Shown in pieces: positions 1-64,000 of a stretch of 64,000 nt of DNA; position 1 is the first letter of the stretch; each line of letters begins with the position of its first letter. Where the stretch lies: the NCBI GenBank assembly GCA_016874755.1, contig VGTH01000013.1, forward strand, positions 1-64,000, in the 5' to 3' direction. The position numbers and the translations under genes were made by a program. The notes under the pieces are model-generated. The model was given only the letters and a program-made list of their open reading frames with translations. It searched no databases and was not told where the DNA came from. The stretch is from Deltaproteobacteria bacterium. Its GTDB lineage: Bacteria > Desulfobacterota > Binatia > UBA9968.

Positions 1-140
1 CCTCAGTGTGCTTTTCTCTCATCGGCGTATCCTTTCCTGCCTGCGCCAACAGGCAGCCTTTCGTTTTTAGATTCGCGAAAGGGTACGCCTACCTATTTCC
101 TATTTCCACACGCTTTGATCATAGCTCCTATGGAGGTCTT

Positions 141-683
141 ATGGAAAGCTCGATGCAATCGACTTCCCAAGCGTCTTCGGCGAGCCGAACTCAGGAGCGC
201 TCGCTGGGCGTGCTTGAGGACGGCATCTTGACCGGTATCGTCGGTGCAGCTGTTGTCGCCCTCTGGTTTCTGATTCTTGATACCGCGCGCGGCCAGATGT
301 TCTTCACTCCTGCGCTGATTGGCAGTGTTATCTTTCTTGGCCAGAGCCCGGACCAGGCGGTCTCGATCAACCCTTACATCATTCTCGCCTACACCGGTTT
401 GCATGGCGTGCTCTTTCTGATCGCCGGTTTGATCATCGCGCGTATGTTTGCGTTGTTCGAGCACAACCCGCAATTCGGCATCGTCATCCTGCTTTTATTT
501 GTGCTCTTCGAAGCGCTGCTATTTTCTGCTGCGGCTGCGGTTTTCCCTTACTTAATCGGCACCCTTGGCGCCGTGGCCGTGGGTGGTGGCAATCTCTTCG
601 CCGCCATCGCAATGTTCGCGTTCTTGATCCGGCGCCATCCCCAGGCCATGTCGCAGTTGCGACTCGCTTGGCATGAACCATAG
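141..683 (+). CDS. Hypothetical four-helix membrane protein
   Basis: A 180-residue protein of unknown function. After a polar, Ser/Gln-rich N-terminus it shows about four hydrophobic segments, near residues 28-48, 75-105, 113-135 and 137-165, ending in a short basic tail. I chose the ATG at 141 because a GGAGG lies a few bases upstream at 132-136. The frame stays open upstream to position 6, but that extension reads as non-coding. No catalytic motif or recognisable family is visible. The nearest same-strand gene is the CBS protein after a gap that holds a decayed gene, so no operon is implied. Confidence 0.7.
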   Translation: MESSMQSTSQASSASRTQERSLGVLEDGILTGIVGAAVVALWFLILDTARGQMFFTPALIGSVIFLGQSPDQAVSINPYIILAYTGLHGVLFLIAGLIIARMFALFEHNPQFGIVILLLFVLFEALLFSAAAAVFPYLIGTLGAVAVGGGNLFAAIAMFAFLIRRHPQAMSQLRLAWHEP

Positions 684-786
684 CAGAACAACAACCCAAA
701 CCCGCTTCTTGTGATTCCTTTCCGGGGCGTCTCTTCCTCGGCCGATGAACAGGTCTGCCTTTGCGCGTCGATTTATTGCGCGATAA

Positions 787-1169
787 AGTCACGGAATCAC
801 GACACGCGCTTTACCGCAACGACTGGCGCTGCTTCTTTACAGCTTTGCGATCGGTTTGCTGGCGACAGTGATTGCACCACCGGAATCCCTTTCTGGCTGC
901 CGCGACCCTGAGGTCGCGCGCAAGTCAGGCTCGGTCGCCTATGCCGCGAGTCCCGACGCGACGATCCAATACTTCGGTCACAATTTTTTTCTGATTATTA
1001 GCAAGTCCGGCACGGAGCGGCGTTTGTCTACGACCTCGGCACCCTATGTATTGCCCATCTCGGCGACTTGAGTCAGAAACTCAACGCGCAACAGCTCAAA
1101 GCCACGCCTGTTGGCTATGATCAGGTGGTTGCAGGTCCGTTTCGCTCTGTTTGGACTGCGCCCGTCTGA
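787..1169 (+). pseudogene. Decayed MBL-fold metal-dependent hydrolase
   Basis: Two reading frames together resemble a secreted MBL-fold hydrolase of the UlaG/L-ascorbate lactonase type. The first, open from 787, has a leader-like hydrophobic stretch and then the strand motif ATIQYFGHNFFLIISKSGT. From about 1014 another frame gives AAFVYDLGTLCIAHLGDLS, the typical later strand with a metal-binding Asp, and stops at 1169. The section between them, which should carry HxHxDH, is missing, and the two parts are out of frame. I infer an internal deletion and a non-functional relic. No good start codon is visible. Confidence 0.55.
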
Positions 1170-1277
1170 TGCGCCCCTGCCTTCGGACCTCTTCGAACCG
1201 ATAAACGAGCAAACTAAGCATGCTTCGAGGTAAAGTCCCCGCACTTTTTTGCCGATAAGATGACAAAGGGGACTCCG

Positions 1278-1733
1278 ATGAATTTACTGCAGGAATCACC
1301 TAAGCGTGAATGGCTCGGCGCGCCCATGTTGGTGCTGGAAGTTATGACTTCCAAGTTGATTACGCTAACTCCAGAGCAGACTTTCGGTCACGTCGTCGAA
1401 CTGCTGACGCAACATTCTTTCCGTCATTTTCTCGTCGTCAACCCGGACCATACCCTGGCTGGCGTGATATCTGACCGGGATGTCCTGTGGGCGATTGCTG
1501 GCATGTCCGAGTGGCAGACCAAACCCGTGTCGAGCGTGATGGCACGGCAGCCAACCACCGTTAGTCCTGAAACACCGCTCTCGGCGGCCGCTGAAATCAT
1601 GACGGCCCGGCGCATCAACTGTCTGCCGGTGGTCGACGCCAGCCGCATCGTTGTCGGCATCGTGACATCCACCGACCTTTTGAAAAACTACAAACAGTTG
1701 CAGCGTTCCATAGAACATCGCGCTCAGCTCTGA
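1278..1733 (+). CDS. CBS-domain pair protein
   Basis: A 151-residue protein made almost entirely of two CBS domains (a Bateman module), about residues 21-73 and 88-140. Each begins with the typical VMT/VMA segment and ends with GVISDRDVL or GIVTSTDLL. Such stand-alone pairs usually sense adenosyl nucleotides and regulate a partner, but no partner is evident nearby. I prefer the ATG at 1278, because AAAGGGGAC lies about 5-8 bases upstream; an in-frame ATG at 1260 is possible. It ends in a short basic tail. Confidence 0.85.
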   Translation: MNLLQESPKREWLGAPMLVLEVMTSKLITLTPEQTFGHVVELLTQHSFRHFLVVNPDHTLAGVISDRDVLWAIAGMSEWQTKPVSSVMARQPTTVSPETPLSAAAEIMTARRINCLPVVDASRIVVGIVTSTDLLKNYKQLQRSIEHRAQL

Positions 1734-2373
1734 CCGCCGCTGGCGCGCTGCTCGCGGAGCGTAGAATCGGTACTTCTTGGGTTGCGGTTGACGACCGAAG
1801 ATGCGGTCGTAGAAACGAAAATCGAAGAGTTCTTCGGCGGGCACCCGGGTTCGCGAAAGCCCCATGCTCACCTAAATACGGTTGCAAGTTTCAGCTCCTT
1901 GCACGAGAGCGTAGGGACTGCTGATCCAGCGGAGCGCGGGCGAGTCGAGGGCTTCGCGGGCCACATGCACCGGCAAGACGACGGCGCCGATTTTCCTGGA
2001 AATTAGCCGCGCGGCCTCTTCCCGCTCTTCGGGAAAACCACAAAGGGGTTGCGTCCATGCTTAGCTCACAAGGCGGGCAAATGGCAGAAATTGCTTTTGG
2101 GGTCCGATTGACTCTAGTTAGATGAAACGATGCGCTCAATCGTCTGTGGTCATTTCTTTAAGGATCTGACATAGGGACATAACGCTGCTGACTAGCTGGA
2201 CTAGCTTGAGTTTGTCCAGCATATCAACAGCGTCCGCCATCGGGCCCGTGCTTTTTTGGCTTCAGCGGCTTGTTTGGCTGATGTCGATAATGCCCTGCAC
2301 CTCAGCAGTGGCGCCACGCCCAACGCATGTGCGTTGAGGCGTGGTCTGAGGCCGGTGTGTTGGCTCGCTGGTT
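1734..2373. other. Intergenic region with possible minus-strand coding debris
   Basis: No intact gene is visible in these 640 bases between the CBS gene and the convergent hydrolase. On the minus strand, positions about 2058-1881 read as a protein-like stretch containing SRKIGAVVLPVHVAREALD and ending at a stop. Positions 1871-1740 give another stretch containing EELFDFRFYDRIFGR. Neither has a proper start, and I cannot name a family, so they may be remnants of a deleted gene. The hairpin at 2314-2344 lies at the right-hand end. Confidence 0.3.
2314..2344. repeat. Strong hairpin, possible terminator of the hydrolase gene
   Basis: CCACGCCCAACGCA and TGCGTTGAGGCGTGG are inverted repeats that pair over 14 bases with one bulged base and a two-base loop. 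The hairpin lies about 30 bases beyond the stop of the minus-strand dienelactone-hydrolase-like gene. No run of T follows on either strand, so a classical rho-independent terminator is not proven. Confidence 0.4.
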
Positions 2374-3408
2374 TCAGCGTCCGAAGACCTCGGTCAGGAA
2401 GCCGCGCACTTCCAAGATTGCTGCGTCGCGCGCCTTGTCGTTGCCTCCGAAGCGGGCCCCCTTCTTGCGGCACTCCCGAAGCCAAGCGTCGGTCGCCTCC
2501 TTCGTGGCCAGAGTGATGCCGCTGTCCACTCGCCGAATAACGCGCGTGTCCACGTCGTACACTGCCTCGCAGGCGTGGATGCCGACGTAGTTCCGATCAA
2601 ATACCACCGGCGACTGCCGATCGAATCCATGATGAGCATCGGGGAACACGACCACCCGCACCGACACTCCGCGTTGTTTCAGCTCGGCCGCGTAGTGCTC
2701 GCAGGCTACTGGTTCCGTCATCTCGTCGGACCCGCCAAGCAGCATCAGCATCGGCGCGGTCGCGAGTCCTTTCCCCTTGTGCCGGAAGTTGCAGTACGGA
2801 TACAGAGGGATGTAGGCCGCGAACCGGTCAGGCGCGGTGCCGAGTACGACCTCACGGAAGCGCTCGAAGATCGCGTTCACTGCCACCTCGCCTCCGCGCG
2901 AGAAGCCCATGATGGCAACGCGCGAACCGTCGATCTGCGGGTGCGTGCCGAGGAGCTGCAGCGCCACGTAAGCGTCGAACAGGTGGGCGACGAAGTGCGT
3001 GAACCCTGGTTGATCGGAGTAGATCGGCGGCTTGATTCCGCGTCCTGTGAAGCTGTCCAACACGAAGGCGGCGATACCCCACGAGTTGAGGCGCTTCGCC
3101 CAGGCGCCCTCGCGCTCGTCGGAGATGCCGCCGACCCCGTGCGCAAGGATGACGGCCGGACTCTTGCCCTCCCGCTCCAACGGCCCGCCAGCCTTCGGCA
3201 TGGAGAGCCTGCCGCTTACCACGACTGGTGGCCCACTCAGGTATGCGCGGGTGATCAGCGGCGCCTGCGACGTGGGTGTGTAGGTACGGAACTCGATCCT
3301 GCCGGTCGCACCGTCGGCCAGCGTAGTGCGCGGCTCGGCGTGAGCCAGCTGGCTTCCGGCACACAGCACCGCCACGAGGCCACACGCCAGGATGTTGACG
3401 CCTCTCAT
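2374..3408 (-). CDS. Secreted dienelactone-hydrolase-like alpha/beta hydrolase
   Basis: A 344-residue alpha/beta hydrolase of the dienelactone hydrolase family. The ATG at 3408 gives a clean signal peptide cleaved after AHA (about residue 24); the longer open frame upstream adds an arginine-rich, unlikely extension. Visible elements are the oxyanion strand VILAHGVGG near residue 90, the nucleophile elbow GFSRGG with Ser170, an acid in GGSDEM (Asp228) and a His in FPDAHHGFD (259/260). Classical dienelactone hydrolases use Cys as nucleophile, so the Ser suggests a general esterase or lipase-like role in the periplasm. The substrate is unknown. Confidence 0.8.
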   Translation of the reverse strand: MRGVNILACGLVAVLCAGSQLAHAEPRTTLADGATGRIEFRTYTPTSQAPLITRAYLSGPPVVVSGRLSMPKAGGPLEREGKSPAVILAHGVGGISDEREGAWAKRLNSWGIAAFVLDSFTGRGIKPPIYSDQPGFTHFVAHLFDAYVALQLLGTHPQIDGSRVAIMGFSRGGEVAVNAIFERFREVVLGTAPDRFAAYIPLYPYCNFRHKGKGLATAPMLMLLGGSDEMTEPVACEHYAAELKQRGVSVRVVVFPDAHHGFDRQSPVVFDRNYVGIHACEAVYDVDTRVIRRVDSGITLATKEATDAWLRECRKKGARFGGNDKARDAAILEVRGFLTEVFGR

Positions 3409-3584
3409 CGTGTAACTCTTATCAGACCATTCCACGCTTTGATGTTTCACCGTGGCGACACTTCCAATCAGATGGCCTTCTACCGGCACGCGCGCGTCAT
3501 TTCGAACCCTTCGGCGCCGCCTCACGATGACACGTTGTCGCCCTCCGAACTTTGCGTCCTTGGCGCCTTTGCGCGAGGAATATC

Positions 3585-4082
3585 TTACTTGGCTTTTTTG
3601 TAACTCTCCGGATCGAACGCCTCGCCGTTCAACTTAAACTCCCGCGTCACCGGCGTCGGATTCAGGATTGTCTGCATGATGTAGCAGCCGGCCTCGGCGT
3701 TGCGCATCAGTGCGGCAACGCGGTCGGGCGGTGCGCTCGATGAAATCTCGCTCTTCATCTCGACGCCGACGCCGCCTGATTTGATCGTCTCGCGCAGCAC
3801 CGAGCCCTCGGCTCTGAAACGCGTGGTCACGTAGATCTTCATCTTATCGACTTTCACCTTCATCATTTCCCCGTACCGGGAAACTTGGGTGAGTAGTCAA
3901 AAGGCCACCGATAGGGCGAAGTACCCCATCGGCGATGGTGCCGAATTGTCGCCGCCGGTGCGCGCCTGCTCGTCGCAAAATACCGTAAAGCCACGCACGT
4001 GGCCTTCCTTGCGCATGCGCTCGATGGATTCGGCATCGGCTTCGATCACAATATCTCGACTCACTTGCATCTCGTCTGTCAT
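3585..4082 (-). CDS. OsmC-family protein, probable selenoprotein (TGA = Sec62)
   Basis: Read through one in-frame TGA at 3899-3897, this is a complete 165-residue OsmC/Ohr-family protein, the group of thiol-dependent peroxidases. The N-terminal part has TGGDNSAPSPMGYFALSVAF, then TGA, then LLTQVSRYGEMM in the same frame. In OsmC/Ohr the peroxidatic Cys sits at exactly this position. The second conserved Cys is present at 133 (AEAGCYIMQT). A SECIS-like hairpin with loop GGTACG follows the TGA at the usual bacterial distance. I prefer the ATG at 4082, six bases after GAGGAG; an ATG at 4088 is in frame. The alternative is a recent nonsense mutation (TGC to TGA) giving a pseudogene. Sec-containing OsmC-like proteins have been noted in selenoproteome surveys. 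Confidence 0.75.
3854..3899 (-). promoter_or_regulatory. Putative bacterial SECIS element after the osmC TGA
   Basis: On the minus-strand mRNA the UGA at 3899-3897 is followed by a lower stem UCACC/GGUGA (3892-3888 with 3858-3854), an internal loop, an upper stem UUUCCC/GGGAAA (3883-3878 with 3871-3866) and an apical loop GGUACG (3877-3872). The loop starts 20 bases after the UGA and opens with GG followed by U, as in known bacterial SECIS loops bound by SelB. The stem also codes for protein, as bacterial SECIS elements do. I judged folding by eye only. Confidence 0.6.
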
Positions 4083-4103
4083 TCGCATCTCCTCTTCTGA
4101 AAT

Positions 4104-4394
4104 TTAGTGGTCTTTTTTCAAACGCCGATCGATCACAAACGGGCCGAACGGCAGCAGCGCCGCAACGAACACCAACGCCGTCCACCGCAGCGGCCAGCGC
4201 CGCTCATCGTGCGCCACGTAGAGACAGACGCAAAACGCCATGAACAACAGTCCATGAATCCAGCCGGCGACTTTCACTGCCTGCGGCATGCCGGCTAGAT
4301 ACTTCAGCGGCATCGCCACCCCGAGGAGCAGCAGAAAGGACACTCCCTCGGCCATGCCCACCGCGCGCAAACGCCCAACAGTCGTTGTCAACAT
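4104..4394 (-). CDS. DUF3817 integral membrane protein
   Basis: A 96-residue membrane protein that matches the DUF3817 pattern: an N-terminal basic segment with AEGVSFLLLLGVAMPLKYLAG, a central GWIHGLLFMAFCVCLYVA helix and a C-terminal helix ending in a charged tail with paired lysines. Three transmembrane helices are predicted by eye. The family's function is unknown, although it is common near actinobacterial and proteobacterial housekeeping genes. It lies 21 bases upstream of osmC on the same strand and 9 bases downstream of the GFA gene, so the three could form one transcript. Confidence 0.8.
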   Translation of the reverse strand: MLTTTVGRLRAVGMAEGVSFLLLLGVAMPLKYLAGMPQAVKVAGWIHGLLFMAFCVCLYVAHDERRWPLRWTALVFVAALLPFGPFVIDRRLKKDH

Positions 4395-4403
4395 CGTTTA
4401 AGA

Positions 4404-4808
4404 TCAGTTCTCGCAGGGTAAATCGGCTTCGTTAGTCGAGACAAAGGGAACGCGGCTGCTCCAGTGGCCGTGCACCGCGGGCTTGCCCGGAGGCAAATCG
4501 TCCAGCGTTCCCGACGGCACAATCACCCGCGTGCCGTCGCGCGACGCATGAGGGATCGGACAATTGCACGTGCTGCAAATCTGCCGCGCAAAACTCTTGG
4601 CCTCCGGCAGATCGTAGCGCTTGATCAAATTCTCCCCCTGGGTCCACTTGAACTGCGCGATCGGCACGGCGATGTTGGTCGAACGCACCCCGCCGGTGGC
4701 CTTGCGACAGCGCGAGCAATAACAATGGCCAAAGCGCATGAACGGCGTCGACACCTCATAGCGCACAGATTTACACAGACAACTTCCTTTCAAGGTTTGT
4801 TCCGCCAT
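4404..4808 (-). CDS. GFA-family zinc protein
   Basis: A 134-residue member of the glutathione-dependent formaldehyde-activating (GFA/CENP-V) family. It shows the expected zinc ligands: Cys10 and Cys12 in GSCLCKSVRYEV, Cys29/31/34 in HCYCSRC and Cys78/81 in CSTC. The ATG at 4808 is preceded by GAGGAGG, which decides this start over an upstream in-frame codon. Despite the family name, most members have no proven activity on formaldehyde; a zinc-bound glutathione-related role is an inference. It probably leads the GFA-DUF3817-osmC transcript. Confidence 0.85.
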   Translation of the reverse strand: MAEQTLKGSCLCKSVRYEVSTPFMRFGHCYCSRCRKATGGVRSTNIAVPIAQFKWTQGENLIKRYDLPEAKSFARQICSTCNCPIPHASRDGTRVIVPSGTLDDLPPGKPAVHGHWSSRVPFVSTNEADLPCEN

Positions 4809-4904
4809 AGAACCTCCTCGTAATGGTTGTAATCGCACCTTGTGGTTGCCCGGAGTCTATTTAGATTGGCGGGTGATGGCAAGGAGAAAGAGATTTCACC
4901 ACGA

Positions 4905-4980
4905 ATCGTGCTCGTGTTCGTGGCTCGTGCTCGCTTTTCGGCGCTGTCCGGCGAACACGAGCACGAGCGACGAGCACGAT
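4905..4980. repeat. Imperfect inverted repeat built of CGTGCTCG units
   Basis: An arm starting ATCGTGCTCGTG at 4905 and an arm ending CGAGCACGAT at 4980 are near-complementary over about 30 bases, and each is made of short CGTGCTCG or TTCGTG words. The element could form a long hairpin between the TauE and GFA genes. Similar CTTCGTG words occur at 7509-7575 and 38726-38825, so this appears to be a member of a dispersed family. Confidence 0.6.
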
Positions 4981-5063
4981 CTCAACTCTTTCCGAACTTC
5001 GTGACCTTCGTGTGCTTCGTAATGAGGTAAGTCTTCTGCTCCACCCTTTCACGCTATCGCCGA

Positions 5064-5837
5064 CTAACCGATGGCGCCGCGCACGCCGGTGTAGAGCAGT
5101 TGCAAAGCGAGCACCGTCAAGGTGACTTTGAGCGCCATGCGAAAGACCGGTTCGGGCAAACGATTGAGCGCTAGCTTGCCGGCGTAGCTGCCCAAAAAGC
5201 TCAATGAAACCAAACCCACGAGCAGCGCCAAGTAAGGGCCGAAAGCAAAACCGATCAACGCAAACGTGATGATCTTCAAGCCATGCTGGATCGTCATGAC
5301 AACGGAATGCGTGCTGACGAACTGATTTTTCTCCGGGCACGCCGGCGATACGAAGGCGCCGACCAACACGCCGGTGCCGCCGACGAACATGGTGACGATT
5401 GTCGTAATGATGCCGACGAAAAAGAATTTCACTTTGCTCGCCGAGCGGCTCTGCAAATTCGGCAGCCAGGTCGACGCCAAGATAAAAACCGCGATGATGG
5501 TCTGCAGCAAATACTTTGGCAACGCGACGACAAACTGCGCGCCGATGGCCGCGCCGATGATCGTGCCGACGAGAAACGCCGGAATGATCGACATCAGGGT
5601 ATAGCGCCAGCTCAAAATCGCCCGGCTAAAGTTCGATGCCAATTGCACCACGCCGTGAACCGGCACCAGGGCGATGGGCGGCAGCAGATTGGCCATCGTC
5701 GCCAAGACGAGCACACCGCCACCGAGACCCAATGCACCGGCGATGAAGCTGCCGAGAAACGACACAGCGCAGAGAATCAAAAAACCGGTGAACGAAAGGT
5801 TAGTGCCAGCAATCAAGAAATCTATCAGGCTATTCAA
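5064..5837 (-). CDS. TauE/SafE-family membrane exporter
   Basis: A roughly 257-residue TauE/SafE (DUF81) permease with about eight hydrophobic helices in two repeats. The N-terminal GALGLGGGVLVLATMANLLP and later VGGTGVLVGAFVSP are the family's glycine-rich signatures. These proteins move sulfite, sulfoacetate or other organic anions across the inner membrane. No ATG is available: TTG at 5837 has GAGGG just upstream and is my choice, while TTG at 5894 would overlap the neighbouring DTW gene by 26 bases. The substrate cannot be told from sequence. A second TauE gene is at 61732. Confidence 0.8.
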   Translation of the reverse strand: MNSLIDFLIAGTNLSFTGFLILCAVSFLGSFIAGALGLGGGVLVLATMANLLPPIALVPVHGVVQLASNFSRAILSWRYTLMSIIPAFLVGTIIGAAIGAQFVVALPKYLLQTIIAVFILASTWLPNLQSRSASKVKFFFVGIITTIVTMFVGGTGVLVGAFVSPACPEKNQFVSTHSVVMTIQHGLKIITFALIGFAFGPYLALLVGLVSLSFLGSYAGKLALNRLPEPVFRMALKVTLTVLALQLLYTGVRGAIG

Positions 5838-5868
5838 GTCACCCTCAGCGCGATGGATTCCAGCTGGT

Positions 5869-6495
5869 CTACTGCGTTTGGCGCGACTTAACAACCGCAG
5901 CGGAGCCGGTTGCCAGCCCCCGCCCAGCCAGCGCGCGGTCGAGCTTGGCGCGGTAAAGCTGCATCAATTGCGCCTTGACGTGATCGCCTTCGATGACGCC
6001 CAGGCCGTGAGCGATCGCTTGCAGCGTCGCCATGCCTTCGGGGCGATGCTGCGCGCGCAGCGAGTACATCACCGCGTCCGGCTTGGCGATCTTCACCCGC
6101 GGCACTCCGGCCAACTCAGTCTGGCGGTAATGGACTTTGCTGGCCTGGCGCCAGGTGCCGTCGGGAACGATCAGCTGGATCGGCACCGGCGATTGACGAA
6201 CCAACTCGCCGGTCAACTCCACCGCGTCGGGCGCGGGATAAAACAGAAACGTACGATAAGGAGATGCCACCAAATCGACAAGATCGAGACCCTCTCGGCC
6301 TTCGCCGCGCACGCGCATCTCGCTGTTCACCAGCGCGCGCAGCGCCAACAATCCGGTGTTGCTACTGCGCAACAACTCGCGATGGTGAATCACCAGACAC
6401 ACCCGCGTCGTTAAGTTTAAGCGCGGGATTTCATCGCACAGACATTGCGGTTGGGTCGAATGGCAGTTGGGACAGATGTCCTGGGGCTTACGCAT
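5869..6495 (-). CDS. DTW-domain protein, tRNA acp3U-type aminocarboxypropyltransferase
   Basis: A 208-residue DTW-domain protein. The N-terminus has a zinc-binding set, Cys8, Cys11, Cys18 and Cys20. It is followed by LVIHHRELLRSSNTG and the signature DGTWRQASK, the DxTW motif. Members of this family (TapT in bacteria, DTWD1/2 in animals) transfer an aminocarboxypropyl group from S-adenosylmethionine to uridine in tRNA. I used the ATG at 6495; the frame runs further upstream, but that part overlaps the divergent zinc-ribbon gene and has no protein-like character. Confidence 0.85.
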   Translation of the reverse strand: MRKPQDICPNCHSTQPQCLCDEIPRLNLTTRVCLVIHHRELLRSSNTGLLALRALVNSEMRVRGEGREGLDLVDLVASPYRTFLFYPAPDAVELTGELVRQSPVPIQLIVPDGTWRQASKVHYRQTELAGVPRVKIAKPDAVMYSLRAQHRPEGMATLQAIAHGLGVIEGDHVKAQLMQLYRAKLDRALAGRGLATGSAAVVKSRQTQ

Positions 6496-6600
6496 TTTGG
6501 CTGTGAACCTTGCGCTGGCGTCGAGACTTGCGCTAAGGCAGAGACTCCGCCGCGGCTGAGCTTGCGAAATGAATTCTATCACAGGAAGGACGAAACCGGC

Positions 6601-6750
6601 ATGGCAGTGAAAAAATGCCCGGAGTGCGGCCAGAGTCCGAGCGACCACGAGTACGAAGAAGCGTTGCGCAACGTCATGGTGCCGCACCTGAAGAAAGACC
6701 CCAACAAGTGCGGCGTCTGCGGCAAGTCGCGCGAAACACGGCACCAATGA
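6601..6750 (+). CDS. Small zinc-ribbon protein
   Basis: A 49-residue protein with two CxxC knuckles, CPEC near residue 6 and CGVC near residue 37, separated by an acidic/basic helix. It is most likely a zinc ribbon. AGGAAGGA lies about 10 bases before the ATG. Its stop overlaps the ATG of the next small gene (ATGA), so the two are probably translationally coupled. The function is unknown. Confidence 0.65.
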   Translation: MAVKKCPECGQSPSDHEYEEALRNVMVPHLKKDPNKCGVCGKSRETRHQ

Positions 6751-6917
6751 TGGGCCTTAGACAACTATTGCAAGAGCTGCTGGCCGGCGCTGCGCGCGAG
6801 CAGCCCCAAGCGGCGCCCGATCCGCAAACCGAAAAGCTGTTTGCCGAGACCGTCTGGCTGGAGGTGCAGAAACAAACCTTGCTCGGCGCAGTCAAGAAAG
6901 TCGAAGACGGCGCCTAG
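6747..6917 (+). CDS. Small hypothetical protein
   Basis: A 56-residue, mostly helical protein with a glutamine/alanine-rich middle and a C-terminal amphipathic segment. It starts with two successive ATG codons at 6747 and 6750 that overlap the stop of the zinc-ribbon gene, and it ends 3 bases before the next gene. The tight spacing supports a real three-gene unit, but I do not recognise the family. Confidence 0.5.
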   Translation: MMGLRQLLQELLAGAAREQPQAAPDPQTEKLFAETVWLEVQKQTLLGAVKKVEDGA

Positions 6918-6920
6918 CAA

Positions 6921-7277
6921 GTGATCACCCTGGCGACCTTTCTCGGCGGCGCCTATTTTGCCGCGGTGTCGTTTGCCAAACTGGGCGCGGTCGAGAGCCC
7001 CTACCTGCGTTGCCTCTTGATCGCGCCGCTCATATCCTGGCTGATAGCCATCGGCTGCGCGATACCGGCCATTGTGCCAACCCGGCTGCATGACTTGAAC
7101 TTGGGCGACTCGCTATCGAGCAAGCTGTTTTTTGTCCGCTTCGTCGGCAGCAACGTCAAACTTCTTCGTTGCGCGTTGTTGTTTCAGTTGCTCGGCATCG
7201 CCGCCACCATGCTGGTTTTGTGGGCCGTGATTTCCGGCTGGGTAAGCTACACCGTTGAGCCCGTGCGATTGAGCTAG
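6921..7277 (+). CDS. Hypothetical membrane protein
   Basis: A 118-residue protein starting at GTG with three hydrophobic helices, at residues 3-22, 30-52 and about 82-105, joined by short loops. It follows the two small genes almost without gap and is probably co-transcribed with them. No family signature was recognised. Confidence 0.6.
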   Translation: MITLATFLGGAYFAAVSFAKLGAVESPYLRCLLIAPLISWLIAIGCAIPAIVPTRLHDLNLGDSLSSKLFFVRFVGSNVKLLRCALLFQLLGIAATMLVLWAVISGWVSYTVEPVRLS

Positions 7278-7741
7278 ATTCCCAATATCCGCAGATCCAA
7301 CTAGCCGCCCGGCATCGGTGGACGCCAGAAATAGCTGCCGCTGATCGGCCGGTGTATTGCAACAGACCGTCGACCATCCCGTCTGCGGCAGTTGCCCGGT
7401 TCGTTCGAACCAAAGCGCCATTTCTGTCGACGGAACCGCCAAACCTCCGCGTCTTTCAAGCAACGAACTCGGAATAGAGTACCAACAGGGAGAGGCAACA
7501 CAGTCAGCGTTTCTGTTTTCGTGATTTTCGTGTGTTTCGTGGTTAGTTCTTCTGTGTTTCGCGCTTTTCGTGTTTTTTTTCTTGAATTTCGACGTTGAAT
7601 CGTAAACACCCAAATTTGACAGACCCTCCACTCGGTCGAAATCAAGGTTGAACCAGCAACCTTTGCGTGCTTCGCGACATCTAAGAACCGTCACGCTGAA
7701 TCACTCGGCGGCACCGAAATCTTCACGGAGGTTCTGTAACT
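7278..7741. other. Intergenic region with TTCGTG-word repeat
   Basis: No convincing gene is present. The first 200 bases give a protein-like but startless frame on the minus strand (about 7470-7280), which I cannot identify. Positions 7509-7575 hold a run of TTCGTG/TTTCGTG words typical of a dispersed repeat family in this window. The last 20 bases contain the GGAGG ribosome-binding site of the DM13 gene. Confidence 0.4.
7509..7575. repeat. Dispersed TTCGTG-word repeat
   Basis: The words TTTTCGTG, TTTCGTG and TTCTGTG recur here with few interruptions. The composition matches one arm of the inverted repeat at 38726-38825 and the CGTG-rich element at 4905-4980. It is probably a degenerate, single-arm copy of the same intergenic repeat family. 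Confidence 0.5.
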
Positions 7742-8227
7742 ATGAACAAGCGAAACGCTGCAATCGGATTAGGAGTCATCGCTCTTGCGCTGGCCTGGTA
7801 CACCTTTCGGCCCGAGTTGTTGTTTGTCGATAAGCAGGTCAACGAGCAACTCCCAGCGACCCAGGCTGCAGGCCGCCAAGCGGCGCTCTCCGTCGGCCAG
7901 TTCAAGAGTTTTGCCCACGAGACCCGCGGTTTGGCATCGATCTATCAGCTGGCTGACGGCAAGCGGACCTTACGGCTGACCGATTTCGAAACCTCCAATG
8001 GCCCCGATGTCCATGTTTACTTGTCCGCTGCCATCGTTGAGAAGGGCGGTGACGCCATCGCGGCCGCCGGCTTTGTCGATCTGGGCTCGATGAAGGGCAA
8101 CAAGGGCGATCAGAACTACGATATCCCGGCCCACGTCGACTTGAACAAATACAAACATGTGACTATCTGGTGCGCCCGCTTTGGCGTTAACTTTGCCAGC
8201 GCACCGCTGGGCGCGGCACAAAGTTAA
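7742..8227 (+). CDS. DM13-domain protein with N-terminal anchor
   Basis: A 161-residue protein. A hydrophobic segment at residues 7-24 serves as signal anchor, and a DM13 domain fills residues about 50-158. Characteristic pieces are GLASIYQLADGKRTLRLTDF, NGPDVHVYLS, and a terminal HVTIWCARFGVNFASAPL that carries the conserved Cys. DM13 domains are thought to act in electron transfer, often linked to cytochrome-type proteins, although the evidence is comparative. The ribosome-binding site GGAGG precedes the ATG. It stands 73 bases upstream of a GMC oxidoreductase, a plausible redox neighbour. Confidence 0.85.
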   Translation: MNKRNAAIGLGVIALALAWYTFRPELLFVDKQVNEQLPATQAAGRQAALSVGQFKSFAHETRGLASIYQLADGKRTLRLTDFETSNGPDVHVYLSAAIVEKGGDAIAAAGFVDLGSMKGNKGDQNYDIPAHVDLNKYKHVTIWCARFGVNFASAPLGAAQS

Positions 8228-8300
8228 TTAAACCGCGCGGCGCATCGCTTTGGCTTTCTCAGGCATCTAACAGTCGAGACATTGTCGCGGAGAGACGCTC

Positions 8301-9869
8301 ATGTCGAACAACCACTACGACATCATTATCATCGGTTCTGGCGCGGGCGGCGGAACCCTGGCTCATAAGCTTGCTCCTTCAGCGAAACGGATACTGATTC
8401 TTGAGCGCGGCGACTACGTGCCGCGCGAAAAAGACAACTGGAATCCGCGTGCGGTCAACCTCGAAGGCAAATATCAAACTAAAGAGAAGTGGCGCGACAA
8501 GGACGGCAGGGAGCTGCATCCGCACGCCAATTACTACGTTGGCGGCAACACTAAATTTTTCGGCGCCGCGCTATTTCGCCTGCGCAAGGAAGACTTCGGC
8601 GAGATCAAGCACCAGGGCGGCATCTCACCGGCATGGCCGATTGGTTATGACGAATTAGAACCGTTCTACGGCGAAGCCGAGAAACTCTATCACGTCCACG
8701 GTCAACGCAACGAAGACCCCACGGATCCGCCAGCATCCTCCCCCTACTCCCACCCTGCGGTCAGCCACGAGCCGCGCATCCAGCAGTTGTCCGACGATTT
8801 TACGCGGCTCGGACTGCACCCATTTCACACGCCTTTGGGGGTGATGTTGGATGAAAAGAATCCGCGCCAAAGCAAATGCATCCGCTGCGAGACCTGCGAC
8901 GGCTTCCCTTGTCTAGTCTACGCCAAGTCCGACTCGCAAGTTTCTGCCGTCGACCCAGCGCTCACCCATCCCAACGTTTCGCTCATGACCAATGCCTATG
9001 TCGAGCGCCTCGAAACCGACAACTCAGGACGACGCGTCGAGAAGGTGATCGTGCAACACAATGGCAACCGCGCAGAGCTATCGGCCGACATCGTGGTCTC
9101 CGCCTGCGGCGCAATCAACTCCGCGGCGCTGCTCTTACGCTCGGCCAGCGACCAACATCCGCGCGGCCTGGCTAACAGCTCCGACGTTGTCGGGCGCCAC
9201 TACATGGGCCATGTGAATTCCGTGTTAATGGCGTTGTCGAAATGTCCCAACCCGACGATCTTTCAAAAATCCCTATCGATAAACGATTTTTACTTCGGAT
9301 CGGCCGACTGGCACTATCCGATGGGCCATATCTCTTTTGTCGGCAAGCTCGACGGCGAGACGCTCAAAGGCGGCGCGCCGGCATTCACACCGGGCTGGAC
9401 CCTCGACAAAATGGCGCAGCATTCGCTCGATTTCTGGCTGACCTCGGAAGACCTGCCCGACCCGAACAATCGCGTGGCTCTCGATCGCGACGGCGGCATC
9501 GTGTTGAGCTACCGGCCCAACAACGAAGAAGGCCACAAACGTTTGATCGCAAAGCTCAAAGAGCTCATGCAAAAGCAGACCAAGTGCGCCGTCCATGGCC
9601 ACGAGTGCCACGAAGGATTGTTCTCACGCAACCTATTCGTTGGTCAGCGCATCCCCCTCGCCGGCGTCGCCCATCAGGTCGGCACGGTGCGCTTCGGCAA
9701 AGATCCGAAAACCAGCGCGCTGGATAGAAACTGCAAAGCGCATGATCTTGATAATCTTTACGTCGTCGACGGCAGCTTTTTCGTCTCCAGCGGCGCGGTC
9801 AATCCGGCGCTGACGATCATGGCGAACGCGCTAAGAGTCGGCCAGCATATTATCGAAAGGATTCGATAA
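8301..9869 (+). CDS. GMC-family FAD-dependent oxidoreductase
   Basis: A 522-residue GMC oxidoreductase, the choline dehydrogenase/glucose oxidase fold. The FAD-binding GSGAGG lies at residues 12-17. YYVGGNTKFFGAALFRLRKEDF is the family's active-site entry segment, and the C-terminus has the second FAD motif VDGSFFVSSGAVNPALTIMANALR. A cysteine group in CIRCETCDGFPC (near residue 195) is seen in a subset of bacterial members and may bind metal or form disulfides. No signal peptide is present. It probably oxidises a sugar or alcohol, but the substrate is unknown. The gene ends inside a very strong hairpin (9837-9882). Confidence 0.85.
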   Translation: MSNNHYDIIIIGSGAGGGTLAHKLAPSAKRILILERGDYVPREKDNWNPRAVNLEGKYQTKEKWRDKDGRELHPHANYYVGGNTKFFGAALFRLRKEDFGEIKHQGGISPAWPIGYDELEPFYGEAEKLYHVHGQRNEDPTDPPASSPYSHPAVSHEPRIQQLSDDFTRLGLHPFHTPLGVMLDEKNPRQSKCIRCETCDGFPCLVYAKSDSQVSAVDPALTHPNVSLMTNAYVERLETDNSGRRVEKVIVQHNGNRAELSADIVVSACGAINSAALLLRSASDQHPRGLANSSDVVGRHYMGHVNSVLMALSKCPNPTIFQKSLSINDFYFGSADWHYPMGHISFVGKLDGETLKGGAPAFTPGWTLDKMAQHSLDFWLTSEDLPDPNNRVALDRDGGIVLSYRPNNEEGHKRLIAKLKELMQKQTKCAVHGHECHEGLFSRNLFVGQRIPLAGVAHQVGTVRFGKDPKTSALDRNCKAHDLDNLYVVDGSFFVSSGAVNPALTIMANALRVGQHIIERIR

Positions 9870-9882
9870 TATGCTGGCTGAC
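9837..9882. repeat. 21-bp inverted repeat spanning a gene junction
   Basis: Left arm 9837-9857 and right arm 9862-9882 are complementary along all 21 positions, with one G-T wobble, and are separated by only AGGA. The hairpin covers the last codons and stop of the GMC gene and the first codons of the next reading frame. No T-run follows. It looks like an inverted duplication of the gene end, so the ATG at 9871 may be a by-product of it. Confidence 0.8.
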
Positions 9883-10983
9883 AAATTCAAGATTACAATT
9901 TCACAATCACAAATTTCGGAGCGACGATTCGAAGGTTCGTGCTGGCTGGCAGTCTGCTTTTTTAATTTTTGCTTTTTAATTTTTAATTCCCCTTCCCCCG
10001 CACAGCTTGTGAAAGCGGTCGATGCCGTCGGCATGACCGTCGCCGACATGGACCGCTCGATAGACTTCTTCAACAAAGTCCTTTCTTTCGACAAGATCTC
10101 CGATGTCGAACTTCATGGCAGCGATTATGAAAAACTCCAAGGCCTCTTTGGCTTGCGCATGCGCGTGGTGCGCATGAAACTCGGCACCGAGACAATTGAG
10201 TTAACGCAGTATCTGGCGCCGGAGGGGCGCCCGATTCCACCGGACTGGCGCAGCAACGATCACGCCTTCCAACATATCGCCATTGTCGTTAGCGACATGG
10301 ACAAGGCATATCAACACCTGCGCAGCCACAAGATTCGCCACGCATCGACCGGTCCACAGACGATTCCGGCTACGAACAAAGCCGCCGCCGGCATTCGCGC
10401 TTTCTATTTCAAAGATCCCGATGGCCATCATCTGGAGATCATCTATTTCCCGCAGGGTAAAGGCGACCCGCGCTGGCAGCAGAAAAACGACCGGCTCTTT
10501 CTCGGCATCGACCACACGGCCATCGTAGTTTCGAGCACCGCCAATAGTCTAAAATACTATCGTGATCTGCTCGGACTGAAACTTGCCGGTGAAAGCATGA
10601 ATTACGGCGTCGAACAGGAACATCTGAACAACGTCGCCGGCGCGCGCCTGCACATCAGCGGCCTGCGCGCTTTGAGTGGGCCGGGCATCGAGTTTTTGGA
10701 GTATCTAACACCGCGTGACGGGCGTCCGGCGCCACGCGACACGCGCGCCAACGATATTTGGCATTGGCAAACTACGCTGACGACAGATAATGCGCTCGGA
10801 GCCTGGCATAAGCATCCGTCACTGTCGCGCTCCGCTGCAACGCGAAACCCGAAACGCGAAACCCGAAACGCTCTCCTCGCCTCCCCTGGGGTTGCCGAGA
10901 TCAAAGAAAAACAACTAGGATTCGTCAGGGGTTTCCTGGCACGCGATCCAGACGGGCATGGGCTACAGTTCGTAGAAAGATGA
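9871..10983 (+). CDS. Double VOC-domain (glyoxalase-like) protein
   Basis: A protein of up to 370 residues with two vicinal-oxygen-chelate domains, about residues 47-190 and 205-368. Domain 1 runs from AVDAVGMTVADMDRSIDFFNK to FYFKDPDGHHLEIIYFP; domain 2 from LGIDHTAIVVSS to FLARDPDGHGLQFVE. The DPDGHxLE ends carry the usual metal-binding Glu. The reaction is unknown. The N-terminus is doubtful: the ATG at 9871 lies in a hairpin, and residues 1-45 derive from AT-rich repeat words that mimic a signal peptide; GTG at 10009 is an alternative start. A tandem 14-bp repeat has been inserted in frame at 10841-10868. Confidence 0.75.
   Translation: MLADKFKITISQSQISERRFEGSCWLAVCFFNFCFLIFNSPSPAQLVKAVDAVGMTVADMDRSIDFFNKVLSFDKISDVELHGSDYEKLQGLFGLRMRVVRMKLGTETIELTQYLAPEGRPIPPDWRSNDHAFQHIAIVVSDMDKAYQHLRSHKIRHASTGPQTIPATNKAAAGIRAFYFKDPDGHHLEIIYFPQGKGDPRWQQKNDRLFLGIDHTAIVVSSTANSLKYYRDLLGLKLAGESMNYGVEQEHLNNVAGARLHISGLRALSGPGIEFLEYLTPRDGRPAPRDTRANDIWHWQTTLTTDNALGAWHKHPSLSRSAATRNPKRETRNALLASPGVAEIKEKQLGFVRGFLARDPDGHGLQFVER
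9952..9990. repeat. AT-rich TTTTTAATTTTTAA word repeat
   Basis: A run of TTTAATTTTTGC and TTTTTAATTTTTAATTCC lies inside the predicted N-terminus of the VOC gene. A similar word run, TTATCCATTTTCAATTTTCCATTATCC, lies at 37588-37615 between two minus-strand genes. The composition differs sharply from the surrounding GC-rich DNA. Confidence 0.5.
10841..10868. repeat. Tandem 14-bp repeat inside the VOC gene
   Basis: CGCGAAACCCGAAA occurs twice in direct succession, followed by the start of a third unit. It adds an arginine/lysine-rich insert (ATRNPKRETRN) in a loop before the last strand of VOC domain 2, keeping the frame. Confidence 0.8.
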
Positions 10984-10990
10984 GTAGGGA

Positions 10991-11051
10991 CGACCGGCTG
11001 GTCGCCCGCGCCCTCACCCCTACCCTCTCCCGTCGAAATGGGCGAGGGGGT
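10991..11051. repeat. Two adjacent dispersed palindromes
   Basis: CGACCGGCTGGTCG (10991-11004) is a near-copy of the perfect palindrome at 38553-38570. Directly after it, 11011-11051 reads CCCTCACCCCTACCCTCTCC, then ATGGGCGAGGGGGT, and recurs almost exactly at 61386-61427. Both are intergenic here, between the VOC and debranching genes. Confidence 0.7.
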
Positions 11052-11083
11052 CGGAAAATTGTCATTGACGAAACGACTCCAGA

Positions 11084-13054
11084 ATGAACTTCGATTCAAA
11101 CCGAAAGATGCACGACGAGTGGCTCGAAGCCGACGGCCTAGGCGGTTTCGCGTCGGGCACTGTCAGCACCATGCGCACACGCCGATACCACGCCCTGCTG
11201 CTGGCGGCGACGCAGCCTCCGTCCGGTCGTATCGTGCTCGTCAACGGCTTCGATGCCACGATTGAAACCGCCAACGGAACGACGGCACTTTCTTCACAAG
11301 CCTACCCAAGCGAAATAGTGCATCCGGACGGCGCGAACAATATCGTCGAATTCTCCCACGACCCTTGGCCGCGCTGGGTTTTCGCGCTTGCCGATGGCAA
11401 GCGTGTCCAACAAGAGATTTTTGCCGTGCACAATGCGTCGATCGTCGTCGTCTCATGGCGGCTGCTCGGCCCCGCGACAAAGGCGCAGCTTTCGATTCGA
11501 CCGTTTTTTTCCGGGCGTGACTACCATTCTCTGCATCACGAAAACGGCGGCTTTAACTTCCAACCTTTGCACAATGGCAAGCGGTTGGTCTGGCAACCCT
11601 ACGCGGGGGTTCCGGGTATCATCGCGCTGCACAACGGCGAGTACAGCCAGCAACCCGATTGGTATCGGGATTTTGTCTATGCCGAAGAACGGGCGCGCGG
11701 CTTGGACTTCGCTGAAGACCTCGCGGCCCCCGGCGTTTTTCGTTTCGATCTCACTGCCCAAGAGGCAACGTTAATTTTCGCCGCCGATGGCTTTGACGAC
11801 GGCCGGCTTGCTCGCGCCGCCGCTGCGGAGCCGCTGCTCCAAGAGCTGCGCGCGAGCGAACAACGCCGGCGCAATCAGTTTGCGACCCCGCTGGATCGCG
11901 CCGCGGACAGCTATCTGGTCAAGCGCGGCAAGGGCAAAACCATCGTTGCCGGCTATCCCTGGTTCACCGACTGGGGGCGCGACACGTTTATCTCGCTGCG
12001 CGGTTTGTGTCTCGGCACTGGCCGCTTCGACGAAGCGCGCGATATCTTGCTCGAATGGTCCGGCGTGGTTTCCGAAGGCATGCTGCCCAACCTGTTCCCC
12101 GATCGCGGCGATAAGCCCGAATACAATTCCGTCGACGCGTCACTCTGGTTCATTGTCGCGGTGCATGACTTTTTCGCTGCCATGAAAGCGCACGGACGCA
12201 TGGTGTACGAGTGGCAGCGCAAGTCCTTGCAAAACGCCATCGAGGCAATCCTCAGCGGTTACTCGCAGGGAACGCGCTACGGCATCCGCATGGACAACGA
12301 TGGCCTGCTCGCGTGCGGCGTGCCGGGAGTCCAACTCACTTGGATGGATGCCAAAGTAGGCGATTGGGTGGTAACACCGCGCATTGGCAAGCCGGTGGAG
12401 GTTCAGGCGCTCTGGCTCAATGCTTTGTGGATCGCCAGCCAGTTTGCCTCGGCGTGGCAAGATCCCTTGGCGCGTGGTTTGACGGCGTTCCAACAGCGCT
12501 TCTGGAATCAAGCGAGGCACTGTCTCTACGACGTTGTCGACGTCGATCATCAAGCCGGCCAACTGGATGGGAGCTTTCGCCCGAATCAGATCTTCACGGT
12601 GGGTGGACTGCCGCTGCCGCTGTTCGATGACGCGCGCGCCAGGGCTATCGTCGATGGCGTTGAGCAAAAACTCTGGACTCCCTTGGGCCTACGCAGCCTG
12701 GCACCGGGAGAAAATGGCTACGCCGCGCGCTATGAGGGCGGCGTCCGCGAGCGCGACGGCGCCTACCACCAAGGGACAGTTTGGCCGTGGTTAATCGGAC
12801 CTTTCGTCGAAGCCTGGCTGCGCGCGCGCAATAACAGCGCCGAAGCCAAGCGCGAAGCGCGGGCGCGGTTTGTTGCACCGCTAAAAGACCATTTGCAGCA
12901 AGCCGGCCTCGGCCATGTCGCCGAGATCGCCGACGCCGACGCGCCGCACACGCCGCGCGGTTGTCCGTTCCAGGCTTGGTCGTTGGCCGAGTTGGTGAGA
13001 ATCGAGCGCGTTGTTCTTGCAGATGATGGGGCTCCGAACTCGAGCCAACGTTGA
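11084..13054 (+). CDS. Glycogen debranching enzyme, GH133 type
   Basis: A 656-residue amylo-alpha-1,6-glucosidase (glycogen debranching enzyme, GH133). The N-terminal domain opens with WLEADGLGGFASGTVSTMRT, which matches the family's conserved WLetNglGGyaSgTv start. The catalytic (alpha/alpha)6 domain contains AGYPWFTDWGRDT near residue 297, then NLFPDRG and TWMDAK, which carry the acidic residues expected at the active site, and YHQGTVWPW near the end. It should hydrolyse alpha-1,6 branches in glycogen or related glucans in the cytoplasm. It is followed on the same strand by a MOSC gene and a second sugar hydrolase, which suggests a storage-glucan function. Confidence 0.9.
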   Translation: MNFDSNRKMHDEWLEADGLGGFASGTVSTMRTRRYHALLLAATQPPSGRIVLVNGFDATIETANGTTALSSQAYPSEIVHPDGANNIVEFSHDPWPRWVFALADGKRVQQEIFAVHNASIVVVSWRLLGPATKAQLSIRPFFSGRDYHSLHHENGGFNFQPLHNGKRLVWQPYAGVPGIIALHNGEYSQQPDWYRDFVYAEERARGLDFAEDLAAPGVFRFDLTAQEATLIFAADGFDDGRLARAAAAEPLLQELRASEQRRRNQFATPLDRAADSYLVKRGKGKTIVAGYPWFTDWGRDTFISLRGLCLGTGRFDEARDILLEWSGVVSEGMLPNLFPDRGDKPEYNSVDASLWFIVAVHDFFAAMKAHGRMVYEWQRKSLQNAIEAILSGYSQGTRYGIRMDNDGLLACGVPGVQLTWMDAKVGDWVVTPRIGKPVEVQALWLNALWIASQFASAWQDPLARGLTAFQQRFWNQARHCLYDVVDVDHQAGQLDGSFRPNQIFTVGGLPLPLFDDARARAIVDGVEQKLWTPLGLRSLAPGENGYAARYEGGVRERDGAYHQGTVWPWLIGPFVEAWLRARNNSAEAKREARARFVAPLKDHLQQAGLGHVAEIADADAPHTPRGCPFQAWSLAELVRIERVVLADDGAPNSSQR

Positions 13055-13071
13055 AGCCTGAATTTTCACTT

Positions 13072-13138
13072 CCTTTGTAAAAGGGGAGATGTGAAAAAAT
13101 CAAATCCCCCTGTGTCCTCCTTTTTCAAAGGGGGGAGT
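13072..13138. repeat. Dispersed CCCCCTGTGTCC...AAAGGGGG repeat, copy 1
   Basis: The sequence contains TTTGTAAAAGGGGAGATGTGAA followed by AAATCCCCCTGTGTCC, TCCTTTTTCAAAGGGGGGAG. Closely similar copies occur at 33982-34050, 42036-42145 and 49853-49978. All are intergenic, and each can fold through its CCCCC/GGGGG ends. Confidence 0.75.
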
Positions 13139-13194
13139 CTAGGGACAACACAAAAACGCGCACCTAAAGCGCGACAACTCGCGTCCAAACAGTC

Positions 13195-13854
13195 ATGCAA
13201 ATCGTTTCCATCAACGTCGGTCAACCGCGCGAATTTTTCCACGAAGGCCGGTTGATCCGCACCGGGATTTTCAAAGAGCCGGTTGCCGGTCGCGTGCGCG
13301 TCAATGCGCTCAACATCACCGGCGATGAACAGGCCGACCTCGCCGTGCATGGCGGACCGAGCAAGGCGATCTACGCCTATCCCTCCGAGCATTACGTCTA
13401 TTGGCGCAAGCAACTGCCCATGATCGAATTTCATTGGGGCATGTTCGGTGAAAACCTTACCACCGAAGGCATCCTCGAAAAGGACTTGAACGTCGGCGAT
13501 CGTTTCTGTCTGGGTCCCGTGGAAGTGCAAGTCACCGAGCCGCGGCTCCCCTGTTACAAATTGAACGTGAAGTTCGGCCGCGACGACATGGTGAAGCGGT
13601 TTTTGAAAAGCCGCCGCACTGGTTTTTACTGTGCCGTGCTGCGCGAAGGCGAGATCGCCCCGGGCGATCGCATCGAATTTCTCAGCCGCGACGAAGAAAA
13701 AGTTACCATCGCCGATATCACTCGCCTCTACGCTTTCGACAAACACGACGTTGCGGGCATGCGTAAAGCGGCCCAGGCGAAAGCCCTGTCAGAAAATTGG
13801 CGACAGTATTTCCTGGCGCAGAGCGAAAAACTCACCGCGCCGTCGAGGACGTGA
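13195..13854 (+). CDS. MOSC-domain protein, YiiM-like
   Basis: A 219-residue MOSC-domain protein with a C-terminal 3-alpha-helix extension, as in Yii[29 protein letters not shown] is the family's core. The conserved Cys lies in [14 protein letters not shown] near residue 122; in relatives it handles molybdenum cofactor or transfers oxygen from N-hydroxylated substrates with a reductase. The start is ATG at 13195. It sits between two glucan hydrolase genes, and the downstream ATG is 4 bases past its stop, so co-transcription is likely although a functional link is not obvious. Confidence 0.85.
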
Positions 13855-13858
13855 TATA

Positions 13859-16540
<2,682 letters not shown>

Positions 16541-16620
16541 GGTGGAACCGGGCGTCCCGGCGGCTCTTACAAGCCCGTCGCTTCGTGCTATATTTATTTC
16601 GATTAGGGAAGCGCAGTCTC

Positions 16621-16695
16621 ATGAATTATCCCATCCTCGTACGAGTTGAATCCGAGCACCGCTACGTTGCACCGCCGTGGGGCATACCCGATTGA
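16621..16695 (+). pseudogene. HicB-like antitoxin N-terminal remnant
   Basis: A 24-codon frame reads MNYPILVRVESEHRYVAPP followed by WGIPD and a stop. The pattern MxYPIxxxxxxxxYVAxxxGxP is the start of the HicB-type antitoxin fold. The remaining two thirds are absent. It is probably a relic of a toxin-antitoxin locus; no HicA toxin is visible. Confidence 0.4.
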
Positions 16696-16731
16696 ACAAG
16701 AAACAGTTCATGCCCCAAGCGGAGGTTTGAG

Positions 16732-17628
16732 ATGCGCACACCATCATCGCTGATCACCCTCGGTACGGCCGGAGGCCCTTCGGCCCGCCCGGGCCGGGCA
16801 CAGTGCTCAAATCTTCTCACCGTCAACGGAACCCATTATGTCATTGACGCGGGCGACGGCGTCTCCCGCCGTCTGTCGCGCGCCGGTATCGACTTTCGTA
16901 ATATCGGCACGATTTTCATTACGCACCACCACGACGATCATACAGCAGGCCTCGGTACGCTTATTTCGCTGTCTTGGGATCGCCAGCGCACGCAACCGAT
17001 CAATGTTTACGGCCCGCCGCGCACAGAGGAATTGGTACTGGCGGCGATCCAGTATTATGGCATCAGCGCCGAAATCAGAATCGCCGACGGCGGCCGCAGC
17101 AAGCCAATCGCCCAAGTTTTCTGCGGCCACGACAAAGGCATCGGCAAGTTCTACGAAGACGAAAACATCAAAGTAACCGCCATCGAAAACACCCATTTCA
17201 GCTTTCACAAAGGCGCCGCCGCGGGCAAACACAAGTCCTACTCATACCGCTTCGAAACCCCAGATCGCGTCATCGCCTTCACCGGCGACACCGGCCCCTG
17301 CGCCGCCGTCACGGCCCTGGCCAAAGATGCTGACATACTCGTCACCGAGACGTCATCATGCGAAGACCGCAAACAAGCGATGATCGCCGACGGCCGCTGG
17401 CAGGCGATGACGCCCGCAGAGCAAATCGGCATCATGCAGCAAGCCACCCAAGGCCACATGTCGTTGGAAGCCATCGGCAACACCGCAAGCCAGGCAAAAG
17501 TCAAAACAGTCGTACTATCACACCTGACCACGCGCCCAGGCCTAACCGACTACTCGCCCTGGGCCGACGAAGTGAGAAAGTATTTCGCCGGCACCGTCGT
17601 GGTGGCAAATGATTTGATGGAGTTTTGA
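16732..17628 (+). CDS. MBL-fold hydrolase, RNase Z-like
   Basis: A 298-residue metallo-beta-lactamase-fold protein. The metal-binding motif HHHDDH lies at residues 65-70 (His65, His67, Asp69, His70), with further ligand candidates in ENTHFSFHK, AFTGDTGP and VLSHL. The order and the length fit ribonuclease Z/arylsulfatase-like hydrolases rather than class B lactamases. The N-terminal hydrophobicity is slight and no signal peptide is evident. Small toxin-antitoxin remnants flank it on both sides (16621 and 17637). The substrate is unknown. Confidence 0.8.
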   Translation: MRTPSSLITLGTAGGPSARPGRAQCSNLLTVNGTHYVIDAGDGVSRRLSRAGIDFRNIGTIFITHHHDDHTAGLGTLISLSWDRQRTQPINVYGPPRTEELVLAAIQYYGISAEIRIADGGRSKPIAQVFCGHDKGIGKFYEDENIKVTAIENTHFSFHKGAAAGKHKSYSYRFETPDRVIAFTGDTGPCAAVTALAKDADILVTETSSCEDRKQAMIADGRWQAMTPAEQIGIMQQATQGHMSLEAIGNTASQAKVKTVVLSHLTTRPGLTDYSPWADEVRKYFAGTVVVANDLMEF

Positions 17629-17636
17629 GCTTGGTT

Positions 17637-17772
17637 TTGGCTGGTTCGCTGCCAAGACGTCAGGAGCGACTCGTTTTGGCTTGGGCGGAACTGCACCAAC
17701 AGGAGTTGGAGGCGGCCTGGCAGACGTTGCAACAAGGTCGTGCGCCGATTAAATTTGATCCGTTGACGCAAG
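17637..17772 (+). pseudogene. DUF4160 C-terminal remnant
   Basis: The frame reading GSLPRRQERLVLAWAELHQQ followed by ELEAAWQTLQQG matches the C-terminal half of DUF4160 proteins (typically SLPRRALxLVLEWAxLHRxELxxNW). The N-terminal half with the Tyr/His-rich strands is missing, because the preceding DNA belongs to the MBL gene. After the DUF4160 part the frame degenerates. I regard it as a gene fragment. Confidence 0.45.
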
Positions 17773-17911
17773 AGCGTTCAATCAGGACCCACGAAACGGG
17801 AACGCAAGCCGGCAAGCAGGCAACTGTATACAAAGGTTTACACACTATGCACGATTGGATACACCCAGCTTTACCTAGCGACACGTTGACAAGGCGCTCC
17901 GAGCGCAGGGC

Positions 17912-18388
17912 TTACCAAGGCAGGACTGCGCTGAGCCACGGTTTCGGCCAGGGTACATGCAACAAGTAATCGTAGATGCCATAGAGAAATCCCCAGGTCA
18001 GAGCGGTGAGCACAATCGCGGTGAGCCAACCGCCGCCGTAGAATTTTACATAGGCAAACACAAACAGCGGCAACGCGATCGGAAAACCGATCAAGTGAAT
18101 GGCGAAATAGAGCCCCCACAGCCAGGCCCAGATTTCCAGGCTGCCCCATTTGCCTTCGTGCTCGATGGCAGCGACTTCGAAAGTCGGCCGCACAATGCCA
18201 ACGCCTTCGGCATGAATGGCACGGTAGTCTTTGAAGAGCTGCACGGCGGCCAGTACGACACCGAGGCCGCCAAGCAAGAAGATAATAATCGCGGCGCGCA
18301 CCGGCCAATCCTTCGCCACCCACAGTGCCGCCAACATGACCAGGGTGATGAAAGCAGTAAAAAAAATCGCTTCTCTCCCGCGCGTCAT
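17912..18388 (-). CDS. tctB: Tripartite tricarboxylate transporter small subunit TctB
   Basis: A 158-residue membrane protein with four hydrophobic helices: residues about 8-26, 30-48, 88-118 and 122-142. Size, topology and position directly after TctA identify it as the small TctB subunit of a TTT-family secondary transporter. The ATG at 18388 lies two bases after the tctA stop. Sequence conservation in TctB is low, so the call rests largely on context. Confidence 0.8.
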   Translation of the reverse strand: MTRGREAIFFTAFITLVMLAALWVAKDWPVRAAIIIFLLGGLGVVLAAVQLFKDYRAIHAEGVGIVRPTFEVAAIEHEGKWGSLEIWAWLWGLYFAIHLIGFPIALPLFVFAYVKFYGGGWLTAIVLTALTWGFLYGIYDYLLHVPWPKPWLSAVLPW

Positions 18389-18390
18389 GC

Positions 18391-19878
18391 TCAATCCTCA
18401 GCCGGCAATGCGGCGGCGCGCCGCTTGCTCGTATATATCGGATACAAAACCGACGCCAGCAGCAGTATAATCAGCACGATCACTGCCGGGCGTGCCAGCC
18501 ATTCAAACCCATAGCGCGTGTACGACAGCCAGAGGTAAAGCTCCATCTTGTCGCCCAGCACCATGCCTAAAACCAGCGGCGCGCGCGGCCAACCGTAGCG
18601 GCGCATGAAAAATCCGAGCGACGAAAACATCATCAAGCCCAACAAGTCGTAGTTATGAAAATTGGCGGCAAAGGCGCCGATGAAAACAAACGCGACGATG
18701 GGCGGCACAATGGCGTAAAACGGCATGAAGCAAATCTTGGCGATCGGCCGAGCGAAGACCATGCAGATCGCGGTGGCGATGATGTTGGCGATCACCAGCG
18801 TCCAGATCACAGCAAACGTAAGGTTCAACTGCGAGGTCAACATGTCGGGCCCGGGCTTGATGCCGACGGCGATGAACGCGGTCAGCACCAGAGCCGAAGA
18901 AGTGCCGCCGGGTATGCCGAAGGCGAGCGTCGGAATGTAGTCGCCGCCCTCTTTGGCGTTGTTCGAGCCTTCGGAGGCGATCACGCCGCGCACGTCGCCG
19001 CGGCCGAAGTTCTCGCGATTTTTCTCGGTCTGCACCGCATGCGCGTAGGCGAACCAATCCGCCACCGAGCTGCCCAGGCCCGGCAGGAATCCGACCCAGA
19101 CGCCGATGATCGACGTGCGCAGCAATAGCCACCAATGCGTGAAGACGTCGATGATCCCCTGCACATAGCCGCGGCCAAACTCCTCGGCCTTGGCGATGGT
19201 GCCCTTGCGGCCGGCCAGATCGATCACTTCGGGAATCGCGAAGATGCCCAGGGCGACGAGCACAAGATCGATGCCTTCCCACAAGTACGAGACATTGAAC
19301 GCGAAGCGCTCGACGCCGGATTTGGCATCGAGGCCGACCGTGGAGATAAACACGCCGAGGATGCCGGCCAACAAACCTTTGATCGGCGCGTTGCCGCTGA
19401 GAATGCCGACCATGCTGACGCCCCAAAGCGTCAAGATGAAAAACTCCGGTGAGCTAAACGATAACACCAGCGGCCGCAAGATCGGCAGCGACGCGAACAA
19501 AACCAGCGCGCCAAAAATACCGCCGAGCAGCGACGCGACAAACGACGCACTCAGGGCGCGCGCGCCTTCGCCATTTTTCGCCATCGGGTGGCCGTCGAGA
19601 ATCGTCGCTTGGGAACCGGAGCTGCCGGGCACGGAAATGAGAATCGAAGTAAACGCGCTGGCGGTGTTGCCGACCGCATCCAGGCCGACGAGCAGTGCGA
19701 TCACCAGCAGCGGGTCCTTCATGGTCATGACGAAGGGCAGCATGATTGCCAGCGTGCTCGGTCCGCCGATGCCGGGGAGAAAACCAACCAGACTGCCGAT
19801 GGCCACACCCAGGCACATGAACATGAAGGCTTCGGGCTGGAGGACGCCGATCAGACCTTCAAGCGCGGCTTCAAACAT
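18391..19878 (-). CDS. tctA: Tripartite tricarboxylate transporter large permease TctA
   Basis: A 495-residue TctA-family permease with about twelve hydrophobic helices. The family's signature GVAIGSLVGFLPGIGGPSTLA appears near residue 25, and its repeat LPGLGSSVADWFAYAHAVQTEK near residue 265. LAFGIPGGTSSALVLTAF follows as expected. TTT systems import carboxylates such as citrate or tartrate using a TctC periplasmic receptor. Two tctC genes lie just upstream on the same strand. The substrate is not deducible. Confidence 0.92.
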   Translation of the reverse strand: MFEAALEGLIGVLQPEAFMFMCLGVAIGSLVGFLPGIGGPSTLAIMLPFVMTMKDPLLVIALLVGLDAVGNTASAFTSILISVPGSSGSQATILDGHPMAKNGEGARALSASFVASLLGGIFGALVLFASLPILRPLVLSFSSPEFFILTLWGVSMVGILSGNAPIKGLLAGILGVFISTVGLDAKSGVERFAFNVSYLWEGIDLVLVALGIFAIPEVIDLAGRKGTIAKAEEFGRGYVQGIIDVFTHWWLLLRTSIIGVWVGFLPGLGSSVADWFAYAHAVQTEKNRENFGRGDVRGVIASEGSNNAKEGGDYIPTLAFGIPGGTSSALVLTAFIAVGIKPGPDMLTSQLNLTFAVIWTLVIANIIATAICMVFARPIAKICFMPFYAIVPPIVAFVFIGAFAANFHNYDLLGLMMFSSLGFFMRRYGWPRAPLVLGMVLGDKMELYLWLSYTRYGFEWLARPAVIVLIILLLASVLYPIYTSKRRAAALPAED

Positions 19879-19944
19879 GGAGGGTCTCGTCTCGTTTCAG
19901 TGGCGCAGTTCAAAGACGGATTGCGATTTATAGATTGCAGAGCG

Positions 19945-21003
19945 TCAGGAGGCTTTTTCGCCCAGCGGCAAATTGTATTTCTGGCGCAGCTTGGTGATGA
20001 AGCCCTTCGCGTCTTTGGGTATGTCGATCTGCTCGCGAATCAACTGTTCGACCCGCTGCGCCGAGATCGGCTTCCAGCCGTCGCCAAAAAACTTGTCACC
20101 CTCTTTGTCGACTTCGGGATCTTTCATCACCTGGGTGAACGCGTCTCGTAAAGCCTTGAGCAGCGGCTCGGGCGTGCCCGGCGGCGCGACCAAGAATTTA
20201 TCGAAGTCCGGCGAACCGGCCCAACCCATGAACGCTTGCCACGACAACCCTGACGGCTTCTTCGCGCCGAGGGTTTCAACGAACGTCGGCACATCGGCAA
20301 AATCCTCGCGGCGCCGCTCGTCCTCGGCTAGGACGATCTGAACGATGCCCTCTTTCTGCAAATCCTTGACGAGCTTGACGTTGGCCGTGGCCCACATGTC
20401 GATCTCGCCCTGGCGAATCGCCAGCTGCAGCTCGCGGCTGCCCGGGTAGCCGTAGATCCAGCGCAGGTTCCAATCGAGATACTCCGCGCCCCACACGGTC
20501 ATCGCCACCCAGGAGCGAATGCCATCGGAGTCGCCAACCACCACCGGTTTCGCGCTCTTGTTGAGCAGGCGCGCGCGGGCATCGTTGCGGATCACCAGCA
20601 GGCTGCCCGAGCGGGCGACGCCGCCGAGCATGTTGTTCTTGCGCGGGTCATATTTAATGGTCGGCCCGCCGCGCACGAAATTGCCGATGGCCGACGAGGA
20701 GTCCTGTAGAATGGTCAAACCATCGGGCTTCACTTCGCTGCTGAAATAATTGTTGGCGATGGTGCCGCCGCCACCCGGCATGTTTTGCACCAGCACGCGC
20801 GGATGTCCCGGCAGATACTTGCCGATGAAGCGCGACACCAACCGCGCCGTCGTGTCCGTGCCGCCGCCGCTGCCGGAGGAGACCAGAATGCGCAGCGTCT
20901 TGCCGGCGTAGTAGGGGGACTCAGCGGCGTCGGCACCGCGATTGTCGCTGAGCACAACGCAACAAAGAGCCAGTAATCCGAAAAGGACAAATGTGATTCT
21001 CAT
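19945..21003 (-). CDS. tctC: TctC/Bug-family solute-binding protein 1
   Basis: A 352-residue periplasmic binding protein of the Bug/TctC family. A signal peptide covers about residues 1-27 (ending in DAAES). The family features KTLRILVSSGSGGGTDTTAR and VQNMPGGGGTIANNYF follow. The ATG at 21003 is preceded by GAGAGG; an upstream in-frame codon is less likely. It has the same length as its neighbour at 21031 and is plainly a paralogue (shared segments WIYGYPGSRELQLAIRQGEI and KFFGDGWKP). Such genes usually supply the receptor of the adjacent TctAB. Confidence 0.88.
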   Translation of the reverse strand: MRITFVLFGLLALCCVVLSDNRGADAAESPYYAGKTLRILVSSGSGGGTDTTARLVSRFIGKYLPGHPRVLVQNMPGGGGTIANNYFSSEVKPDGLTILQDSSSAIGNFVRGGPTIKYDPRKNNMLGGVARSGSLLVIRNDARARLLNKSAKPVVVGDSDGIRSWVAMTVWGAEYLDWNLRWIYGYPGSRELQLAIRQGEIDMWATANVKLVKDLQKEGIVQIVLAEDERRREDFADVPTFVETLGAKKPSGLSWQAFMGWAGSPDFDKFLVAPPGTPEPLLKALRDAFTQVMKDPEVDKEGDKFFGDGWKPISAQRVEQLIREQIDIPKDAKGFITKLRQKYNLPLGEKAS

Positions 21004-21030
21004 CGCTGACCTCTCCGTCGGCACAGGAGC

Positions 21031-22089
21031 TTACGATTTGCTGTCACCCACCGGCAAATTGTACTTCACGCGCATTTTGGTGATGTAGTCCTTGGCTTCC
21101 TTCGGTATCGCGATGTGATCGCGAATGATCGCTTCGAGTTTTTCGTGACCGTGGGGTTTCCAGCCGTCGCCAAAAAACTTATCGCCCTCTTGGTCGACCT
21201 CAGGATTTTTCATCAGCCTGGTGAACGCCTCGCGCAGCAGTTTGACCAGCGGCTCGGGGGTGCCTTCGGGAGCGACCAGATATTTATCCAACTCTGGCGC
21301 GCCAGCCCAAGCCTGATAGGCCTGCCACGAAACCCCGCCCGGTTTTTTGTTGCCCAGCAGTTCCAGAAATGTCGGCACCTCGGAAAAATCTTCGCGCCGC
21401 GCGCTGCCTTCGGCGGCGAGCACCTGCACGACATTTTCTTTCTGGAGATCTTTGACCAGCTTGGCGTTCTGCGTCGCCCACATGTCGATCTCGCCTTGGC
21501 GAATCGCCAACTGCAGCTCACGGCTGCCCGGATAACCGTAAATCCAGCGCAGGTTCCAGCCGAGATATTCGGCGCCCCACACGGTCGTGGCGATCCAATC
21601 GCGGATGCCATCGGTGTCACCCACGACGACGGGCTTGGCCTCTTTGTTCAACAATTTCGGCCGCGCATCGTTGCGAATCAGCACCAAGCTGCCTGGCCGC
21701 GCCACACCGCCAATCATTTTGAACTTGCGCGGATCGTATTTGATCGACGAGCCGCCGCGAACGAAACTGGCGACGCTCGACGACGAGTCCTGCAAGATCG
21801 TCAAGCCGTCCGGCTTTACCTCGCTGGCAAAATAGTTGTTCGCGATGGTGCCGCCGCCACCGCCCATGTTTTGAACGATAATTTTAGGATTGCCAGGCAA
21901 GTATTTTGGCAGATAGCGCGCCACCAGCCGGCCCGCCGTATCGGTGCCGCCGCCGGGCGCCGAGGCGATCAGAAACCGGATGGTTTTGCCTTCGTAAAAC
22001 GGCGCCTCGGCAGCGGTAAGTTGGGCAGGGCCGAAAAGCAACCCGCTCAGCATCCAAACCTTCAAGGCAACCAACACCACTCGCAGCAT
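21031..22089 (-). CDS. tctC: TctC/Bug-family solute-binding protein 2
   Basis: A 352-residue paralogue of the adjacent tctC gene with identical domain order. Its signal peptide ends near residue 27 (LTAAEAP), followed by KTIRFLIASAPGGGTDTAGR. The ATG at 22089 has GGGAGG upstream. It heads the minus-strand tctC-tctC-tctA-tctB series, with only 27 bases before the next gene. The close similarity suggests a local duplication, and divergence may have widened the ligand range. Confidence 0.88.
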   Translation of the reverse strand: MLRVVLVALKVWMLSGLLFGPAQLTAAEAPFYEGKTIRFLIASAPGGGTDTAGRLVARYLPKYLPGNPKIIVQNMGGGGGTIANNYFASEVKPDGLTILQDSSSSVASFVRGGSSIKYDPRKFKMIGGVARPGSLVLIRNDARPKLLNKEAKPVVVGDTDGIRDWIATTVWGAEYLGWNLRWIYGYPGSRELQLAIRQGEIDMWATQNAKLVKDLQKENVVQVLAAEGSARREDFSEVPTFLELLGNKKPGGVSWQAYQAWAGAPELDKYLVAPEGTPEPLVKLLREAFTRLMKNPEVDQEGDKFFGDGWKPHGHEKLEAIIRDHIAIPKEAKDYITKMRVKYNLPVGDSKS

Positions 22090-22282
22090 CGGAACCTCCC
22101 TTGGCAACTCACTCTCTGCAGGTGGGCGATTTCTACTCTAAAAAGCTAACCGTGGCAAGGAAATTTCGCGATAGAGTTATTCGGCTCGCTGCATCGTTGT
22201 GGCTTTGACGCGCATCTAAGGAGACGAACCCTTGTGTCGCGGAACTTTATGCCGACACAGTGGTTATCACAGAGAACTTTCC

Positions 22283-23602
22283 ATGGGCTCGGTGGAAACC
22301 CGAAAAATCTTGTACCCTGCGCTCGCCCTCGGTCTGACCACCGCGGCGTTTATCATCGCCAAGACCGGTCGCGACGCCTTGTTCTTTCAAGGCAAGGGGA
22401 TTTTCCAGTTGCCGGTCGCCACCCTGATGCTGGCGAGCGCGTCGCTGCCTTTGGCGCTGCTCTTCGTCAAGGCGATGAAGCTCTGGGGCGCGCGGCCGGC
22501 GCGGCTCGGCATCATGCTGTTCGCGGCTGCGGTGATCGGCGCGACGGCGCCGTTTCTCGAACCCGGCGATTCGTCGCTACTGTTTAACATCTTTGTCTTC
22601 ATCCCCGCCGTCTTCGCATTGATCTTTGCCAGCCTCTGGTTGTTGGCCAGCGATATTTTCGAACACACCCCCAAGCCCGAAGCGGCGCGCGCTTTTAGCA
22701 AGATCGGCGCAAGCTCACTGGCCGGCGGCATGGTCGGCGGCCTTTTCGCCAAGGCGCTCGGCAGCTATCTGCCACCACAAGGACTGATCTTGTGCGCCGC
22801 ACTGTTTCTGCTCGCCGTGATCGTATTGATCGTCAGAACCCACCGGCTCTTTCCCAGCAACTTCGTCGCTAAAAAAACGACTGCGTCGCAGCACGGCGCT
22901 TTAGCGCCCATAACTAACCCGTACGCTGCGACGTTGATGTTGATCGCCATGACCGGCGCGCTGGCCGGCTTGTTGATCGATGTCCAATTTTACATCTCGG
23001 CCACCAGCGCAAGCATGGGTTCCACGGGCAACGCGAACTTTTTTGCCAACTTTTACATCATGCTCAATTTCACCTCGCTGCTCCTGCAACTTTTTGCCAC
23101 ACCCAAGATTCAAGACAAGATCGGCATCCGCGGCGGCCTGATGGTCTTGCCCTTTGCGTTGATCGGCGGCGCCGGCTTCGCCACTGCCGCCGCCACCGCT
23201 TTTAGTCTATCGGTATTGCGTGTCACCGAAGGCGGCCTGCGCTCGTCGGTGCATCGTTCGATCTGGGAACAGGCCTTTATCCCCATCGAATCGGCCGACC
23301 GCTCGGTGGTTAAGATCGCCGCCGATGGCATCGCCGCGCGCATCGCCGAGGGAATGGCGGCGCTAGCGCTCTATTTTTGGGTGCAACGGGTGGCACCGAA
23401 CGGCGTCGTCGCGGGACCTTTAGATACCCGCTGGATGGTGTGGCTGACGCTGGCGACGGTAATTGTCTGGTTGGCAATCACCCAAAGCCTCAAAAGCCAA
23501 ACGCAAAAAGAAACAGCGCCACTGCGCCCGCGGGAAATCGACTGCGAGCGCTTTCCCGACCAGTGCCCGTGCACGACGGAGCTGGGAAAGGGCATCGCGT
23601 GA
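22283..23602 (+). CDS. TLC/MFS-like carrier, nucleotide-transporter related
   Basis: A roughly 439-residue membrane protein with about twelve helices and a Cys-rich tail (CERFPDQCPC). The N-terminal RKILYPALALGLTTAAFIIAKTGRDALFF and the late SSVHRSIWEQAFIPIESADR resemble the ATP/ADP (TLC, NTT) translocase group, which is MFS-related. In these proteins a similar SxxxxxEx-xxP segment precedes a Lys/Arg-rich loop. The usual lysines of true ATP/ADP carriers cannot be confirmed by eye. ATG 22283 was chosen; TTG 22232 has a better ribosome-binding site (AAGGAG, 8-base spacing) and would add 17 residues. Confidence 0.6.
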   Translation: MGSVETRKILYPALALGLTTAAFIIAKTGRDALFFQGKGIFQLPVATLMLASASLPLALLFVKAMKLWGARPARLGIMLFAAAVIGATAPFLEPGDSSLLFNIFVFIPAVFALIFASLWLLASDIFEHTPKPEAARAFSKIGASSLAGGMVGGLFAKALGSYLPPQGLILCAALFLLAVIVLIVRTHRLFPSNFVAKKTTASQHGALAPITNPYAATLMLIAMTGALAGLLIDVQFYISATSASMGSTGNANFFANFYIMLNFTSLLLQLFATPKIQDKIGIRGGLMVLPFALIGGAGFATAAATAFSLSVLRVTEGGLRSSVHRSIWEQAFIPIESADRSVVKIAADGIAARIAEGMAALALYFWVQRVAPNGVVAGPLDTRWMVWLTLATVIVWLAITQSLKSQTQKETAPLRPREIDCERFPDQCPCTTELGKGIA

Positions 23603-23661
23603 AATTGTGTTTTGCAAACTTTCCGGTCTAAGCTGCATCTAATGAAGAAAGCGGAGCTATC

Positions 23662-24609
23662 ATGGAAACTGCAGCGCTCGTCTATCGTCACAACCGCATC
23701 ACCCGCTTGACCCACTGGATCGACGCCATCGCCTTGATGATCTTGTTCATGAGCGGGCTGATGATTTTCAATGCCCACCCGCATCTTTATTGGGGCAATA
23801 AGTCCGATCCCGGCACCGCGTTTCTGACCATCGGCGCCCAAGGCAGCCGCGGCTTTGTGCAAATCTACGGCAACGAAATTCCCACCACCGGAGTGCTCGG
23901 CTTGCAGCACAGCGCCAGCGGCAATCAGCAGCGCGCCTTTCCCAGCCGGATCACCGTGCCAGGCTACTATTCGCTTGCCGATGGGAGGCTCTGGCATTTT
24001 TTCTTCGGCTGGCTGTTTGCCCTCAACGGCCTGCTCTATGTCATCTACAACGTTGTCACTGGCCACATGCGCAAATTTTTCTTTACTCCGCATGACGCCA
24101 AGCTGATTCCGGCGATGCTCGCCTACTACTTGAAACTGCGCAAAGATTCGCCGCAGGAGGGCGAGTACAACCCATTGCAGAAAATGGCTTATACCAGTGT
24201 CTTCGTCATTCTTACTCCTCTCGTGCTTTTGTCGGGGATGGCGATGTCGCCGCAACTCAACGCCGCGTTCAATTGGATGCCCGCCATGTTTGGCGGGCGG
24301 CAATCGGCGCGGACGGTTCACTTCATCCTTGCCTTCAGTTTTCTGTTTTTCGCCATGGGTCATGTCTTCATGGTCATCACCCAAGGCTTCTTTAACAACA
24401 TGCGCTCGATGATCACCGGTTGGTACCGCGAGAAAGTTCCGGCGCCGGCGCCTGTAAAGAAACCGGTCGTGCGGCCGCCATCGAATCGCCCGGACATCGC
24501 CGCCGCTCTGTTGGCCGAAGAAAAATCTGCCGCACCGGCCAAGCCCATCGAGTTGGCGGAAGGCGCTGTGGTGAAAGTGGTGAAAAAGGAGAGCGACGAA
24601 AATGTCTAA
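23662..24609 (+). CDS. Cytochrome b/b6-type membrane subunit
   Basis: A 315-residue di-haem cytochrome b of the thiosulfate reductase/formate dehydrogenase gamma type. It has four main helices with candidate haem ligands in RLTHWIDAIA (His17), LWHFFFGW, and VHFILAFSFLFFAMGHVF. A proline/lysine-rich cytoplasmic tail follows from about residue 262. It overlaps the following molybdopterin oxidoreductase gene by 8 bases, so the pair likely forms one complex: the cytochrome passes quinol electrons to or from the molybdoenzyme. Confidence 0.85.
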   Translation: METAALVYRHNRITRLTHWIDAIALMILFMSGLMIFNAHPHLYWGNKSDPGTAFLTIGAQGSRGFVQIYGNEIPTTGVLGLQHSASGNQQRAFPSRITVPGYYSLADGRLWHFFFGWLFALNGLLYVIYNVVTGHMRKFFFTPHDAKLIPAMLAYYLKLRKDSPQEGEYNPLQKMAYTSVFVILTPLVLLSGMAMSPQLNAAFNWMPAMFGGRQSARTVHFILAFSFLFFAMGHVFMVITQGFFNNMRSMITGWYREKVPAPAPVKKPVVRPPSNRPDIAAALLAEEKSAAPAKPIELAEGAVVKVVKKESDENV

Positions 24610-25375
24610 TCTGACGCGACGCCAGTTGCTCCTCAATGCCGCCAGCGGCGCAGGTTTTTTGCTGCTGTCGGGCTGCGAAAAAGTCTTCAATGCGCTAAGC
24701 GAGAACGACACGTTTCGCACGATGCTTTCGTCCGCCGAACAAGGCAACCGGCGCATCCAGCGTCTGCTAGCGGGCCGGCACAAACTCGCCCAGGAGTTCA
24801 GCGACAAAGATATTTCACCGTACTTCCGCCCGAACGGACTGCCGGCACCCAAGACTGACGACTATCGCGCCAACACTGCTAAAAACTGGACGGGATGGCA
24901 TCTCGAAGTTGCCGGTTTGGTGCAAAAGCCTGGCTCTTTTACCATCAATGAGTTGAGGGCGATGAAGTCTCGCACCCAAATCACCCGCCACGATTGCGTT
25001 GAGGGTTGGAGTGCCATCGCTAAATGGAAGGGCGTGCCGCTGGCTGAACTGCTCGCCCGCGTGCAGCCAAGCACGAAAGCCAAGTACATCGTCTTTTATT
25101 GCATGGACACCGACAATCGCGGCAACGCCTACTATGAAAGCATCGACATGACCGACGCGCGCCACGCGCAGACCATTCTTGCCTACGAGATGAACGACCG
25201 CGCCCTGCCCATCGACCACGGCGCGCCGCTGCGCCTGCGCGTCGAAACCCAACTGGGCTACAAACACGCGAAATACATCTACAAGCTCGAATTCGTCGAG
25301 AGCTTCGAAAAAATCGTCCAGGGCAAAGGTGGCTATTGGGAGGACCGCGGCTACGAGTGGTACGCGGGAATCTGA
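24602..25375 (+). CDS. Sulfite-oxidase-family molybdopterin oxidoreductase, lipoprotein-like
   Basis: A 257-residue sulfite oxidase-fold enzyme. The N-terminus has a Tat-like TRRQLLLNAAS followed by a lipobox LLSGC (Cys25), so it is probably exported folded and anchored as a lipoprotein. The molybdenum ligand is Cys132 in TRHDCVEGWS, and the fold continues through VQPSTKAKYIVFYCMDT, GAPLRLRVETQLGYKHAKYI. It is MsrP/YedY-like, but with its own cytochrome b partner rather than MsrQ. The substrate may be sulfite, methionine sulfoxide or another oxide; sequence alone does not decide. Confidence 0.85.
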   Translation: MSNLTRRQLLLNAASGAGFLLLSGCEKVFNALSENDTFRTMLSSAEQGNRRIQRLLAGRHKLAQEFSDKDISPYFRPNGLPAPKTDDYRANTAKNWTGWHLEVAGLVQKPGSFTINELRAMKSRTQITRHDCVEGWSAIAKWKGVPLAELLARVQPSTKAKYIVFYCMDTDNRGNAYYESIDMTDARHAQTILAYEMNDRALPIDHGAPLRLRVETQLGYKHAKYIYKLEFVESFEKIVQGKGGYWEDRGYEWYAGI

Positions 25376-25467
25376 AATTTCTCGGCGAGCACGCCCCGGG
25401 GATGCGCCGGTTAAGACATGAACTCTTTTCGGTAGCATAAGCGGCGCAGTTAAGTTATTGATCGACC

Positions 25468-26376
25468 ATGCGCATCTGCTCCCTGCTGCCTGGCGCCACG
25501 GAAATTGTTTACGCCCTCGGCCTTGAAAAGGAGCTCGTCGGCGTCACCCACGAATGCGACTACCCTGCCGATGCGCAGTACAAACCCATCCTGGTCAAAA
25601 GCGCCATCGACCCTAAGCGCATGAGCAGCAGCGAGATCGACCGCAAGGTCGGCGAAATTCTCCAGGGCGGCAAACATCTTTACACGCTCGACCAGGAAAC
25701 GTTGCGTCAAAGCGCGCCGGATCTGATTTTGACTCAGGGCCTGTGCGAAGTGTGCGCCTTAGATTACAACGAGGTGGAAAAAGCAGCGGCCAGTTTGGCA
25801 CGCAAACCGGAAATCCTCTCGCTCAATCCGCATTCTTTGAGCGACGTGTTCGACGACATTTTACGTATCGGCGTCGCCACCAGCCGCCTGCTCGTCGCGC
25901 AAGCGCTGGTGCGCGACCTGCAAGAGCGCGTCGAACGCGTCGCGGTGCCATCATCGGGACGCCGTCCGCGCGTGGTCGGTTTGGAATGGTTCGAGCCGCT
26001 CTTCGTCGCCGGCCACTGGGTGCCGGAAATGATTTCCCTTGCCGGCGGCGACGACGCGCTGGCGCGCGCCGGCGAGCCCTCGCGCAAGGTCGAATGGCAA
26101 GAGATCGTCGCGGTGCGCCCGGAAGTGATCTTTCTCATGCCCTGCGGCTTCGACGCCCGCCGCGCCGTCAAAGAAGCCACGCCGCTGCGTGCCCTGCCCG
26201 GCTGGAACGACCTGCCCGCGGTAAAAACCAACAACGTCTTCGCGCTAAATGGCAGCGCCTACTTCAGCCGCCCCGGCCCGCGTTTGGTCAACGGTCTAGA
26301 AATCCTCGCGCACTTGATCGACCCGACAAAGGCCACGCTGCCCTTCGCGCCGGCCGATGCGACGACCTTCAATTGA
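25468..26376 (+). CDS. Corrinoid-binding (BtuF-like) protein without signal peptide
   Basis: A 302-residue protein of the cobalamin/Fe3+-siderophore binding (BtuF/FepB, helical-backbone) family. MRICSLLPGATEIVYALGL, GVTHECDYP and DLILTQGLCEVCALDYNEV are the conserved BtuF-like features, with SLNPHSLSDVFDDILRIG after them. No signal peptide is present, and the protein starts directly at the conserved strand. Cytoplasmic members of this type occur in many lineages without a known role. No BtuCD genes are nearby. Confidence 0.8.
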   Translation: MRICSLLPGATEIVYALGLEKELVGVTHECDYPADAQYKPILVKSAIDPKRMSSSEIDRKVGEILQGGKHLYTLDQETLRQSAPDLILTQGLCEVCALDYNEVEKAAASLARKPEILSLNPHSLSDVFDDILRIGVATSRLLVAQALVRDLQERVERVAVPSSGRRPRVVGLEWFEPLFVAGHWVPEMISLAGGDDALARAGEPSRKVEWQEIVAVRPEVIFLMPCGFDARRAVKEATPLRALPGWNDLPAVKTNNVFALNGSAYFSRPGPRLVNGLEILAHLIDPTKATLPFAPADATTFN

Positions 26377-26506
26377 CTCAGGCGCTGACCGTGACCACAC
26401 CCGGCGCGATATCGCTTGCTTCGTGACAGTCAGGGCGCCGGACCCCGATGCCGATGGGCTTATCACACGCCCCGGCTTTGGCACTCGAGTACATCCCAGT
26501 GTCCGG

Positions 26507-26675
26507 TCAGCTATGTAAAATACCGACGACCACACCGACAAACTGGTTGCCACCGCTGAGCGGAACCGACACGGAAATCTCCGGTTCTAACCTCGCCTTC
26601 AAGCACCTCCCCAATCAAGACAATGATGGGGGCCTTGGCCTTGTGCGCCTCGGTGATTTGAAAACGAAACCTCAT
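26507..26675 (-). pseudogene. Remnant of EF-Tu domain-2-like beta-barrel protein
   Basis: On the minus strand MRFRFQITEAHKAKAPIIVL, then GEVLEGEVRTGD, is followed in a shifted frame by ISVSVPLSGGNQFVGVVVGI and a stop at 26507. Both parts fit a small beta-barrel of the elongation factor domain 2 type (GxVxxGxVrxGd...VPLSGG). The frame change between them and the short length suggest a decayed gene. It lies in the gap between the corrinoid-binding and MATE genes. Confidence 0.4.
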
Positions 26676-26824
26676 CGATCCCGGTCTAGCACCGTCGCGA
26701 AAACTTATTCTTGTCATCAACAACTTGTCAATTCTCGCAGGTGTTCGTATATCCTATCTCAAATCTCATTTATAGATTTCCAAAAACGCGCATCGACGAC
26801 GCGTTTTTCTCGGGCATCTTCACC

Positions 26825-28147
26825 TTGACGACTTCGCAAATATTAAAAGAAATACTCCGCCTCGCCATCCCGGCGATGCTTGCGTTGGCGAGCACGCCGC
26901 TTTTGAGTATCGGCGAGACGGCGATGATTGGCCGGCTCGGGGCGGAGCCGCTGGCGGCGCGCGCCATTGGCGCGGCACTCACGGGCGCGATCTATTGGGT
27001 GTTTGCCTTTCTAACCTTCGGTTCGACGACGTTGATCGGCCACCATTATGGCGCTGGGGACGTGAAAGCGTGCGGCGAAACCTATCTCCACGGATTATTC
27101 TTGGCAGTGATCGGCGGCGCGGCGATCGCCGCGGTCTGCATTGTTTTCGCGCCCGAGCTCTATCGTCTGATGGGTGCCGACGACAAAGTTGCCGAGCTCG
27201 GCGCGCGCTATTTTCGCGTTTACATCGCCGGCGCGCCGTGCACGCTGATCATGCTCGCCTCGGTCGGCTTTTTTCGCGGCGTGCAGAACACCCGCACGCC
27301 GATGGTGCTAGCGTTTTTCACCAACGGACTGCAGCTGATACTCGGCTATGGCTTGATTTACGGACACTTCGGTCTACCCAGACTGGAGCTGCTCGGCGCT
27401 GCCGTTGCGGCGGTGATCGCGCAGAGCGCCGGTGCGTTGACCTACGTGGGAAGTTTTTTCTTGGGGCGCGAGACGGCGCCCTATCGGCAGATCAGCTCGC
27501 AGATCTGCAAAGAGCGGCTTGTTCCGCTGTTTCGCATCGGCCAGGACCTCGCCATCCGCACCGGCGCGCTGCGCGGCTCGCTGGTGTTCGCCACCGCCAC
27601 CGCGGCGCGCATGGGCGCGGTGACGTTGTCGGCCTATGAAATCGCGTTCCAGCTTTTCATGCTTTGCTCGGAAGTGATCGACGGCTTGGCCGTCGCCGGC
27701 CAAGCGCTGGTGGCGAAATACTTAGGATCGGGCCAAAGATCAACCGCCTTCCGCATGGGGAAAATTGTCACCGCCTGCGGCGCCGTCGTCGGAGTTGGCT
27801 TTGCGCTCTTCTTTCTCGCGACGCGCGAGCCAATTCTGCAATTTTTCACCAGTAGCACCCAGGTGCACGCCACACTAACGTTTGAGTTATTCGTCTTGGT
27901 CGGCCTGATGCAGCCATTCAACGGCATCGTTTTCGTCCTCGACGGGCTGCTGATCGGCGCCAAAGACACGCGCTATTTGATGTGGGCGATGCTTGCCGGC
28001 GGTCTGGGATTGTTCGTACCGATCGCCTGGCTGTCATTGCGCCAAGGCTGGGGACTGACCGGCTTATTGATCGGCATCAGCGCGTTGATGGCGTGGCGCT
28101 TACTCACGAATGGCTATCGCTTCGGCACATGGCGGCGAAGCGCATGA
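26825..28147 (+). CDS. MATE-family efflux transporter
   Basis: A roughly 440-residue MATE (DinF/NorM-type) carrier with twelve hydrophobic helices. It starts with ILKEILRLAIPAMLALASTPLLS and contains the typical VDT-like SIGETAMIGRLGAEPLAA, then VGFFRGVQNTRTPM and the second-half equivalent DGLLIGAKDTRYLMWAM. It exports drugs or metabolites in exchange for H+ or Na+. The start is uncertain: TTG at 26825 fits the family's N-terminus. The frame is open back to 26711, but that part is unlike MATE sequences. Confidence 0.85.
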   Translation: MTTSQILKEILRLAIPAMLALASTPLLSIGETAMIGRLGAEPLAARAIGAALTGAIYWVFAFLTFGSTTLIGHHYGAGDVKACGETYLHGLFLAVIGGAAIAAVCIVFAPELYRLMGADDKVAELGARYFRVYIAGAPCTLIMLASVGFFRGVQNTRTPMVLAFFTNGLQLILGYGLIYGHFGLPRLELLGAAVAAVIAQSAGALTYVGSFFLGRETAPYRQISSQICKERLVPLFRIGQDLAIRTGALRGSLVFATATAARMGAVTLSAYEIAFQLFMLCSEVIDGLAVAGQALVAKYLGSGQRSTAFRMGKIVTACGAVVGVGFALFFLATREPILQFFTSSTQVHATLTFELFVLVGLMQPFNGIVFVLDGLLIGAKDTRYLMWAMLAGGLGLFVPIAWLSLRQGWGLTGLLIGISALMAWRLLTNGYRFGTWRRSA

Positions 28148-28225
28148 AACTGCACCCACCGCATTGATTCCGCACAATCACTAGTGATAGCGTCGGGCCA
28201 CAATCAAATTTAGGAGTCATGCGTT

Positions 28226-28957
28226 ATGGCTAAAACCATTGTTGTCACCGGCGGCGCCGGCGGTATCTGCTCTGAAATCAGCAAAGCCTTGGCGGCCGAC
28301 GGCTTGAACGTCGTCGTTGCCGACTTCGCCCTCGACGGCGCGGAAAAAGTTGCGGCGGACATTCGCGCCGACAAGGGCAACGCGATCGCGGTCAAGGTCG
28401 ACGTCGGCGATCCGAAAAGCGTCGCCGCCATGATCGACGCCGGCATCGCCAAGTTTGGCCAGGTCGACAACATCTTTTGCGGCGCCGGCGTCATGGACCG
28501 CGTGCCGATCGTCGACATGCCCGAAGAGATGTGGGACCGGCTCATGCGGATCAACTTGAAAGGCGTGTTCCTCTGCGCTCAGGCCGCGGCACGCCACATG
28601 ATCCCACGCAAAGAAGGACGCATCTTGAGCATCGCCTCAGGCCGCGGCGTCGCCGGCCAGCCGCGCTCGGCGCACTACGCGGCCTCGAAAGCCGGCGTCA
28701 TCGCTTTTACCAAATCGCTGGCAGTCGAACTTGCGCCGGACAACATCACCGTGAACTGTGTTTGCCCCGGCGCCACCGACACACCGATGTCGCGCATCGG
28801 CTTTACCAACGAAGCTTTCAAGAAACGCGAAGAGATTCCGCCGCTGATGGACGGCTTGACCCACAAGTTCGAGATCGTCGGCCTAGTTCGTTACCTACTC
28901 TCCGACGCGGCGAAATACATCACCGGCCAGACTTATTTTCTGCGCACACCGAAGTAA
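28226..28957 (+). CDS. Short-chain dehydrogenase/reductase
   Basis: A 243-residue classical SDR. The cofactor loop is TGGAGGIC (residues 8-15), with Cys replacing the last Gly of the usual TGxxxGIG. An acidic residue after strand 2 (VVADF) favours NAD. Catalytic residues are Ser138, Tyr151 and Lys155 in the YAASK motif. The substrate loop and NITVNCVCPGATDTPMS are typical of 3-oxoacyl-reductase-like enzymes. A ribosome-binding site TTAGGAG precedes the ATG. It probably reduces or oxidises a small carbonyl compound; the substrate is unknown. Confidence 0.88.
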   Translation: MAKTIVVTGGAGGICSEISKALAADGLNVVVADFALDGAEKVAADIRADKGNAIAVKVDVGDPKSVAAMIDAGIAKFGQVDNIFCGAGVMDRVPIVDMPEEMWDRLMRINLKGVFLCAQAAARHMIPRKEGRILSIASGRGVAGQPRSAHYAASKAGVIAFTKSLAVELAPDNITVNCVCPGATDTPMSRIGFTNEAFKKREEIPPLMDGLTHKFEIVGLVRYLLSDAAKYITGQTYFLRTPK

Positions 28958-28966
28958 GTGTCTCCA

Positions 28967-29016
28967 AGCATGGGGGCTGGGAAGCTTGGCTATCTCCGGC
29001 TCCCTGCCCCCATGCT
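28967..29016. repeat. Inverted repeat between convergent genes
   Basis: AGCATGGGGGC (28967-28977) and GCCCCCATGCT (29006-29016) are perfect 11-bp inverted repeats with a 28-base loop that can pair further. The hairpin lies between the SDR stop and the end of the convergent pilin gene, so it could stop transcription from both sides. No clear T-run is present. Confidence 0.55.
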
Positions 29017-29033
29017 CTTGGCTCCCTGCCCAA

Positions 29034-29426
29034 TCAGTTGGTTTGGCCGGTGGTACTATTGTAGGTAAAACTTGCCTGCGTGCCGCCGGGCTTGGTAGCC
29101 GTGACGTTAAAATCCGTTGGCCCTGTAAAATTGATGACCAGGTTGACCCCATCCGTTTGACGAAAGCCGAAGTTAGATATCTGCGCCACTGTGGTCGGAT
29201 AGGTAAAGATCGTGGAGTAGTAGCTTTCCATCGCCATCACCGCATTTTTGATATCCGATTTCATCTGGGTATCGACGCCGCGTGCGCGATGAACCGAGAC
29301 CTGCGGAATCGCTATGGCAACCAGGATGCCGATCACGGCGAACACGACCAAGAGTTCGATCAACGTGAAACCCTTCGTCTGCGCCAAGATTTTGGCGCCA
29401 CCGTTTTTTTCCCTACCGTTCCGCAT
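29034..29426 (-). CDS. Type IV pilin-like/GspG-like prepilin
   Basis: A 130-residue prepilin. The type III signal QTKG/FTLIELLVVFAVIGIL has the cleavage glycine at residue 19 and Glu at position 5 of the mature protein, followed by the hydrophobic helix. The remaining 85 residues have no cysteine pair and are Thr/Asn-rich, which suits a minor pilin or pseudopilin. No pilus assembly gene is in the window, so it is an orphan. It is prefixed by a hydrophilic leader of 19 residues, rather long but acceptable. Confidence 0.85.
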   Translation of the reverse strand: MRNGREKNGGAKILAQTKGFTLIELLVVFAVIGILVAIAIPQVSVHRARGVDTQMKSDIKNAVMAMESYYSTIFTYPTTVAQISNFGFRQTDGVNLVINFTGPTDFNVTATKPGGTQASFTYNSTTGQTN

Positions 29427-29538
29427 CGAACTTTGACGTTGTCCTGAGGCAAGACCCTAGGATATTACCGAAACCTCCCTAACCTCTGCCCATGCCGTAC
29501 ATGAGTCCACAGCACTGTGAAATACTGAGCACGAATGC

Positions 29539-29574
29539 AAAAAGGGCGCCGAGCCGTTCGGCCCTGCGCCCTTT
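29539..29574 (-). terminator. Rho-independent terminator downstream of the bicupin gene
   Basis: On the minus strand AAAGGGCGC pairs with GCGCCCTTT across a 16-17 base segment that itself pairs partly (GGCCG/CGGC). A TTTTT run forms the end. It starts about 25 bases past the bicupin stop, the normal place for a terminator of this transcript. Confidence 0.75.
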
Positions 29575-29597
29575 CATACAAGCTGCGCTGCTAAGAC

Positions 29598-30686
29598 CTA
29601 TTTGTCGAACATCGGCATGCGCGGCGTGGCGCCGCTCTCGTTGCATTTCTTCAAGAAGAACTGGTGTATCTCGGGGTTCTGATCCTGATACTCGATCTGC
29701 GCGCCGCCGTTCTTGACGTCCTCGCCGGTGTCCTTCAAGTCTTCGACTTTGTATTTGAAGCCCCAGGGTTTCAGCGCTAAATAGCGCGCCGGCTCGGCGC
29801 CCGAGTTGAAGTGCTGGTGCCACCACTGCATGGGCGGTGTGAACATGCTCATGCGGCCCCACTCGACGTGGCGCTTAGTGCCATACTCGCCTTCGGGCCA
29901 AAGGAAGGAGTAGCCGGAGCCGGTGAGCATGACAATATGCGCGCCGGCGCCGTGGCGATGCGCTTTTTTGTATTTGCCGACGGGAAACTCTGACAGGTGC
30001 GCGCTCATGGTGTTGTCGACGAATTCAAACAATGTCGTGCGATTGTCACCGCCGCGCTCTTTGTAGTCCTTTGGCTCGAATGCCCAGAGGTCGGCGATAA
30101 AGTTCGACTCCCAGACCCGGCCTTTCTTGATATCCGGTCCCAAGTAGCGGCCACCCGCGGTGCTCCAGGCGTCGGCACCGCCCTCGTAGCGATCGGCGAA
30201 GGTGAAATTGTTGCTGAAGATGTAATCCAGATTGCGATAGCGGTTGATGATCACCGGCGCATCGGTGAGCGAAACCATCCGCACCGGTTTGTCGCCTTGG
30301 GCGTTGAAGTGCTGGTGCCAGGCATTGAGCGGCGTCGAAAACAGACTACCCCTCTGCCATTCGAGCGTGTGTTTCTTGCCGCCATCGTTCCAAATGGTCG
30401 TCGCTCCCTGCCCTTCCAAGATAAATACGGCTTTTTCATACATGTGGCGCTGCGGCTTTAACTGTTTGCCCGGCGCGATCTCTTCCACCACCGTGTCGCA
30501 CATGCCGCCGGCGCCGTCCTGATTGACAAACGCCGCCTTGCCGCCGTTGCGCCCCCAATCGCCCAGCTCGAGCTTAAGCAGGTCAGGAACGATAAATCCT
30601 TTGTGAACGGGAATCTGTTCCCATTCCTGGTAAATCTCATAGGGGCTCTTCTGCGAGTAGGCCGACGCTTCGTTCAAGTTTTTCAT
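29598..30686 (-). CDS. Two-domain cupin protein (bicupin)
   Basis: A 362-residue bicupin. Cupin 1 includes KPQRHMYEKAVFILEGQG and NAWHQHFNAQG; cupin 2 includes KKAHRHGAGAHIVMLTGSG and QWWHQHFNSG. The repeated WHQHFN element and the spaced histidines suggest a metal site in each domain. It resembles proteins often labelled ethanolamine ammonia-lyase activating protein or gentisate-dioxygenase-like cupins, but the enzymatic role is unproven. It is the last gene of the minus-strand cluster that contains an EutA-like protein (32460) and haem-oxygenase-fold proteins, and a terminator follows. Confidence 0.75.
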   Translation of the reverse strand: MKNLNEASAYSQKSPYEIYQEWEQIPVHKGFIVPDLLKLELGDWGRNGGKAAFVNQDGAGGMCDTVVEEIAPGKQLKPQRHMYEKAVFILEGQGATTIWNDGGKKHTLEWQRGSLFSTPLNAWHQHFNAQGDKPVRMVSLTDAPVIINRYRNLDYIFSNNFTFADRYEGGADAWSTAGGRYLGPDIKKGRVWESNFIADLWAFEPKDYKERGGDNRTTLFEFVDNTMSAHLSEFPVGKYKKAHRHGAGAHIVMLTGSGYSFLWPEGEYGTKRHVEWGRMSMFTPPMQWWHQHFNSGAEPARYLALKPWGFKYKVEDLKDTGEDVKNGGAQIEYQDQNPEIHQFFLKKCNESGATPRMPMFDK

Positions 30687-30711
30687 CTTAAGCTCCTCCG
30701 AATTTCTTGGC

Positions 30712-30803
30712 GTATTGGACTACTGGAGTGATGGAGTATTGGGCTCGGAGTTCGGAACCCGTAACTCCAGTACTGCAACACTCCATCACCCCATCACCCC
30801 ATT
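30712..30803. repeat. Dispersed ACTGGAGTGATGGAGTATTGG inverted repeat
   Basis: TACTGGAGTGATGGAGTATTGG on the left is mirrored by CCAGTACTGCAACACTCCATCACC on the right, forming an imperfect hairpin between the bicupin and the first haem-oxygenase-fold gene. It is built of repeated short words and resembles an intergenic repeat element rather than a regulatory site. Confidence 0.55.
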
Positions 30804-30804
30804 C

Positions 30805-31509
30805 TTACTTAATCTGTTCCATGTAATAGCCCAGGGCGCCGCGATACGCTCGATCGATGGCCATGGAATCGCGCGCGCCTTGCAAACACAGCTCGACGTC
30901 CTGCGGCGTCTTCACATAGCGCTCGAAGATCTCCGAGATATTCTCCGAATGATCCATGTCGGCAACCACGTGCACATCGAGGGAGATCATTCTTTTCAAG
31001 TTAATGCCCAGGTCGTTCTCGAACTTCTTGCCGACGCGAAACGACATGCCGCCGCCCTTGACGATCTTACCGTTGTTGCGCCGCTCGAGCATATGCGACG
31101 CGGCGTAGGCGGTAAGCCAGTGGCTGCGCATGGCGACATGATGCCAGGCGTAGAAGCAAGTCTGCACCATCGCCGGCACGGCGGCGTTATCGAAATCCTC
31201 GCGCTTGAGACCGATCACCTCGCCCTGCTTCACCGTCAGACTGAAATGATCCATGCCGGCGCGCGGGTCGTTGATCAATTCATCGCTCTCATGTTCCCAG
31301 ACTTTGCGCTTCACTTCGAGGGGCGCGCCGCCTTGGACGTAACCCCAGCAGTCGCGTCGATTGGCGGTATACAGGGCATTTTGCACGACGTAGAACCGGC
31401 CGCGCTCCATGGTCAGCGGCACAGCCAAAAAGTTTTTGAACTCGACACTATCAAATTGATCGTTGACCATTTGGTCAAACTGCTTTAACAAACCGTCAAC
31501 TAAGCTCAT
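30805..31509 (-). CDS. Haem-oxygenase-fold (PqqC/TenA-like, HDO-type) protein 1
   Basis: A 234-residue all-helical protein of the haem-oxygenase-like diiron/iron-containing redox enzyme group. The characteristic late motif HVVADMDHSE (His-x3-Asp-x2-His) can bind iron, and VWEHESDELIN supplies Glu/His ligands in an earlier helix. RRDCWGYVQGGAPLEVK is shared with the next paralogue. ATG 31509 has GGGGGAA upstream; an in-frame codon further up is unlikely. HDO enzymes oxidise or cleave small substrates with O2; PqqC/TenA relatives act in cofactor metabolism. The actual function is unknown. Confidence 0.75.
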   Translation of the reverse strand: MSLVDGLLKQFDQMVNDQFDSVEFKNFLAVPLTMERGRFYVVQNALYTANRRDCWGYVQGGAPLEVKRKVWEHESDELINDPRAGMDHFSLTVKQGEVIGLKREDFDNAAVPAMVQTCFYAWHHVAMRSHWLTAYAASHMLERRNNGKIVKGGGMSFRVGKKFENDLGINLKRMISLDVHVVADMDHSENISEIFERYVKTPQDVELCLQGARDSMAIDRAYRGALGYYMEQIK

Positions 31510-31605
31510 GATTCCCCCAAGGGCTTTGAAAATCCCAACGCACAGAAGATGCGGAACATGCTTCGGCAAGCATGAACGGATACGGCAATCATTTGCGCTT
31601 GTGCT

Positions 31606-31630
31606 CCGTTCGTCCTGAGCCTGTCGAAGG
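31606..31630. repeat. Dispersed CGTTCGTCCTGAGCCTGTCGAAGG repeat
   Basis: CCGTTCGTCCTGAGCCTGTC then GAAGG. Partial copies occur at 45556-45668 (ATTCGTCCTTTCGGCAGGCTCGGG and CCTGTCGAAGG) and at 49933-49955 (GTCCTGAGCCTAGTCGAAGG). It is an intergenic repeat word common in environmental bacterial genomes. Confidence 0.7.
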
Positions 31631-31657
31631 ACTCCGAAATTATTTGCAACCTTTCTC

Positions 31658-32374
31658 TTACGCCAACTCTGCCAGCATATCCGCCAGGTGCCCGCGGTAG
31701 ACCCGGTCGATCATCAAACTCTCTTTGGCGCCGCGCAGTATCGCTTCCTGCGCCGCTTCGCTGGTCGCGTGCTTGCGCGCGATCTGCAACAGCATGTGGG
31801 CGTGCTCGACGTCCATCACCACGTGCTCGGCGTTGTTCACCTGTTTTTTCATCGGGATGCCGAGATCGCGCTCGAAGATTTGCCCGATCCGGCGCGACAA
31901 TGAGCCGCCCTTGATCAACTCGGCGGAATTGCGGATTTCCAGAATCGCCGACGCTGCTATCGCCTCCAACCAATTTTTCTGCGCTAAACGAATCCACGAG
32001 CTGAAGCAAACTTCGCCGCCCTCATTGCGCGCCGTGCGTTCAAACGCCTCGGCCGTAAGACCAAACACTTCCCCTTCCTTAACTGCCAACGTGATATGAT
32101 CGGTCTTGCCTTCGCTCTTGCGGCCGATCAGCTCGTCCTCTTCATGCGCCCAGATCATCTGTTTCACATCGAGCGGCGACGAGCCCTGCACGTAGCCCCA
32201 GCAGTCGCGCCGGTTTTGCACGTAATAGGCCATTTGAATCGAATAGTGCTGCGCCCGCGCTTTGGTAAATTTCGCATTGAGCAATCTTTTAAAAGACGCC
32301 GACTCGAACTGCTCATTGCACAAACGAACCAATTCGCCCCATAACTTGTCTACGCCAGTACTTTCCGCTCCCAT
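31658..32374 (-). CDS. Haem-oxygenase-fold (PqqC/TenA-like, HDO-type) protein 2
   Basis: A 238-residue paralogue of the protein at 30805. It shares QNRRDCWGYVQGSSPLDVKQ, IWAHEEDELIG and the iron-type motif HVVMDVEHAH (His-x3-Asp-x2-His). The two probably form a heterodimer or act on successive intermediates, an inference from their pairing. It sits 85 bases downstream of the EutA-like gene on the same strand. No haem-binding or TenA thiaminase cysteine is evident. Confidence 0.75.
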   Translation of the reverse strand: MGAESTGVDKLWGELVRLCNEQFESASFKRLLNAKFTKARAQHYSIQMAYYVQNRRDCWGYVQGSSPLDVKQMIWAHEEDELIGRKSEGKTDHITLAVKEGEVFGLTAEAFERTARNEGGEVCFSSWIRLAQKNWLEAIAASAILEIRNSAELIKGGSLSRRIGQIFERDLGIPMKKQVNNAEHVVMDVEHAHMLLQIARKHATSEAAQEAILRGAKESLMIDRVYRGHLADMLAELA

Positions 32375-32459
32375 GACTTACTCCTGGTCCGAATTCTCTA
32401 TCCGAGCCTGTTGCCTCGCGCCTGCTGCCTTCCCAATTACCTACAATTCGCGTCATCAT

Positions 32460-33929
32460 TCAAACGCCAAAGGCCAGGCTCTTGATCACCACCGGCACAA
32501 AGCCTTCTTCCGGTACGACTTCGCCGACGTCGATGAAGTCCAGCTCCGACAAGGTCACCTCGTCGATGCATGGCATGTTCCACTTGGCCGAAAGCATATT
32601 GCCCATCACCTGACCGACGTTCTGGCCGAAGACCAGCGCGATCGGCCGATCGTCGGCGTTCATGCGCGCCAACGCGGCATCGATGCCTTTGGCCATATCT
32701 TGCACGGCGCCGTAGCCGACGAAAGGCGGCGTCGAAAAAGCCAAAGCGAACGGCGTGCCGCGCACTTCGGCATCGCGCTCACCGAGCACTTTGGCAACCG
32801 TTTGTTCGACGCGCTCCGCCACCGGCGCCTGCCAATCGGTCTCCGCGACGAACACGCGCAGGTTGCGCACCGGCAGCGCAAACGTCGGCGGCACGAAGAT
32901 GGTCTCGCCGCTCAACTGCACGGTGTATTGCGACGCGCCGATCACCGTGGCGCGAATCCCTTCGCCGGCTTCGTAGATGTCGAAGCCGCGCTTCTCAGCC
33001 TCACCGCGAATCTCCCGTCCAAGATAGGGACCAAGATCGCCGAAGGCGGCCGCTTCGCGCGCATAAATGTATTCGGAGACGCCGCCGGAAAACAGCAAAC
33101 CGTCGACTTTAGCCAAACTGCCGAGCGCCGGCGTGACATAGAAATCATCCCACGGTTGCTGCCCAGTCGTGACCGCCTCGAACAGCGCCCGCGCCATGCG
33201 TTGCGCCAAGCGCGCGCGCAGCTCGGTCGGAACCTTGGCGCCGTAGTCGAGATTTTGCCCCAAGTCGGCGAGAAATCTTCGTCCGCCTTTTTCTAGCCGG
33301 ACGATCTCGTCGCTGCCGTTGTGCGCCACCAGACGCGCGCCGATATTGACCGCCGTCGTGGCGCGAATCCTCCCCTCTACGATCAAACTGATTTTGGTCG
33401 TGCCGCCGCCGATGTCGATGTTGAGGAGCGTCAGCCCTTGTTCGCGGCTTTGCTGTACCGCGCCGGAGCCGTGCGCCGCCATGATCGTCTCAAGCGTCGG
33501 CCCTGCCGTCGCGCAGACAAATTTGCCGCTCTCGTCGGCGAACAGCCCAGCGATTTTCGCCGCATTGTCACGCCGCGCCGCCTCGCCGGTGATGATCACC
33601 GCGCCGGTGTCGATATCGTCCCGCGACAAGCCCGCTTCCTGGAACGTGCGCTCGACCAATTCACGCAGCGGCCCGGCTTCGATATTCCAATCGCCGGAGA
33701 ACGGCGTCAGTAAAATCGGCGAGCGGGCAATCACGTTGCGTTCGAGCACCACAGGTTTGCGCTGCAACATCGACGGATAGCCGATCAGCAAGCGCGAAAA
33801 CATTAAATGCGAAGTCGAAGAACCGATGTCGATACCGACGCTGGTCAGATGCGTATGCGGCCCGACCGCGCCTTCATGATCGTGGCCGCGGTCGCCGTGA
33901 CCGCCGTGTTGATGGGTGATGATCGCCAT
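32460..33929 (-). CDS. EutA-like reactivating factor (ASKHA ATPase) with His-rich N-terminus
   Basis: A 489-residue protein of the EutA family, the ATP-dependent chaperone that removes damaged cobalamin from ethanolamine ammonia-lyase. It shows the ASKHA phosphate loops VGIDIGSSTSHLMFSRLL and LLNIDIGGGTTKISL and the adenosine motif LLFSGGVSEYIY. The first 27 residues are rich in His, Gly and Asp, which suggests metal binding. No eutB, eutC or other eut gene is in the window. It may reactivate another cobalamin- or radical-dependent enzyme, or belong to the neighbouring cupin/HDO cluster. Confidence 0.8.
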   Translation of the reverse strand: MAIITHQHGGHGDRGHDHEGAVGPHTHLTSVGIDIGSSTSHLMFSRLLIGYPSMLQRKPVVLERNVIARSPILLTPFSGDWNIEAGPLRELVERTFQEAGLSRDDIDTGAVIITGEAARRDNAAKIAGLFADESGKFVCATAGPTLETIMAAHGSGAVQQSREQGLTLLNIDIGGGTTKISLIVEGRIRATTAVNIGARLVAHNGSDEIVRLEKGGRRFLADLGQNLDYGAKVPTELRARLAQRMARALFEAVTTGQQPWDDFYVTPALGSLAKVDGLLFSGGVSEYIYAREAAAFGDLGPYLGREIRGEAEKRGFDIYEAGEGIRATVIGASQYTVQLSGETIFVPPTFALPVRNLRVFVAETDWQAPVAERVEQTVAKVLGERDAEVRGTPFALAFSTPPFVGYGAVQDMAKGIDAALARMNADDRPIALVFGQNVGQVMGNMLSAKWNMPCIDEVTLSELDFIDVGEVVPEEGFVPVVIKSLAFGV

Positions 33930-33981
33930 GAACGAACTCTCAAATTCTGCAACGAGTTTTCTTTAGAGAACCCATTCTTTG

Positions 33982-34050
33982 CCTCCCCCTTTGAAAAGGG
34001 AAGCTGTGAAAAAAACAAATCCCCCTGTGTGCGCCTTTTTCAAAGGCGGG
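33982..34050. repeat. Dispersed CCCCCTGTGTGCG...AAAGGCGGG repeat, copy 2
   Basis: CCCCCTTTGAAAAGGGAAGC, then AAATCCCCCTGTGTGCGCC and TTTTTCAAAGGCGGG. It matches the repeat at 13072 in order and wording and lies between the EutA-like gene and the solute-binding gene. Confidence 0.75.
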
Positions 34051-34059
34051 AAACGCCGT

Positions 34060-35010
34060 CTAGCCTGGTTCATCGATCTGAACAAACAAATCGCTCAGCG
34101 TGACCTTCTTCGCCAACAGCCCCTGCTCCTCCGCGTAGCGCACAATGGTGTTCAAGACCTTCTCGTTCCCTTTGATGCCAAACTTCCACGGGTCCGGCCC
34201 CATCACCGCGCGCTGCTCTTCCCACACCTGCCGGTTCCAGACGAAGTTCGAGTAGGTCGCGTCGGCGTCGTCGCGCAGCGCGAGGTTTTTCGCCTCGACG
34301 CAGGCGTCGAACATCTCCTGGGCCGCGCCAGGATGCTTTTGCAAATAGGCCGCATGAAACGTGATGGCATGGCTGGTGGGAAAGATTGCCGTGCGCTTGA
34401 AGAAATCCTGCTCCACCGCTTTGGAGTCGCGCAGCAATCGACGCCAACCTTTCTCTTCGGGAAAGTCCGGCACAATGATCGCGTCGAACTCTCCCTGGAG
34501 CATGCGCGCCGCCAACGAAACTTGGCCCGCGACGAAGTCGAGCCGGGTGCCACTCGGCAACGTAATGTCGACCTTGTTCGCTCGCGGCATCACCCAGTGA
34601 ATGTCGGCCGGCTTCACACCGTATTCGTCGCCCAAAATACCGCGTGCCCAGAGGCCAGCGGTGTTGAGCCAACTCGGAATGCCGACTTTTTTGCCTTTCA
34701 ATTCTTTGGGATCTTTGAGGGGCGAGTTTTCCGGCACAAACATGTAGGACTGGCGAAACTTGCGATTGGGAAATACCGGGATCGCCATGTAGGGCGCGCC
34801 GCGGCTCTTGAGCGCCAGGTACATGGCCAGTGAAAACTCGCCGGTGTCGAACTTACCTTCGAGAAACTGGTCATGGCCGAAGCCGTCGTCTTCAAACGCA
34901 ATTGCCTTCAATTCAAAGTTTTTCAGCTTCACGCGCCCATCGCACAGCGCCTTGGCGCGCAAATGATAGCCAGCCGCCAAAGATAGCACCGGCTTGTTCG
35001 CTTCACTCAT
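34060..35010 (-). CDS. 4,5-dihydroxyphthalate decarboxylase-like solute-binding-fold protein
   Basis: A 316-residue type-2 periplasmic-binding-fold protein of the group annotated as 4,5-dihydroxyphthalate decarboxylase or ABC-type nitrate/taurine-like binding proteins. Features are LSLAAGYHLRAKALCDGRVK, ELKGKKVGIPSWLNTAGLWARG, and GEFDAIIVPDFP. There is no signal peptide, so it is probably cytoplasmic. Such proteins may be enzymes or soluble binding proteins. Its ATG (35010) overlaps the stop of the truncated NMT1 gene at 35007. Confidence 0.75.
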   Translation of the reverse strand: MSEANKPVLSLAAGYHLRAKALCDGRVKLKNFELKAIAFEDDGFGHDQFLEGKFDTGEFSLAMYLALKSRGAPYMAIPVFPNRKFRQSYMFVPENSPLKDPKELKGKKVGIPSWLNTAGLWARGILGDEYGVKPADIHWVMPRANKVDITLPSGTRLDFVAGQVSLAARMLQGEFDAIIVPDFPEEKGWRRLLRDSKAVEQDFFKRTAIFPTSHAITFHAAYLQKHPGAAQEMFDACVEAKNLALRDDADATYSNFVWNRQVWEEQRAVMGPDPWKFGIKGNEKVLNTIVRYAEEQGLLAKKVTLSDLFVQIDEPG

Positions 35011-35543
35011 CGCAGACTCCTCAACACCGAGGCTTCCAAGGAATTTTGCTGCAAGCCGACCATGCTGACGATCGTGCTGCCGGTCTGAATGAAAGTAATC
35101 TTCTTCACGTCGACGCCGCTCTGCGACAACATCCAGACGCCGGCGTTATGACTCTCCGAACCGATGCGCGGCACGCCGACCTTTTTCCCTTCCAAATCCT
35201 TCGGCCCCTTCATCGCCTTGCCGCCGACCAAGGAAAACAACGGCGCCCGGTACAATACCGCCGTCACTTTCAGCGGCGCATTCTTGCGCGCTGCGTCGAT
35301 CGCCGTGCCCACGCCGGACATGAAATCGAGATCCCCCGACACGACACCGGCGACCTGCAAATTGCTGCGAATCTGGATCAGCTCCGGCTTCAACCCTTCG
35401 CGCTCGAAGTAACCCTTGCCCTGGGCAAAATAGCAAGGCATCAAGACAACGTTGCGAACCGAGAGGCCGACTCGAACCGTGTCTTGAGCATGGGCCTGGG
35501 CGCCGAAGAGCGAAAGCGCGAAAAGCAAAACTCTGACAGTCAT
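35007..35543 (-). pseudogene. Truncated NMT1/THI5-like solute-binding protein
   Basis: A 178-residue frame starting with a proper signal peptide (residues 1-19, ending AHA) and reading DTVRVGLSVRNVVLMPCYFAQ, VSGDLDFMSGVGTAIDAA, GPKDLEGKKVGVPRIGSES. It follows the 310-residue neighbour (35547) residue by residue up to about position 170 (SLEASVL against VVNGAIL) and then stops at RSLR, lacking the C-terminal lobe half. The stop overlaps the next ATG. I infer a deletion that joined it to the following gene; it may still be transcribed. Confidence 0.7.
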
Positions 35544-35546
35544 GAG

Positions 35547-36479
35547 CTACTTCAGATTCCTGACCAACGAAAGATCGAACATGTCCGCCACCGAAAGCGG
35601 CTTGGGGAGCTCGGCGCCTTGATAGGAGGTTTCGAGATATTTTTGCAGCTGATCATTGTGCATCGTCATCGAGTCGATGATCACGCCGTTGATGTCCTCA
35701 TAGGACTCGGTGGCATTGGTCTGGCTGACGCTAAAGTTTTTCGCGATGTACGAAACCACCGCAGGCTTGTCGCGTTTAATCGCGGTCAACACGTCGCGCA
35801 TGGCGCGCAGCATGTTGCGCACTTGATCGGGCTGGCGCTCCAACTTTTGCCGGCTCGCCACCAGTCCCAGCCAGGGCGAGTCGATCAATTGCCGGTTGCG
35901 CACTAGAACTTTGTAGCCCTTCTCCGCAACGATGCCGGTAAACGGCGGGCTCAGAATCGCCCCGTTCACCACGCCCTGCTGGAGCGACTGCAGGCTTACC
36001 GTCGTGCTGCCGGTCTGAATAAACGTTACCTTCTTCGGATCGGCGCCACCGATCTCGAGTAGCTGCGAGCCATAGCGATGGCTATCGGAACCGATGCGCG
36101 AGACCGCGACTTTTTTGCCTTCCAAATCTTTGGCATTGGCGATCGCCGGCAAGCCAACCAAGGAAAACAGCGGCGCCTTGTACATCACCGCCACTGCTTT
36201 GAGCGGCGCGCCATTGGCAATCGGATAGGCGGCCGGGCCAATGGCAGGCGTGTAGTCGATCTCGCTAGACACCACGCCCGTCAATTGCAGGTCGCTGCGC
36301 ATCTGAATCAACTCGACGTTCAAGCCGTGCTTGTCATAAATCTTCATGTCGCGCGCATAGTAGAACGGCAAGAACACCACATTGCGCACCGACAAAGCCA
36401 TGCGCACGCGCTCCTGGGCGAACGCGTTGGGCAGCGCGCTTGCTATAAAAAAAATGATGAGACCTAAAATTTTTCGCAT
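35547..36479 (-). CDS. NMT1/THI5-like periplasmic solute-binding protein
   Basis: A 310-residue periplasmic binding protein of the NMT1/THI5 (SsuA/TauA-like) family. The signal peptide is residues 1-21 (NAFAQ). NAKDLEGKKVAVSRIGSDSH and GAILSPPFTGIVAEKGYKVL are the typical hinge segments. These proteins deliver sulfonates, nitrate, pyrimidine precursors or aromatic acids to ABC transporters, but no ABC permease or ATPase is nearby. It forms a four-base-spaced tandem with a truncated copy. Confidence 0.85.
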   Translation of the reverse strand: MRKILGLIIFFIASALPNAFAQERVRMALSVRNVVFLPFYYARDMKIYDKHGLNVELIQMRSDLQLTGVVSSEIDYTPAIGPAAYPIANGAPLKAVAVMYKAPLFSLVGLPAIANAKDLEGKKVAVSRIGSDSHRYGSQLLEIGGADPKKVTFIQTGSTTVSLQSLQQGVVNGAILSPPFTGIVAEKGYKVLVRNRQLIDSPWLGLVASRQKLERQPDQVRNMLRAMRDVLTAIKRDKPAVVSYIAKNFSVSQTNATESYEDINGVIIDSMTMHNDQLQKYLETSYQGAELPKPLSVADMFDLSLVRNLK

Positions 36480-36504
36480 ATCCTATCCCTGTCCCCTCGC
36501 CCTT

Positions 36505-36634
36505 GAGACGGTGTCGCAATGGAGAAAATCAGCCGTTTTGTCATCGAGCGTGAGCGAAGGATCTGCTCTTTCGTGCGCTTGCATTCAGCAGATTCTTCGG
36601 GTCCGCCTCAGAATGACAATTGCGACACAGTCTC
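36505..36634. repeat. 130-bp element with 16-bp terminal inverted repeats
   Basis: GAGACGGTGTCGCAAT (36505-36520) and ATTGCGACACAGTCTC (36619-36634) are inverted repeats differing at one position. The interior carries GAGCGTGAGCGAAGGATCTG and AGATTCTTCGGGTCCGCC, wording common in dispersed intergenic repeats. The size and ends are those of a MITE-like miniature element, but no target-site duplication is obvious. Confidence 0.6.
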
Positions 36635-36648
36635 CTTAGAGAGAAAGC

Positions 36649-37572
36649 CTACGCCACCGCCTTGGCCGCCGAGCCAATGATCTTCAACTCCGTAAACAGA
36701 TCTCTTATCTCATCATAAGCCTCGCGAGTCAGCGGCTTGGACGGCCAGCGCGGATACATTTTCACATCGAAACCGCGCAGCCGCATGCCCTCGCAGTAAA
36801 TCGTCCGGCCAAACGGCCCAGCTAAACGCAAAAAGATATCGTGGATACGAATGATATCTTTCTGCAGCGCCAACGCTTTCACCGCATCGCCGGCGTCGAT
36901 CGCCTGCACCAATGTAACACCGATCTCCGGCGTCACCGCCAACGGTGGGCTGATCGTGCCGGCGACACCCACGGACATTGCCGAAACCAAGTTGCTCGCT
37001 AAAGCATAGGGTGCGAACGGCGCTTTGACCAGTTTCATATACGCCATCGCCTCGTCAACGCTACCCATCGCCAGCTTAGCGCCGAAAATATTTGGCACCG
37101 CTTCGACCAGCTTCGCCATGAAAGCGGGATGGATGTTGTAACCCGAGTAGCGCGGATTGTTGTAAACCAGAATCGGCATGCCGAGGGCGCGGTCGACCAT
37201 TTTGAAATGTTCTATGACCTCGTACTCCGAACGATCGGCGTAGTAATACGGTCCGACATGACCAATGGCGTCCGCGCCGATCGACTTGGCGTGCCTCCCT
37301 AAATCAATCGCCGTGTAGGGATCGATGGCACCGATGTGGACCACGACCGGGACACGCTTCTTCACTTGCTGGATCGTAATCTCGGCAACTCTCTTGCGCT
37401 CCTCTGGATTGAGCGCGGGTCCCTGTCCATACGAACCCAAAATAAAAAATGCCTGCACGCCACAAGCGACGAACCACTCCGTCAACTCACGCATCATCTT
37501 CTCATCGATGCTGCCGTCCTCACGAAAGACGGTCGGAGTCGGCAAAACAATTCCTCTCACCAGGTCCTTCAT
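36649..37572 (-). CDS. DHDPS/NAL-family aldolase
   Basis: A 307-residue class I aldolase of the dihydrodipicolinate synthase family. GSYGQGP (residues 46-52) is the glycine-rich substrate loop (GTTGE in DapA), Tyr137 in LVYNNPRYSG is the catalytic tyrosine, and Lys166 in IFGAKLAMGS the Schiff-base lysine. The altered loop argues against lysine biosynthesis and for a pyruvate-dependent aldolase/hydratase acting on a sugar acid or aromatic catabolite. ATG 37572 follows GGAGG; TTG 37575 is an alternative. It is in the minus-strand cluster between solute-binding genes and an HDO-fold gene. Confidence 0.85.
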   Translation of the reverse strand: MKDLVRGIVLPTPTVFREDGSIDEKMMRELTEWFVACGVQAFFILGSYGQGPALNPEERKRVAEITIQQVKKRVPVVVHIGAIDPYTAIDLGRHAKSIGADAIGHVGPYYYADRSEYEVIEHFKMVDRALGMPILVYNNPRYSGYNIHPAFMAKLVEAVPNIFGAKLAMGSVDEAMAYMKLVKAPFAPYALASNLVSAMSVGVAGTISPPLAVTPEIGVTLVQAIDAGDAVKALALQKDIIRIHDIFLRLAGPFGRTIYCEGMRLRGFDVKMYPRWPSKPLTREAYDEIRDLFTELKIIGSAAKAVA

Positions 37573-37607
37573 CAAAACCTCCGAAATTATCCATTTTCAA
37601 TTTTCCA

Positions 37608-38390
37608 TTATCCTTTAATTCTTTCCGCTTCTTCCAAGGCGGCTCGCAACATCGCGCCGTGCAAATCGACCGAGGTCATGGCGCAGTACTCCAAGCCGTA
37701 AGTCGGCCGCTCCTCGGCCATGCCATTTTCCAGCAATCTTTGCAGTGCCAGGCGGTTAAAGCTCGCATGACCCATTACACCGTCTTCATGTTCTTCGAGA
37801 TCGGCCTCGACATGGGTCGCAAAATAAGTCGCCTTGGCGCGATCGAAACCGTAGTGGGTCGTCAAAGCTTTGTAGCACGCGGCCGACCAGTGGCCGATCT
37901 GCTCTTCCGTGGTCGTGGCGGAATACCACTCTGCGGCGCTGCCCTCGTAGACTAGGCTGCGCATGAAATCGATCTTGCCGCGAAACTCGGACAACATCGA
38001 CGAAGTAAAGACTTCTTCTTCGGTCAGCCCGAACGCCTTGGCCGTCTCCATCATCACCAGAAAATGGCCCGGCGGCTTGGGATGGATAAACTCATCGGCG
38101 ATCTTCTCACCGATGGGCCCCATCAAATCGCGGTTCACTTTTAAGAATGTGATGTTCTTATGATAAGTGCAGGCGGTCAGCGTATTGATCTCGATGGTAA
38201 AGGCACCCCAATTGCGAAAAAAAAGCTGCAGCGTCTTGAGCGGCAGCTTGCCGGCCATCAACTGCTGCATGAACGGTTTTTGATTGACCCGCGCTTCCCA
38301 GCGCTCGCGCACTTTGCCATAAAGCTGGTCGACAATCGCTTTGGCATCCTGACTAGAATATTTCTTGCCGCGCTCGATGCTGACGGACAT
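37608..38390 (-). CDS. Haem-oxygenase-fold (PqqC/TenA-like, HDO-type) protein 3
   Basis: A 260-residue all-helical protein of the HDO/TenA-PqqC superfamily, more distant from the paralogues at 30805 and 31658. ATHVEADLEEHEDG shows His-x3-Asp-x3-His, the usual iron ligand triad of HDO enzymes. Further helix motifs are IADEFIHPKPPGHFLVMMETA and RNWGAFTIEINTLTA. It likely oxidises a small organic substrate with O2, or acts in cofactor processing. It is 32 bases before the DHDPS-family gene on the same strand, so a shared transcript is likely. Confidence 0.75.
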   Translation of the reverse strand: MSVSIERGKKYSSQDAKAIVDQLYGKVRERWEARVNQKPFMQQLMAGKLPLKTLQLFFRNWGAFTIEINTLTACTYHKNITFLKVNRDLMGPIGEKIADEFIHPKPPGHFLVMMETAKAFGLTEEEVFTSSMLSEFRGKIDFMRSLVYEGSAAEWYSATTTEEQIGHWSAACYKALTTHYGFDRAKATYFATHVEADLEEHEDGVMGHASFNRLALQRLLENGMAEERPTYGLEYCAMTSVDLHGAMLRAALEEAERIKG

Positions 38391-38552
38391 CTTCTGCCTC
38401 CGAATATTTGTTCTTTCCCCTTCCGGCTACCTAACACGATGACGGGCGCGGTGAAACCCTGGAGGAACGAACGCATCAGCGCCAATCTTTCAGAAAAATT
38501 CGTATGGCTTCGCATAAGATCTCGACCCTTGCAGAGCCCATCAAACGGCAAA

Positions 38553-38570
38553 GGCGACCGGCCGGTCGCC
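38553..38570. repeat. Perfect 18-bp palindrome GGCGACCGGCCGGTCGCC
   Basis: The sequence is fully self-complementary and is followed by CCCC. A near-copy, CGACCGGCTGGTCG, is at 10991-11004. Both lie in non-coding DNA, so a dispersed repeat is more likely than an operator. Confidence 0.75.
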
Positions 38571-38725
38571 CCGACAGGGCGGCTTCAATGCGATGCCCTG
38601 TTGCGTTCGTTCCGGAAGGGTTCCACCGCGCGCGACGCTATGGCACGGACACTTCAGCGAATCTTCAATTCTGTCTCACGCTGATTGTACCTTATGCCAA
38701 GTTTGTGGCGGGAGCCCGAAGGGGG

Positions 38726-38825
38726 ATTTTCACCACGAAGGGCACGAAGTACACGAAGGCAAGAGAAGAAAACAGTGAATTCTTTTCCGACCTTCGTGTC
38801 CCTTCGTGATCTTCGTGGTGAAAAA
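38726..38825. repeat. Inverted ACCACGAAGG/CCTTCGTGGT repeat
   Basis: TTTTCACCACGAAGGGCACG, then AAGTACACGAAGG, on the left is mirrored on the right by CCTTCGTGTCCCTTCGTGATC, then TTCGTGGTGAAAA. Between them is an unrelated 30-base segment. The arms are built of ACGAAGG words. It is the most complete member of the CTTCGTG family seen here. Confidence 0.75.
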
Positions 38826-38874
38826 CATGCGAGCGTGTCACAACGATAAGCGTGTTTATTAGTGAGACACTACA

Positions 38875-39981
38875 CTAGTTGAACCGCCCCGGCGCAAACG
38901 CCTCTGCCTTCTTTCCACGTCCAGCAATCAACAAATCCGCCGCCAACTCCCCCACGGCCGCACTGGTGGTCATGCCATGACCGCCCAGCCCTGCAACCCA
39001 GAATAGACTTTTCACGCCTTGGTCCCAGCCAATGATAAACCTGCCGTCACTAGTGAGCGTGCGAAAACCGGCCCAGCTTCGGCTGATGCTCACCTCGGAC
39101 AGTGCCGGCATGTGGCGCTGAATTTTTTCCGCCAAGACTTCCTGCACGAAGCCATTCACCGGCGGATCGCCGGGCGGCAGCTCTTCCTGATCGCAGGCGC
39201 ACAGTAATAAACCGTCGCCTTCCGGCCGGAAATAAATATCGTGGGTGGTGTCCCAAACAAACGGCCAACCTTTGTCGACCCACGAAAGCGCGCCAGAGAC
39301 GAAAAGATGGCGCCGGCACGGCCGCATCGGCAGCGTTTTGGCGCCGGCTAGCCCGGCCAGCTGATTAGCCCAGGCTCCAGCGGCGTTGACGATCACCTTG
39401 GCAGTAAATCGATCGCGGCTGGTAACGACCTCGCAGTCGCCGCTCGACGCACGCAACTCGCGCACGGCGTGGTTGTACTGCACTCGCGCGCCACTTTTCG
39501 CTGCCGCTTTGAGATAGCCGGAGAGCAGCGCGTGAATGTCGACGATGCCGTCGCTGCCGCACCAGAGCGCGCCATCAAACTCGGCGCGCTCAAGGATCGG
39601 CACATGTTTCTTAGTTTGCTGCGGTGTCCACAACTCCAGTTCGATACCGGCTTGGCGGCCGATCGCGGCATCGTTTTGCAGCTTGGCCCAACCGGCACCG
39701 GCGCCCAACAGGAGCGAGCCGGTGCGTTTGAAAGAAACCGGTTCAGGAAAATCGTCGGGCACATTGCGAATAAAGTCAGCGCCCTCCAGGGTCAAGCGCG
39801 CGACCTCGGGCTCAGGCACACACTGGCGCACGATGGCAGCGTTGCGGCCGGAGGCATGAAAACCGGGGATGGCTTCTTGGTCGATGATGAGCACATCCCG
39901 CACGCCGCGACGGGTCAATTGATAGGCCGTGGCCGCGCCGGCAAAGCCGGCGCCAATGATGAGGTATTCGAAGCGCTCCAT
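38875..39981 (-). CDS. DAO-family FAD-dependent oxidoreductase
   Basis: A 368-residue flavoprotein of the glycine/D-amino-acid oxidase (DAO) family. The FAD motif GAGFAG is at residues 10-15, with ASGRNAAIVRQC after it and VVNAAGAWANQLAGLAG and VAGLGGHGMTTSAAVGELAADL later, as in the family. It probably oxidises a secondary amine or D-amino acid, perhaps as a dehydrogenase passing electrons to the respiratory chain. It heads the minus-strand cluster that includes the aldolase and HDO proteins, so its substrate may be an amino acid in the same pathway. No signal peptide. Confidence 0.88.
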   Translation of the reverse strand: MERFEYLIIGAGFAGAATAYQLTRRGVRDVLIIDQEAIPGFHASGRNAAIVRQCVPEPEVARLTLEGADFIRNVPDDFPEPVSFKRTGSLLLGAGAGWAKLQNDAAIGRQAGIELELWTPQQTKKHVPILERAEFDGALWCGSDGIVDIHALLSGYLKAAAKSGARVQYNHAVRELRASSGDCEVVTSRDRFTAKVIVNAAGAWANQLAGLAGAKTLPMRPCRRHLFVSGALSWVDKGWPFVWDTTHDIYFRPEGDGLLLCACDQEELPPGDPPVNGFVQEVLAEKIQRHMPALSEVSISRSWAGFRTLTSDGRFIIGWDQGVKSLFWVAGLGGHGMTTSAAVGELAADLLIAGRGKKAEAFAPGRFN

Positions 39982-40157
39982 GATCGTCGAAACTCTTATT
40001 TCATATCCTATTCACAATCGTTCATCCACCCCGTGGCCTCGCTGGCGCTCGGAATTTCAGATGACAAATTTCAGATCTCACACTTGACGGAAACTAGGCT
40101 CAGGCATCCTCAAAAAACTGTTTGAATCACCCCTGATCTGCGCTATAGTCCTGCCAA

Positions 40158-41978
40158 ATGCGTATTCACCGCTACACTGAGTGGGACGGCACGCAAACGG
40201 TGCAGTTCCCCACCACCGACGATCTGCTCAAGCAGCTCTCCGACAACTTGCTCGAAGAAGAAGGTGTGCGGCGCGCGTTGCGCGACCTGATGCGGCGCGG
40301 CTTTACTTCGGAAGACGGCCAGCGCTCGGTCAAAGGCTTGCGCGATTTTCTCCGCCAGGCCGATGAAAAACGGCGCGAGTTGCTCAATAAATATTCCCCC
40401 GATTCGTTCAAACTGTCGCCGGAAGAGCAGCAAAAGATGATGGACAAGCTCGGCAACATGGCCGAGAAGCTGGAAGCCTACCACGAGCAGATGCGCAACT
40501 TCATGGAGCGCATGTCGGGCCAGCACGCCGACCGCATGAACGAGATGCAGCAGCGCATGCAGGAAGCCTACCAGAAATACCAAGAGCTGCAGAATCGGTT
40601 GAAGCATCAGATCAGCGACCGCGGCATGCCGCAGCCGCAGCCCGGCAGTCAAGATTTTCAGAGCATGATGGACATGCTCGACCGCATGAACCAACTGCTG
40701 CAGGACGAGAACTTTCTCAAGAACCTTCCGAGCATGATCGACCGCGCCGCCGACGATCTGGAAAACATGCTCGACAATCTCGATTCGATGACGCAAGACC
40801 AACTGCAGCAGTTGAGCGACATGATGCACCAGATGCAGCAGTTGGAACAGCTGATGAATCAGTACCCGTTCCAAGGCTCGCAGAGAATGGGCATGGGCGA
40901 AGCCGGCCAAATCTTGGGCCAGCTGCGCGGCCTCGAACGATTTCTGCGCTGGGGCCAGCGCGGCATGGGCGACCCGTCGGAATTGGACATCGAAGAGCTG
41001 CGCGAGCTGTTGGGTGAAGAAGCCTACGAGCAGCTAAAATATTTGAAAGGCGTCGAGCAGATGCTCGAAGAAGAAGGCTACATCCAACGCACTAGCCACG
41101 GCTTAAAGCTCACGCCCAAGGGCATGCGCAAGATCGGCGATAAGGCGCTGCGCGAAATTTTTCAGATGCTCAACAAAGGGCGCTGGGGCAACCACAACAT
41201 GTCCAAGCGCGGCTCCCAGGGCGAGCGGCTCGAAGAGACCAAGAAATACGAGTACGGCGACCCGATGAACGTCAACATCACCGAGACGTTGATGAATTCG
41301 TTGGAGCATAAAAAACCCGGTGAGCCGGTGCGCATCGGCCCCAACGATTGGTCGGTGGACCGCGTCGAGTACTCCACCGCCAGCGAGACCGCGCTGTGCA
41401 TCGACGTCAGCTATTCGATGCTGATGAACGACGCGCTCCACGCCGGCAAGAAAGTCGCGCTGGCGCTGCACCGCCTGATCGAGACCAAATATCCCCAAGA
41501 CACGCTGCATCTGGTCGCCTTTCGCTCGAACGCGAAATTGATCAAAGCCGAAGATCTGCCCAACATCGTTTCGCTGACTTATTTCATGGAGCATGGCACC
41601 GACATCAAAGAAGCGCTGCGCTTTTCGCGCCAACTATTGGGCTCGCATAAAGCTACCAACCGGCAAATTATCTTGATCACCGACGGCGAACCGACAGCGG
41701 CGAGCTTAGACAAAGGCGGCCGCCTGCACAGCGGCTGGGGCTCGGCGCTCTTGCACAGCCGCATCGTTCACGAGACCTTGAAAGAAGTGAAGCGCTGCAC
41801 CCAGAGCGGCATCAAGATCAACACCTTCATGTTGGGCGCCGACTTTTATCGCCAGGGTTTCGTCGACCAGCTCTCGCGACTCAACACCGGCCGCGTCTTC
41901 TACACCACCCCCGATCAGATGGGCAACTACATCATGGTCGACTACATCGCCAACAAGCGTAAGCGCGTCCGCGGCTAG
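40158..41978 (+). CDS. Large VWA-domain protein, Met/Gln-rich
   Basis: A 606-residue protein in three parts: an N-terminal helical region, a Met/Gln/Asp-rich coiled-coil-like middle (about residues 90-270), and a C-terminal von Willebrand factor A domain from about residue 405. The MIDAS-type motif is DVSYS, followed by a threonine strand (EHGTDIKEAL) and ITDGEPT. Proteins like this often partner with MoxR-type AAA+ ATPases in metal insertion or complex assembly. No such ATPase is in the window. A divergent promoter region separates it from the DAO gene. Confidence 0.8.
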   Translation: MRIHRYTEWDGTQTVQFPTTDDLLKQLSDNLLEEEGVRRALRDLMRRGFTSEDGQRSVKGLRDFLRQADEKRRELLNKYSPDSFKLSPEEQQKMMDKLGNMAEKLEAYHEQMRNFMERMSGQHADRMNEMQQRMQEAYQKYQELQNRLKHQISDRGMPQPQPGSQDFQSMMDMLDRMNQLLQDENFLKNLPSMIDRAADDLENMLDNLDSMTQDQLQQLSDMMHQMQQLEQLMNQYPFQGSQRMGMGEAGQILGQLRGLERFLRWGQRGMGDPSELDIEELRELLGEEAYEQLKYLKGVEQMLEEEGYIQRTSHGLKLTPKGMRKIGDKALREIFQMLNKGRWGNHNMSKRGSQGERLEETKKYEYGDPMNVNITETLMNSLEHKKPGEPVRIGPNDWSVDRVEYSTASETALCIDVSYSMLMNDALHAGKKVALALHRLIETKYPQDTLHLVAFRSNAKLIKAEDLPNIVSLTYFMEHGTDIKEALRFSRQLLGSHKATNRQIILITDGEPTAASLDKGGRLHSGWGSALLHSRIVHETLKEVKRCTQSGIKINTFMLGADFYRQGFVDQLSRLNTGRVFYTTPDQMGNYIMVDYIANKRKRVRG

Positions 41979-42035
41979 CCTGCCCCGCTACCTCCACCCT
42001 CGCTATTTTGGATTTTGGATGGTTCGGACGGGGGG

Positions 42036-42145
42036 CTATGAAATATCAAATCCCCCTGTGTGCCACTTTTCCAAAGGGGCAAGATGCAGCTGGATTCCGG
42101 TTGCCCCTCTTTGGAAAACAGGGGCTAGAGGGGAGATTTGTGGGA
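42036..42145. repeat. Dispersed CCCCCTGTGTGCC...AAAGGGGC repeat, copy 3
   Basis: AAATCCCCCTGTGTGCCAC, then TTTTCCAAAGGGGC and later TTGCCCCTCTTTGGAAAAC and GGGGCTAGAGGGGAG. It matches the repeats at 13072 and 49853 and fills most of the 278-base gap between the VWA gene and the tctC-like gene. Confidence 0.75.
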
Positions 42146-42256
42146 TGGGGCTGGAGAGGCTCATGATTTTTTCACATGCGCAGGGATCGAGAGGGCCTTG
42201 GCTAGCGTCGGTTCTTTGCTAGTATTCCAACAAGACTTAGAAAGGTGGATGGTTTC

Positions 42257-43276
42257 ATGATCAGCAAGCTTGTCCAGGTGCTCGCCGTTGTTGTTTTCGC
42301 CGCTCAGGCTCAAGCGGCCGGCGATGATTTTTATCGCGGCAAAAGCATACGCATCGTCGTTGGATTCTCCGCCGGTGGCGGCTTCGACACCTACGCGCGC
42401 ACACTGGCGCGTCACATGGGCAGGCATATCCCTGGCAATCCGAGCGTAATCGTCGAGAACATGACCGGCGCCGGCAGCTTGATCGCCGCCAATCACGTTT
42501 ACAAAGTCGCCAAGCCCGACGGCCTGACCATCGGCCATTTCATCGGCGGCTTGTTCCTCGGCCAAGTTTTGGGACAAGCGGGCGTCGAGTTCGACGCGCG
42601 CAAGTTTGAATTTATCGGCGCGCCCATCAGCGATCATGTGGTCTGCGCCATGACCAAAGCAAGCGGCATCACCAGCGTTGAACGATGGATGGCGTCGAAG
42701 ACGCCGGTCAAAATGGGCGGCATCGCCCCCGGCACCTCGACCCCCGACAACGCCACGCGTATTCTCAAAGCGGCGCTCGGCCTGCCGACCCAACTGGTAA
42801 CCGGCTACAAAGGCACTGCCGACGTTCGTCTGGCTGCAGAAGGCGGCGAAGTCGCCGGCGGCTGCTGGGGCTGGGACTCGGTCAGCGTCACCTGGCGCAA
42901 AGCGCTCGACACCGGCGACGCCGTCGTGGTGCTGCAAGCCAACCGAAAAACCCATCCGGATTTGCCCAACGTGCCGCAAGCGAGCAAACTCGCCAAGAGC
43001 GACGAGGCGCGCCGCCTGATCGAGGTCGGCATCCACGCCGACAGCGACATCGTCCGCACCTACACGCTGCCTCCAGGCACGCCGAAGGACCGCGTTCAGG
43101 CGCTGCGCAAAGCGTTCGACGCCACGCTCGGCGACCCCGAGTTTCTCGCCGACGCGAAAAAGTCGCGGCTCAACGTCGAGCCCGTTTCGGTGACCGAGTT
43201 GGAAAAGGATATCGGCGGTCTGTTCAAGCTCGACCCGGCGCTGGTGAGCAAGCTCAAAGAGGTGCTGTACAACTAA
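42257..43276 (+). CDS. TctC/Bug-family solute-binding protein 3
   Basis: A 339-residue Bug/TctC-family binding protein. The signal peptide is residues 1-20 (AQAQA/AGDDF). KSIRIVVGFSAGGGFDTYAR, VIVENMTGAGSLIAANHVY and GIAPGTSTPDNATR are family features. ATG 42257 has AAAGGTGG eight bases upstream; GTG 42245 is in frame but less likely. No TctA/TctB genes adjoin, so it is an orphan receptor, or works with the set at 17.9-22.1 kb. Its stop is only 6 bases from the convergent NMT1 gene. Confidence 0.85.
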   Translation: MISKLVQVLAVVVFAAQAQAAGDDFYRGKSIRIVVGFSAGGGFDTYARTLARHMGRHIPGNPSVIVENMTGAGSLIAANHVYKVAKPDGLTIGHFIGGLFLGQVLGQAGVEFDARKFEFIGAPISDHVVCAMTKASGITSVERWMASKTPVKMGGIAPGTSTPDNATRILKAALGLPTQLVTGYKGTADVRLAAEGGEVAGGCWGWDSVSVTWRKALDTGDAVVVLQANRKTHPDLPNVPQASKLAKSDEARRLIEVGIHADSDIVRTYTLPPGTPKDRVQALRKAFDATLGDPEFLADAKKSRLNVEPVSVTELEKDIGGLFKLDPALVSKLKEVLYN

Positions 43277-43282
43277 GTTTAA

Positions 43283-44281
43283 CTAAAGCGGACTTTTGCC
43301 CCACAGCTTGGTGAAAAACCCTTCGTCGATCAACTCCTGCACCAGGCTGTTGTCGTAGAACTGCTCCGGCTTGGCGGTTTTAGCCTTGGGATTTTTCTTG
43401 GCGCTGTCCTCGATGCTTATTTGAAAGGCCGGCGGTTTCACCAGCGGCACTTTTTCGATGAAGTCGTAGCCATAGACCAAACTGCCCTCGAGAATAGCCG
43501 GATCTTTGATCTTGGTGTATTTGGAAATAATCGCCTTCGCCTCTTCCTTGCGTGTGTGCATGAAATGAACGGCGCGGCCGTAGGCGCGCAGATAGGCTTT
43601 GGCCTGGCTGCGCCGCTCGCGCACGAACTTGCGCGTGGTGGTGATGCCGACGTGCAGGAACGGAATATTTTCTTTCGATAAATTCGCGATCATATGCGCG
43701 CCGCCCTGCTGCGCGTGGTAGGCCATCGGCTGGGAGAACGCCGCCGCATGCACGGTGCGCTTCGACATCGCCGTGGCGATTTCCGGCAGCCCGCCGAACT
43801 GCACCAACGGCACGTCCTTGATCGGTTCGAGCCCATACTTGGTCAAGAACATGCGAATGCCGACATCCCCGGACGAGCCAAAGCGGGTCACACCGACGGT
43901 TTTGCCCTTCAGGTCGTTGACGGTTTTTATCTCCGGCGTCGCCATGATGTAGAACGCCACCACGTTCGTGATGCCGCCCATGGCGACCAGATCGCCGCCC
44001 TGTAAACCGACGTCAACGATGACCTGGCCGTTGGCCGGTGAGATCATCACTTCTCCGGCTAAGGTCGCCTGCGCCACCGTCGACGAGCTCGGAATGTAAA
44101 CCAGCTCGGTGTCGATCCCCTCCTGCTTGGCAAAGCCCGCGTCCTGGATGGTCCAGAACGTCGCGTTTAGCGCGCTGATCGACGAGTAAGCCTGAACGAA
44201 CTTTTGCGCCTGCAAACGCGCGGGCAATAAACACAGCAGCGCGAGTAAAGTAAGACTGAAAATTTGTCTTCGATTCGTCAT
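43283..44281 (-). CDS. NMT1/THI5-like periplasmic solute-binding protein
   Basis: A 332-residue periplasmic binding protein. A signal peptide covers about residues 1-25 (RLQAQ). GKTVGVTRFGSSGDVGIRMF and LVQFGGLPEIATAMSKRTVHAA are the type-2 binding-fold features of SsuA/TauA-like receptors. The C-terminal tail is Lys-rich. No ABC permease or ATPase is nearby. It faces the tctC-like gene tail to tail, six bases apart, so both ends must be tightly terminated or overlap in transcription. Confidence 0.82.
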   Translation of the reverse strand: MTNRRQIFSLTLLALLCLLPARLQAQKFVQAYSSISALNATFWTIQDAGFAKQEGIDTELVYIPSSSTVAQATLAGEVMISPANGQVIVDVGLQGGDLVAMGGITNVVAFYIMATPEIKTVNDLKGKTVGVTRFGSSGDVGIRMFLTKYGLEPIKDVPLVQFGGLPEIATAMSKRTVHAAAFSQPMAYHAQQGGAHMIANLSKENIPFLHVGITTTRKFVRERRSQAKAYLRAYGRAVHFMHTRKEEAKAIISKYTKIKDPAILEGSLVYGYDFIEKVPLVKPPAFQISIEDSAKKNPKAKTAKPEQFYDNSLVQELIDEGFFTKLWGKSPL

Positions 44282-44376
44282 ATCCGTCCTAGCCGTCCGA
44301 TCCGTCCAATTTCTGTTCCAGCACAGCTACCGGCACTAGCCACGAGTGTCAAGCCGTGCCTCGCCCGGCCTGATTC

Positions 44377-45015
44377 TCACTCTTCGGCGGCCGCGTTGAC
44401 AATCAACTGTAACAGCTCGCTCGCCTTTTGAATGATCGGCGCTGCCATCGGCTCGTCCTGCATCACAGCGAACGGGCCTTCGCCAAAATACAAGCCGTCT
44501 GAAACCAGAAACGTCAATCGCACGTTGCCCGGTTTCGGCGCCGGCAGACGTGGCATGTCCCACGGACCGATTTGATTGACGGCCACCTGCGCAAACTCGA
44601 CGGCTTCCTTCGCCTTCGCCGCCAGCTCCGGCGGCGCGCCTTCGAAGACTGCGACTTTGCCGCTGTGGTTGATATAGCGCACGCGCCGATCGGCATAGGC
44701 CGCCAAAACATCGAGCCCACCCGGCAGCGCCACTTCGACAACCAGCCCGAGTATCGTGCGCGCCGGCACGGCGTGGCCTTGGGCGCGCAGCAAATTATAG
44801 GCGAGCAACCGAATGCGGCTCTCTTCGCCGGCATCGTCGGCAAGGCTCCTAATCTGGCTTTCTTGCGCCGCGGGATTGAACAGCACATCTTGCCACGCCA
44901 GCGTGGCTTCCATTGTTTTAGGCTTGAAAAGCGACGGCTCGTCACAAAACAACAGGTTGTAAAACATGTTCAGTGCGGCTTCCTGATACGGTGCCGGCAA
45001 TTGGGGCGCTTGCAT
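44377..45015 (-). CDS. Conserved hypothetical protein
   Basis: A 212-residue alpha/beta protein with no signal peptide or recognised family. Distinct parts are PYQEAALNMFYNLLFCDEP, RTILGLVVEVALPGGLDVLA, and the C-terminal GLYFGEGPFAVMQDEPMAAP. The start is ATG at 45015. It lies 11 bases downstream of the PPOx-type gene on the same strand, so the two are likely co-transcribed. Confidence 0.65.
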   Translation of the reverse strand: MQAPQLPAPYQEAALNMFYNLLFCDEPSLFKPKTMEATLAWQDVLFNPAAQESQIRSLADDAGEESRIRLLAYNLLRAQGHAVPARTILGLVVEVALPGGLDVLAAYADRRVRYINHSGKVAVFEGAPPELAAKAKEAVEFAQVAVNQIGPWDMPRLPAPKPGNVRLTFLVSDGLYFGEGPFAVMQDEPMAAPIIQKASELLQLIVNAAAEE

Positions 45016-45026
45016 AAGCCAAGTCT

Positions 45027-45497
45027 CTAAGCAGAAATGCCCGACTTAAATTCCGCCGCGTCGATTGTGACCGCTTGGCCGAAGCCGGCAATCAAACGCG
45101 CCGACAGAGCTCTAACGACGAACAGCTTAAAATCGGAAAATTCGAACAGCGGCGCCGCGTCGGGAAAACGTTCAGCGTAGGCTGCCCTCGCGGCGGCGTA
45201 GCCTTTGTGATCACGCTCGCGCACGCGCGCCCGGCCTTGTAGGGTCACACGCGCCAACGCCTGCGCCATTTTCTCCGAGCTTTCCGACTCCGCGATCAAC
45301 ATACTGACTTCAGGGTTTTTCAGCATATCGCGGGTGTGGGAGGCAAGTTTGCTCACGTGGATCACCAGCGCGCCGTCGGCGGCGACGGCAAACGGCACCA
45401 TCGAGACGAACGGCTTCCCGCCGTGGAGCGTTCCCAAGGCCGCGACCTTTCGACCGCGCACCAGCTGTTGCAAAACATGGGCAAAATCAGAATTCAT
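45027..45497 (-). CDS. Pyridoxamine 5'-phosphate oxidase-like (split-barrel) FMN protein
   Basis: A 156-residue protein with the split-barrel fold of the PNPOx/HugZ group. It begins AHVLQQLVRGRKVAALGTLH and continues FVSMVPFAVAADGALVIHVS, typical for FMN-binding members; LQGRARVRERDHKGYAAARA, then RFPDA, is the conserved HugZ-like middle. It may bind flavin or haem, and the reaction is unknown. Downstream it is followed by a gene of unknown function. Confidence 0.8.
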   Translation of the reverse strand: MNSDFAHVLQQLVRGRKVAALGTLHGGKPFVSMVPFAVAADGALVIHVSKLASHTRDMLKNPEVSMLIAESESSEKMAQALARVTLQGRARVRERDHKGYAAARAAYAERFPDAAPLFEFSDFKLFVVRALSARLIAGFGQAVTIDAAEFKSGISA

Positions 45498-45555
45498 GTG
45501 ATCCCCATTCCTCCCAGATCATGAATCGTTAACACCACAAAACTCGTAAGAATGC

Positions 45556-45668
45556 TACGACAAGCTCAGCATGAACGGATCGTTCCCAACGATTTCAACC
45601 TCGGGTCCATTCGTCCTTTCGGCAGGCTCGGGGCGGGCTCTCAACCCTGTCGAAGGGCTCCGAAGAGT
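45556..45668. repeat. Degenerate CTGAGCCTGTCGAAGG-type repeats
   Basis: TACGACAAGCTCAGCATGAACG and, 50 bases on, ATTCGTCCTTTCGGCAGGC, then CCTGTCGAAGGGC. These are decayed versions of the repeat at 31606, in both orientations. They fill the end of the gap between the PPOx-like and alpha/beta hydrolase genes. Confidence 0.55.
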
Positions 45669-45681
45669 TTTCGGTAGCCTG

Positions 45682-46635
45682 CTAGAACTGCACCAAAAAT
45701 TCTCCCACGGTCTCGCGCCATTTTCCCGGCGTCGCGGCAACGATCGGCGTATGCGGCACGCCGGCAAACAAGACGAACTTGGCGCGCGCGCCCATGGATT
45801 CGGCGATGCGCCCCGCCTCGGCAGCCGAGACGCGGGCATCCTTGTCGCCATGGAGGATCAACGTCGGGCATCGAACGGCGCGCGCATAGTCGGCCGGATT
45901 GTGGGCAAAAAAGTTGAAGCGTTTCTGAACGCTGCCCCAAAACAGCAGCAGCTCGGCAAGCGGCCAGCTCGGCAGTCCCATCGCCCGGAAGCGATTCCTG
46001 CCGGTGTTGAGCAAACTGTCGAAGACCGCCTCGATAATAACGCCATCGGGCTGAACCCCATTTGCCGCCACCGCGCGCAGCACCGCCGCTCCTCCCATCG
46101 ACATGCCGTACAGGACAAGCCTTCGATCTGGCCAAGCTCGCTTCGCATAGTTCACAACAGCAGCCACATCATCAGCCTCCTTCACCCCAATCGTCGTGCC
46201 GCTCCCCGACGAATCGCCCGAACCGTAGAAATCCACGAGCAGGGCCGACGCACCAAGAGCATGGAATACGCGCGCCGTGCTCACCAGCGTCGATTTGCTG
46301 ACCGCGTAGCCGTGAAACATCAGGATCAACGGCCGATTGTCTTTGCCCGCAATGTGCCAAGCATCGAGGACAGCGCCATCGTTGGCAGGAATCCGGTGCG
46401 TCGTAAACGGCAAAGCAAATTGCGCCGGTGTATTGCCGTTGCGCGGCCGGGGGACGTTGACGCCGGCAACGACAACACCGAGTTTGTCCATTAGGCCAAG
46501 CTGTTCCGGCCGGGCCGTGCGCTCGCCGCCTTCGACAAAGCGCGTCATCGCCCGCGCCTGCATAAAGGCAACGATGTTGATGGCCACGACGGAGCCAAGC
46601 ACGGTAACGACGAGAAGTTTGCTGAAGAACTTCAA
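45682..46635 (-). CDS. Membrane-anchored alpha/beta hydrolase
   Basis: A roughly 317-residue alpha/beta hydrolase of the BEM46/ABHD-type group. A single hydrophobic helix (FFSKLLVVTVLGSVVAINIV) near the start anchors it. Oxyanion region LILMFHGYAVSK, nucleophile elbow YGMSMGGAAV with the Ser, acid HGDKDARVS and final His in GVPHTPI follow in order. No ATG suits the start: TTG at 46635 opens just before the anchor, while TTG 46746 adds 37 residues of unlikely composition. It may be a lipase/esterase, and the substrate is unknown. Confidence 0.75.
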   Translation of the reverse strand: MKFFSKLLVVTVLGSVVAINIVAFMQARAMTRFVEGGERTARPEQLGLMDKLGVVVAGVNVPRPRNGNTPAQFALPFTTHRIPANDGAVLDAWHIAGKDNRPLILMFHGYAVSKSTLVSTARVFHALGASALLVDFYGSGDSSGSGTTIGVKEADDVAAVVNYAKRAWPDRRLVLYGMSMGGAAVLRAVAANGVQPDGVIIEAVFDSLLNTGRNRFRAMGLPSWPLAELLLFWGSVQKRFNFFAHNPADYARAVRCPTLILHGDKDARVSAAEAGRIAESMGARAKFVLFAGVPHTPIVAATPGKWRETVGEFLVQF

Positions 46636-46760
46636 CGCGGGGCGCCTGCTACCTAATACGGCGTTGCCACTCCCGTGGATTTCGACTGAGGTGCAGGACC
46701 GCGAGCACGACGATCTTTCTATCCTTCGAGCCGCATCATAGCGCAATGCTTACGCACCCG

Positions 46761-47636
46761 CTAGCGACACTCGTCCTCAGCCAATGCGCTCCGCTGTTTA
46801 TCGGCGAGAATGTTCCGCGCAATCGCCGCCGCCTGCGCGACGAGCGATCCCATCTTCGGCGGCGCTGCCTCGACATCTGGTTTGATCCCAACTTGTTCCA
46901 GCACTTCGGTGCAAACCGGACCGACTGAAGCCACGACGATTTTCTTGAGGGCGGCTCGCAACGGCACCTCGGCTTTGTCGTAGGCGGCAATCTTGAAAAG
47001 ATGATCGACCTGCGCGCCGTTGGTAAACAGTACAACGTCGACGGTGCCGTTAAGAATATTGAACGTTGCGTCTCTCAGCGGGGCGATATCTTCCGGCAAC
47101 GCCCAGCGATAGATCGGCATCGAAGTAACTTGCGCACCGCGCTGCTCCAGCGCCGCGATCAATTGCGGATTGGCGATGCCGTATTCTTGAATCGCGATGC
47201 GCTTGCCCGGCAAGTCTAAGGCGCCATCCAGCGTCGCCAACAATTCACGCCAGGTATTGGGCGACGGCGCCACGAGCGTGGGCTGCAACCCGAGTTCCTT
47301 CAGGGCTGCCACGGGTTTGGGGCCGCGCGCGACCAGTTGCACCTGCCTGAGCGCAGCGACGATTTTCTCTTGTGGATATTGACCGAGCAGCGTTTCGTTG
47401 AGCGCCTTTGTGCCGACACCTGTGAGAAGAATGAGCAGATCGAACTTGCCGCCTTCTATCTGTGCGAGAAGATCTAAAGCCGCGCGGTTTTCGCTGAGCG
47501 GTACTTCGCGCATGGACGGAGCGACAATCGGCTCGCCGCCGTAGCGGCGAATCAGCTCGCCCATTTCCACCGCGCGCCGGCTCTCCAAGGAAACGACGCG
47601 CAACCCGCTTAATCCTTGCCGTGGGCCAGCTTCCAC
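46761..47636 (-). CDS. hemD: Uroporphyrinogen-III synthase
   Basis: A 291-residue HemD-family enzyme that cyclises hydroxymethylbilane to uroporphyrinogen III. It has the two alpha/beta domains with LRVVSLESRRAVEMGELIRR at the start, LLILLTGVGTKAL, and TVDVVLFTNGAQVDHLFKIA as the second-domain counterpart. Sequence conservation in HemD is always low, so the call relies on these plus context. It starts with GTG at 47636, three bases after the precorrin-2 dehydrogenase stop. It closes the siroheme gene series. Confidence 0.85.
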   Translation of the reverse strand: MEAGPRQGLSGLRVVSLESRRAVEMGELIRRYGGEPIVAPSMREVPLSENRAALDLLAQIEGGKFDLLILLTGVGTKALNETLLGQYPQEKIVAALRQVQLVARGPKPVAALKELGLQPTLVAPSPNTWRELLATLDGALDLPGKRIAIQEYGIANPQLIAALEQRGAQVTSMPIYRWALPEDIAPLRDATFNILNGTVDVVLFTNGAQVDHLFKIAAYDKAEVPLRAALKKIVVASVGPVCTEVLEQVGIKPDVEAAPPKMGSLVAQAAAIARNILADKQRSALAEDECR

Positions 47637-47640
47637 CGAA

Positions 47641-48270
47641 TTACAGCTGAACGTTCAAGTCTTTGAGAAACATCGCCCGCGCCTTGGCTTGATCACCGCG
47701 CATCAACAGCTGACGCACCTCGCCGCCCAGCGCCTTTTGCCAACTTTCGAACGGCAGGCTGATGCCTCTCTGGTGCAGCTCTGCACGCACCTCGGCCGCA
47801 AGTTTCACCAAGGCTTCGTATTCGGCGGTGAAATAAAGCTCTAACTCCTCCCGGATCGTGCGCGCCAGCGCGGGACTCTGGCCACCGGTGGAGACCGCCA
47901 CGGTCAAGTCGCCGCGCCGCAGCACCGAGGGAAGAATAAAGTCGCAGCGATCTGGGTCGTCCGCCGAATTGATCAAGGTGCCGCCGTTTTGGCATTCGCG
48001 ATAGACCGCCTCGTTCAAATCTGGGTCGTCGGTGGCGGCAAAAACAATATTGAACCCGACGGTGTCGCCGGCGCGATAACGGCGCGCCAAAAGTTTCAGC
48101 AAACCTTGCTTGGACCAGCGCGCGACGTTGTCCGTCACTTCGGGGCTGACCACTGTCACCTCGGTACCGTTTTCAAGCAGAGCGGCGATCTTGCGCTCCG
48201 CCACCGTGCCGCCACCCACCACTAAGCAGGGGCGCCCGTTCATTTCGACGTAAATCGGTAAATAACCCAT
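47641..48270 (-). CDS. cysG: Precorrin-2 dehydrogenase / sirohydrochlorin ferrochelatase
   Basis: A 209-residue protein equivalent to the N-terminal half of CysG (also called Met8p/SirC-type). It has the NAD loop VVGGGTVAERK, then GFNIVFAATDDPDLNEAVY and INSADDPDRCDFILPSVLRR, which is the conserved active-site segment, and VSTGGQSPALARTIREEL. It oxidises precorrin-2 and inserts iron to make siroheme, needed by the sulfite reductase gene in the same cluster. It starts at ATG 48270 and lies between the SUMT and HemD genes. Confidence 0.88.
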   Translation of the reverse strand: MGYLPIYVEMNGRPCLVVGGGTVAERKIAALLENGTEVTVVSPEVTDNVARWSKQGLLKLLARRYRAGDTVGFNIVFAATDDPDLNEAVYRECQNGGTLINSADDPDRCDFILPSVLRRGDLTVAVSTGGQSPALARTIREELELYFTAEYEALVKLAAEVRAELHQRGISLPFESWQKALGGEVRQLLMRGDQAKARAMFLKDLNVQL

Positions 48271-48442
48271 TGAACTTGTCTGCCTCTCGCGCCACGTTGT
48301 CGATCATAGTGTTATTTACATTTAACCCGTGAAACGCATCACAGACAAACGGTTCGTCGCTGAAATATTTCATTTCCTCCGCCCAGCGGAGCAATTCTTC
48401 GGCGAGCTGTCGCTCGCGCCACTCAAACAATGGCTCATCCAT
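48173..48442 (-). CDS. Small acidic hypothetical protein overlapping precorrin-2 dehydrogenase
   Basis: An 89-codon frame starting MDEPLFEWRERQLAEELLRW with an acidic, helical first 50 residues. It overlaps the first 98 bases of the precorrin-2 dehydrogenase gene in another frame, so its last 30 residues are dictated by that gene. The start lies 5 bases after the SUMT stop, which is operon-like. The real protein may be shorter through a frameshift, or the frame may be chance. I cannot assign a function. Confidence 0.4.
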   Translation of the reverse strand: MDEPLFEWRERQLAEELLRWAEEMKYFSDEPFVCDAFHGLNVNNTMIDNVAREADKFNGLFTDLRRNERAPLLSGGWRHGGGAQDRRSA

Positions 48443-48446
48443 AGGC

Positions 48447-49250
48447 TTATCTCTCCGTCATTCGATCCGTATCCGGCCGTTGCGCAACCATCTCCTGCAC
48501 GAGCTCCCGGTCTGACATGAACCAAGCCAACGTTTGTCTCAGACGTACCACTTCGCCGACCACGACCAGCGCCGGCGATTTGATGCCAGCGCTTCTCTCG
48601 ACGATATCGGCCAACGTGCCGACAACGGTTTCCTGTTTGGCTGTCGTTCCCCGGTGAATTACCGCCACCGGTGTCGCCAGCGGCCGGCCATGGGCTAGCA
48701 GTTTTTCGACGATGGAGCGAATGTTGTGCAGCCCCATGAGAATCACCAGCGTATCGACCGCCGTGGCGAGCTTGGCCCAGTCCACCGACGATTTCGACTT
48801 GATCGCTTCATGGCCCGTGACCACCGCGAAAGAGGAGGCATAGTTTCGATGCGTCAGCGGAATCCCCGCGTAGGCCGGCGCCGCGATGGCCGAGCTGACA
48901 CCGGGAACGATCTCGAACGGAATTCCCGCGGCCGCTAGCACCTCCGCTTCTTCGCTACCCCGACCAAAGACAAACGGATCGCCGCCTTTGAGGCGCACGA
49001 CTTGGCAGCCCTGCAACGCGTAATTGATCAGGACTTCGTTGATGTCGTTTTGCGCGATGGAATGGCGACCAGCCTGTTTGCCGACAAAGATCTGCTGGGC
49101 GTCGGGCGCTGCCTCCTGCAACAACACGGCATTGACGAGTTGGTCGTAAACGATAACCTGCGCGGCGCGCAACAACTTCAAGCCGCGCACCGTCAATAGG
49201 TCCGGATCCCCCGGACCAGCGCCGACAAGATAGACTTTGCCTGTTGCCAT
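48447..49250 (-). CDS. cobA: Uroporphyrinogen-III C-methyltransferase (SUMT)
   Basis: A 267-residue SAM-dependent methylase, CobA/SirA type, making precorrin-2. YLVGAGPGDPDLLTVRGLK, VRLKGGDPFVFGRGSEEAE and VPGVSSAIAAPAYAGIPLTHR are the family signatures, and VILMGLHNIRSIVEKL follows. It lies 14 bases downstream of the unknown gene at 49265 and is followed by the small ORF and the precorrin-2 dehydrogenase. It supplies the siroheme pathway. Confidence 0.92.
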   Translation of the reverse strand: MATGKVYLVGAGPGDPDLLTVRGLKLLRAAQVIVYDQLVNAVLLQEAAPDAQQIFVGKQAGRHSIAQNDINEVLINYALQGCQVVRLKGGDPFVFGRGSEEAEVLAAAGIPFEIVPGVSSAIAAPAYAGIPLTHRNYASSFAVVTGHEAIKSKSSVDWAKLATAVDTLVILMGLHNIRSIVEKLLAHGRPLATPVAVIHRGTTAKQETVVGTLADIVERSAGIKSPALVVVGEVVRLRQTLAWFMSDRELVQEMVAQRPDTDRMTER

Positions 49251-49264
49251 CGAGATTTGCTCTG

Positions 49265-49840
49265 CTAGGTGCGCGCCAGATTGGCGAGCAGCGCCGCGGC
49301 GTCGAACGGCTGCTGCGCTTGGAGCGTAACATTGAGTCGTTTGCGCGGATCAGTGTCGCGCTGTACGGTGAATGCCGCGCCGGCGAACAATGCGTGCGCC
49401 AAACCTTCGACCTCTGGCTTCAACTCGGCAAATGCAGCTTCGGTATTCGGTCCCAATAATCGGTCGTTCACTGCGATCTTGATCTCTCGGCCGGAAAAAC
49501 TCAGCTCGCCTTTGAGCCTGGCATCGCTCTCCAGTTTTCGGCAGCTCTCCAACGCGGCACGTAGGGCGGCTTTGACGACTTCGCCGCTCGATCCTCGTAC
49601 CGGAGCTTTCTGGGTAAACAGCAAGCCGCGGCGATTGTCGGTCTCGTCGATACCGACGTTGGCGCCGTTAGCCACCAGCACGACCCCCGGTCCGGCGGCC
49701 ATGTGGCTGTAGTCGGCGACGTCGTGGTAGACGCCGTCGGTGGCCTGAATCCAACTGTGAAAGACGTCGATGAAATCGGTCAATGGGATGCTGTTGGGTT
49801 TTTCGGTGAAAATTTTGACGGCGAGTTTTTGTAGTTCCAT
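49265..49840 (-). CDS. Conserved hypothetical protein in the siroheme group
   Basis: A 191-residue protein with no recognised family, in a position between the sulfite reductase and SUMT genes. Distinct segments are PLTDFIDVFHSWIQATDGVY, then ADYSHMAAGPGVVLVANGAN and DRLLGPNTEAAFAELKPEVE. ATG 49840 has GGAG at a good distance; ATG 49846 is too close to it. Its place in the operon suggests a role in sulfite/siroheme metabolism, but that is inference. Confidence 0.75.
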   Translation of the reverse strand: MELQKLAVKIFTEKPNSIPLTDFIDVFHSWIQATDGVYHDVADYSHMAAGPGVVLVANGANVGIDETDNRRGLLFTQKAPVRGSSGEVVKAALRAALESCRKLESDARLKGELSFSGREIKIAVNDRLLGPNTEAAFAELKPEVEGLAHALFAGAAFTVQRDTDPRKRLNVTLQAQQPFDAAALLANLART

Positions 49841-49852
49841 GTTCATAGCTCC

Positions 49853-49978
49853 AGAAAATCCCCCTGTGTCCTTTTTTTCAAAGGGGGAAAATCAATCCAC
49901 CTTCTGAATCCGGTTCCCCTCCTTGGCAAAGCCTGTCCTGAGCCTAGTCGAAGGGAGGGGTTAGGGGAGATTTTCCCT
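49853..49978. repeat. Dispersed CCCCCTGTGTCC...AAAGGGGG repeat, copy 4
   Basis: AAATCCCCCTGTGTCC, TTTTTTTCAAAGGGGGAAAA, a middle part with GTCCTGAGCCTAGTCGAAGG, then GGAGGGGTTAGGGGAGATTT. It combines the repeats of 13072 and 31606 in one element and ends at the sulfite reductase stop. Confidence 0.75.
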
Positions 49979-52263
49979 CACGCCACCGGCTGCGCCACGG
50001 CAATCTCCACCGGACTCTGCACCTTAGCGACCAGTTTATTGTGGCAATCGTGCGCCGCGTCGATAAATAGCTGCGCCTCTTGCAACAGTTGCGTGGCGCG
50101 GTCGCCATCAACATTGTCGCCGTTACCCACGAATTCCTTGGCCTTAAAAATATACTCGGCGAACTTGCCGCCGGCGTATTTGTCCCAGAAAAGCTGCGTG
50201 CCGTAATAGCGCCGCGTGAACTCGCCGATGATCTGATCCTCATTTTCACCAATCGCCGGATTCTGCGCCTGCACCAAGCCGCGCGCGGCGCGCACCATGG
50301 ATGCGTACGCTGCCTTGGCCGCCGGTTGGGTGTGGCCGGCGTCGAGCAAGAGCTGCGCTTCGAACAGCTCGCGTTCGCTCGCCGCCAAAGAAAACTCCGC
50401 GGCGCTGACGACTTCGCCGGCACATTCGCCGACGCCGATGTCAGCGAGGGTAAACTCGCGCGGGTCGCCCCAGTCGCTGTAGTAAGACCGGTCGACGTCA
50501 GGCGATGGAATTTTGGTCAAGTCTTCGAGCAAATCCTTGATCTGTTTCTTGCCGACACGAGCAACGAACGCCTGAAAGCGCTCGCCTTTCTGCCGCGCGC
50601 GCACATAGAACTCGGTGATCGACGCCACCGCTTCGGGGATTCTTTTCGACGGCACGGCGCCGATCGGCACGCCGTACTCGCCGGCGTTATCGTGAAATTT
50701 GCCGCCCAAGATCACTTGAAAATGCGGCACGGCAAAGCCTTTGATGTTGCGGTTGATGCCATAAAAACCGATGTCCGCGACGTGATGTTGGCCGCAGGAG
50801 TTGAAGCAGCCGCTGACTTTGATGCGCAGACTCTTCACCGCCTCGTCGAGCTCCAAGCTCTTCTCGCCCAAGCGCTGGCGCAGCTCGCGCGCCAGACCGC
50901 GCGAGGAGGCGATGCCAAGCTTACAAGTGTCCGTGCCGGGGCATGAGGTCACGTCAATGATCGTCGCCGCATCGGCGGCCCCCAGCCCGATCGCTTTGAT
51001 CGCCTGATAAAATTCCGGCAAGTCCGCCCCGCTCACCCAGCGAAAAAGCAGGTTCTGCTCCACGGTCGTGCGCAGCGTGTCTTTGACAAAGCGGCGCGCA
51101 ATGTCAGCCAGAGCGCGCAGCTGGTCCGCGCCGGCGTCACCCAACGGCAGGCTCACAGTAGCGGCAACATAACCAGGCTGGCGCTGCCTGTAGACGTTGG
51201 TCTTATACCAAGCGTCGAATCCATCTGGCCGCGCGTGGCCGTTCAAACTAATGCCTGCTTTGAGCGGTTGCTCCGATGGCTCGTTTACCGAAGCGAGGAA
51301 TTCCGTCCAGCGTGGATCGTGCGGCAGCTTCTGCCGCTCCTCGGCAACCAGCTTTTTGAATTCGTCGATGCCCAACTGGGCGACTAAGAATTTAATCCGC
51401 GCCCGCGCCCGGTTGCGCTTCTCGCCCAGCCGCGCAAACACGCGCGAGATCGCCTGCATGGTTGGCAGCAACTCCGCTTCGGGCAAGAATTCATCGAACA
51501 ACTTCGCTTTGTAGGGCACCGAGCCCAAACCGCCGCCGACGTAGAAAGCAAAGCCGCGCTCTTTCCGACCGTCAACCGTGCGCACTTTGGCGATGGCGCC
51601 ATAGTCGTGCATGGTGACGAGCCCGCAGGGATTTTGCTCGCAGCCCGAGAAAGCGATTTTGACTTTGCGGCCGAAGTCCTGCGTGTCGGGATGCCCCATC
51701 AAGAACTTGGAGCAGGCTTTGGCGTAGGGCGTCGTGTCGAAGCTTTCTTCATGGCAGATACCCGCCAGCGGGCAAGCCGTCACGTTGCGCACGACGTTGC
51801 CGCAAGCTTCGCGCGTCGTGATGCCGACCGCCGCAAGCCGCCGCATCAGCGCCGGTGTGTCGTCGATGTGCACGTAATGAAATTGAAAATCCTGACGCGT
51901 TGTTACGTGCGTCACGCCATCGGCGTATTCTTCGGACAGATCGGCGAGAGTCTCCAGCTGCTCCGGCGTCACGCCGCCAAAGGGAATCTTGATGCGCATC
52001 ATGCCCGGCGCATCCCACAACGTGTCGGGGCCCTTGATCAAGTCGGCGTTGAGTTTCAGCTTTTGCACGCGCTTGCCGTCATGGCGCTGGCCGTTGTCGT
52101 AGCGCTGGCCATAGATGCCGCGGCGCAGGCGCGTCTCGGCGAAGACTTTCTCGTCGATCTTCCCCTGCTTGCGCAGCTCCATCTGCTGCTCGAAAACATC
52201 GATCTCGCGGCCCAGCTCCGCGGGGATTTCGTCGCCGAGTTTTTCTTTCCAGCTCGTTGTCAT
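49978..52263 (-). CDS. Siroheme-dependent sulfite/nitrite reductase with C-terminal extension
   Basis: A 761-residue reductase of the nitrite/sulfite reductase family. Ferredoxin-like repeats start near residues 90 and 365. The siroheme/4Fe-4S ligands Cys441 and Cys447 (SCPGTDTCKLG) and Cys486 and Cys490 (GCFNSC) are intact. Residues beyond about 620 (roughly 140) are a helical extension absent from standard enzymes. The partner SUMT/CysG/HemD genes support siroheme use. Ferredoxin is the likely donor. Whether sulfite or nitrite is reduced is open. GGAGG lies before the ATG at 52263. Confidence 0.88.
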   Translation of the reverse strand: MTTSWKEKLGDEIPAELGREIDVFEQQMELRKQGKIDEKVFAETRLRRGIYGQRYDNGQRHDGKRVQKLKLNADLIKGPDTLWDAPGMMRIKIPFGGVTPEQLETLADLSEEYADGVTHVTTRQDFQFHYVHIDDTPALMRRLAAVGITTREACGNVVRNVTACPLAGICHEESFDTTPYAKACSKFLMGHPDTQDFGRKVKIAFSGCEQNPCGLVTMHDYGAIAKVRTVDGRKERGFAFYVGGGLGSVPYKAKLFDEFLPEAELLPTMQAISRVFARLGEKRNRARARIKFLVAQLGIDEFKKLVAEERQKLPHDPRWTEFLASVNEPSEQPLKAGISLNGHARPDGFDAWYKTNVYRQRQPGYVAATVSLPLGDAGADQLRALADIARRFVKDTLRTTVEQNLLFRWVSGADLPEFYQAIKAIGLGAADAATIIDVTSCPGTDTCKLGIASSRGLARELRQRLGEKSLELDEAVKSLRIKVSGCFNSCGQHHVADIGFYGINRNIKGFAVPHFQVILGGKFHDNAGEYGVPIGAVPSKRIPEAVASITEFYVRARQKGERFQAFVARVGKKQIKDLLEDLTKIPSPDVDRSYYSDWGDPREFTLADIGVGECAGEVVSAAEFSLAASERELFEAQLLLDAGHTQPAAKAAYASMVRAARGLVQAQNPAIGENEDQIIGEFTRRYYGTQLFWDKYAGGKFAEYIFKAKEFVGNGDNVDGDRATQLLQEAQLFIDAAHDCHNKLVAKVQSPVEIAVAQPVA

Positions 52264-52274
52264 GGCTTTCCTCC

Positions 52275-52330
52275 ATTATTTCACTGCCAGCAGATAAAAA
52301 TACTATTTTGATTATTTCACTCAGAAATAG
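52275..52330 (-). promoter_or_regulatory. Putative operator upstream of the sulfite reductase gene
   Basis: The 79-base gap between rrf2 and the reductase gene holds an exact 11-bp direct repeat ATTATTTCACT at 52275-52285 and 52311-52321, 36 bases apart. It also holds an imperfect dyad CTATTTTGA...TCAGAAATAG at 52303-52330. AT-rich dyads of this type are bound by Rrf2-family regulators, and the rrf2 gene lies immediately upstream. The inner repeat overlaps the ribosome-binding site of the reductase gene. Confidence 0.5.
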
Positions 52331-52342
52331 GGCAAAAAATTT

Positions 52343-52780
52343 TTAAATGTAGTACATCAGCGCCGGCTCTTCAGGCTTGCACAGATCGGCCAGGGTGGTT
52401 TCCTCCAACACAGTTTCCATCGCGCGCAAGCCGCGCGCCCAAGTGTCGAGCAGCCGGTGCGTCAACAGCGAAGAATAGGAACGGCTTTCTAGCTGCGCTT
52501 TCATCTCGAAGTCGGCCGCCGGCCCTTCCAACACGTGAATCACTTCTTTGACAGTAATTGTCTCGGGCGGGCGCGCCAACACGTAGCCCCCCGACGGACC
52601 GCGCGCGCCATGCACCAGCTGGCCGCGCTTGAGCAAGACCATAATCTGTCCAAGGTACTGCGGCGGAATATTGCGGTTGACGGCAATCTCTTTGACCTGC
52701 ACCGCCCGTCGGAGCTTGTAGTTTTCGACAAGCTCGGCGAGCGCCAGCAAACCATAGTGGCCTTTGGAGCTAAGCTTCAT
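52343..52780 (-). CDS. Rrf2-family transcriptional regulator
   Basis: A 145-residue Rrf2-family repressor. A winged helix starts MKLSSKGHYGLLALAELVEN, with the recognition region NIPPQYLGQIMVLLKRGQLV, then GARGPSGGYVLARPPETITV and the dimer helix. The three Fe-S cysteines of IscR/NsrR are absent, so it is more like CymR, which senses cysteine metabolism. Its place before the sulfite reductase and siroheme genes suggests it controls sulfur assimilation. Start is ATG 52780; an upstream frame is open but unlike Rrf2. Confidence 0.85.
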   Translation of the reverse strand: MKLSSKGHYGLLALAELVENYKLRRAVQVKEIAVNRNIPPQYLGQIMVLLKRGQLVHGARGPSGGYVLARPPETITVKEVIHVLEGPAADFEMKAQLESRSYSSLLTHRLLDTWARGLRAMETVLEETTLADLCKPEEPALMYYI

Positions 52781-53004
52781 GACTATTTGTCTCGGGAGCC
52801 CTAACCTAAGTAAATCAATCAGGAATGTCAAGAATAGTTTGAGTCGAATAAATTCCTAGGCTTGCTTGGGTGTTTTTGAGATCTGAGATTTGAAATCGCA
52901 GACTCCGAGCATCGGCGTGGATGCGTTGATCTCAAAACGAGGGATTCCCAGTTGCATCGCCAAATTCGTTGCAGCTATAGTCCGAGTCATCGGGGGGACT
53001 TTTC

Positions 53005-54039
53005 ATGAAGACCCACATCGCGCCAGTTGTTATCATTGCGTTGCTGACGATCGTTGCGATCGGCGCCGTCGAATGCCGCGCCGGCGCGGCTCCCAGCGAG
53101 GTGATCATCTCCCACGCCAGCATGAGCACCTCGGCGATACCGCTGTGGGTCACCCAGCGGCAAAATTTCTTCAACAAGTACGGCGTTCGATCGAAGCTCG
53201 TCTGGGTGCGCGGCAACCCGGCGCAGATCGCGACGCTGGTCTCCGGCGATACCCAGATCGCCTATGGCGGCGCGCCCACGGCAATACAAGCCGCGGTCGG
53301 CGGCCGCGACATGAAACTGGTCGGCAGCCTCTCCAGCCGCGAAAGCCTCGACCTGGTCGCTCGGCCCAACATCAAAAGCCCGAAGGAAATCGCCGGCAAG
53401 CGCTTCGGCGTGCAGAGCGTCGGCGGCGGCGTCTGGAAAACCGCCACCGTCTGGCTGGAGCACTTCGGCATGGACGAAAAGCGCGACAACATTCAGATGA
53501 TCGTCATCGGTGATGTCACCGTGCTGGCGCAATCCATCGAAGCCGGCCTCATCGATGTCACGGTGGTGCCGCCCTTTTTAAGCCGTCGCTTGGCAGAAAA
53601 AGGCTTCACCATCCTCGGTCGCTGCGAGCAAACTAAACTACAATCGGTTGGCATGACCATTCTCGTCGAAGCGCCCTATCTGCAAAAGAACGCCGAGACG
53701 TTGCAGGGCGTCATGATGGCCCTCATCGAAGGCATGGCCTTCACCGGTCATCCGCGCAACAAGCCCGCCGTATTGGAGACGCTCGCTAAACAATTTCGTT
53801 TGTCCGACCCCGCCGCCGCCGAAGGCGCATATCAAGACGTCACCACACTCGTCCGCCTGGAGGAAGGCCGCAAGCCCTACGTTTCCCTCGAAGCCATGCG
53901 CACCCTGCAGCGCTTGCTAGCGTCGGGCAATCCCAAGATCGGCGCGCTCAAAGTCGAGAGCCTGATCGATTCGACGGTCATGAAGCGCATCGACGACAGC
54001 GGCTTTTTTGAAAAGATCGCGGCGGAGTACGGCAAGTGA
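53005..54039 (+). CDS. NMT1/THI5-like periplasmic solute-binding protein
   Basis: A 344-residue periplasmic binding protein. The signal peptide is residues 1-27 (CRAGA/AP). GNPAQIATLVSGDTQIAYGG, IAGKRFGVQSVGGGVWKTAT and VPPFLSRRLAEKGFTILGRC are typical of SsuA/TauA-type receptors. It is followed by two alpha/beta hydrolases of the same subfamily, the first starting one base after its stop. A C-terminal homologue fragment is at 55831. Ligand and transporter partner unknown. Confidence 0.85.
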   Translation: MKTHIAPVVIIALLTIVAIGAVECRAGAAPSEVIISHASMSTSAIPLWVTQRQNFFNKYGVRSKLVWVRGNPAQIATLVSGDTQIAYGGAPTAIQAAVGGRDMKLVGSLSSRESLDLVARPNIKSPKEIAGKRFGVQSVGGGVWKTATVWLEHFGMDEKRDNIQMIVIGDVTVLAQSIEAGLIDVTVVPPFLSRRLAEKGFTILGRCEQTKLQSVGMTILVEAPYLQKNAETLQGVMMALIEGMAFTGHPRNKPAVLETLAKQFRLSDPAAAEGAYQDVTTLVRLEEGRKPYVSLEAMRTLQRLLASGNPKIGALKVESLIDSTVMKRIDDSGFFEKIAAEYGK

Positions 54040-54040
54040 G

Positions 54041-54877
54041 ATGAAGATAGAAACACAACTTTTGAGTTTTCGGACCAGCGACAACGAAACGCTGCACGGT
54101 TTGCTGTTTACACCACGGGAGCAGAAATCCGACCTCGCGTTGCTGATGGTCCACGGCGTGGCGATGAATTTTTATCTGCCGCCGCTGGCAACATTCGGAC
54201 CAGCACTGGCTGAGCAAGGCCATCACTGTTTTGTCATCAACACGCGCGGCCACGATTGGATCAATCGCGCCGGTGATCTGACCGGATTTTGCGGCGCCAC
54301 CTATGAAAAGTTCGAAGACAGCACGAAAGATTACGACGCGGCGCTCGCAAGACTCAGCCAGCTTGGCTACCGCCGCTTCATTCTCGTTGGCCACAGTCTC
54401 GGCTGCGTCAAGTCGCTCATGTACCAAGGCACGCGCCAGCGCAAAGACGTAGTCGGCGTGGTTTCCTGCTCCTGTCCGAAACAGTTCTATTCGGCCCGGG
54501 CGGCCGACCAAGCCGATTTCACAGAGGTCATGGCGCAAGCCGAGTCCATGATCGCAAACGGCAAAGGCAAAGAATTTCTCTGGGCCAAGGCGAGCGGCGC
54601 GCTGGCGCTGTTTTCAGCGGAAACCTACGTTAATAAATACGGCAAGCACGAACAGAACGACGTGCGCCCCCACGCTGGGCGCTTAGGCTGCCCGCACTTG
54701 GCCATCGCCGGCGGCGCGGAGCACAAATACTTTCCCGAGTACGCGGCCGAACTGGCCAAAGCCGGGGGCGCCAGCGCCGCGTTTAAGATCGTTCCAGGTT
54801 CGGACCACTTCTACCACGGCCACGAATCGGAGGTGGTAGAAATCATCGCCGCGTGGCTGAAACAAGTCGCCGCCTGA
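54041..54877 (+). CDS. Alpha/beta hydrolase 1
   Basis: A 278-residue alpha/beta hydrolase. LALLMVHGVAMNFYLPPLAT is the oxyanion region, GHSLGC (Ser119) the nucleophile elbow, and SDHFYHGHE holds the likely catalytic His. It has no signal peptide. It starts at ATG 54041, two bases after the receptor stop (the frame continues upstream by 11 codons inside that gene). It is about as long as, and clearly related to, the next hydrolase. Both may process a transported ester. Confidence 0.85.
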   Translation: MKIETQLLSFRTSDNETLHGLLFTPREQKSDLALLMVHGVAMNFYLPPLATFGPALAEQGHHCFVINTRGHDWINRAGDLTGFCGATYEKFEDSTKDYDAALARLSQLGYRRFILVGHSLGCVKSLMYQGTRQRKDVVGVVSCSCPKQFYSARAADQADFTEVMAQAESMIANGKGKEFLWAKASGALALFSAETYVNKYGKHEQNDVRPHAGRLGCPHLAIAGGAEHKYFPEYAAELAKAGGASAAFKIVPGSDHFYHGHESEVVEIIAAWLKQVAA

Positions 54878-54963
54878 ATGCCATAGCTGGCTGCTATTCC
54901 TGCTCTCTGGTCATAGTTTCCGTTTGAATTTTCCATCTCAGCGCTCTACCTCTAGGTTTTCCC

Positions 54964-55797
54964 ATGAGCTACACAACCGAAATCTGTACTTTCAGAACTT
55001 CTGATCACGAACGCTTGCATGGTGCGCTCCTAACGCCAAAGGAAAAATCGGACCTGGCGTTGATCTTCGTCCACGGCGTGGCGATGAACTTCTACCTGCC
55101 GCCCATGTTCACCTTCGGCCAAGATCTCGCGACGCGCGGCTATCATAGCTTCGTTATCAATACCCGCGGCCATGATTGGATTTCGCGAGCCGGCAACCTT
55201 ACCAAGTTCGGCGGCTCGGCCTATGAGATGTTGGAGGATTGCGTCGCCGATCTCGACGGCGCCATCGATTTTCTCAAGACGCGCGGCTATCACCGCTTCA
55301 TCTTGATTGGTCACAGTTTAGGCGCGATCAAATCGATCATTTATCAGGGCACCCAACAGCGCAGAGACATCGTCAGCATCGTCTCCTGCTCAGCGCCGAA
55401 GCAGTTTTACTCTGAACGGGTCGAGCGCCAGCCGGTCTTTCGCGAGTTGATCGCCCAGGCAGAACGCATGGTCGACGAAGGCAGCGCCGAAGCGCTCATG
55501 TCGGTCAACGTCGGCGCCACACCGGGCATCTTCACTGCGCGCACGCACTTGAATAAGTACGGCAAGGACGACCGCAACGACTGCCGGCCGCATGCGAAAA
55601 ACGTCGGCTGCCCATTGCTGGCCATCGCCGGCGGCGCCGAGCCGCCGTTTTTTCACGAGTACGCCAAGGAAATCGTCGCTGCCGCGGGTGCAGGATCCAA
55701 ATACGAGTACGTCGGCGGCGCCAACCATTTTTACAATCGTCACACACCGCAAACGGTCAGCGTCATCGCCGCATGGCTCGAACAATTTCCCAAATGA
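54964..55797 (+). CDS. Alpha/beta hydrolase 2
   Basis: A 277-residue paralogue of the preceding hydrolase with the same motifs: LALIFVHGVAMNFYLPPMFT, GHSLGA (Ser118) and GANHFYNRHT with the probable catalytic His. It is a likely tandem duplicate, followed immediately by a repeat and a solute-binding remnant. Confidence 0.85.
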   Translation: MSYTTEICTFRTSDHERLHGALLTPKEKSDLALIFVHGVAMNFYLPPMFTFGQDLATRGYHSFVINTRGHDWISRAGNLTKFGGSAYEMLEDCVADLDGAIDFLKTRGYHRFILIGHSLGAIKSIIYQGTQQRRDIVSIVSCSAPKQFYSERVERQPVFRELIAQAERMVDEGSAEALMSVNVGATPGIFTARTHLNKYGKDDRNDCRPHAKNVGCPLLAIAGGAEPPFFHEYAKEIVAAAGAGSKYEYVGGANHFYNRHTPQTVSVIAAWLEQFPK

Positions 55798-55807
55798 TGC
55801 TCCGAGG

Positions 55808-55830
55808 TAGGGGCGCGATTCATCGCGCCG
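55808..55830. repeat. GGGGCGCGATTCATCGCGCC palindrome
   Basis: TAGGGGCGCGATTCATCGCG, CC: the GGCGCGAT/ATCGCGCC arms at 55812-55829 are complementary with a TC loop. The element sits exactly at the left edge of the solute-binding remnant at 55831, so it may mark the deletion junction. Confidence 0.65.
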
Positions 55831-56001
55831 CTGCCGTCCGTCGAAGGCTTGCGCAACGTGCAGCGGTTGTTAAAACTGCGCAACCCTAAAGTCGGCGATG
55901 TAAAACTTGAAGAGGTCATCGACAACCGCGTCGCCCGCCGGTTAGGTGAGAGCGGCTTCATCGAAAAGACGTCCGCAGCTCATGGCGCGAGCTTGAAATG
56001 A
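55831..56001 (+). pseudogene. C-terminal remnant of an NMT1-like solute-binding protein
   Basis: A 56-codon frame without a start reads LPSVEGLRNVQRLLKLRNPK, then VGDVKLEEVIDNRVARRLG and SGFIEK. It aligns with the end of the protein at 53005 (SLEAMRTLQRLLASGNPKIG, SLIDSTVMKRIDDSGFFEK). The rest of the gene is missing. This indicates a second receptor copy once stood next to the second hydrolase. Confidence 0.65.
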
Positions 56002-56019
56002 CTGACAAGGCACGACCCG

Positions 56020-57018
56020 TCATTTTCCCAAAAAGATCTGGCGAAACTCGGCGCTAAGTTTTTTGTATTCCTCCGCCGTCGGGTTATCCATAAATATGCT
56101 GTTCGCGGTCACTTTGTCCGCGTCCTTGATCGGCGGCAAAATCCCCGGCGACAGGACAAACTCTCCAAGATCGGCCAGGATTTTCTGCCCTTCGGCTGAG
56201 CAAAGATAGTCGATGTACAGCCGGGCCGCGTTGGGGTTGGCGGCTTTGCCGCTGAGACCGAGATCGTTGGTGTCGGTCAACACCTTATCCATCAAGACGT
56301 AGGCGAGCGGCCCTTTCACCTGGGGCACGTACTGGATGTAAGTGAACCCCAGCGGCGCCTCGCCGCGCACGATGTCGTTCGGCACCGGCGCAAATGATTC
56401 TTTGAGCAGCGGCGCTTGCTTGCCCAGCGCTCGGACGTAGTCGAGCCAGCCGTCTCCCATGATTCTTTTCAAACTTACCAGAAACTGCGCCGTGCTGGTG
56501 TGGCGCGAGGCATCCGGCATAACGATCTTGCCTTTCCACTTGGGGTTCAACAGATCGTCGAAATTCCTCGGCGCCTCTGCCGGCTTTACCAATTCGGTGT
56601 TGTAAAGAAGGCCTATCGGCGTGTGGCGCCATGCCGTCAACAAGCCGTCTTTGTCTCTGAAAGCCGCGGGAAATTTCTCCGCCGACGGCGGCGTAAACTT
56701 GGCAAAAACACCGGTCTGCTTGAGCAGCGCTTGCGCGCCATTGATAGCGAAGGTCAAATCAAAGCCCGGCTTGCCCGCCAGCCATTCGGTTTGTGCCCGC
56801 TCCACCACGGCCGTCGCGCTGGCGCGCCAGTACTCGACTTTGACGCCATATTTTTTTTCGAAGCCCCGGTGCAGCGGGTCCATGATCTGCGGCAGGATGG
56901 TGCCGTAAGCGACGACCTTTCCCTCCTTCTTGGCGGCGTCGACGTTAAGCACCTGCGCTTGCGCCAACCCACCGCCAAGTAGCAGCACCGCCGCAATCAA
57001 CGGCTTGGACAGTTTCAT
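56020..57018 (-). CDS. Fe3+-type/extracellular solute-binding protein, family 1
   Basis: A 332-residue periplasmic binding protein of the FbpA/AfuA-like (ABC family 1) group. The signal peptide ends near residue 22 (AQAQV). GKVVAYGTILPQIMDPLHRG, GKPGFDLTFAINGAQALLK, and APRNFDDLLNPKWKGKIVMP are the family features. ATG 57018 has GAGGTG upstream. The ligand may be iron, phosphonate or polyol; no ABC permease or ATPase adjoins. Confidence 0.85.
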   Translation of the reverse strand: MKLSKPLIAAVLLLGGGLAQAQVLNVDAAKKEGKVVAYGTILPQIMDPLHRGFEKKYGVKVEYWRASATAVVERAQTEWLAGKPGFDLTFAINGAQALLKQTGVFAKFTPPSAEKFPAAFRDKDGLLTAWRHTPIGLLYNTELVKPAEAPRNFDDLLNPKWKGKIVMPDASRHTSTAQFLVSLKRIMGDGWLDYVRALGKQAPLLKESFAPVPNDIVRGEAPLGFTYIQYVPQVKGPLAYVLMDKVLTDTNDLGLSGKAANPNAARLYIDYLCSAEGQKILADLGEFVLSPGILPPIKDADKVTANSIFMDNPTAEEYKKLSAEFRQIFLGK

Positions 57019-57352
57019 ATTGCACACCTCTTTCGAGCTTGGTTGGCGCCGTTATACCATTTGCACCGACCATCGCATAGCAGCTATTTCTGATCGCCCA
57101 ATCTATTGCTCGAAGTTGCATCTCGACGCCATAGTCGGGGCCCGCTCAAAGAGACAAGAGATTTTTCAATCTTTCACTATTTCGCCCCCGAGTTGATCGA
57201 CGAAATCAAGCAGCACGGCAAAGCGCTTGGCATCGAATACTTCGCGCCAAAGAACGCCAAGGACAGCCCGCTGCACCACAGAAAGCCGTTCAAAGTGCCT
57301 TCATTGCCTTTTCTGCCATTTGGCACTAGACTCTGTGCCATAGGAGTGATCC
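57019..57352. other. Intergenic region between divergent genes
   Basis: It holds the promoters of the 57018 (minus) and 57353 (plus) genes, which I could not delimit. The plus frame at 57170-57270 reads YFAPELIDEIKQHGKALGIE, protein-like but startless, possibly a remnant. Confidence 0.4.
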
Positions 57353-57787
57353 ATGCTCTCGACAGAACTGCTTGTAGATGCGCTCGGCGGAAGAAAAGTT
57401 TTTAAACGTCGCATTTCAACGTTAGAAGATCTGCGAAAAACGGTCAAAGAGGGCCTGCCCTATGCCTCTTTCGAAGCACTGTCCGCGGGACTCGGTCTAG
57501 ATCGCGATGAAGCCGCCAACGCTCTGCACCTGCCCCATCGCACAATTGCGAGACGCAAGAAACAGCAAAAGTTACGCGCTGACGAGTCTGATCGAGTATT
57601 GCGCCTAGCACGAATTAGTGCCCAGGCCACCGAAACCTTCGGAAGCAAGGCGAAAGCCGCTGAATGGTTGCGCCGTCCCAACCGCGCTCTCGGCAACGTC
57701 GTTCCTTTGGAATTGCTCGACACAGACATTGGCGTGCGTCAGGTCGAAGAAATCCTCGGGCGTATTGAACACGGCCTCATCAGCTAG
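57353..57787 (+). CDS. Xre/MbcA/ParS-type antitoxin (DUF2384)
   Basis: A 144-residue antitoxin of the Xre/MbcA/ParS family. RTIARRKKQQKLRADESDRV, then ARISAQATETFGSKAKAAEWL, and RPNRALGNVVPLELLDTDIG, then VEEIL, are the typical C-terminal toxin-binding features. The helical N-terminus should bind DNA. Its stop overlaps the GTG of the RES toxin by one base, so they are co-translated. Confidence 0.9.
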   Translation: MLSTELLVDALGGRKVFKRRISTLEDLRKTVKEGLPYASFEALSAGLGLDRDEAANALHLPHRTIARRKKQQKLRADESDRVLRLARISAQATETFGSKAKAAEWLRRPNRALGNVVPLELLDTDIGVRQVEEILGRIEHGLIS

Positions 57788-58245
57788 TGCAAGTCTGGCG
57801 CATCACATCGAGAAAGTACCGCCAGTTCGATGGTGAAGGCGCGCGGCTGTTTAGCGCACGCTGGCATGTTCCAGGCACTGCCATCGTGTACACATCAATG
57901 TCGCTTTCACTCGCAGCCTTAGAAGTGTTTGTCCATTTCGACACGGATGTGTCTCCGACAGGTCTAGTCGCCATTCCGGCGGAGATTCCCGAGAAGGTGA
58001 AAGTCGAGCACATCGATATCTCGCGCTTACCCAAAAACTGGCGCGCTCATCCCCCGCCACAGGCTTTGAAGCCCATAGGTTCCTTATGGGCTGCCAGAGG
58101 CTCATCAGTTGCTCTCTCCGTGCCTTCAGCACTCATTCCATCGGAGCGCAACTACTTACTCAACCCGAAACACAGGGATTTCCAACTGATCCAAATCGGC
58201 AAACCCTTGCCCTTTCGCTTCGATTCTCGCATGTGGAAAAATTAG
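57787..58245 (+). CDS. RES-domain toxin
   Basis: A 152-residue RES-domain protein, an NAD+ phosphorylase-type toxin. It starts with GTG at 57787 and begins VWRITSRKYRQFDGEGARLF, then SARWH, with the RES Arg early, the Glu in ALEVFVHFD, and Ser in VPSALIPSERNYLLNP. Such toxins deplete NAD+ when the antitoxin is degraded. Paired with the DUF2384 gene it is a RES-Xre type II toxin-antitoxin system. Confidence 0.9.
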   Translation: MQVWRITSRKYRQFDGEGARLFSARWHVPGTAIVYTSMSLSLAALEVFVHFDTDVSPTGLVAIPAEIPEKVKVEHIDISRLPKNWRAHPPPQALKPIGSLWAARGSSVALSVPSALIPSERNYLLNPKHRDFQLIQIGKPLPFRFDSRMWKN

Positions 58246-58254
58246 GCACCAAAA

Positions 58255-60180
58255 ATGGCCTCGTTAATCGCACCTTACGGCTCCTGGAAATCACCCATCA
58301 CCTCCGACCTCGTCGCCAGCAGTGAGATCGGCCTGGAGCAAGTGCGCTTCGGCGGTGAGAATATCTATTGGATCGAGCGCCGCGCGCACGAAGGCGGGCG
58401 CAAAGTTATTGTCCAACGCTCTCCTGGCGGTACAACGACCGACATCACTCCTCTTGGATTCAACGCGCGCACGCGCGTGCACGAGTACGGCGGCGGTGAC
58501 TACGCGGTGTCTAATGGCACAGTAGTTTTTTCAAATTTCAGCGATCAACGGCTTTATATTCACAGAAGCGGGGCCACGCCGGAACCGTTGACGCCAGCAG
58601 GCAAATGCCGTTACGCAGACGGTCCGATCGACGCAAAAAGAAACTCTCTCATCTGCGTCCGCGAAGACCACAGCGATGACGGCGAAGCTGTCAACACCAT
58701 CGTTCGGGTTAGTCTGAACGGCGAAGATGCCGGCACCGTGATCGTTTCGGGAAACGATTTTTATTCTTCACCGCGACTGAGTCCCGACGGTTTGCAACTC
58801 GCCTGGTTCACTTGGAATCATCCTAACATGCCGTGGGACGGCACCGAGCTTTGGCTCGGAAAACTAGACGACGCCGGCAATGTCGTCGAACGAACACAAA
58901 TTGCCGGGGGCATTCGTGAATCGATCTTTCAGCCCGAATGGTCGCCTAATGGCACGCTCTATTTCATCTCGGATAAAAGCGGTTGGTGGAATCTTTATCG
59001 CTGGCGTGACGGTCGCGTTGAAGCGCTATGCCCGATGGAAGCCGAGTTTGGCCAACCTCACTGGACCTTTGGCACGAGTCTCTACGGCTTCGCTTCTCCA
59101 AGCGAGATCATCTGCACCTATGCCAAGAACGGACGCGACTACCTCGCGACGTTGAATAACGATAACGGCAAGCTAACCAACATTGATCTACCCTTCTCGG
59201 TAATCTCGCAGGTCCGCGTCAGCGGCAATCGAGTTTTGTTTATCGGCGCGTCCGCAACCAAAGCGAGCGCGATCGTTTCTCTGGATTTATCGACGAAACA
59301 GACGACCATCTTGCGCCGCTCGCGAGAAAATTCGGTCGACGCCGGCTACATCTCCGCAGCCCAAGCCATCGAATTTACCACGGAAGGCGGCCTAACGGCA
59401 CACGCCTACTTCTATCCGCCAAAGAATCGCCACTACACCGCGCCAGCCGACGATAAACCACCCCTCGTCGTCATCAGCCACGGTGGTCCAACTTCCTCCA
59501 GCTCAGCGTCTTTGAAGTATTCCATCCAATATTGGACCAGCCGTGGCGTCGCCGTGCTCGACGTGAACTATGGCGGCAGCTCGGGTTACGGCCGCGCCTA
59601 CCGCGAGCGGTTGAACGGCAAGTGGGGTATCGTCGACGTCGACGACTGCGCCAACGGCGCGCGCTATCTCGCCGAGCGAGGTTTAGTCGATGGCAATCGC
59701 ATGGCCATCCGCGGCGGCAGCGCCGGCGGCTACACGACGCTCTGTGCATTGACGTTTCGGGACGCATTCAAAGCCGGCGCGAGCCTGTACGGCATCAGCG
59801 ACCTGGAAGCGCTTGCGAAAGACACGCATAAGTTCGAATCACGCTACTTGGACAATCTCATCGGTCCCTACCCCGCGCGCCGCGATCTCTATATGGAGCG
59901 CTCGCCGATCCATTTCACCGACCAATTGAACTGCCCGATGATCATCTTTCAAGGTCTGGAAGACAAAGTCGTCCCGCCCAATCAAGCCGAGAAAATGGTC
60001 GAAGCGGTACGCGCTAAGAAATTGCCCGTCGCCTATCTCACCTTCGAAGGCGAACAACACGGCTTTCGCAAAGCCGAGAACATCAAACGTGTGCTAGAAG
60101 CAGAGCTCTACTTCTATTCGAAAGTGTTCGGATTCGAGCTGGCGGAACCGGTCGAGGTCGTCGAGATTGAGAATCTGTAA
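58255..60180 (+). CDS. S9-family prolyl oligopeptidase-type peptidase
   Basis: A 641-residue S9 peptidase, acylaminoacyl-peptidase/DPP-like. A beta-propeller occupies about residues 20-370 and the alpha/beta hydrolase domain about 390-640. [10 protein letters not shown] carries the catalytic Ser (near residue 492), GLEDKVVPP the Asp and GEQHGFR the His. ATG 58255 follows the RES gene by 9 bases. There is no signal peptide, so it is cytoplasmic. Located 8 bases upstream of the LanC-like gene, it might process a peptide modified by the latter. Confidence 0.88.
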
Positions 60181-60188
60181 AGTTTGCG

Positions 60189-61376
60189 ATGTACGAGCAC
60201 GCCAGACACGAACCGCTCGTCGAGCAACAGTGGGACGAGAGTCGAGCGCGTGACGCTATCGAACAAATAGTTCGCGACGCCGACGCACGCTTCCATTCGC
60301 ATCGTCTTTGGCCCGCCCACCCGCTAGACCGACCACACGCCGATCGCCCGTTCAAAATGCTTTACTTCGGCGCCGCAGGCGTCATCTGGGCGCTGGATTA
60401 TCTACACCGGGTTGGTGCGACAAATGCGACAAGAGACTACTCAAGCACGCTCGCTCAACTAGCCACGGAGAACCGAGCCGACTTGAATCTTTCCGAGCCA
60501 GACGCGTTCTCCTACTTGATGGGCGATGTCGGAATTCAGCTTATGCAGTGGCGTCTAAGATCGAGCGACGACCTCGCGGACGCGATCTTTCGCTCGATCG
60601 AATTGAACGTCGCGAATCCAGCCAGAGAGTTCATGTGGGGCACGCCGGGCACCATGTTGGCCGCACTGTTCATGCATGGCTTCACCGGCCAAGATCGCTG
60701 GAAAGAACTCTACGTTAAGAACGTCGGACAACTCCTCAGTGAGCTGGTCAAAGTACAGGGCATCGACTGCTACACTTGGACGCAGGACCTTTACGGCCAA
60801 ACCAGCCTCTACCTTGGCGCCGTTCACGGCTTCGCAGCGAATATTTTCTCGATCATCAAAGGCCGCGAGCTGCTCGATGCGGAAACGGTTTCGCTCGTAG
60901 CACAATTGGCCGCCGACACGCTTGCGCGAACCGCAACTGCTGACGACACTTGCGCCAATTGGCCGCCTGACGTACGCGGTGGCGGACTTCTTGTGCAGCA
61001 CTGCCACGGCGCTCCCGGCATGATCACCTGTCTTGCCGCAGTGCCGGCTGGCACCAATCAGGATTTTGATCGATTGCTTACCAACGGCGGCGAGCTCATT
61101 TGGAAAGCGAGCCCGTTATCCAAAGGTTCGAACCTCTGCCACGGCACCGCTGGCAACGGTTACGCGTTTCTCAAACTCCATCAACGCACGGGCGAATCAT
61201 TTTGGCTCGCACGCGCCCGCGCGTTCGCGATGCACGCGATCGGGCAGTGGGAGCGTCATACCAGACAGTACGGACACATGAGATATTCCTTGTGGACGGG
61301 TGATCTGGGTTTGGCTGTTTATTTGTGGGACTGCATTCACGGAAATGCGAGCTTTCCGACAATGGATGTTTTCTAG
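60189..61376 (+). CDS. LanC-like (lanthionine synthetase C-like) protein
   Basis: A 395-residue LanC-family alpha/alpha-barrel protein. The zinc/catalytic motifs are LVQHCHGAPGM (Cys272, His273) and SNLCHGTAGNGYAFL (Cys317, His318), with the same spacing as in nisin cyclase NisC, plus WGTPGTMLAALFMH and LYLGAVHGFAAN as repeat helices. It lacks an obvious precursor peptide, LanB or LanM near it, so it resembles stand-alone LanCL proteins. It lies 8 bases after an S9 peptidase and is probably co-transcribed with it. Confidence 0.85.
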   Translation: MYEHARHEPLVEQQWDESRARDAIEQIVRDADARFHSHRLWPAHPLDRPHADRPFKMLYFGAAGVIWALDYLHRVGATNATRDYSSTLAQLATENRADLNLSEPDAFSYLMGDVGIQLMQWRLRSSDDLADAIFRSIELNVANPAREFMWGTPGTMLAALFMHGFTGQDRWKELYVKNVGQLLSELVKVQGIDCYTWTQDLYGQTSLYLGAVHGFAANIFSIIKGRELLDAETVSLVAQLAADTLARTATADDTCANWPPDVRGGGLLVQHCHGAPGMITCLAAVPAGTNQDFDRLLTNGGELIWKASPLSKGSNLCHGTAGNGYAFLKLHQRTGESFWLARARAFAMHAIGQWERHTRQYGHMRYSLWTGDLGLAVYLWDCIHGNASFPTMDVF

Positions 61377-61385
61377 AATCACATG

Positions 61386-61427
61386 CCCTCACCCCTACCC
61401 TCTCCCATCGGAATGGGCGAGGGGGTC
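61386..61427. repeat. Dispersed CCCTCACCCCTACCC...GGGCGAGGGGGT repeat
   Basis: CCCTCACCCCTACCCTCTCC, CATCGGAATGGGCGAGGGGGT differs at only a few bases from 11011-11051, 50 kb away. It lies between the LanC-like gene and the acetyltransferase remnant. Confidence 0.75.
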
Positions 61428-61532
61428 TGAAACTCGGTGAACAAGTCCGAGTCCTCTCGGCTGCGAAAGCGGGAAAGGGCGGAGGGTGAGGGCAAGAATC
61501 TATTGTCGGTCCAAGCTGAAGTGCGATTCCCA

Positions 61533-61676
61533 ATGGTACTAACACCACCAGAATCCATCGTCACCACACGGCTCATTCTACGCAAGCCTCGCCTATCCGA
61601 CGCCGACTACATCTTCGACAACTACGCGGGAAGGGATTTTGCGGCGCTACATCATTCACCCGAATGCTTCGCCTGA
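61533..61676 (+). pseudogene. GNAT acetyltransferase N-terminal remnant
   Basis: A 47-codon frame reads MVLTPPESIVTTRLILRKPR, then LSDADYIFDNYAGRDF, the start of a RimJ/RimL-like acetyltransferase. After that it departs from the family and stops at 61676. The acetyl-CoA-binding part is missing, and the TauE gene follows. It is a truncated gene. Confidence 0.55.
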
Positions 61677-61731
61677 GCCTCGTGAGGTTCTTGTCTACGC
61701 CAGCCACCAATCTTCCAGAAGAGACCGCACT

Positions 61732-62460
61732 TTGATCGACTGGCTCGGATATCTTGTCTTGGCCGCGACCGCCTTTTGCGCTTCGTCGATCGGGGCCATT
61801 GCCGGCTCGGGCAGCACGGCGATCCTGTTGCCTGTGCTCTCGGTCTTTGTCGGAGTGCGCGAAGCGCTGCCGATCTTGACGATCGCCAACCTCGCCTCAA
61901 ATCTGGGTCGCGTCTGGTTCAACCGCAAGGAAATTTCGCTCCCGGTGGTTGGCTGGTTTTCCCTTGGCTCAATCCCGCTCGCGCTGGCAGGGAGCTGGCT
62001 TTTCGTCGTAACGCCTCCGGTCGTATTGATGCGTATCTTGGGCGGATTTCTGCTCGTGATCGTGATCTGGCACCGTCTCAGGCCGCTCCCGCCAAAATTC
62101 GAATCCGCCAAACTGTTTGCTCCGCTAGGCGCCGTGTTCGGCCTCTTGAACGGACTGCTCGAAGGCGTCGGCCCGTTGATGGCGCCGTTTTTTCTCGCCT
62201 TTGGATTGATACGAGGCTCTTATATCGGCACCGACGCATTGGCTACAACTGTAATGCAAATCGCCAAGCTCGGCGTCCTCGGCGGCGCCAACGTCATTGG
62301 CGAAACGACGCTGCTTATCGGACTAATCCTTGTGCCGTTTATGCTCGCCGGCGCGTTTGCCGGTAAGAAGGTTCTCGACCGCGTGTCAGAGAGACTGTTC
62401 GTCACAATCATTGACGTCACCCTGCTCATCGCTGCCGTGAATTTCTTGTTCGTCAGATGA
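61732..62460 (+). CDS. TauE/SafE-family membrane protein
   Basis: A roughly 242-residue TauE/SafE permease with eight hydrophobic helices. GAIAGSGSTAILLPVLSVFV, GLLNGLLEGVGPLMAPFFLA and GAFAGKKVLDRVSERLF are the two repeat signatures. No ATG is available, and TTG at 61732 begins just before the first helix; TTG 61639 would add an unlikely extension. It should export sulfite or organic anions. The gene at 5064 is another member. Confidence 0.8.
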   Translation: MIDWLGYLVLAATAFCASSIGAIAGSGSTAILLPVLSVFVGVREALPILTIANLASNLGRVWFNRKEISLPVVGWFSLGSIPLALAGSWLFVVTPPVVLMRILGGFLLVIVIWHRLRPLPPKFESAKLFAPLGAVFGLLNGLLEGVGPLMAPFFLAFGLIRGSYIGTDALATTVMQIAKLGVLGGANVIGETTLLIGLILVPFMLAGAFAGKKVLDRVSERLFVTIIDVTLLIAAVNFLFVR

Positions 62461-62503
62461 TACTTTGCGGACGGAGCCGACAAACTGATAGACTGTAGTC
62501 CAA

Positions 62504-63196
62504 ATGACGATTAACGCCGTCATATTTGACCTCTTCGGCACCATCGTCGACGGCTTCGCCGCAGCGTCCGCCGGCTACCAGGAACAATTTGCCGCAGCTC
62601 TCGGCATTCCGAACGACGAACTTTCACAACGCTGGCGCCAGCTCACCGACCGGCGCACGTTAGGTGAATTCCAAACCGTTGAGGAAAGCATCGAACAGGT
62701 GTGTGGCCTGCTTGGCGCAACGATAACGGCGGAACAGATGATGAAGGCCGTTGAAGTCCGTCTAAGACTGACCCGCGCCGCGTTAACACCAAAGGCGGAT
62801 GCGATCGGCACGTTCAAGAACTTAAGGGCGAACGGCCTCAAGATCGGCCTGCTCAGCAACTGCTCGATAGAGATCCCCATCGTGTGGCCGGAGACGGTGT
62901 TCGCCGCTTGGTTCGACTCGACCGTTTTTTCAGCCCGCGAGCGGATCAAGAAACCCGCCCGGGAGATTTATCATATCGCGTGCAATCGTCTGGACGTCGC
63001 CCCTGGAGATTGCCTCTACGTCGCCGACGGCGAAAACTTTGAGCTTGCGGCGGCAAAAGAAGTCGGCATGCAGCCGGTGCTGATCAAGTCATCCGAATCG
63101 CACAGCGAAGTGCGCCGCGAGGCGCGGGAGTGGCAGGGGCCGGTCATTTCTACGTTGGCACAGGTGATTGGGTACACGAACTCTCACAAGGTTTAG
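62504..63196 (+). CDS. HAD-superfamily hydrolase
   Basis: A 230-residue HAD hydrolase. Motif I is VIFDLFGTIVDG (Asp9), followed by the cap helices; LLSNCS is motif II, KKPAREIY motif III (Lys), and VADGENFELAAA replaces the usual GDxxxD motif IV. The shape suits a phosphoglycolate phosphatase or haloacid dehalogenase-like enzyme; substrate unknown. ATG 62504. Confidence 0.85.
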   Translation: MTINAVIFDLFGTIVDGFAAASAGYQEQFAAALGIPNDELSQRWRQLTDRRTLGEFQTVEESIEQVCGLLGATITAEQMMKAVEVRLRLTRAALTPKADAIGTFKNLRANGLKIGLLSNCSIEIPIVWPETVFAAWFDSTVFSARERIKKPAREIYHIACNRLDVAPGDCLYVADGENFELAAAKEVGMQPVLIKSSESHSEVRREAREWQGPVISTLAQVIGYTNSHKV

Positions 63197-63199
63197 CCC

Positions 63200-63319
63200 A
63201 TGGGTATGACGACAGCGGTCAGGAAAAGAGCGCAGCGCTTAGAAGCGGACGTTAAATCCGTAGACCGCAACATTCGGTTCATCACTCCCGAGTTTTTGAA
63301 GACGTTCACTTTGGAGTAA
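63200..63319 (+). CDS. Small hypothetical protein, doubtful
   Basis: A 39-codon frame with an Arg/Lys-rich N-terminus (VRKRAQRLEADVKSVD) between the HAD and AAC genes. No ribosome-binding site stands out and no family is recognised. It may be a gene fragment or chance. Confidence 0.25.
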   Translation: MGMTTAVRKRAQRLEADVKSVDRNIRFITPEFLKTFTLE

Positions 63320-63336
63320 CTGGCGCGCCCATTTCA

Positions 63337-63780
63337 ATGATCGAACAGTTGCGCTCGCCATCAAATCTCGACTGGCTCCGTTTGCGCCAGGCACTCTGGC
63401 CGCATTGCTCGGGCGCCGAACATGAAACCGAAATGGCTCGCTTTGTCGCGGAACCCGAGAGATACGCCCAGTTCATTTTCTACACAGACAATCGGCAAGC
63501 CGTTGGTTTCGTCGAGGCGTCGATTCGATCCGATTATGTAAACGGAACCGAATCCTCACCCGTAGCGTTCTTAGAGGGCCTGTACGTCGTCCCGAAGCAC
63601 CGGTCTCAAGGCGTGGCTAGACGCCTGGTTGGAACTGTTGCCGAGTGGGCTAAATCGCGCGGATGTTCAGAACTAGCCTCCGATGTACTCTTCGACAACG
63701 AAGTGAGCCATGCCGTCCACAAGGCGCTCGGTTTCGAGGAAACCGAGCGGGTAGTCTTCTATCGGAAACACCTCAGTTAA
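63337..63780 (+). CDS. AAC(6')-like aminoglycoside/GNAT acetyltransferase
   Basis: A 147-residue GNAT protein close to the chromosomal AAC(6') aminoglycoside acetyltransferases. FVEASIRSDYVNGTESSPVA, then FLEGLYVVPKHRSQGVARRL, is the typical core with the acetyl-CoA loop RSQGVA. SDVLFDNEVSHAVHKALGFE completes the fold. It could acetylate an amine antibiotic or an unknown amine, and sequence does not tell. It starts with ATG 63337. Confidence 0.88.
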   Translation: MIEQLRSPSNLDWLRLRQALWPHCSGAEHETEMARFVAEPERYAQFIFYTDNRQAVGFVEASIRSDYVNGTESSPVAFLEGLYVVPKHRSQGVARRLVGTVAEWAKSRGCSELASDVLFDNEVSHAVHKALGFEETERVVFYRKHLS

Positions 63781-63842
63781 AACGATGTGAATGTAAAACT
63801 CTAAACAGCAACTAAGCCTGGCCCAAACTCAACACTGCGGCG

Positions 63843-64000
63843 ATGACTGAGAATACAATTGTTCTCGATGCCATGGGTGTGATCTATGCATCGTCCGACG
63901 ACGTAGCGGAGCTCCTGGTTCCATTTGTCATCAAGGCCGGCGGCATTAAAGACCTTGAAGAAATTGCACGTCAGTATACCTTGGCGAGTCTTGGTAAACA
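63843..64000 (+). CDS. HAD-like hydrolase, truncated by window end
   Basis: The first 52 codons of a gene starting at ATG 63843, cut by the window edge. IVLDAMGVIYASSDDVAELL has the Asp-x-Met-Gly start of a HAD-type hydrolase, and FVIKAGGIKDLEEIA follows. The length and end cannot be judged. Confidence 0.6.
   Translation, partial: MTENTIVLDAMGVIYASSDDVAELLVPFVIKAGGIKDLEEIARQYTLASLGK

Follow-up and report, generated by a model that had tools for sequence, protein, structure and literature searches.

The window (the whole 64,000-nucleotide stretch of DNA analysed here) carries on its minus strand a gene for an OsmC-like protein with a TGA at codon 62. The local gene order is GFA gene, DUF3817 gene, OsmC-like gene, alpha/beta hydrolase. 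The original prediction described a frame continuous through one TGA, OsmC sequence on both sides of it and an intact second cysteine at position 133, and each of these descriptions was borne out. Read from 4082 to its TAA, the frame has the TGA as its sole interruption; the translation gives PSPMGYFALSVAF upstream of the TGA and LLTQVSRYG downstream, and the Pfam OsmC match spans the codon (residues 44–146, E 1.4e-14). The motif at codon 62, U-L-L-T, fits the published UxxT form. Coordinates are collected in Table 1.

Table 1. Features of the OsmC-like gene and its surroundings, in window coordinates
Feature	Position	Strand	Properties and basis
OsmC-like selenoprotein gene	3585..4082	-	165 aa, Sec at 62, stop TAA; Pfam OsmC and NCBIfam NF041052 matches
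In-frame TGA, codon 62, UxxT motif, read as selenocysteine	3897..3899	-	Column comparison of 97 pieces
Cys133 codon, likely resolving partner of Sec62	3684..3686	-	Cys in 60/60 Sec pieces that hold the column
Apical stem-loop of SECIS-like hairpin	3865..3884	-	Folding, frozen codons 67–72, covariation in 22 sequences
Hairpin loop GGUACG	3877-3872	-	First loop base is the 20th past the TGA
Purine-rich, putative ribosome-binding-site-like stretch AGAAGAGGAG	4089..4098	-	Six bases before the ATG; read from the sequence

The gene is an additional member of an already known, NCBI-curated selenoprotein family. Its protein scores 171 bits against the NCBIfam model NF041052 (OsmC_like_Se, OsmC-related (seleno)protein), for which the cut-off is 95, and we found no feature that separates it from this family. 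All 22 members of our alignment A3 match the same model at E<=0.001. The cut-off is not reached by the TGA-containing paralogue L137 (83.5) or by L132, a Cys copy in the window's own genome (79.1). OsmC-like UxxT selenoproteins were reported as three sequences in the Sargasso Sea survey of 2005 (PMC1088965) and again in the GOS survey of 2008 (PMC2398784), in agreement with the mention of metagenomic surveys in the original prediction; they also appear in the list of a 2022 review (PMC9312934), and a 2026 review describes the family as predicted with high confidence and not experimentally verified (PMC13188914). These published proteins share the motif of the window gene and have a predicted bacterial SECIS just downstream. 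Whereas the entries given in these sources are metagenome sequences or list items, the window gene comes with a genome and its Sec genes. Our literature search found no paper naming Binatota with a selenoprotein, or Candidatus Binatia with a selenoproteome, and one naming Binatota and selenocysteine; NF041052 was named in none of the papers found.

Decoding of codon 62

The window's in-frame TGAs were ranked by two-sided coding potential. Codon 62 exceeds what chance would give, coming first among the 145 that have 40 open codons on each side. A TGA at position 55795 (plus strand) takes second rank and may lie in a chance frame.

The genome from which the window comes (G000) encodes the machinery for selenocysteine, as the original prediction had supposed for the lineage: selA (E 7.8e-157), selB (E 6.0e-123) and selD (E 4.4e-114) lie together on contig C16, and a tRNA-Sec gene (selC) with anticodon tca scores 75.9 bits (cut-off 47). 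The selD gene has a TGA of its own, in the motif AAGUAAK, which fits UxxK, the form given for Sec selenophosphate synthetase (PMC13188914). Among 50 related genomes examined, 43 have selB and 46 have selA. Neither selA, selB nor tRNA-Sec was found in searches of G396 and G198, both of which carry the TGA gene; G407, which also carries it, yielded tRNA-Sec and neither selA nor selB; and G403, with TGA-OsmC genes, yielded a partial selA, no selB over cut-off and no tRNA-Sec. These four are fragmented assemblies of 210 to 790 contigs, and in several relatives selA and selB adjoin, so that one missing contig could account for part of the absence. G198 is rated 100% complete.

Homologues were collected from the relatives of the genome and from an even sample of the phylum (phylum search, 395 genomes, 36 with a match; relatives search, 77 genomes, 37 with a match); loci were fetched, and identical pieces were merged, leaving 97 unique OsmC pieces that include column 62. 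By our count, 20 weaker matches, none showing internal stops, are not part of this number. At column 62 there are 62 TGA codons, 34 TGC or TGT codons and one CTG, the last in a frameshifted copy. The check proposed for close homologues thus came out in favour of selenocysteine: Cys stands at the position in all 34 TGC/TGT pieces, and Trp in no homologue. The relatives first found in genome contigs had TGA at this codon in seven cases out of seven.

The hairpin was predicted as a two-part structure with loop GGUACG. It folds as described and at the distance described (−15.5 kcal/mol, z −2.22; matched in stability by 6 of 200 shuffled sequences). Of its two parts only the upper stem-loop proved general; a lower stem is present in the sponge-family orthologues inspected and in a few others, and is missing in many relatives. 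A stem-loop inside the coding sequence just past the UGA, with G in a small apical loop, has the features given for bacterial SECIS elements (PMC1088965). No Rfam SECIS family matched it up to E 10.

Conservation of the upper stem-loop was assessed in three ways. Firstly, in 29 orthologues (the set remaining after broken, partial or divergent copies were dropped), sequences that share a residue at codons 67–72 always share its codon as well (identity 1.00), against a mean of 0.51 for the other 140 columns, one of which (codon 78) also reaches 1.00; the best three six-codon windows begin at codons 67, 68 and 69. Secondly, when codons were randomised synonymously, each of the 62 Sec pieces folded more stably than the average of its randomised versions (mean z −1.60; 17/62 with p<0.05), compared with a mean z of +0.07 for the 34 Cys pieces (3/34 with p<0.05), the pieces being related and the tests therefore not independent. 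The window's own hairpin is marginal by this measure (p 0.068). L029, the Cys copy of the window's genome, is more stable than its randomised versions (p 0.025). Thirdly, in 22 sequences hand-picked to span the subfamilies (L137 not included), 84.7% of cells pair in the stem, and covariation scores 0.479, where shuffled controls give 0.182 (sd 0.030) and slid controls at most 0.196. Two of five covariation measures were not above shuffles, namely pairs changed on both sides (5 versus 4.6) and pair types (10 versus 10.6). RNAalifold returned the same seven-pair stem.

Selection was measured as dN/dS by NG86, in which dS was often saturated. Downstream of the TGA, comparison with the nearest copy, L098, gives 0.13 and with seven others 0.19–0.40; none of the eight values is neutral. 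For seven partners a ratio was obtained on either side of the TGA, and each time the downstream value was the larger. Constraint is thus clear downstream but less strong than upstream.

We put the probability that UGA62 is decoded as selenocysteine at about 0.95, on the grounds of the sel genes, the alternation of TGA and Cys at the column, the frozen hairpin codons, the covarying stem and the purifying selection after the TGA. The original interpretation is largely upheld: the three findings that it named as fatal to it (a genome lacking sel genes, a hairpin not conserved in relatives, near-neutral dN/dS downstream of the TGA) were each looked for, and none was seen. An ordinary nonsense mutation or sequencing error, by which a Cys OsmC gene was broken through a TGC-to-TGA change and is now decaying, would need a single base change, and the family does contain broken copies (L098 and L099 with an extra TAG; L100, L087 and L136 frameshifted or split). 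It is nevertheless very improbable, given that the same codon is TGA in 62 unique pieces from many genera, that the genome holds a complete Sec machinery and that selection persists downstream; the frozen hairpin codons weigh against it too, as the original prediction argued of the hairpin. We attach as little credence to a pair of products, an N-terminal fragment of 61 residues and a second one of 93 that starts anew at the ATG at 3866 (ORF 3866-3585): an in-frame ATG does open an ORF close after the TGA, but the split would cut the central helix 51–74 of the predicted fold and part two redox residues that are conserved together. Least probable of all is decoding as Trp or Cys through a changed code or plain read-through, which would explain a frame open with TGA as sense but not the Cys in homologues, the conserved hairpin, the Sec genes or the normal use of TGA as a stop, which closes 15 of the 32 long non-overlapping ATG-ORFs in the window.

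Homologues, gene copies and neighbours

Sec and Cys have been exchanged at codon 62 within the family. A tree built from 57 Sec rows and 30 Cys rows (L100, L087, L101, L102, L106, L136, L133 and short pieces left out) has three changes of label, a number forced by well-supported branches, with bootstrap not fully settled. The window's own genome has a Cys paralogue (G000:C37:42227-42616, L029/L132), grouped with L127–L131; this Cys group is nested in Sec branches and reads best as a Sec-to-Cys change. Another TGA OsmC relative, L137 (G411:C42), groups with a Cys protein outside the main Sec clade, a placement that suggests a separate exchange. Viral contigs scanned with alignment A3 yielded no relative.

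Some Sec pieces (20/62; loci L109, L111–L114 and L116–L126) have UxxS instead of UxxT. The three examples that were scored in their correct frame (L109, L114 and L125) exceed the NF041052 cut-off, so that by sequence UxxS would be at most a sub-form of that family. In the OsmC entries of PMC1088965, PMC2398784, PMC9312934 and PMC13188914 the form given is UxxT, and UxxS is not among them. Four Sec-OsmC copies each were found in G403, G415 and G418, some of them partial or tandem.

Downstream of the gene, and on the same strand, a thioredoxin protein with a WCxPC motif is encoded at 23 of the 34 loci of the window's UxxT group that had enough DNA, one locus with too little downstream DNA having been skipped; grouping by BLAST also gave 23 loci. 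The downstream examples combine thioredoxin with TPR, and we take them to be CnoX/YbbN-like. At the locus of the window copy this neighbour is absent.

In G396, a genome of the same genus, at L071, an AI-2E-type transporter gene is followed by the Sec-OsmC gene, an AhpD-like gene and a thioredoxin gene. The window's genome has the transporter, AhpD-like and thioredoxin-TPR genes at L138 (G000:C31), where the ancestral Sec-OsmC slot is empty; a tblastn search of the slot for an OsmC remnant found none (best E 2.1). A thioredoxin-like frame with one in-frame TAG lies near the thioredoxin-TPR locus (L139, G000:C31:38140-38493). In G395 the ancestral copy, L073, is intact, and the counterpart of the window copy, L098 (G395:C90), has the same GFA and DUF3817 context and 90% protein identity and carries a TAG. 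Judging from these two genomes, a selenoprotein gene appears to have been duplicated, with the window genome retaining one copy and G395 the other.

L098 is one of several copies with an extra TAG, a frameshift or a split frame, the others being L099 (G400:C189), L100 (G405:C302), L087/L101 (G404:C179) and L136 (G035:C18). They look like duplicates of Sec-OsmC genes in the course of decay. For the TAGs in L098 and L099, both near full length, and in the pieces L100 and L102, recoding as pyrrolysine or as some other second recoded codon was considered and set aside. The TAG of L098 replaces Glu and that of L099 falls at a residue that is Glu in its relatives, at a different place. L098 also has Gly where Arg69 is otherwise usual, and L100 carries a frameshift. 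We read these as copies that are probably decaying and not as recoded genes.

Fold, redox positions and possible function

The protein was modelled by AlphaFold2 (pLDDT 89.9) with residue 62, entered as Cys, within helix 51–74 and residue 133 at a helix break. PDB matches are headed by OsmC-fold chains (2onf, E 4.3e-11 and Z 14.9; 1lql, Z 15.5). The closest solved relative by sequence is the Cys OsmC-like protein Jann_2040 (PDB 3cje; E 4.1e-13 with A1 and 3.9e-18 with A3), which has Cys at both 62 and 133, as against Sec62 in the window protein, and which by structure aligned over 92 residues only (Z 9.6). Sec62 and Cys133 occupy both conserved redox positions of the Ohr/OsmC thiol peroxidases, with which the window protein shares the fold, a reactive residue in the central helix and a second Cys near the C terminus.

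One difference lies at the column of Ohr's catalytic Glu. The catalytic triad of XfOhr is Cys61, Arg19 and Glu51 (PMC5962072), which places the Glu ten residues before the reactive Cys. Assuming no gap in between, each of the 61 Sec pieces that reach this column has Leu or Met there (Met52 in the window protein), and the 34 Cys pieces likewise have residues other than Glu. In the N-terminal loop, the region of the catalytic Arg, basic residues near 22–30 shift between subfamilies, and none of them could be matched to that Arg. The claim that Sec62 replaces a peroxidatic Cys thus stands as to the column, which is that of the reactive Cys; the word peroxidatic holds by position only, since the Ohr Glu is replaced by Leu or Met.

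Bacterial Sec insertion proceeds through SelB with Sec-tRNA bound to a hairpin after the UGA. By this route SelB and Sec-tRNA would bind the hairpin just after UGA62, and the ribosome would insert Sec where the reactive Cys of the OsmC fold otherwise stands, on the central helix. Sec62 would then most likely cycle with Cys133 through a selenenyl-sulfide bond, reducing peroxide or a similar oxidant, and would be re-reduced by a thioredoxin-type donor. Peroxide would be the likeliest substrate of such a Sec62–Cys133 cycle, though unproven, and we regard the chance that peroxide reduction is the main activity as about even.

It is also quite possible, at somewhat under even odds, that the product is a selenoprotein but no peroxidase, acting as a YhfA-like selenol/thiol oxidoreductase on another sulfur or oxidised substrate. 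The Leu or Met at the Ohr Glu column agrees with this, as does the lack of Glu in the Cys pieces, and the peroxiredoxin models for Ohr and for OsmC gave no hit to the window protein (P0001) at E<=0.001. In addition, the OsmC-like Sec family is filed under COG1765/YhfA in the list of PMC9312934, and YhfA is named in PMC4069020 as a subfamily excepted from the OsmC/Ohr peroxidases. On the other side, both redox positions are retained (Sec or Cys at 62, Cys at 133). A selenol needs less activation by Arg and Glu than a thiol, which keeps peroxide reduction plausible.

A wider picture can be drawn tentatively, and we consider it possible but rather doubtful as a whole. The Sec-OsmC family in this order would have expanded into a handful of redox proteins that use selenium, some UxxT and some UxxS, one form of which is accompanied by thioredoxin-TPR and often by an AhpD-like protein; they would serve a selenium-based pathway that does without the Ohr Glu and is mechanistically unlike the Ohr/OsmC peroxidases, and the window copy would be a relocated duplicate that has outlived the ancestral copy.

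The window gene links the predicted OsmC-like selenoprotein family to a genome that holds its Sec genes, and the thioredoxin-TPR gene linked to its orthologues suggests an electron donor. The Sec and Cys paralogues of the same genome, and the losses of different duplicates within one genus, offer natural pairs for asking when selenocysteine is kept and when it is exchanged.
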